This document shows positions 1 through 21,595 of a stretch of 21,595 nt of DNA, piece after piece. A program made the position numbers and the translations under genes. The stretch comes from a virus, in IMG/VR virus record IMGVR_UViG_3300020583_000477, positions 1-21,595 of that record; one strand, given 5' to 3'. Numbering within the stretch: the first letter of the stretch is position 1; every line of letters begins with the position of its first letter. The notes beneath the pieces are model-generated. The model was not told where the DNA came from and made no database searches. It worked only from the letters and a program-made list of their open reading frames with translations.

Positions 1-252
1 TCACGCTTTCTTGATCAGCCGTACGAGCCAGAGCAGGATGCAGGCACCTACGAAGGCCACGAGGATTGAGGGAATGATTCCTCCCCCGGAATAAATTCCC
101 AGGAGACCGAACACCCAGCCGCCGATCATGGCGCCGACGATGCCGATGATGATGTCCATCAGCACGCCGAAGCCGCCGCCCTTCATGACTTTTCCGGCGA
201 GCCAGCCGGCAATACCCCCTACAATGCACCACCAGATCAAGCCACCGAGCAT
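1..252 (-). CDS. GlsB/YeaQ/YmgE-family small membrane stress protein
   Basis: An 83-residue, glycine-rich, very hydrophobic protein with about three membrane segments (roughly residues 3-20, 28-52 and 58-78) and a basic C-terminal end (RLIKKA). The pattern of GGIAGWLAG near the N-terminus and IVGAMIGGWVFGLLG in the middle is that of the transglycosylase-associated / GlsB-YeaQ-YmgE family. These are inner-membrane proteins linked to general stress responses; their biochemical role is not established. The ATG is preceded by a perfect AGGAGG five bases upstream (258-263 on the plus strand), and the gene is complete in the window. It is transcribed away from the phage genes, so it is probably a host chromosomal gene next to the element, although it could be a cargo gene. 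Confidence 0.88.
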   Translation of the reverse strand: MLGGLIWWCIVGGIAGWLAGKVMKGGGFGVLMDIIIGIVGAMIGGWVFGLLGIYSGGGIIPSILVAFVGACILLWLVRLIKKA

Positions 253-263
253 ATGCGCCTCCT

Positions 264-341
264 GTAGGACAGGCTTATAGCCTGTCGCCTCTGGTCTTGC
301 AAGGGCTTGGCGGAAACCGACGGGCTGGAAGCCTGTCCTAC
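264..341. repeat. REP-like inverted repeat pair (family A)
   Basis: Two arms, 264-287 and 318-341, face each other. Each arm is itself a small palindrome (GACAGGCT-TAT-AGCCTGTC in the left arm, an imperfect version in the right arm), and the two arms are near reverse complements. The pair lies between the divergent stress-protein and portal genes. The same unit recurs at least eight more times in this window. Confidence 0.85.
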
Positions 342-465
342 TGAGAGCGCGGAGCTTCAGCGGCTAAAGCCGATTTGAGCTGCGCTGCTGTGGCCGGGCT
401 CAAGCCCGGCCCTCCGAAAGCCGTTGCCCGCTAGTGCTGGGGCAACACAAATTGTGACAAACCCG

Positions 466-3267
466 ATGAACAACTTGTCTGATATTTCGATTTTGAACGG
501 CGAGGCGGTTGAGCCGAATGATGGGCGCATTGCGCCGCTGGATGGTTCGGCCGCCTCGGGCGGACTCGCCACAAGCGCTTCGGCTACGCTCGGTGCGGGT
601 GGCTCGCGTGCGGCCGCTGGGCGGGGGCCGCTTGGTGTTGACGGGGCGCCGGCGGCGACTGCGCAGGATGCGCTGGCGAAGCAGGCGCTTGGGCCGAACA
701 ACGAGCGGCTCGAGGATCTGCGGCCCGATCTGGTGAACGCGCTGCGCGAGCTGGTGCTCGAGTATCGCCAGGAGGGAATCGTTGCGCGGCGGCATGAGAT
801 TCGTCGAATTCGCCAGGCGCGGCTTTTCTGGCAGGGCTTGCAGTATGCGTGGTGGAATCCGCAGGACATGACCTGGCACCTGCCGTACGAATCGAAAATT
901 TACGATGACAGCGCCGCGGTCGAGATGCCGCGCTACCAGTTTGTCACGAACCTCTATCAGGCCTTCGGGCTCTCGTTTATTTCGGTGCTCAGCCAGGATG
1001 TGCCGGCGACGCGGTTTTACCCCCAATCCGCGCAATCGATCTCGGACATCACTTCGGCGCGCGCGGCGTCCGAGGTGTGCGACCTCGTTGAGCAGAATAA
1101 TCGCGTGCAGCATTTGCTGACGGGCGTGGCGTTTTATTTGTGGACCGACGGGAAGATCGGCGGCTACGTGCGGTACGTGGCCGACGCGCAGCGGTTCGGT
1201 TCGCACGACGAGCCGGTGATTGAGGAGCATTACGTTCCCCTCGGCGATGACGTGTACGCGTGCCCCGAGTGCGGGGCGGAGCAGAGCGTTTCAAACGAAA
1301 CAGGAGACGGTGAGGCAGGAGGCGCCGACGGCTCGGCTTTGGATCGGGTTTCAGCCGGACCCATCCTTCGCAAAGCCCGCGAAGGATGGGGCACCCGAAA
1401 GAGCCACCCCGAGGCCCCTGGCGCGAATGTGGACGGAGGCGATGGTTATCGCTCGGACGGCGGCATGGAAACCGACAGGCTAGAAGCCTGTCCTACGGGT
1501 GGCCTTCTCCCGCCGGTGATGTGCCGCAACTGCGGGGCTTCGCTGGGGCCGGAGCATTTTCGGCCGGCAGCGCGGGTGGCTGTGCCTCTCATCACCGGCG
1601 TGCGGCGCGTGGCGAATGGGCAGGAAGTGATTTCGGTGGTGGGCGGGCTCGAGCTGAATACGCCGGTATGGGCGAATGAGATGCACGAGTATCCTTACCT
1701 CCAGTGGTCGATGGAGGTACACCGCGCGAAACTGAAGGCGAGCTATCCGCACGCTGCGGACAAGATTCAGATGGGCGGTCCGGAGACTACGGACGAAGTG
1801 TACGCGCGCGCGACGCGCATCGCGATCTCGCAGGGGCTGCCCACGACGCATCCAGGCGATGCGCTCTTCAACCTGATCACGTTTTCGCGGACGTGGATCC
1901 GGCCATGGGCGTTCTACTCGATCGAAGACAAATCGGTACGTGACGCGCTGCTCGCGCTCTTTCCCGAAGGTTGCTACGTCGCGTTTGCCGGCGACACGTA
2001 TTGCGAATCGCGCAACGAATCCATGGACGATCGCTGGCGCGTGATGCATGCGCTGCCGGGCGACGGGCAGAACCGGCCGTCGGTGGGCGATTCGCTGGTG
2101 CAGATTCAGGAGCGCTACAACACGCTCTCCAACATTCAGGCGGAGACGTACGAGTACGGCATCCCGCCGATTTACGCCGATCCGCAGGTGCTCGATTTCG
2201 ACGCGCTCGCGAATCAAACCGCCGAGCCTGCGGCGCACTATCCGGCGCGCGCGCGTCCAGGGCAGCCCCTGGCCGCGGGATTTTTTCAACCGGCGCCCGC
2301 GCAGGTGCCGCCCGACTTGGTGCGGCATCAGCAGGACTTGATGGGTCCGGTCGCGCAATTTTTGACGGGGCTATTTCCCGCGGTGTTCGGCGGCGAGATG
2401 GAATCGCAGAAAACCGCTTCCGGGTACGCCATGGCGCGCGATCAGGCGCTTGGGCGCCTCGGACTCGTGTGGCGGCGGCTCAAGACTTTTTACGCCGATG
2501 TGATGCTGTTGTCAGTGGATTGTTTCCGGAAAAATCGCCCCGAGGACGCGGAGATTCCGATTCTTGGGCCGGGCGGGGAATTTGAGTCGCGCTGGATTCG
2601 GCTGGCCGATTTGAAGGGCAACATTCAGGCGCATCCGGAGAGCGATGAGACGTTCCCGCGGTTGAAATCGCAGCAGCGCGCGGTCGTACAGCAGCTGATG
2701 GCTTCGTCCGATCCGCTGATTCAGCAGGCGCTGGCCGATCCTTCCAACATCGGATTCGTGAAGAGTGTGCTGGGTTTGTCGGACCTCGTTGTGCCGGGAG
2801 AGGATTCGCGGAATAAGCAGTTGCGCGAGATCGATTTGCTTCTGGCGGGCACACTGATTCAGGAAGCACAAGTAGCACAGGCTTCAGCCTGTGGCCTTCC
2901 ATCAGAGCTTGGCGCAACCAAAACCACGGGAGACGGGACAGGTGCGCAACGGAACAACACCGCCGCAGCCTCGGCTACGGCGAGCAGACCGAGTGGCGCA
3001 ATGGAGACCCACAGACTGAAGTCTGTGCTACTGAAGCCTTCCGTGCCGATCGACTTGCTCTTCGATAATCACGTGGTTGAGCTGGAGGAGTGCCGGCGCT
3101 GGGCCAATTCCGACGCGGGGCAGATTGCGCGCGTCGAAAATCCTGCGGGCTTCGCCAATGTGCGGGCGCATGCGGAGGCGCATCTGCGCGCGATTGGTTT
3201 GGCTTACGCCGCCCAAAAGAGTAACTCCGCGACAACGCCACCGACTGCGAACAACAGCCCGTCCTAG
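466..3267 (+). CDS. Phage portal protein (with in-frame repeat insertions)
   Basis: A 933-residue protein read as the dodecameric portal, which forms the DNA channel at the capsid vertex and binds terminase and the tail connector. Support: first large gene of a structural series just before scaffold and capsid genes; a charged N-terminal helix followed by aromatic segments (LFWQGLQYAWWNPQDMTWHL); and a late helix-rich region (about residues 630-690, with TASGYAMARDQALGRLGLVW) typical of portal stem and crown regions. Two CxxC pairs (C266/C269 and C353/C356) would form a zinc ribbon but are separated by about 80 residues of low-complexity sequence containing repeats. A second insertion lies at about residues 803-856. 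ATG at 466 is chosen; GTG at 454 and TTG at 424 are in frame, and none has a clear Shine-Dalgarno. The protein is longer than most podovirus portals, partly because of the insertions. Confidence 0.78.
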   Translation: MNNLSDISILNGEAVEPNDGRIAPLDGSAASGGLATSASATLGAGGSRAAAGRGPLGVDGAPAATAQDALAKQALGPNNERLEDLRPDLVNALRELVLEYRQEGIVARRHEIRRIRQARLFWQGLQYAWWNPQDMTWHLPYESKIYDDSAAVEMPRYQFVTNLYQAFGLSFISVLSQDVPATRFYPQSAQSISDITSARAASEVCDLVEQNNRVQHLLTGVAFYLWTDGKIGGYVRYVADAQRFGSHDEPVIEEHYVPLGDDVYACPECGAEQSVSNETGDGEAGGADGSALDRVSAGPILRKAREGWGTRKSHPEAPGANVDGGDGYRSDGGMETDRLEACPTGGLLPPVMCRNCGASLGPEHFRPAARVAVPLITGVRRVANGQEVISVVGGLELNTPVWANEMHEYPYLQWSMEVHRAKLKASYPHAADKIQMGGPETTDEVYARATRIAISQGLPTTHPGDALFNLITFSRTWIRPWAFYSIEDKSVRDALLALFPEGCYVAFAGDTYCESRNESMDDRWRVMHALPGDGQNRPSVGDSLVQIQERYNTLSNIQAETYEYGIPPIYADPQVLDFDALANQTAEPAAHYPARARPGQPLAAGFFQPAPAQVPPDLVRHQQDLMGPVAQFLTGLFPAVFGGEMESQKTASGYAMARDQALGRLGLVWRRLKTFYADVMLLSVDCFRKNRPEDAEIPILGPGGEFESRWIRLADLKGNIQAHPESDETFPRLKSQQRAVVQQLMASSDPLIQQALADPSNIGFVKSVLGLSDLVVPGEDSRNKQLREIDLLLAGTLIQEAQVAQASACGLPSELGATKTTGDGTGAQRNNTAAASATASRPSGAMETHRLKSVLLKPSVPIDLLFDNHVVELEECRRWANSDAGQIARVENPAGFANVRAHAEAHLRAIGLAYAAQKSNSATTPPTANNSPS
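1360..1390. repeat. Perfect 12-bp hairpin inside portal gene (family F)
   Basis: CCCATCCTTCGC at 1360-1371 is followed by a 7-base loop and its exact complement at 1379-1390. It lies in the coding sequence between the two halves of the portal zinc ribbon and is read through in frame. The style matches dispersed hairpins of acidobacterial genomes (recollection, not searched). Confidence 0.8.
1472..1496. repeat. REP-like unit inside portal gene (family A, single arm)
   Basis: A right-arm copy of family A, with the flanking GGAAACC also seen before the arms at 318 and 10486. It is translated in frame as DRLEACPT just before the second CxxC of the portal. No left arm is visible nearby, so this is either a solo unit or the remnant of a pair. 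Confidence 0.85.
2872..3031. repeat. REP-like inverted repeat pair inside portal gene (family A variant)
   Basis: The left arm at 2872-2894 and right arm at 3008-3031 are family A variants carrying a GTAGCACAG-type outer end instead of GTAGGACAG. They flank about 110 bases of sequence coding for Thr/Ala/Ser/Gly-rich protein. The whole block is read in frame between LLLAGTLIQEAQ and SVPIDLLFDNHVVELEEC, which look like continuous portal sequence without it. Confidence 0.85.
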
Positions 3268-3818
3268 TATTGAATGGGCTTCCAATCTTTTCGATTATCT
3301 GCGCGATTAGACGGGTGATGGGAATAGCGCTTGTCCGCTCTGAGCGTCAAGACCTTACCGGTCGGCTCGTAGAGCAACCATTGCTCATGCGTCCGGCCAT
3401 ATGGCCGCGTTTCTAGCGCCCCGCCTAAGTCAAAGTCAAAAGTGCAGTGCAATCCGCGGGGAACCATCGAGAATCGCGTGAGCTTCTGACCGTCTAGAAG
3501 TAGTGCAGCACGTTTGATTCGGCCGTCCGAAGATTCGCTGTGCGCTACTCGCTTACCGTTGGACAAGACTTCCCACGAGCAACAATAAATCCATAGCCGC
3601 CAGTCACCCTCAACAACCGCATTGCGTTGCGCCAGGCCCTCGCGCACCTTCTTGGACGCTTTGGCACCCGCAACGATTGGTTCACGGATTTCTAGGTGAG
3701 GGTTCCCGAAATTAAGTGTGAGGAACGAGCCGACGCCTTTCCAGACACCCCAGCACGGCTTTCCGTAGAGTTTTTCAAAAGCTGATTCAAACGCTTTCGT
3801 GATCTTCATGGTTCGCAT
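3264..3818 (-). CDS. Conserved-looking hypothetical protein, cargo gene on opposite strand
   Basis: A 184-residue soluble protein with no signal peptide or membrane segment and no family I can name with confidence. Its N-terminal half (GKPCWGVWKGVGSFLTLNFG, then HLEIREP) and the WRLWIYCCSW segment look like a globular alpha/beta domain rather than a shadow frame, and codon use is less GC-biased than in the phage genes. It is read against the structural operon, fills the portal-scaffold gap almost completely and overlaps the portal stop codon tail-to-tail by four bases. Start ATG at 3818 has a weak AAAGG four bases upstream; ATG at 3809 is an alternative. Position and orientation are those of a moron. 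No function is proposed. Confidence 0.75.
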   Translation of the reverse strand: MRTMKITKAFESAFEKLYGKPCWGVWKGVGSFLTLNFGNPHLEIREPIVAGAKASKKVREGLAQRNAVVEGDWRLWIYCCSWEVLSNGKRVAHSESSDGRIKRAALLLDGQKLTRFSMVPRGLHCTFDFDLGGALETRPYGRTHEQWLLYEPTGKVLTLRADKRYSHHPSNRADNRKDWKPIQY

Positions 3819-3881
3819 TCAACCTTTGGAATGTGCCTGATTCAGGGAATGAACATATATACGCTCAGATGCGATTTCAAC

Positions 3882-3886
3882 AGGAG
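3882..3886 (+). promoter_or_regulatory. Shine-Dalgarno deciding the scaffold start
   Basis: AGGAG lies six bases before the ATG at 3893. This favours that start over the in-frame GTG at 3833, which has no comparable site and would lie almost against the start of the minus-strand gene. Confidence 0.75.
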
Positions 3887-3892
3887 TTACCG

Positions 3893-5311
3893 ATGAGCAG
3901 TGGGACGCGAGTCGATCTGGATTGGGCGGGAACTGAACCGGCTTCGCCGGACAACGGCCAGTTGGGCGGGGCGGGCGCTTCTTCCGCGCCTGCTCCTGGA
4001 AAACCGGCGGCGAAGTATTTGACTGACGAAGAGATTCTAGGAATCGAGCCGTCATCGCCGGAGCAGCGCTCCGGTGCTGTAGCCCACCTCTTTAGAGGCG
4101 GGGAATCGGGTGCGGAGGGTGACGGCGACTCCGCTGCGGGGAACAGCGCGTCGTCTGACGAAACTAAGATCCCCGCGTCTAAAGACCCGGGCTACAGCGG
4201 TCGCGGTGGCCTGACTGACGCCGCGATGCCGGGGTGGATGGCGGCTGCGGCGGCTGATCCGCGGCATTCTGCTGAGGCGTCGGAGCTTTGGCGCGAGCAT
4301 CAGGAGTTTCGCGCGGCGTTTGCTTCGCCGGAAGAGGCGCGCGCGGTGAAGGAGTTGTTGCCGGGCGGGGTGCGCGATGTGCTTTCTTTGCGCGAAGCGA
4401 CGCGATCGGTGGAGCGGATTGATGCGGCGCTTTTTTCGGGTGACGCGCGGGCGCAGGCTGAGGTCGTGGCTGAATTGGCGCGGGCGAATCCGACGGCGTT
4501 TCGATCGTTGTTTGCGGAGGCGGCGAAGGTGGTGGCGGGACTTGGAGGCAAGGAGGCAGGAGGCAGGGAAGCAAGGAGCCTCGACGGGCCGAATCCAAAC
4601 GGAGTGGCCGCCGGTACACAAAATGCAGATGCTCGAAAAGATTCGCGCGGTGATGATGGGCGCTCGCGTGGCGGCGACGATCGCGACGAACACCGGCATC
4701 ACTCTGGCGACGGGCACCCGCCTGGATCCGCGCCTCCGCCTTCGCAAGGCGCCAATGATCCTGCGCCCGGCGATCCGCAGGACATGTCGGCCGGATCGCT
4801 GGTCGCTGCTCCCACCTTCGATCCTGCCGCCTACGCTCAGTTTGAGCGGGCTACGAACGATGCTGTAGCGAGGGACGTGCGCGGGTCGATCCACGAGACT
4901 CTGTCCCGCGTGATGCCGGAGGGCGTGGCGGAAGGCGCGGCGCGGCGAATCGGCGAGGACATCTTCCATGAGGTTCACCGGGCGCTGGCCGCCGATCGCA
5001 CGCTGTCCGAGCAGGTCGCGAGCGTGTTGCGCAGCCGGCGATTTGGCGAAGCGGAACGGCAGCACGTCGCTTCCTTGCTGGCGCGGCGCGCCAAACAGTT
5101 GGTGCCCAGCGTGGCGCGGCGCGTGATCGGCGAATGGACAAGCACCGTGCTGAGCACGGCGCGGTCAAAAGCCGCAAGGCAGGCAACGGCAGTGTCTCGC
5201 GTGGACATCGCCGCTGCGGGCGGATCGCTCGATTCGATGCCGCTGCGTCCTATGGCGCAGCGCGAAGTGAATTACGCCTCGATGAGCGACGAGGAGATTT
5301 TAGGAATGTGA
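3893..5311 (+). CDS. Putative capsid scaffolding protein
   Basis: A 472-residue, highly charged Ala/Arg/Glu-rich protein between portal and major capsid genes, the usual place of the scaffold that guides procapsid assembly. A helical region at about residues 125-220 (ELWREHQEFRAAFASPEEAR, later TAFRSLFAEAAKVVAGLG) is followed by a disordered Gly/Asp/His/Pro linker (about 221-300). A second helical region (about 315-440) contains ARRIGEDIFHEVHRALAADR. The short motif DEEILG occurs near the N-terminus (LTDEEILGIE) and again as the last residues (MSDEEILGM). A 123-bp inverted repeat element is translated in frame after the first motif. No protease catalytic motif was seen. The role rests on position and composition, not on a recognised domain. 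Confidence 0.62.
   Translation: MSSGTRVDLDWAGTEPASPDNGQLGGAGASSAPAPGKPAAKYLTDEEILGIEPSSPEQRSGAVAHLFRGGESGAEGDGDSAAGNSASSDETKIPASKDPGYSGRGGLTDAAMPGWMAAAAADPRHSAEASELWREHQEFRAAFASPEEARAVKELLPGGVRDVLSLREATRSVERIDAALFSGDARAQAEVVAELARANPTAFRSLFAEAAKVVAGLGGKEAGGREARSLDGPNPNGVAAGTQNADARKDSRGDDGRSRGGDDRDEHRHHSGDGHPPGSAPPPSQGANDPAPGDPQDMSAGSLVAAPTFDPAAYAQFERATNDAVARDVRGSIHETLSRVMPEGVAEGAARRIGEDIFHEVHRALAADRTLSEQVASVLRSRRFGEAERQHVASLLARRAKQLVPSVARRVIGEWTSTVLSTARSKAARQATAVSRVDIAAAGGSLDSMPLRPMAQREVNYASMSDEEILGM
4058..4074. repeat. Short hairpin in scaffold gene
   Basis: CCGGAGC-AGC-GCTCCGG is a perfect 7-bp palindrome with a three-base loop. It abuts the larger inverted repeat element at 4076-4198 and is translated within the scaffold. 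Confidence 0.7.
4076..4198. repeat. Inverted repeat element inside scaffold gene (family G)
   Basis: The left arm at 4076-4107 (GCTGTAGCCCACCTCTTTAG and on) and the right arm at 4168-4198 (ending AAAGACCCGGGCTACAGC) are imperfect reverse complements enclosing about 60 bases. The 123-bp block is exactly 41 codons, so its insertion keeps the frame. Its translation is low-complexity Gly/Ser/Asp/Glu. Confidence 0.82.
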
Positions 5312-5316
5312 TGAAA

Positions 5317-5460
5317 CAGTGGCTAGTGGCTAGCGAAAAACGAGACCGACTTGGTTCACGCGACTTCCTGAACGGTTTGGTCGGACCGAGTGCTAGTCGA
5401 ACAGCCTGAAATAACGATTTACGCCTTGCTAGCCACTAGTCACTCGCCACTAGCCACTTC
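5317..5460. repeat. Inverted repeat pair (family B) between scaffold and capsid genes
   Basis: The left arm at 5317-5338 (GTGGCTAGTGGCTAGCGAAA) and right arm at 5428-5460 (starting GCTAGCCACTAGTCACTCG) are made of reiterated GTGGCTAG / CTAGCCAC units facing each other. The family recurs at 15295-15394 and 21391-21525. The remaining gap to the capsid gene (5461-5534) holds no other feature except its ribosome binding site. Confidence 0.85.
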
Positions 5461-5534
5461 TTTCCGGCCCGCAACACCATCCAAGTTCATACCTGCTACC
5501 TGCATTCATACCTTCATAACGACGAGGAGCCATC

Positions 5535-6806
5535 ATGGCACAACAAACCAACGCGCAGACAATCGCGTTGCAACTGGAGAAGGTGCGCGACAAAGTGCCC
5601 CTGCTCTACGAGCGCGACGACGTTCTGCTCAGCATGATTCAGCAACGCGGTGACGTGGAAAAGGTCAGCTCGCGCAACATGCGGCTGCCCCTGCAACTCA
5701 TTCCCGGCGGCAAGGCCGGCAGCTACAGCGCGGACGGCGGCGACCTGGGCCTCGGCTCGGGGACCACGTACGACGTGGCGCAAGTCTCGCCGATGTTCTT
5801 CCGCTTCGCCGTGCAAATCACCAAGCTCGTGGAGTACGCGTCCAACGCGCGCGAGAAGGCGATCGAAAACGCGGTGAAGCGCGAAATCGCCAGCGGCATG
5901 AAGCAGTTCCGCTCGTTCCTCGACAAAGTGATCCAGACCGCCGGCAACGGCGTGCTGGGCACGATCAGCGCGATCGCCGGGTCGACATTCACGATGGCCG
6001 TGCCCACGGGCGCGGCGCTCGTCTACGTGGGGCAGACGATCCAGATCTACGATCCCACACTCACCACCAACCGCAACGTCGCGGCCGGAGTGGTCACCAG
6101 CGTGACCGCGGCCGATCCCATTTCTTCGACGCAAACCATCACGGTGGACAACGTGCCCACCGGCACGTCCGTCAACGACGTGATCGTCCATGACGGCTTG
6201 ACCGGCTCATCGCCCGTATCTCTCTTTGGCATCAAGTATCACCAAAACAACGCGACCACTGGAACCTGGCTCAACCTCAATCGCGCGACGTATCCGCAGC
6301 AACTGCAAACGCCGCGCGTCAACGCGGGCAATGCCGCGCTCGTGCCCGGCCACGTGCGCCTGGCGATCAATAAAGTGCGCAAAGCCCTGGGCATCAACCA
6401 TCTCGGCAAACTCATCGCCTACACCAGCGTCGAGCAGGAACACGCCTGGGAAAATCTTGGCATCACCGTTTCCCAGATCGTCAAGGAAGGCCCTGGCGGG
6501 CGCGCCACCGACCTTGACATGCTCTTCTCCGGGAAGAAGACCATGTCCGGGATTCCCATCAAGAGTTCGGTGAACGCCGATCAGACGCGCATCGACTTCC
6601 TCGACTTGTCGCACTGGGGCCGAGCCGTGATGAAGGACATCGACTTCTTCGAGGTCGGCGGACAGACCGTGTTCCCGATATATGGCGCGAGCGGCGGGAT
6701 TTCGGCTTCGTTCATCTTCTACTTCGACACCGGCTTCCAGGTGTGGAACGACTCGCCGCGCAGCGGCAGCTTCATCGATACGCTGGCGAGGCCATCCGGC
6801 TACTAG
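5535..6806 (+). CDS. Major capsid protein (HK97-fold type)
   Basis: A 423-residue protein read as the main capsid subunit. The N-terminal region resembles the arm and E-loop of HK97-fold coats, with a helical spine-like segment (KAIENAVKREIASGMKQFRS, about residues 113-132). A beta-rich segment at about 140-220 (GTISAIAGSTFTMAVPTGAA onwards) looks like an inserted domain. The C-terminal half (VPGHVRLAINKVRKALG, later FPIYGASGGISASFIFYFDT) fits the P- and A-domains. A GAGGAG site lies five bases before the ATG, consistent with high expression. It follows the scaffold-like gene, as expected. Length is ordinary for the family and no break is visible. The exact coat subfamily cannot be fixed by eye. 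Confidence 0.82.
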   Translation: MAQQTNAQTIALQLEKVRDKVPLLYERDDVLLSMIQQRGDVEKVSSRNMRLPLQLIPGGKAGSYSADGGDLGLGSGTTYDVAQVSPMFFRFAVQITKLVEYASNAREKAIENAVKREIASGMKQFRSFLDKVIQTAGNGVLGTISAIAGSTFTMAVPTGAALVYVGQTIQIYDPTLTTNRNVAAGVVTSVTAADPISSTQTITVDNVPTGTSVNDVIVHDGLTGSSPVSLFGIKYHQNNATTGTWLNLNRATYPQQLQTPRVNAGNAALVPGHVRLAINKVRKALGINHLGKLIAYTSVEQEHAWENLGITVSQIVKEGPGGRATDLDMLFSGKKTMSGIPIKSSVNADQTRIDFLDLSHWGRAVMKDIDFFEVGGQTVFPIYGASGGISASFIFYFDTGFQVWNDSPRSGSFIDTLARPSGY

Positions 6807-6847
6807 AAATCGGAGCCGCTGCGGCACAGAGAAAAGCAAAACCTTGG

Positions 6848-6970
6848 AACCACAGATGCACACAGATTCACACTGATAAAATACAGATTCAGATGCAAGA
6901 AGAAGGTGCTTCAAGTCAAAGCCTCTCCGCATATTCATCATCAGTGTTCATCTGTGTGCATCTGTGGTTT
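6848..6970. repeat. Inverted repeat pair (family C) between capsid and decoration genes
   Basis: The left arm at 6848-6877 (AACCACAGATGCACACAGAT and on) and right arm at 6940-6970 (ending CATCTGTGGTTT) are near reverse complements built from CACAGAT/ATCTGTG units. The family recurs at 9560-9711. The arms nearly fill the 190-base gap and could form a long stem between the capsid stop and the next start. Confidence 0.85.
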
Positions 6971-6996
6971 CGTATTGAATTTCTTAGGAGAACAAC

Positions 6997-7383
6997 ATGT
7001 CCGTCACACTTACGTTGACTGATGTCGATCCCGGCGGGACGCAGGTGTATGCGTTCGGCACCGTGGCGCTTTCGGGGAACTATCCGACCGGGGGCGACAC
7101 CGTGGACTGGACGCAGCTCGTGAAGCAGATCGCGGCGCGCGGCCAGATCATCGATTCCAGCATGAACGATCCCGCGTTCGGGCCAGTGCAGGCGAACTTC
7201 ACCGTGCAGGGCGGCACGCCAAACCAGTACCAGATGCAGCAAGGCGCCGCCGCGAATAACTGGAAGATGCGCGGCTACACGACGGGCTCGGCCGGCGCCG
7301 AATTCACCGGCAACGCCGCGTATCCGTCGTCGGCGACCGGCGACATCATCACGTTTTCAGCCCAGTTTCGGAAACTGACGTGA
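6997..7383 (+). CDS. Small virion structural protein, decoration- or head-fibre-like
   Basis: A 128-residue soluble protein rich in Thr, Gly, Ala and Gln and almost devoid of Cys. It begins MSVTLTLTDVDPGGTQVYAF, reads as alternating beta strands throughout and ends TFSAQFRKLT. AGGAG lies six bases before the ATG. Its place directly after the major capsid gene and its small beta-rich character suggest a capsid decoration or head-completion protein. I do not recognise a specific family, so the role is inferred from position only. It ends just before a REP-like repeat pair. Confidence 0.6.
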   Translation: MSVTLTLTDVDPGGTQVYAFGTVALSGNYPTGGDTVDWTQLVKQIAARGQIIDSSMNDPAFGPVQANFTVQGGTPNQYQMQQGAAANNWKMRGYTTGSAGAEFTGNAAYPSSATGDIITFSAQFRKLT

Positions 7384-7388
7384 CGAGA

Positions 7389-7462
7389 GTAGGACAGGCT
7401 TCCAGCCTGTCGGGGTGTGACCTTGCAAGGACTAAACCCGACAGGCTAGAAGCCTGTCCTAC
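7389..7462. repeat. REP-like inverted repeat pair (family A)
   Basis: The left arm at 7389-7413 and right arm at 7438-7462 are almost exact reverse complements, with only 24 bases between them. It is the cleanest pair of this family in the window and begins five bases after the stop codon of the decoration-like gene. Confidence 0.88.
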
Positions 7463-7552
7463 TTTTGCCGGCCCCCGCCATCGCTCATATGCCGAGGGAC
7501 TAGGGCGCAACCGCTGATTCATGACCGTTCCCATGGTGTCGCGTTTCAGGGT

Positions 7553-7569
7553 ATTCTATGAGGTAGAAT
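7553..7569. promoter_or_regulatory. Short dyad upstream of a small gene, possible operator
   Basis: ATTCTA-TGAGG-TAGAAT is a 6-bp dyad 15 bases before the small gene at 7585. It may be an operator or part of a promoter region, but a 6-bp dyad is easily found by chance. Confidence 0.25.
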
Positions 7570-7584
7570 CACCGGTTATCTCAA

Positions 7585-7755
7585 ATGACCAAAGAAATGC
7601 GTCGCGCAATCCTTGATCTCGCAAAGAGCGTAGAGCGGAATACTCCGCGTATCACGAAGATTCTCGCCAAGCGTGGAAAGAAGCCGGATCCGGTGCTCGT
7701 GTTTGTGGCGGCTCAGTATTTCGACTGCCTCAACCGTCTTGCCAAAGAAAAATAA
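7585..7755 (+). CDS. Small basic hypothetical protein (56 aa)
   Basis: A 56-residue Lys/Arg-rich protein, MTKEMRRAILDLAKSVERNT at the start and YFDCLNRLAKEK at the end. It looks like two or three short amphipathic helices. A real small gene is supported by sensible amino acid composition, a complete ATG-to-TAA frame and its place at the head of a cluster of other non-structural genes. No Shine-Dalgarno is obvious and no family is recognised. A small regulator or nucleic-acid-binding protein is possible but unsupported. Confidence 0.5.
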   Translation: MTKEMRRAILDLAKSVERNTPRITKILAKRGKKPDPVLVFVAAQYFDCLNRLAKEK

Positions 7756-7817
7756 GTTCCGTCTCCGATTGGACGGTAGGGATCCGCAATTCTCAACTAG
7801 TTAAGATAGCTTTGTCG

Positions 7818-7846
7818 TTGACCCAAGTCGACGTGCTTGCTAACCT
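7818..7846 (+). promoter_or_regulatory. Possible promoter for the small membrane-protein cluster
   Basis: TTGACC and TAACCT are separated by 17 bases, giving a good -35 and a weak -10. The -10 ends nine bases before the ATG at 7856, so a transcript from here would be nearly leaderless. That fits the absence of a Shine-Dalgarno. Confidence 0.25.
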
Positions 7847-7855
7847 TTCGAGTCA

Positions 7856-8122
7856 ATGAGCTGGTCAGACTGGTGTGACGTCAAGGGCCTTCAGGCCATC
7901 GCTAAACATACCGGCTTGTGTGCTGCAGCAATCGTTTCGTTTATCGTTGTTCATTGGCTGGTTCTCTGGGGACTCGGACCAGGATTGTTGTCAACACTTG
8001 TGGAGTCCCTTGAGAGGTTCCTGATCGCAGCCCTCTTTCTGGTTTTCGTTATCAAGATAGGGTACGATTTCATCAGGGAGATTTGGCGCAATGTCCGCGA
8101 CAAGAACATCGTTCTGGCGTGA
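7856..8122 (+). CDS. Small membrane protein, two TM segments
   Basis: An 88-residue protein with a hydrophilic N-terminus (about residues 1-18), two membrane-spanning stretches (about 20-42, AAAIVSFIVVHWLVLWGLG, and about 52-70, FLIAALFLVFVIKIGYDF) and a short charged tail. It overlaps the start of the next membrane-protein gene by 32 bases in another frame, suggesting coupled translation. Family not recognised. Paired small membrane proteins next to a soluble partner are common among phage morons and exclusion factors, but nothing in the sequence proves that here. Confidence 0.6.
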   Translation: MSWSDWCDVKGLQAIAKHTGLCAAAIVSFIVVHWLVLWGLGPGLLSTLVESLERFLIAALFLVFVIKIGYDFIREIWRNVRDKNIVLA

Positions 8123-8516
8123 TGCGCGCGACCTGTACGTCCTGTACGTGATTGCAGGTGTTGCCACCATACCCGCTGGCTTGGTTTATGCCATTCTTGC
8201 CGCAAACAACTTGGAACGATGGTGGACGGCGATCCCGCTCTTGGCCTTTGCGGTCGTTTCGGCTTTGCTGGCTTGGTCATTTTGCGAACGACGGTGGTTC
8301 TCGATCCAGAGTGAACACGCCCCTCCGGCCCCAAGCATATTGGTATACGAGATGTCTCCACTTGGTGCACGCGTAGTACCAGCGCCCGCTGCCGCGGTCG
8401 CGTTCGTTGGTATCCTCACCCTTGGGTCCGCGGTGAACGGAATAACTGTCCAGGCATCAACGGACATCAAGTCGATGGCGGGAACAGAGACTGCATTTTT
8501 CCATCACAATTTTTGA
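8091..8516 (+). CDS. Membrane protein of unknown function
   Basis: A 141-residue protein with membrane segments at about residues 17-37 (VLYVIAGVATIPAGLVYAIL), 44-62 (WWTAIPLLAFAVVSALLAW) and probably 98-116 (AAAVAFVGILTLGSAVNGI), with a charged stretch between the second and third. It starts inside the preceding membrane-protein gene and ends four bases before the next gene, so the three genes form a tight operon. The last 25 residues are polar. No family recognised; the start could be later than the ATG used here. Confidence 0.58.
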   Translation: MSATRTSFWRDARDLYVLYVIAGVATIPAGLVYAILAANNLERWWTAIPLLAFAVVSALLAWSFCERRWFSIQSEHAPPAPSILVYEMSPLGARVVPAPAAAVAFVGILTLGSAVNGITVQASTDIKSMAGTETAFFHHNF

Positions 8517-8520
8517 GACT

Positions 8521-8937
8521 ATGCACTTCCCGTCAATTCGCCATTGCCTCGTTTGTGAGGAAGTGCGTCCCGAGTTGATGGGCAAGTCGTCTATTCTTGG
8601 GTTCTACGGTGTCACGCCGAACGTCAACCTGATTGTCCAAGATCTGACGAAGCCGATTGAGAGGCTTTCCTTTTTGCTAATTTGTGAGCCTGGCGAGGGC
8701 AATCATAAGGTAATCGTTAGAATTGAAGGCCCGAACGGTGAAACAGTGTTCACGGCACCAGAGGCGGACTTCTCCTTTCCGCCGTCACAACAGCCTGTAA
8801 ACGTCGTTATCGGTATTGCCCCGGTACAATTCCCGACGACTGGGCGTTACCGATTTGTCCTCGTAGTAAACGGAGATGAGCGGTTCCACACTTTTTTCGA
8901 GATTCAGCATGCAGGCATTTCCAAGGCTTCGCAGTAG
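8521..8937 (+). CDS. DUF6941-like soluble protein
   Basis: A 138-residue protein with the layout I associate with the DUF6941 family. It has an early CxxxRxExxGKxSIxGxYG-type segment (here CEEVRPELMGKSSILGFYG, about residues 12-30). A beta-sandwich-like body follows with a Gly-rich turn (IEGPNGETVF) and a closing GRYRFVLVVNG strand pair. The function of that family is unknown to me. It follows the membrane protein gene by four bases and is probably in the same transcript. The family assignment is from memory of the pattern and needs a profile search. Confidence 0.5.
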   Translation: MHFPSIRHCLVCEEVRPELMGKSSILGFYGVTPNVNLIVQDLTKPIERLSFLLICEPGEGNHKVIVRIEGPNGETVFTAPEADFSFPPSQQPVNVVIGIAPVQFPTTGRYRFVLVVNGDERFHTFFEIQHAGISKASQ

Positions 8938-8991
8938 CGCCTCAGTCCATCAGCATTGCTAACCTGCGATTTCGGTCCATTTTTTCATTTG

Positions 8992-9537
8992 ATGAAAGTT
9001 ATTCGAGAAACGCACGACGCGCCGGCGGACGTGGCGCGCGAGCTGGCGCTTGCCGGCGGCTTGAACCTTTTTGGCGAGCCGATTTACCGCGCGGTTTGGG
9101 GATGGTCGCGGCTGGATTGGATTGGCGGGAAGTGGGAAGACCGCGACGCGGCGGGGAATCTGGTGCGCGAAGTGGTCGAGCTGAGGCGCGAGCCGAAGTA
9201 TGCGCCGCACGATCGCTGGCATATCGAGCGGTGGATGCCGGCGGAGAGTTACGGATCTCCTGCCGAGTGGCGCGCGCAAACGCTCGAGATTGCGAATGGG
9301 CGGAGCGTTCTGGCGCTTGGGCCGTATCCTTCGCGCGGTGATTACGAGCATTGCTTCACGCTCGAGGGGCCACGCGGCGAATTCGTGCAACTGACGCCGG
9401 CGGTCGCGCGGCACATCGCGCGCGCGATCGAGACGAGCCGCACCGCGCCGCGCGCGAAAAAGCGGGAAGCGCTCGAGGACCGCTCGCGTCGCGAAGAGCG
9501 GGAGTACGACGCCTGGGCGGAAGCGGTCTTGCAGTGA
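8992..9537 (+). CDS. Phage structural-module protein of unknown function
   Basis: A 181-residue soluble protein. Residues 20-80 are dense in Trp, Asp, Glu and Arg (YRAVWGWSRLDWIGGKWEDR, later HDRWHIERWMPAESYGSP). The C-terminal third is a charged helix (REALEDRSRREEREYDAWAE). I recall similar proteins in structural clusters of uncultured phages, without a known role. Its codon use returns to the GC-rich style of the structural genes, unlike the block just before it. ATG at 8992 is preferred to the in-frame TTG at 8956, which lies inside the 10-bp repeat. No strong Shine-Dalgarno is visible. Confidence 0.62.
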   Translation: MKVIRETHDAPADVARELALAGGLNLFGEPIYRAVWGWSRLDWIGGKWEDRDAAGNLVREVVELRREPKYAPHDRWHIERWMPAESYGSPAEWRAQTLEIANGRSVLALGPYPSRGDYEHCFTLEGPRGEFVQLTPAVARHIARAIETSRTAPRAKKREALEDRSRREEREYDAWAEAVLQ

Positions 9538-9559
9538 GTGGTGCGGGGGAAAAGATTGA

Positions 9560-9711
9560 ATCCACAGATGAACACAGATTCACACTGATAAAGGCAAAGA
9601 CAAGCAAAGACAAAGCAAAGACAAAGCAAAGACAAGGGCAAAGAAGGAGATTGGGAGTCGTCCGCTTTGTGGTTTGGTTTGATCAGTGTGCATCTGTGTT
9701 TATCTGTGGAT
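9560..9711. repeat. Inverted repeat pair (family C)
   Basis: The left arm at 9560-9593 and right arm at 9681-9711 carry the same CACAGAT/ATCTGTG units as the pair at 6848-6970. The copy lies between two structural genes, and the space between its arms holds a short tandem repeat. Confidence 0.85.
9594..9636. repeat. Four tandem copies of an 11-base unit
   Basis: GCAAAGACAAA-type units start at 9594, 9604, 9615 and 9626, nearly identical, followed by a degenerate copy. The array is purine-rich and sits between the arms of a family C inverted repeat. Length variation between strains would be expected. Confidence 0.8.
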
Positions 9712-9730
9712 AGCGTATAGATGGCGGTCC

Positions 9731-9736
9731 GAGGAG
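9731..9736 (+). promoter_or_regulatory. Shine-Dalgarno deciding the zinc-ribbon gene start
   Basis: GAGGAG lies eight bases before ATG 9745. It lies inside the frame of the upstream in-frame ATG at 9721, so the later start is preferred. Confidence 0.7.
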
Positions 9737-9744
9737 AAAATCAC

Positions 9745-10359
9745 ATGCCAACCGAAACCGCAGTGATTGCCAACATCACTGACCAGCGCTACATGGCGAG
9801 CCGGATGTACGGCACATTTCAGATTGCCGCTTGCGGGGAAGGTGAGCCGTTCGCGCTGACTCGCATCACCTCGCGCACCGCTGTGATGGACTACGGCGAC
9901 AAGCGCACGCTGCCGCTCCCGATCTCGGCGCGCGACATTGCCGAGGACATTTGCCGCGAGATTAATTCGGACGCGGGCGAGAAAAGCTTCCTCGGTGTGT
10001 TTGTGTGCGCCGGCGAGGCCCCGACCGAGGCCGAGCTTCGGAGCGCGCAGGAGAAACTCGACGACTTCTGCCGGGCGCTGGTGGCCGCGGCGGACCGCGA
10101 GTGGGAGCGGTCGCACTCGTTTCTTTTCATTCACGATCTGCAACGGCGCGCTGCAAAGCGTTTGGGCGTTGAGAAAGAGTGGCACTACCAGGCGCGCGAG
10201 ACCGAGGAGTGCCCCGGCTGCGGCGAGCGCGTGAAACCGGGTGTGGCGGTGTGCAAATCGTGCCACGCAATTCTGAATCGCGAGAAAGCGCTTGCGCTCG
10301 GGCTGATGCAGCCCACGCCAGCGGCCGATGCGCGCCCAGCGGCGCTCCGCGCTAAGTAG
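9745..10359 (+). CDS. Zinc-ribbon protein of the structural module, unknown function
   Basis: A 204-residue protein. The N-terminal two thirds form a soluble alpha/beta-looking domain with a helix-rich middle (EAELRSAQEKLDDFCRALVA). Near the C-terminus lies a zinc ribbon with two CxxC pairs (CPGCGERVKPGVAVCKSC, about residues 156-173), then an Ala/Pro-rich tail. Zinc ribbons of this size stabilise small domains or contact protein partners or nucleic acid; no catalytic motif is visible. The gene precedes the tail spike. Its TAG stop belongs to the REP-like repeat that follows (10357-10359), so the last residues before it may be repeat-proximal rather than ancestral. Confidence 0.6.
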   Translation: MPTETAVIANITDQRYMASRMYGTFQIAACGEGEPFALTRITSRTAVMDYGDKRTLPLPISARDIAEDICREINSDAGEKSFLGVFVCAGEAPTEAELRSAQEKLDDFCRALVAAADREWERSHSFLFIHDLQRRAAKRLGVEKEWHYQARETEECPGCGERVKPGVAVCKSCHAILNREKALALGLMQPTPAADARPAALRAK

Positions 10360-10510
10360 GACAGGCTTCAGCCTGTTGGGTTCCAGTGGATCTTGGCACG
10401 GATGTGAATTGGGCCGCCTGTGTGACGTCCAGTCCCACCTCTAAGTGCGAGCACCGTAGGCGCAGCCCGAGAACGCTTACGGAAACCAACAGGCTGTAAG
10501 CCTGTGCTAC
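10356..10510. repeat. REP-like inverted repeat pair (family A) overlapping a stop codon
   Basis: The left arm at 10356-10380 and right arm at 10486-10510 face each other over about 105 bases. The first GTAG of the left arm supplies the stop of the zinc-ribbon gene. The right arm has the variant end GTGCTAC, as in the portal copy at 3008-3031. The rest of the gap to 10572 holds only a ribosome binding site (GAGGA at 10564-10568). Confidence 0.85.
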
Positions 10511-10572
10511 GTGAACCCCTTCGCAGTATCGAACCAGCTAAATAGAAAACGATATTTCCTCTCGAGGAATTC

Positions 10573-13500
10573 ATGGACATGGACGGACTGAAACAATTTT
10601 CTCGGCATGCGTGCGCGCGCGCTTTGCGCATCAGCGCCACCGCCGCGCTCACCGCGATCGTTTTCGCCATCTCCGGCGCGACCGCCTTCGCGCAAGGTTC
10701 GCGCAAGGATGACATTGTGTTCAACGCGCAAGGGCGGCCGATGGCGGGCGCGACCGTGCGCGTTTGCACTTCGACGGCGACGGGACAGCCGTGCTCGCCG
10801 CTCGCGCTGATTTACTCAGACCCCGCGCTCACGCAGGCGCTCGCGAACCCCACCACCACGGACGGCATGGGGAACTACACGTTCTACGCCGCTCCGGGGC
10901 GCTACGAAATTGAAATCAGCGGGCCGAACATCATTACGAAACAACTCCCCAACGTGATCCTGCCGAACGATCCCAGCACTCCGACGTTCACCACGGTCAC
11001 GACGACCAGCGGGATCTCCGCGTTTTCGCTTTCGCTCTCGGGAAATCTAACGGTGAATGGATCGGCGGCGGTCACCGGCACGCTCTTCGTTGGCGGCGCT
11101 CCGGTGCCCTCGACCACCCAGGACAATCAGTGGACCGCCTCGCAGCGCTTCAAAGGCGCCGATCCGTGGCGCGATATCACGGCCTACATGCCGCCAGGCG
11201 GCTGCGACCAATCGGCGTCGAACTTCACGCGCGAGGTTGGGACGATCAATGCGAGCTCAACCTCGCTCAGCCTCACCTACGACAACAATTTCAAGAACGG
11301 CTGCGGCATCTTCGTCTACGGCGCCGGGCCGGCATCCACGCTGGCGACGCCCGCGCAGGGGGCCGCGCCCAGCCCCAACGTGATTGGCGCCACCGGATCG
11401 ACTACCGTGCACTACCGAGTGGCGGCGATCGACGCGAACTTCGGCACATCCGCCGCGAGCTCGCCGATCACAATCGCCACGGCGCCCGTGACGCGCACGC
11501 CGACCAACTACGTCGGCGTGTACTGGACCTCGGTAGCCAACGCCGCCGGCTATCTTGTCTACACGGACCAGAACGGCGGCGGCACGTACGTGCCCCTCGG
11601 CTATTCGTTTTCCTGCTCGGGGTTCGTTGCGGGATTCACCTGCGGAATTATCGACAAGGGAACCGAGACGAACACGTGGACCGGCTTCAGCGCATTTTGG
11701 CCCACGACGCCGCCGGCCGCAGTCACCAATCAAGCGCTGATCACCACGATTGTTTCCGGCGCGGGAACGACCAGCCTGGTGCTTGCCGCGTCGGCAACAA
11801 ACTCCGTGAGCAGTGTCTTCACCTATGCCGACCAAAGCATGTTCATCAAGCAGGCGCTTTCCGACGCCTCGAACGATGGCAGCCCGCAAATTACCAACAA
11901 GGGCAGCGTCTACATCCCCGAAGGCTTGTGGTTTTTGTCGACGATTCCGTTTCCTTCCTCCGGAGCGAGCGGCGTCAAGATCATTTTGAACGGGGCGATC
12001 AACCTCTTCGGCCTGCCGATCGAAGGCCCTCTGGCGAGCGCCGGAACCTCCGGGCAGATCTCGATCACCGGAATAAGCGGGGGATACACGACGAGCGACT
12101 GGACATTTTCGTGCAGCCAGATCAACGGGTACGGCTCGCTCGGCGCTCTGTTTGTCACATTTGGCGCGGGGAGCGGACTCGATCTTTCGCACGTGTGCCT
12201 CAACTCCGGACAAACCGGCATCGTGCAAGGCTCGCAGGGAGACATTACGACGCAGGATGTTTCTTTCAGCGTCAACGGAAGCGGGCCGATGCTACAGGTG
12301 GACAACAACGCATTCTTCAGCCTGTTTGACCGCACCAATTGGAACGACTCCGCGAACAACAGCAACAATCAAATTCCCGCCATCTGGTTCCTGGGGTTGA
12401 CGAACAGCGGCCATACCAGCGTGTTTGATTTTCGCGACAATGCGTTCATCAGCCACACGATTCGCGTGGACGAAGTGTTCCCCTCGGGCGGCGGGCCGTT
12501 CGGCGATTTCGTGTTTGACGGCCTGACGGACATCGAGGACAACTGGGACCTGGGCTTCATCAATCTTGCAACGTGCACCGCCCCGGGCACCATCTCGCTC
12601 GACAATGTGGTCACGGGAGACGTCATGGCGGCGAGCCAGTCTCTCATGTACAGCTCGTCCACCTGCGGCGCGCTTACCGGGAACAACATTTTCGTTCACG
12701 GCCAGACCGTGGGATTCTCGCAACTCGTCGGCTCGTCTGTTAACTCGGGGAATCCGGTAGCGTGCCGAGACTGGGTTTACGACAGCCCGAACGGCGGAGG
12801 CAGCGGAAACCAAAGCATCGGTTACTGGGGGAATATTTTCGGCACCTATTCGGGATGCGACCTGGGAATTACGCAAATCGGCGTTGACGTGCAGACCACT
12901 GAAGTGCTGACCAGCGGAGGCAACGACTCGTCCGGTCCCGCGGGCGAACAGATCATCGGCCACGTCTTCCGGCGGCCGCAGGGCACGGTCACGGGCACCG
13001 GTTCGGGCTCGCTTTCTGCGGCGACATACTATTTCAAGATTACGGTGGTCGATGTGGCGGGCCGCGAATCCGCGCCCAGCCCGGAGTTCTCGCAGACCGT
13101 GGGCGCGTCCAGCTCGATCAGCCTGTCCGCGACGACCGGGATCTATTTTCCCGCGAGCTGCAATTTTTACTTTGGCACGAGCGCCGGCGCCGAAGTCGAT
13201 TACTTCAACTCAACGACCGTGACGAACGGGACGTGCACCTTCACACTGGCGACCACTTCCGGCGAGATTGCGAAGTCACCCGCGCCGGTGGGCAATGCCA
13301 TGCGGTCCTGGCTTTCCGAGGAAAACAATGCGAGCTCGTGTCTCTTTTGCGGGTTGAGCGGAGGGCTTGGAACCGGCTTTCTGGGCGTCAATCTGACGGC
13401 CGCGCAATACGCCGCGCCTCCAACGGGCGTGCAGTTTCCGGTCAACGCCGGAGTCCACAGCTACAAGTTCTTCTCCGCGTCGGAAACTTCGGCGCCGACG

Positions 13501-14043
13501 GGAGTGGCCGGCGTCGATCAGCTGTACGCCGACTCAACGGCGCATCGCTGGAAGAAAATCGAGAACAATGGCCCCGCGCAGCCCGTGGCGGCCGCAGACA
13601 GTTCGGCTTGCGCGTATCAAGGGCCGTTGTCTGCGGTAACGGGAACCGGCGCAGCGGCTACGTACTTTACATGTACCCTCCCTGCAGGGGTGATGGGCGC
13701 GGGGCAGGGAATCATCATCACCGCCGTGGCCAAGCATACGACCGGCACGGGCGCCATTACCTACACGCTTTCTTTCGGCGGGACTTCGACGACGGCGGCG
13801 TCGCCTTCCGGCTCGGCCAATCAGCTCGAGCGCGTCACCTACCTGGTGATGAACAATCCCGGCTCGACGAGCGCGCAAACCATTTCCACCGTGGCGCAGG
13901 ACAGCAGCGGCGGCACCAACTCGATCAAGCTGGACACCGCGGCGGTCAGTACCACGTCCGCGGTGACGATCAACTTGCAATTCAACGTGGCCAGCACCGA
14001 CGCGATTACGCCGGAAATGTTCCTGGTGGAATTGAAGCAGTAG
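10573..14043 (+). CDS. Tail spike/fibre-like protein with apparent N-terminal signal peptide
   Basis: A 1156-residue, Ser/Thr/Gly/Asn-rich beta protein. Residues 1-40 read as a signal peptide: basic stretch (ARALRI), hydrophobic core (TAALTAIVFAISG) and AFA before Gln41. Residues 44-135 form a carboxypeptidase-regulatory/prealbumin-like beta domain (VFNAQGRPMAGATVRVC, GNYTFYAAPGRYEIEISG). FN3-like segments follow at about 275-345 and 805-897. Between them, about 430-800, is a region with many short strands and Asn/Ser turns, including VYIPEGLWFLSTIPFPSSG, compatible with a parallel beta-helix as in tail spikes that bind or cleave surface glycans. The last 200 residues contain a GVDQLYADSTAHRWKKI segment and a beta-sandwich-like end. 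No catalytic residues could be assigned. A secreted host protein is the alternative, but the location favours a virion protein. Confidence 0.68.
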   Translation: MDMDGLKQFSRHACARALRISATAALTAIVFAISGATAFAQGSRKDDIVFNAQGRPMAGATVRVCTSTATGQPCSPLALIYSDPALTQALANPTTTDGMGNYTFYAAPGRYEIEISGPNIITKQLPNVILPNDPSTPTFTTVTTTSGISAFSLSLSGNLTVNGSAAVTGTLFVGGAPVPSTTQDNQWTASQRFKGADPWRDITAYMPPGGCDQSASNFTREVGTINASSTSLSLTYDNNFKNGCGIFVYGAGPASTLATPAQGAAPSPNVIGATGSTTVHYRVAAIDANFGTSAASSPITIATAPVTRTPTNYVGVYWTSVANAAGYLVYTDQNGGGTYVPLGYSFSCSGFVAGFTCGIIDKGTETNTWTGFSAFWPTTPPAAVTNQALITTIVSGAGTTSLVLAASATNSVSSVFTYADQSMFIKQALSDASNDGSPQITNKGSVYIPEGLWFLSTIPFPSSGASGVKIILNGAINLFGLPIEGPLASAGTSGQISITGISGGYTTSDWTFSCSQINGYGSLGALFVTFGAGSGLDLSHVCLNSGQTGIVQGSQGDITTQDVSFSVNGSGPMLQVDNNAFFSLFDRTNWNDSANNSNNQIPAIWFLGLTNSGHTSVFDFRDNAFISHTIRVDEVFPSGGGPFGDFVFDGLTDIEDNWDLGFINLATCTAPGTISLDNVVTGDVMAASQSLMYSSSTCGALTGNNIFVHGQTVGFSQLVGSSVNSGNPVACRDWVYDSPNGGGSGNQSIGYWGNIFGTYSGCDLGITQIGVDVQTTEVLTSGGNDSSGPAGEQIIGHVFRRPQGTVTGTGSGSLSAATYYFKITVVDVAGRESAPSPEFSQTVGASSSISLSATTGIYFPASCNFYFGTSAGAEVDYFNSTTVTNGTCTFTLATTSGEIAKSPAPVGNAMRSWLSEENNASSCLFCGLSGGLGTGFLGVNLTAAQYAAPPTGVQFPVNAGVHSYKFFSASETSAPTGVAGVDQLYADSTAHRWKKIENNGPAQPVAAADSSACAYQGPLSAVTGTGAAATYFTCTLPAGVMGAGQGIIITAVAKHTTGTGAITYTLSFGGTSTTAASPSGSANQLERVTYLVMNNPGSTSAQTISTVAQDSSGGTNSIKLDTAAVSTTSAVTINLQFNVASTDAITPEMFLVELKQ

Positions 14044-14075
14044 GTAGACCTCAATTCTCTTCATCGCGCAGCCCC

Positions 14076-14118
14076 CCACTTTTGTCATTCCTCGCTGCGC
14101 TCGGAATGACAAAAGTGG
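14076..14118. terminator. Strong hairpin after the tail spike, possible terminator and dispersed repeat
   Basis: A 16-bp perfect stem (14076-14091 with 14103-14118, outer end CCACTTTTGTCATTCC) closes an 11-base loop, 33 bases after the tail-spike stop. It has no downstream T tract but could still end or protect the transcript. The GTCATTCC/GGAATGAC core also looks like a dispersed palindromic repeat, and a third GGAATGAC lies at 14167-14174. Confidence 0.6.
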
Positions 14119-14188
14119 AGTCTAGGCGAGCATTGCGTCCGTGCTACCAGCTGCCTCGATTCCGCCGGAATGACGGAGATCACACTCC

Positions 14189-14425
14189 ATGAGTGCGTGG
14201 ACGAATTTTCAAGTGTGGTGGCGCGGGCTGCTTGCCGCGGCGATCGCCGGGGGCGCGAACGGCGTGATCACCGGCTTCGCGGCGGTCGGAATCGATCCGC
14301 AGCATTTCAATCTGCAAGCCGGGCTGCGCTCGACGCTGGCCATTGCCGGTGTGAGCGCGGTGATGTCCGGCATCATCGGCGTTGCGGCGTATCTGAAGCA
14401 GTCACCGCTGCCGCAAGGGCCGTGA
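14189..14425 (+). CDS. Holin-like two-TM membrane protein
   Basis: A 78-residue protein starting MSAWTNFQVWWRGL, with two Gly/Ala-rich membrane segments (about residues 14-36, LAAAIAGGANGVITGFAAVG, and about 46-66, STLAIAGVSAVMSGIIGVAA) and a short polar tail (YLKQSPLPQGP). Size, two segments and location after the tail spike fit a small phage holin, which would permeabilise the inner membrane at lysis. No endolysin gene is next to it, so this stays a proposal. GGAG lies ten bases upstream of the ATG. The gene sits between two repeat-filled gaps. Confidence 0.58.
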   Translation: MSAWTNFQVWWRGLLAAAIAGGANGVITGFAAVGIDPQHFNLQAGLRSTLAIAGVSAVMSGIIGVAAYLKQSPLPQGP

Positions 14426-14561
14426 CTCGTGGTTCGTGGCCCGTGATCCGTGTGAACGTGCGCCGGCACCGGCCTTCCCAATATTTTCACGTGGCCCGTG
14501 ACATGGGTCGCGAGCCACGAATTCACGTCACGGGCCACGGATCACGGGCCACGGACCACGG
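14422..14561. repeat. Inverted repeat cluster (family D) overlapping the next ribosome binding site
   Basis: GTGGCCCGTGATCCGTG-type units on the left (14422-14460) face CACGGATCACGGGCCACGG-type units on the right (14515-14561), with a further unit near 14489. The right-hand end runs into the GGAGA used by the next gene, so the repeat supplies part of its ribosome binding site. Confidence 0.8.
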
Positions 14562-14564
14562 AGA
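14560..14564 (+). promoter_or_regulatory. Shine-Dalgarno formed at the edge of a repeat
   Basis: GGAGA lies six bases before ATG 14571, and its first bases are the end of the family D repeat. A stem between the repeat arms could mask or expose it. Confidence 0.5.
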
Positions 14565-14570
14565 CTTCTC

Positions 14571-15296
14571 ATGCCAGTCGTCGGAACGACCGCTTACAAC
14601 ACCGCGGGGCAGATCACTTCGCTGGTGCGTTCGCTTTTGAATGACGCCGCGGGGAATTTGTTCACCGATACGGTGCTCTTGCCGTATGTGAACTCGGCGT
14701 ATCGCAAGGCGCAGCGCGCGCTGGCCAACGTGCAGTCGGGCAGCTTTTTGACGGACGATGTTCTGCTCGTTGTTGCGGCGGTCACTACGGTGGATGCGTC
14801 CGCGCAAGTCTCGATCACGGATGGCACGGCGCCACCGAACCAGTTGCCGACCGATTTGCTCGTGCCCGCGAAATTGTGGGAGCGCCGGAACCTCAGCTCC
14901 GACGATTTCATCGAGATGACGGACCTGACGGATCACGACGGTCTGCCGTCGGAGCCGCAGGGGCAGACGCTGCGTTACTGGGAGTGGCGCGCGGATGGTT
15001 TGTATTTCCTCGGCGCAACCCAGGACACGCAGATCCGCCTGCGCTATCAGAAATCCTATCCCGACCTCACCGACTCGACGAGCCCGGTGCTGATTCGCAA
15101 CGCGCAGGAAGCGCTGGCCTACGCCGCCGCAGCCATGGCGGGCGCCGCTCGGGGCGCGCCGCAAGCCGAGCGCTACGACGCCGCGGCCGCGGACGCCCTC
15201 GAAGATCTCCTCCTCCGCGCCACGCAGCGCGAGCAGCAGACCGGCCGCCGCCGCAGGCCGTTTTCGGCGAGGGCAGGTTTTGCGCCGCTGATTTAG
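14571..15296 (+). CDS. Head-tail adaptor/connector-like protein
   Basis: A 241-residue protein resembling adaptor proteins that sit below the portal in podovirus-like particles. It has an N-terminal helical part (ITSLVRSLLNDAAGNLFTDT, then LPYVNSAYRKAQRALANV, about residues 15-53) and a beta-rich middle. A loop LPTDLLVPAKLWERR (about 92-106) is followed by strands (LRYWEWRADGLYFLGA) and a closing helical part (QEALAYAAAAMAGAARGAPQ). The pattern of early helices, a YxxxAYRKxQ-type helix and the LPxDLLxPxxLWER loop is what I associate with SU10-like phage adaptors; this is a recollection. It precedes the large hub/nozzle gene, as expected for connector genes. The C-terminus is basic (RRRRPFSARAG). 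Confidence 0.62.
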   Translation: MPVVGTTAYNTAGQITSLVRSLLNDAAGNLFTDTVLLPYVNSAYRKAQRALANVQSGSFLTDDVLLVVAAVTTVDASAQVSITDGTAPPNQLPTDLLVPAKLWERRNLSSDDFIEMTDLTDHDGLPSEPQGQTLRYWEWRADGLYFLGATQDTQIRLRYQKSYPDLTDSTSPVLIRNAQEALAYAAAAMAGAARGAPQAERYDAAAADALEDLLLRATQREQQTGRRRRPFSARAGFAPLI

Positions 15297-15394
15297 TGAA
15301 GTGGCTAGTGGCGAGTGGCTAGCGAAACCCATGGCAATGTTCGTTGGGTTTTTGGTTTGTCTAGCCACTCGCCACTAGTGACTAGCCACTTCTT
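15295..15394. repeat. Inverted repeat pair (family B) overlapping a stop codon
   Basis: The left arm at 15295-15330 and right arm at 15360-15394 are long near-complements of GTGGCTAG/CTAGCCAC units separated by about 30 bases. The TAG stop of the adaptor-like gene (15294-15296) runs into the left arm. Reiterated CACGAATCAC-type units (15431-15456) then lead up to the next start codon with no recognisable Shine-Dalgarno. Confidence 0.85.
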
Positions 15395-15456
15395 CCAGCC
15401 CTTACAAAACGCACCACGCACAACACACGAATCACGACTCACAAACCACGAATCAC

Positions 15457-18171
15457 ATGTCCATCGCTGGCACAATTGACACTCCGCTGGATCTCTTCGG
15501 CGGCCTCGTCACCGATATGGCTGCGGCCGATTTGCCGCAGGGGGTGTCGCCCGATTGCCGCGACGTTGCATTTTTGCAGAGCGGGATGAAGACGCGGCCC
15601 GGGCTTCTCTCGGTGTTTGCGCCGATCGCGGGCAATCCGACCGTCAACTACCTCAAGACCTACATTCAGCCGAACCTGGTAAAAACCCTGCTGGCGATGG
15701 ATTCGGCCGGAAAGCTGTGGGGCGAGAATTCTCCAGGCGTGCTGACGCAGATCGCTTCCGGGCTAATGCCCAACGCCGCGGCGAGTTCCACTTCGCTTTT
15801 CGCGCGCGAATACGTCGCGCAGCACGACGGGAATTTCGGCCTGGATATTCCGCGGCAGTACGACGGAACGTATCTCGATCGCGTGAGTCAGATCGGGCCG
15901 GGCGCAGGCCCCACGGCGGTCGCCGACGTCATCTCGAATATTTCGTCGATCTCGAGGACGTCCAACGTCGTGACCGTGGCGATTGCGACGCCCATCGGGC
16001 TGCTTCCCACCGATCAGATCACCATCGCCGGCGTGACCGACACGAGTTATAACGGAACTTTTCCGGTCGCATCGATCATCGATTCGCTGCACTTCACGTA
16101 CGCGCAGACAGCGGCCAACTCGAGTTCGAGCGGCGGCACGGCCGCGCCCGTCGGCTCGATCGGCGCGGGCGTGCACCAGTGCGCGGTCATATTCGTTACA
16201 CGCCAGGGCTATCTCACGCGACCCTCGCCGCCGATCTCGTGGACCGCGGCGGGCGGCCTTCGCGCGAACGTCACAGGGCTTCCGTCCGTCGGTACGCTGC
16301 CGAATATCGTCGCGCGCATTCTCGCGTTCACCGGCGCCGGCGGCGATCTGTTCTTTTATACGACCGGCCTCGATGGCGCGCCGCAGATGCAGGTGCTCGA
16401 CAACAGCGTCTCGTCCTTCGTCGTCGATTTCTCGGACACCGCGCTGCTCGCGGGAATTTCCGCCGATTCGCTCTTCGATCTGGTGGAGCTCGGCGAATGC
16501 GCGGGGGTGATCGGCTATTCCGATCGCCTGTTCTGGTGGGGCGAGCGCAACAAGCAGAACAACTGGGAGAACCTTACGTTTGACGGCGGCTTCGGCGGCA
16601 CGGGGAACAACGTGCCTCTCGGATGGACGCCCGACGCGACGTTTTTCGCGGGCGGCGGCTTCGATTCCACGGATCAAGCGGTCTGGGGCAGCGACTATTC
16701 GATCCTGGGCGACGGCGCAACGGCCACGCGCGGCCTGATCACGCAAAGCGCGGTCGCAGACTACAACGGCGTCCCGCGCCTTCTTGCCAATACGAATTAT
16801 TCCGCGCGGGTTCGCGTACGCATGACGGGCGCGCTGGCGCAGGGCACGCTGCACGTGCACCTGTACAGCGCGTTCGCGGGGATCTCGACCACCGGCGTCG
16901 CCGTGCCCGCCGCGCAAATCACCACCACGGCGTGGAAGGAATTCATTGCGCCCATCACGCCGACGGGCGGGTTCCTACTGATTCCCTCCGACCTGGTGCT
17001 GCGCGTGTACGCGGACGGCACGCCCACGATCAATGCCGGATTCCTCGTCGACAACATCGAGATTTTTCCGACCGCCCAGCCCTACAACACGTCGCTCGTT
17101 CGCGCGTCACTGGCCGAAGATCCCGAAAGCTACGACGGCGTGACGGGATTCTTGAGCGTGGACGAGAACGACGGGCAGACCGTGCGCGCCGCGTTTCTCC
17201 TGCGCGAACGCCTTTACTTCGCGAAGGACCGCTCGATGCACGTCACCCAGGACGACGGCGTTAACGAGCCCGCCTCGTGGACGATCAACGAAGTCTCGAA
17301 CGCGGTGGGCACGCCTTCGGTGCGGGGCGTCGATGTGGGAGAAGACTGGGCGGTGATCGCGGGACGCGCCGGCGTATACCTCTTCGACGGCGGCGAGCCG
17401 GTGAAAATTTCGCAGGAAATTCAGCCGCTGTGGGACACGATCAACTGGGCGGCCGGACAAACGCTCTGGGTGCGCGTCGATACGCGCAACAAGCGCATCC
17501 TGTGCGGCGTGCCCACGGGCACGGCGACCGCGCCGAATCTCGTTCTCATGCTCGACTATCGCGGCCTGTCCAGCGCCAGCGAGATCGCGTCGCTGGGATC
17601 GGTCCTCTTCTCGACGCTCTCAGGGAAATTGTACGCGGTCGGCCGCTCGCGCAAGTGGTGCCCGTGGTACATCACGGCGAATTCGTGCGCCCTCGTCGAG
17701 CGCTCTGACGGCACGGCGCAGGTGTTCCTCGGCAACGGCTCGGGAAGCGGCTCGGCTGGTCCGCTCACCATCAATGGGAAAATCTACCAGCTTTCCGACA
17801 CGCAATTTTCCGATGACGGCGCGGCCATCAACTCGTACTACACGACGTATTTTTTCCTGAGCAACGAGCTCGAGCAATCGTTTCAGGTTCGCTCGCACCG
17901 AAAACTGTTCTCGTATCTCGCGCTCTACGCCGAAGGAGCAGGGAACTTGAACCTCACCGCGTTCGTGGACAACCAGGCGTATCCGACCGCATTGCCGCCG
18001 CTCCCGCTCTCCTCTCCTGGCGCCAAAGATCTCGAGTTACCCATCAATCTGCTCGGCGAACGCGTCGCCTTTCAGGTCGGCACAAACTCGCCTGGCGCGT
18101 GGTTCAAGCTCGAGCGCTTCGTGCCGTCGCTACTGCCGGATCCGTGGTCGCCGGTGCGGGGTGGGAATTGA
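15457..18171 (+). CDS. Large tail hub/nozzle-like protein
   Basis: A 904-residue beta-rich protein. The N-terminus (GGLVTDMAAADLPQGVSPDC then RDVAFLQSGMKTRPGL) resembles the start of podovirus tail nozzle/stabilisation proteins of the P22 gp10 type, in which a beta-propeller closes the tail tube. A compact segment at about residues 160-228 (SNVVTVAIATPIGLLPTDQI, later SYNGTFPVASI) matches a small Ig-like module common in bacterial and phage surface proteins. A jelly-roll-like segment at about 390-550 (ANTNYSARVRVRMTGALAQG, ending FLVDNIEIFP) resembles a carbohydrate-binding domain. Propeller-like strands resume after 560 (GRAGVYLFDGGEPVKIS). The gene has no Shine-Dalgarno and directly follows a repeat. 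The nozzle role is an inference from position and the N-terminal pattern. Confidence 0.6.
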   Translation: MSIAGTIDTPLDLFGGLVTDMAAADLPQGVSPDCRDVAFLQSGMKTRPGLLSVFAPIAGNPTVNYLKTYIQPNLVKTLLAMDSAGKLWGENSPGVLTQIASGLMPNAAASSTSLFAREYVAQHDGNFGLDIPRQYDGTYLDRVSQIGPGAGPTAVADVISNISSISRTSNVVTVAIATPIGLLPTDQITIAGVTDTSYNGTFPVASIIDSLHFTYAQTAANSSSSGGTAAPVGSIGAGVHQCAVIFVTRQGYLTRPSPPISWTAAGGLRANVTGLPSVGTLPNIVARILAFTGAGGDLFFYTTGLDGAPQMQVLDNSVSSFVVDFSDTALLAGISADSLFDLVELGECAGVIGYSDRLFWWGERNKQNNWENLTFDGGFGGTGNNVPLGWTPDATFFAGGGFDSTDQAVWGSDYSILGDGATATRGLITQSAVADYNGVPRLLANTNYSARVRVRMTGALAQGTLHVHLYSAFAGISTTGVAVPAAQITTTAWKEFIAPITPTGGFLLIPSDLVLRVYADGTPTINAGFLVDNIEIFPTAQPYNTSLVRASLAEDPESYDGVTGFLSVDENDGQTVRAAFLLRERLYFAKDRSMHVTQDDGVNEPASWTINEVSNAVGTPSVRGVDVGEDWAVIAGRAGVYLFDGGEPVKISQEIQPLWDTINWAAGQTLWVRVDTRNKRILCGVPTGTATAPNLVLMLDYRGLSSASEIASLGSVLFSTLSGKLYAVGRSRKWCPWYITANSCALVERSDGTAQVFLGNGSGSGSAGPLTINGKIYQLSDTQFSDDGAAINSYYTTYFFLSNELEQSFQVRSHRKLFSYLALYAEGAGNLNLTAFVDNQAYPTALPPLPLSSPGAKDLELPINLLGERVAFQVGTNSPGAWFKLERFVPSLLPDPWSPVRGGN

Positions 18172-18228
18172 TGCAGCAAAACAAGAAGTCCTTTCGTGCT
18201 ATCCTGTCGCAGGTTTTCCATGAGCGCC

Positions 18229-18265
18229 TGACCGCGGGACCCACTGCGGTCACGTCCTGATTTTT
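18229..18265 (+). terminator. Possible weak terminator after the nozzle gene
   Basis: TGACCGC and GCGGTCA form a 7-bp stem (18229-18235 with 18246-18252) around a ten-base loop, followed after eight bases by TTTTT. The U tract is short and spaced from the stem, so activity is uncertain. It lies where the structural genes give way to the ATPase-TOPRIM pair. Nothing else is recognised in the 233-base gap (18172-18404). Confidence 0.35.
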
Positions 18266-18404
18266 GACTGGGGACGACGCCTGCAACACGGTCGCGCGAG
18301 ATTTTGTTATGGGATATTGATGTCAGGAGCGTGGCGTGTTAGAGAGAACAGGTCAATTAGGGCGTGGCGATGGACGCTCATTTCATGCCCCAAAGGACTA
18401 TAAA

Positions 18405-19460
18405 ATGATCCGCTCTCTCGAAATATCCAATTTCCGTGGGTTCAAGCAAGTCGCTCTTTCTAACCTACCGCGATTCAACGTTCTAATAGGCGAAAGCGGG
18501 AGTGGTAAGACTGCCTTTCTCGAAGCGCTCTGGATTCAATGCGGAATTAGTCCGGAGATATATTTCCGAATGCGTTTTTTTCGCGGAATGGCCGAGCAGC
18601 AAGTCCAACTGGGCGGCGATAGGTTGAGCTACGAAGCGTTTTTCAATGACCTTTTCTACGATCCCTCGCTCGATATCGGAGCACTGATTCAAATTATCGA
18701 TTCTGAGCTCGGATCGCGACACCTAAATATTGCGTACGGCACCCCCGCACAAGTGACCATGAATGCTGTACAAATGCAACCGGGTGCCAACCCAGTTGCA
18801 CGGCCGCTCCATTTTCGTTGGAAGGTTGGGGATACAGAGTACGATGTTCCGCTAAGAATCGCGAATAATCAGATGGTTGTTGAGAACCCCCCGCCCCAAT
18901 ATCCCGGTGTTTACTTTGCATCGTCATTCGTGTCGAGTGCACGAGAAACTGCTGAACGCCTTTCAATACTGAGTATACGAGGCGAAAAAGAGAAAATAGC
19001 GGAGACCATCAAGAAGATTTATCGGAACATTGTTGACATAAGTTCTGAGAGTGTTTCAGGTCAACAACAAATATGGGCCTCGGTGAAGGGAGTAAAGCGC
19101 AAGATACCGCTTGCGGTGGTGTCTTCCGGTATTAACAAGTTTGCGAGTCTATTGCTGGGAATTTGCCTCAATCCGGGCGGCGCTTTGCTAGTGGATGAGA
19201 TCGACAATGGCTTTTATTTTCTTGACTACGAAAGTATCTTCGGAACTTTGGTGGAGTTCTGTGACACGTATGACGTCCAGCTCTTCGCCGCGACGCACAA
19301 TTGGGAATTTCTCAAGGCCGTTGCCAAAGTCATGGAATCGCGACTGCGAGATCTTTCCATGCTTAAAACACAATTTCAGGATGGGGAATGTACGGTCCGC
19401 CAGATCGAGGGTGTCTCTTCTGTGGCGGCGATTGAAGAGGAAATCGACATCCGCAAATAA
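18405..19460 (+). CDS. ABC-type AAA ATPase (OLD/PARIS AriA-like), probable defence ATPase
   Basis: A 351-residue ATPase of the SMC/Rad50/OLD-like class. It opens with IRSLEISNFRGFKQVAL, the typical N-terminus of that class. Walker A is GESGSGKT (29-36), a signature-like SSG lies at 240-242, Walker B is LLVDE (261-265) and the H-loop is ATH with His298. There is no long coiled coil; residues 50-235 hold a compact insertion. It is shorter than typical OLD nucleases because the TOPRIM domain is not fused but encoded by the next gene, whose ATG overlaps this stop by one base. AAAGGA seven bases upstream supports this start over the in-frame GTG at 18336. Codon use is less GC-biased than in the phage genes around it. 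ATP-driven sensing or activation of the partner is inferred from family behaviour. Confidence 0.82.
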   Translation: MIRSLEISNFRGFKQVALSNLPRFNVLIGESGSGKTAFLEALWIQCGISPEIYFRMRFFRGMAEQQVQLGGDRLSYEAFFNDLFYDPSLDIGALIQIIDSELGSRHLNIAYGTPAQVTMNAVQMQPGANPVARPLHFRWKVGDTEYDVPLRIANNQMVVENPPPQYPGVYFASSFVSSARETAERLSILSIRGEKEKIAETIKKIYRNIVDISSESVSGQQQIWASVKGVKRKIPLAVVSSGINKFASLLLGICLNPGGALLVDEIDNGFYFLDYESIFGTLVEFCDTYDVQLFAATHNWEFLKAVAKVMESRLRDLSMLKTQFQDGECTVRQIEGVSSVAAIEEEIDIRK

Positions 19461-20119
19461 TGGCACAGCTCATCGATTCCCCGTATCAGTTGATCTGCGA
19501 GGGAAAAGCGGATGAGGTGTTCTTTTCTCGCCTGCTGAAGGCGAGCGGCAGAAATGTAAACGTCGCATGCCCCAAAAAAGAAGACGGCGGTGGGGCCGGG
19601 AAGTCCGGAATGTTCAACCGCCTAATTGGTCTTCAGGCGGAGTTCGGCAGAATTAGTCGGGTCGTATTGGCGATTGATTCTGATGACGATCCGGCGCAAG
19701 CCCTTGAAGATGCGTGCGGGGAATTTAGAAAGGCCAACGCAGCCAATGCTGCCAAGGCATACCCTGTTCCAACCGGCGCAGGTGTTATGACTCCAGGTTC
19801 TCCGACAACTGCTGTAGTGCTGGTGCCTGGTGTCGGCTTGAAAGGGTGCCTCGATGCTCTTCTCCTTCCCAGTTTTGAGCAACAATATTCAGGAGCCAAG
19901 GTTGACTGTGTAAATGCTTTCTGCGACTGCGTCCGAGATCCGCTCCGAGGAGTAACGCGGGATTCAAAGGTGCGATTGCGGGCCTTGATTGCGGCTGCGT
20001 GGCCAAAGAACCCGGGTATCAGCTTATCGTTCTTATTGGAAGAAAAGAACTGCCCAATAGACCTTGCGCACGCTTCTTTTAATCCAATACGCAACCTACT
20101 GCTTGGGCTATTCCCGTAG
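19460..20119 (+). CDS. TOPRIM-domain effector candidate (DUF3226-like), partner of the ATPase
   Basis: A 219-residue protein with the TOPRIM pattern: strand-turn LICEGKADEVFFSRLL with Glu14, then VVLAIDSDDDPAQAL with Asp73, Asp75 and Asp77, the acidic set that binds metal in TOPRIM nucleases and primases. The first 80 residues resemble DUF3226; the later PGVGLKGCLDALLLPSF segment also fits that family. It is translationally coupled to the upstream ATPase gene (ATG overlaps TAA). Two-gene ATPase plus TOPRIM modules occur in PARIS (AriA/AriB) and, as fusions, in OLD and Gabija GajA, where TOPRIM cleaves nucleic acid once the ATPase responds to infection. By analogy this is the likely effector; its substrate cannot be told from sequence. 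Confidence 0.72.
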   Translation: MAQLIDSPYQLICEGKADEVFFSRLLKASGRNVNVACPKKEDGGGAGKSGMFNRLIGLQAEFGRISRVVLAIDSDDDPAQALEDACGEFRKANAANAAKAYPVPTGAGVMTPGSPTTAVVLVPGVGLKGCLDALLLPSFEQQYSGAKVDCVNAFCDCVRDPLRGVTRDSKVRLRALIAAAWPKNPGISLSFLLEEKNCPIDLAHASFNPIRNLLLGLFP

Positions 20120-20175
20120 TAGCTGCCGGTACGTAGTGATTCTGTCTCATCGATCCCTCGCGCTTCGTTGCGCTT

Positions 20176-20200
20176 CCGATCACTAGTCACAAGTCACCCG
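20176..20200. repeat. Degenerate family B repeat fragment
   Basis: ATCACTAGTCACAAGTCAC resembles the right arm of family B. It lies between the TOPRIM gene and the next structural gene and may mark the right edge of the inserted ATPase-TOPRIM block. No matching left arm is clear. Confidence 0.5.
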
Positions 20201-20217
20201 CTCCGCTCGCGACGTAC

Positions 20218-20733
20218 ATGCTGAAAATCGGCCAACTCGCCCAAATCAAGAGCGAATCGCCCTACGTCTACGAAGCGCTGACGCAGCTCGTCAACGCCGT
20301 GAACGCGGTGGGGCGGGGAACCGGCGTCGATCCCTCCGGCTCGATCTCCGCGCCCACATCGATCGGCGGCCTCAGCGTCACCGCCGCTGACGGCATTTTC
20401 GACATCGCCATCACCGACAACTCCTCGGTGAATCGCGGCGTGTTCTATTTCGCGGAGTCGGACACGACGCCCGCGTTCCACCAGCCCTACGTGCACTTTC
20501 TCGGCAGCTCACGCAACTATCGCATCGCACTCGGCAATCAGACGCTCTACTGGCGCGCCTACTCGCAGTACCTCGGCTCGGAAACGTCCCAGCCGGTCAC
20601 GTTCGGCAATCCTCCCACCGCCGTCACCGGAGGCGGAACCGCCAGCGGCCCCGCGCTGCAACCCTCCAGCGGCAGCGGCACCGCCGCGGGCAACGAAGGC
20701 GGCTCCGGCTTCGGCCAAAAACCGCGCAGGTAG
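20218..20733 (+). CDS. Small fibre- or tail-associated protein
   Basis: A 171-residue protein. A short N-terminal helix (YVYEALTQLVNAVNAVG, about residues 19-35) is followed by a beta-sandwich-like body (GLSVTAADGIFDIAITDN to LYWRAYSQYLGSETSQPVTF, about 50-128). The tail is disordered, Gly/Ser/Ala-rich, and ends FGQKPRR. Helix plus FN3-like domain plus flexible tail suits a minor tail or fibre component. The GC-rich codon style returns here after the ATPase-TOPRIM block. No Shine-Dalgarno is seen. The TAG stop (20731-20733) is part of the REP-like repeat that follows, so the gene may originally have ended differently. Confidence 0.55.
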   Translation: MLKIGQLAQIKSESPYVYEALTQLVNAVNAVGRGTGVDPSGSISAPTSIGGLSVTAADGIFDIAITDNSSVNRGVFYFAESDTTPAFHQPYVHFLGSSRNYRIALGNQTLYWRAYSQYLGSETSQPVTFGNPPTAVTGGGTASGPALQPSSGSGTAAGNEGGSGFGQKPRR

Positions 20734-20880
20734 GACAGGCTTCCAGCCTGTCGCCTTTGCGCGCACAGCCCAGCATGCCCCGTGCGCGTGAGCCAGCCGT
20801 TCTTGCACGAGCTACCCCTGGATTTTGGATTTTTGCCGCCACTGAAACTGCAACCCCGACAGGCTACAAGCCTGTCCTAC
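20730..20880. repeat. REP-like inverted repeat pair (family A) overlapping a stop codon
   Basis: The left arm at 20730-20753 and right arm at 20856-20880 face each other over about 100 bases. The left arm provides the TAG of the preceding gene, and the right arm ends three bases before the ATG of the next one. The pair therefore fills the whole gap and leaves no room for an ordinary ribosome binding site outside the repeat. Confidence 0.88.
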
Positions 20881-20883
20881 GCG

Positions 20884-21399
20884 ATGCGCATCCGTCATTA
20901 CACGCCCGCCGATCTCGACGCGCTTCGCCGCCTGCATGCCGCGCAAGGATTCGGCTACCCGTTTCCCGATCTCGAATCTCCACTCTTCATTTCAAAGCTG
21001 GTCCTCGAAGAAGCTGACAACGATGCACCGGAAGTCGATGGGCGCATTGGAAGGGAACTGACGAGTCAAGGCTCCCCGGCGGAACCACGCGGAGCTGAGT
21101 ACCCTCATCAGAGCACTCGGCCGTCGGCTAATTCGCCGCACATCGTAATGGCCGTGCTCCTCCGCCTCACAGCGGAAGCCTACCTGCTGCACGACGCCTC
21201 CGCCGGCACGCCGCGCCAGCGCTGGCAAAATCTCCTCGCCCTGCACGAAGCCGCCCGCCAAGACGCCGCCGCCCGCGGCCTAGACGACGTCCAGGCCTTT
21301 CTCCCCCCACGCGTCGCGCGCGCCTTCGGCCGCCGCCTCGCCCGCCTGGGCTGGCGCCAGGATCCCTGGCCGTGCTTTTCAAAAACGGTTAGTGACTAG
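20884..21399 (+). CDS. GNAT-like acetyltransferase fold protein of phage module
   Basis: A 171-residue protein starting MRIRHYTPADLDALRRLHAA, a typical GNAT first strand and helix. A later block (VMAVLLRLTAEAYLLHD, then RWQNLLALHEAARQDAAARG) and RRLARLGWRQDPWPCFSK at the end fit the rest of the fold. Between about residues 40 and 82 lies an extra hydrophilic stretch (GRELTSQGSPAEPRGAE and neighbours) that interrupts what should be adjoining strands and may be another inserted segment. Such proteins occur in phage structural clusters; whether they acetylate anything is unknown, and no clear acetyl-CoA pyrophosphate loop is seen. ATG 20884 is preferred over the in-frame start at 20782 because the longer form would translate a REP-like repeat. 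The stop lies in the next repeat. Confidence 0.6.
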   Translation: MRIRHYTPADLDALRRLHAAQGFGYPFPDLESPLFISKLVLEEADNDAPEVDGRIGRELTSQGSPAEPRGAEYPHQSTRPSANSPHIVMAVLLRLTAEAYLLHDASAGTPRQRWQNLLALHEAARQDAAARGLDDVQAFLPPRVARAFGRRLARLGWRQDPWPCFSKTVSD

Positions 21400-21525
21400 T
21401 GGCGAGTGGCTAGCGAAACCCGCATTTCCACACTTCAGTTTTGGTCAAGCTCATCCACTCTTCACGAACCCCGAATCACAAATCACGAATCACTAGCCAC
21501 TAGTCACTCGCCACTGGCCACTCGG
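21391..21525. repeat. Inverted repeat pair (family B) overlapping a stop codon and next to a ribosome binding site
   Basis: The left arm at 21391-21421 contains the TAG of the GNAT-like gene (21397-21399). The right arm at 21491-21525 ends at the ribosome binding site of the next gene. Short CGAATCACAAATCACGAATC units precede the right arm, as they also do before the gene at 15457. Confidence 0.85.
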
Positions 21526-21530
21526 AGGTG
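21524..21530 (+). promoter_or_regulatory. Shine-Dalgarno at the edge of a repeat
   Basis: GGAGGTG lies five bases before ATG 21536 and begins at the last bases of the family B right arm. Confidence 0.65.
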
Positions 21531-21535
21531 TCCCC

Positions 21536-21595
21536 ATGGGACGCGGCGCACAAGCCCAAACGCAGCAAATGATCGACCAGCAACTCGGCCAGCAG
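21536..21595 (+). CDS. Start of a Gln-rich phage protein, cut by the window end
   Basis: Only the first 20 codons are present (MGRGAQAQTQQMIDQQLGQQ). A strong GGAGGTG five bases upstream supports a real start. The Gln/Ala-rich opening would fit an internal virion or tail-associated protein, but too little is visible to assign a role. Confidence 0.55.
   Translation, partial: MGRGAQAQTQQMIDQQLGQQ

Follow-up and report, generated by a model that had tools for sequence, protein, structure and literature searches.

Repeat-derived segments read in frame between the two cysteine pairs of a likely phage portal protein family

How does palindromic repeat DNA come to lie inside a virion gene, in the middle of a putative zinc site, without closing the reading frame? 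This question is raised by a virus record of 21,595 bases, here called the window and analysed over its whole length. A portal-like frame in it carries two CxxC pairs that are parted by repeat-rich DNA. A first-pass annotation had described a 12-bp hairpin and a REP between these pairs; both are indeed present, and the frame is intact over its full length. It had also placed the two CxxC pairs correctly but was one off in numbering the residues, which are 267/270 and 354/357 when counted from base 463. The features concerned are the following.

463-3267, plus strand: portal-like protein, 934 aa counted from base 463, which carries the insert
1261-1272, plus strand: first CxxC pair, CPEC, residues 267-270; C267 and C270 are nearly invariant in the family
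1273-1521, plus strand: hypervariable, repeat-derived loop of the putative zinc ribbon, 83 codons, stop-free
1356-1397, no strand assigned: hairpin element with the stem CCCATCCTTCGC and relatives in host DNA
1474-1496, minus strand: GTAG-tagged REP, read as DRLEACPT, from the REP scan
1522-1533, plus strand: second CxxC pair, CRNC, residues 354-357; C354 and C357 are nearly invariant in the family

The hairpin is a perfect 12-bp inverted repeat (arms 1360-1371 and 1379-1390, spacer 7 nt) and has no GTAG tag. A related sequence stands in the same frame in locus L099, three palindromes of its type occur in host genome G006, and a diverged relative is repeated adjoining a RAYT gene in L208. The REP belongs to the GTAG class, for which we required an imperfect palindrome of 20-40 bp with a GTAG tag at its foot. 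Within the window, the 17-bp core of this REP, ACAGGCTNNAAGCCTGT, is matched exactly seven times, and a 21-bp version with up to three mismatches eight times, against none expected from shuffles. The segment is repeat-derived and in frame, as had been proposed.

The frame at 463-3267 is likely a portal gene, on the basis of profile and fold matches and of its position before a major head protein, which is matched two genes downstream. At the stricter limits, neither Pfam nor PHROG gave a match for the window protein, and among 15 family members one matched P22_portal (E 0.005) and four matched phrog_332 (best E 4e-4). A fold search of BFVD, with a model built from 80 sequences, found a predicted portal at E 4e-4 and a predicted podovirus connector at E 1.2e-3; three of the 194 matches reached E <=0.001, one of them named portal and the rest unnamed or uncharacterised. 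The mean pLDDT of the AlphaFold models (42.6 with 15 sequences, 56.4 with 80) is too low for the overall fold. No solved structure matched the model significantly, the best in the PDB being the P22 portal at E 0.44. Searched with a profile, the PDB sequences yielded no portal and, near the loop positions, mostly zinc-finger repeat proteins, which were taken as composition matches. The likeness to P22-type/podovirus portals lies in the weak profile and fold matches and in the same gene order of portal, scaffold position and major head protein; the gene directly after the portal (3833-5311) is a scaffold by position only. However, the two matched solved portals have 541 and 548 residues, compared with 934 for the window protein. 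Elsewhere in the window, at 18336-20119, an ATPase resembling AbiL/PDC-M38A (PADLOC E 6e-40) precedes a DUF3226 protein that is similar to PDC-M38B; judged by these resemblances, the two are likely a phage-borne defence pair.

Is the separation of the cysteine pairs peculiar to this phage? A genome scan yielded 28 portal loci, all in records titled Acidobacteria, Terriglobia, Acidiferrum/Acidiferrales or Acidipila, and of the 155 loci found among viral contigs the best 80 were used. Together with the window, the 108 loci make a set of 109 sequences. Of these, 102 are open through the loop, four have a frame change or stop (inside the loop in L023, L084 and L099, outside it in L035) and three are truncated. 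Both pairs lie in one open frame in 101 of the 109, and among the 105 sequences with both anchors and cysteine pairs the same 101 keep one open frame. These 101 of the 102 open sequences form the loop set. The one left out, L033, has a portal homologue at 4806-7223 that lost both cysteine pairs, and therefore the zinc ribbon may be dispensable.

The loop length among the 101 sequences ranges from 17 to 122 residues (83 distinct loops, median 61), the shortest being 17 aa in L031 and L036 and 21 aa in L105. The distance from the second pair to an ELNT-type motif is nearly fixed, at 39-42 in 93 of 99 rows; the other six rows, and three of those at 39, had the wrong cysteine pair, and loops were later re-derived. 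To judge from these sequences, the loop is the only length-variable part around the cysteine pairs, and it stands at one site shared throughout the family. The first-pass statement that the two pairs are normally close together therefore applies to only a few homologues, and what had been taken for an oddity of one phage is the rule across the family; a portal with an unusual insert was rejected as a description of the locus. An equally long and conserved segment in homologues free of repeats had been named as evidence against a repeat-coded loop. Such length is found, but not the conservation: the segments in homologues vary, and many of them are made of other repeats. The insert is real, but it is a habit of a family of phages of soil bacteria and not a peculiarity of the window phage. 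Both cysteine pairs are conserved in this family, and matches to Zn_Ribbon profiles are weak only; the pairs presumably form one ribbon, with zinc as the putative ligand.

An open frame in 101 of 105 sequences also bears on whether the insert is translated at all. The strong hairpin could suggest that the insert is removed from the RNA or bypassed by the ribosome, but bypass would not need an open frame. REPs are never found in the phase that contains a stop, which is itself a consequence of the open frame, and the window has no Rfam match at gathering scores, by which an RNA element was rejected. We regard an untranslated insert as extremely unlikely.

The composition of the loops was compared with that of core segments and shuffled sequences. 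Among the 83 distinct loops, which are not phylogenetically independent in any of these statistics, 30 contain palindromes with arms of at least 8; core segments gave 4 and 2 of 83, and 100 shuffles averaged 4.1, with a maximum of 9. GTAG-REPs are present in 27 loops and in 0 of 83 segments in each of two core controls (loop shuffles: mean 0.4, largest 2 in 50). A sample of 1.17 Mb from eight host genomes was matched by 43 of the 83 loops, but only by 3 and 4 core segments, 1 shuffled and 2 reversed sequences of 83 each. This sample held one prophage-like contig, L175, which was excluded from the tests on RAYT neighbourhoods and on own hosts. When nine loops were compared host by host, G006 yielded most matches; the own host sample was matched by 4 of 8 loops versus 15 of 56 other loop-host cells (p = 0.14). 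The remaining 40 of 83 loops gave no match to the sampled host DNA, and hence part of the loop DNA is not demonstrably repeat-derived. In the 43 of 83 portals that fit the anchor patterns, the share of bases that match host DNA is 15.4% in the N-terminal region, 16.4% in the loop and 13.0% in the C-terminal variable region, but 0.6-2.0% in the core.

Several kinds of repeat are involved. REPs in plus-then-minus order (REPIN) occur in 7 of the 83 loops, in two of which, L064 and L066, a single perfect palindrome was scored once per strand, and also at the C-terminus of the window portal. Complete inverted REP pairs are found, for example, in the loops of L012, L009, L042 and L052. Other families, recognised by eye, are palindromes of the form GATCC..GGATGACA and tandems of CACGAGTCACCAGTC. 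The portal loop of L041 contains about eleven tandem GLVAQ copies; their 15-bp unit starts with GTAG, and they may be the decayed ends of REPs.

The explanation that we favour, with a probability of roughly 0.7, is that a disordered loop without sequence constraint, pinned by the zinc ribbon, has repeatedly been entered by repeats of host and phage, which are translated in the portal. The sources would be short repeats that are dispersed in acidobacterial host and phage DNA, namely GTAG-REPs, often as REPINs, and other palindromic or tandem families. RAYT transposases may move the GTAG elements into the loop, which would then be translated as a portal segment. In-frame insertions would be kept and out-of-frame insertions lost. 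The zinc ribbon probably pins the ends of the disordered loop, and a loop that is unconstrained and pinned in this way would tolerate insertions as long as the frame stays open.

Relaxed constraint in the loop is seen in four close pairs with equal loops, where pN/pS is 1.14 in the loop and 0.019 in the core; the loop value rests on 7.5 synonymous and 23.5 non-synonymous differences, about 31 in all. Comparison of the loops revealed no conserved motif. L048 and L049 differ by one clean block of 114 nt, that is 38 codons. AlphaFold gives a pLDDT of about 90 around both cysteine pairs and of 33-40 over most of the loop, which agrees with the picture of a segment modelled at low confidence between two confidently modelled, putative zinc-knuckle strands. 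A window loop that projects from the putative zinc site is plausible. Such a loop would be disordered and, as part of the portal, would be incorporated into virions. Tolerance of the loop for inserts is well supported.

The low core pN/pS also speaks against decay or an assembly artefact. Broken prophages or misassembled repeats might be suspected, as the records are MAGs or viral contigs and in 4 of 109 sequences the frame shifts or is closed by a stop close to the loop, but the same pattern recurs across many records. We consider this very improbable, although slightly less so than an untranslated insert.

The codon phase of the REPs has to be weighed here as well. All 32 forward GTAG-REPs in portals are in one phase, reading GTA-Gxx (Val-Ala/Gly), a count in which ancestry is partly shared and some N-terminal REPs may precede the true start. 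Phase 1 is open in 23 of the 32, 13 of which remain open together with their flanks, and phase 2 is closed because of the TAG within the GTAG tag. Reverse REPs in portals use all three phases. Host genes provided four sense cases only (one in phase 0, three in phase 1), and all phage ORFs of at least 300 codons, many of which may be spurious, gave 71 in phase 0 versus 12 in phase 1. The use of a single phase, although a second one is readable in most cases, might indicate a functional loop, for instance in a surface or binding role, that is diversified by selection with repeats as raw material. The long loops of nearly all homologues would fit this too. However, a pN/pS near 1 without a conserved motif, the existence of 17-aa loops and the homologue in L033 without cysteine pairs argue against it, and we think it unlikely. 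An unconstrained loop entered by mobile repeats thus stays our preferred reading.

REPs in the window are not confined to this loop. The first-pass annotation had missed that similar inserts stand close to the C-terminus of the portal and in the gene after it. Further copies and pairs are located as follows.

264-341, no strand assigned: intergenic REP pair just before the portal gene (264-286 by scan, second copy 312-341 by repeat search)
2872-2893, plus strand: GTAG REP in the C-terminal variable region of the portal, left member of an inverted pair (REP scan)
3010-3031, minus strand: GTAG REP, right member of the pair with 2872-2893, in REPIN order (REP scan)
4075-4205, plus strand: in-frame inverted REP pair in the gene after the portal, read as AVAHLFRGGE...SKDPGYSG (matches 4075-4104 and 4163-4205)
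7389-7462, no strand assigned: intergenic pair of REPs from the family of the loop REP (repeat search and scan)
20730-20880, no strand assigned: further REP pair of the loop REP family (20730-20752 and 20858-20880, scan)

The peptide pattern LFRGG...DPGYS at 4075-4205 recurs in the loops of the L009 and L039 portals. Adjoining the pair just before the portal is a small transglycosylase-associated (PF04226) membrane protein at 1-252 on the minus strand.

By which route could such elements enter? Matches to Y1_Tnp over the cut-off were found in 13 of 16 host genomes. With NF047646 (cut-off 80) the RAYT of L215 scored 94.9 bits and that of L209 71.4 bits, both being over the Y1_Tnp cut-off. In L215, the REPs on either side of the RAYT come from the two families that are paired in the loop of L012, a locus of the same genome, G011. 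The RAYT of L209 is flanked by two REPs that match the pair at the C-terminus of the window portal, including one of the 2872-2893 type. Of the 83 loops, 40 match the neighbourhoods of 56 RAYTs, compared with 1 of 83 core segments and a mean of 20.5 (largest 28, 20 draws) for size-matched host fragments. RAYTs were also found upstream of the portal within the loci of four relatives of the window phage; 2.5 kb upstream are present in 71 of the 101 loci.

L009, 3430-4119, minus strand: RAYT upstream of the portal
L010, 412-1065, minus strand: RAYT upstream of the portal
L037, 1170-1817, minus strand: RAYT upstream of the portal
L039, 1410-2165, minus strand: RAYT upstream of the portal

The RAYT of L010 lies among 18 REPs in 12.6 kb, yet the REP scan found no GTAG-REP in the portal loop of this locus. 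In L009, L037 and L039, the 400 bases around the RAYT are free of REPs of the type scanned for. The RAYT of L010/L209 adjoins an ORF that, by eye, is terminase-like.

The REP GTAGSACAGGCTTCAGCCTGTS is abundant in some host genomes: it has 419 matches in G006, 168 in G009, 138 in G005, 19 in G001 and 13 in G002, but 0-3 in the other 11 and none in the reversed control. G006, G009, G005 and G001 are the genomes of L026, L009, L019 and L010, whose portals are 76-77% identical to the window portal. The density of GTAG-REPs is about four times higher in the phage loci (L009-L116 and the window, 2.84 per 10 kb) than in the host samples (L117-L196, 0.68 per 10 kb). RAYTs are the most likely movers of the GTAG elements, both those in the host chromosome and those that some phages carry. 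Transposition as the route by which repeats would enter the loop is moderately supported.

Instead of RAYT transposition, loops could have grown as short repeats recombined locally or slipped during replication. The tandem 15-bp units of L041 and tandem units of the CACGAGTCACCAGT kind are suggestive of this, and the L049 insertion has the short direct repeat CAGAATGACA at its ends, a sign that loops can also gain material by recombination or slippage. As the general explanation it is possible, but the odds are against it: the rate at which loops match RAYT neighbourhoods is about double that of random host fragments, and the complete inverted REP pairs named above also speak against it. Translated insertions of mobile repeats into a tolerant loop remain the account that we prefer.

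Repeats that are read as protein have precedents. Di Nocera et al. (2013, PMC3733652) describe intragenic GTAG/CGTC REPs, with GTAG palindromes single, paired or clustered within open frames; pairs and groups encode 20-30 residues and clusters 43-82. As far as described there, these REPs lie in cellular genes, many of them for DNA synthesis or repair, and mostly at differing sites, whereas here a phage structural protein is concerned and one site is re-used family-wide. The same source gives an account of Rickettsia palindromic elements (RPE), palindromic repeats inserted in frame and translated. The present elements resemble RPE, by description only, in being in-frame translated palindromes, but they comprise several unrelated families and are RAYT-associated. 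REPIN/RAYT systems, with inverted REP pairs, REPs adjoining RAYT genes and high copy number, are extragenic in the account of PMC3116915 (Within-Genome Evolution of REPINs), unlike the elements reported here, which lie in the open frame of a virion gene and whose RAYTs are in some cases phage-borne. In the open-licence literature we found nothing on REPs in portal genes or on in-frame palindromes in phage genes. Since in-frame REPs are already known in cellular genes, the portal finding extends a known phenomenon; the recurrent landing site of REPs in a phage virion protein is new.

The 83 distinct loops at one fixed site, within a conserved flanking frame, are a large natural series of mobile repeats turned coding, and this series includes close pairs that differ by a single insertion. 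It opens testable questions on how proteins absorb selfish DNA and on the zinc ribbon as a clamp that may shield the fold from insertions. Furthermore, it links RAYT/REPIN biology to phages. More speculatively, and we hold this to be rather doubtful, phage-borne RAYTs and REPINs might constitute a mobile system of phage and host in which the elements are held to a phase that can be translated, and virion genes would then be refuges where such repeats survive as parts of proteins and move from host to host.
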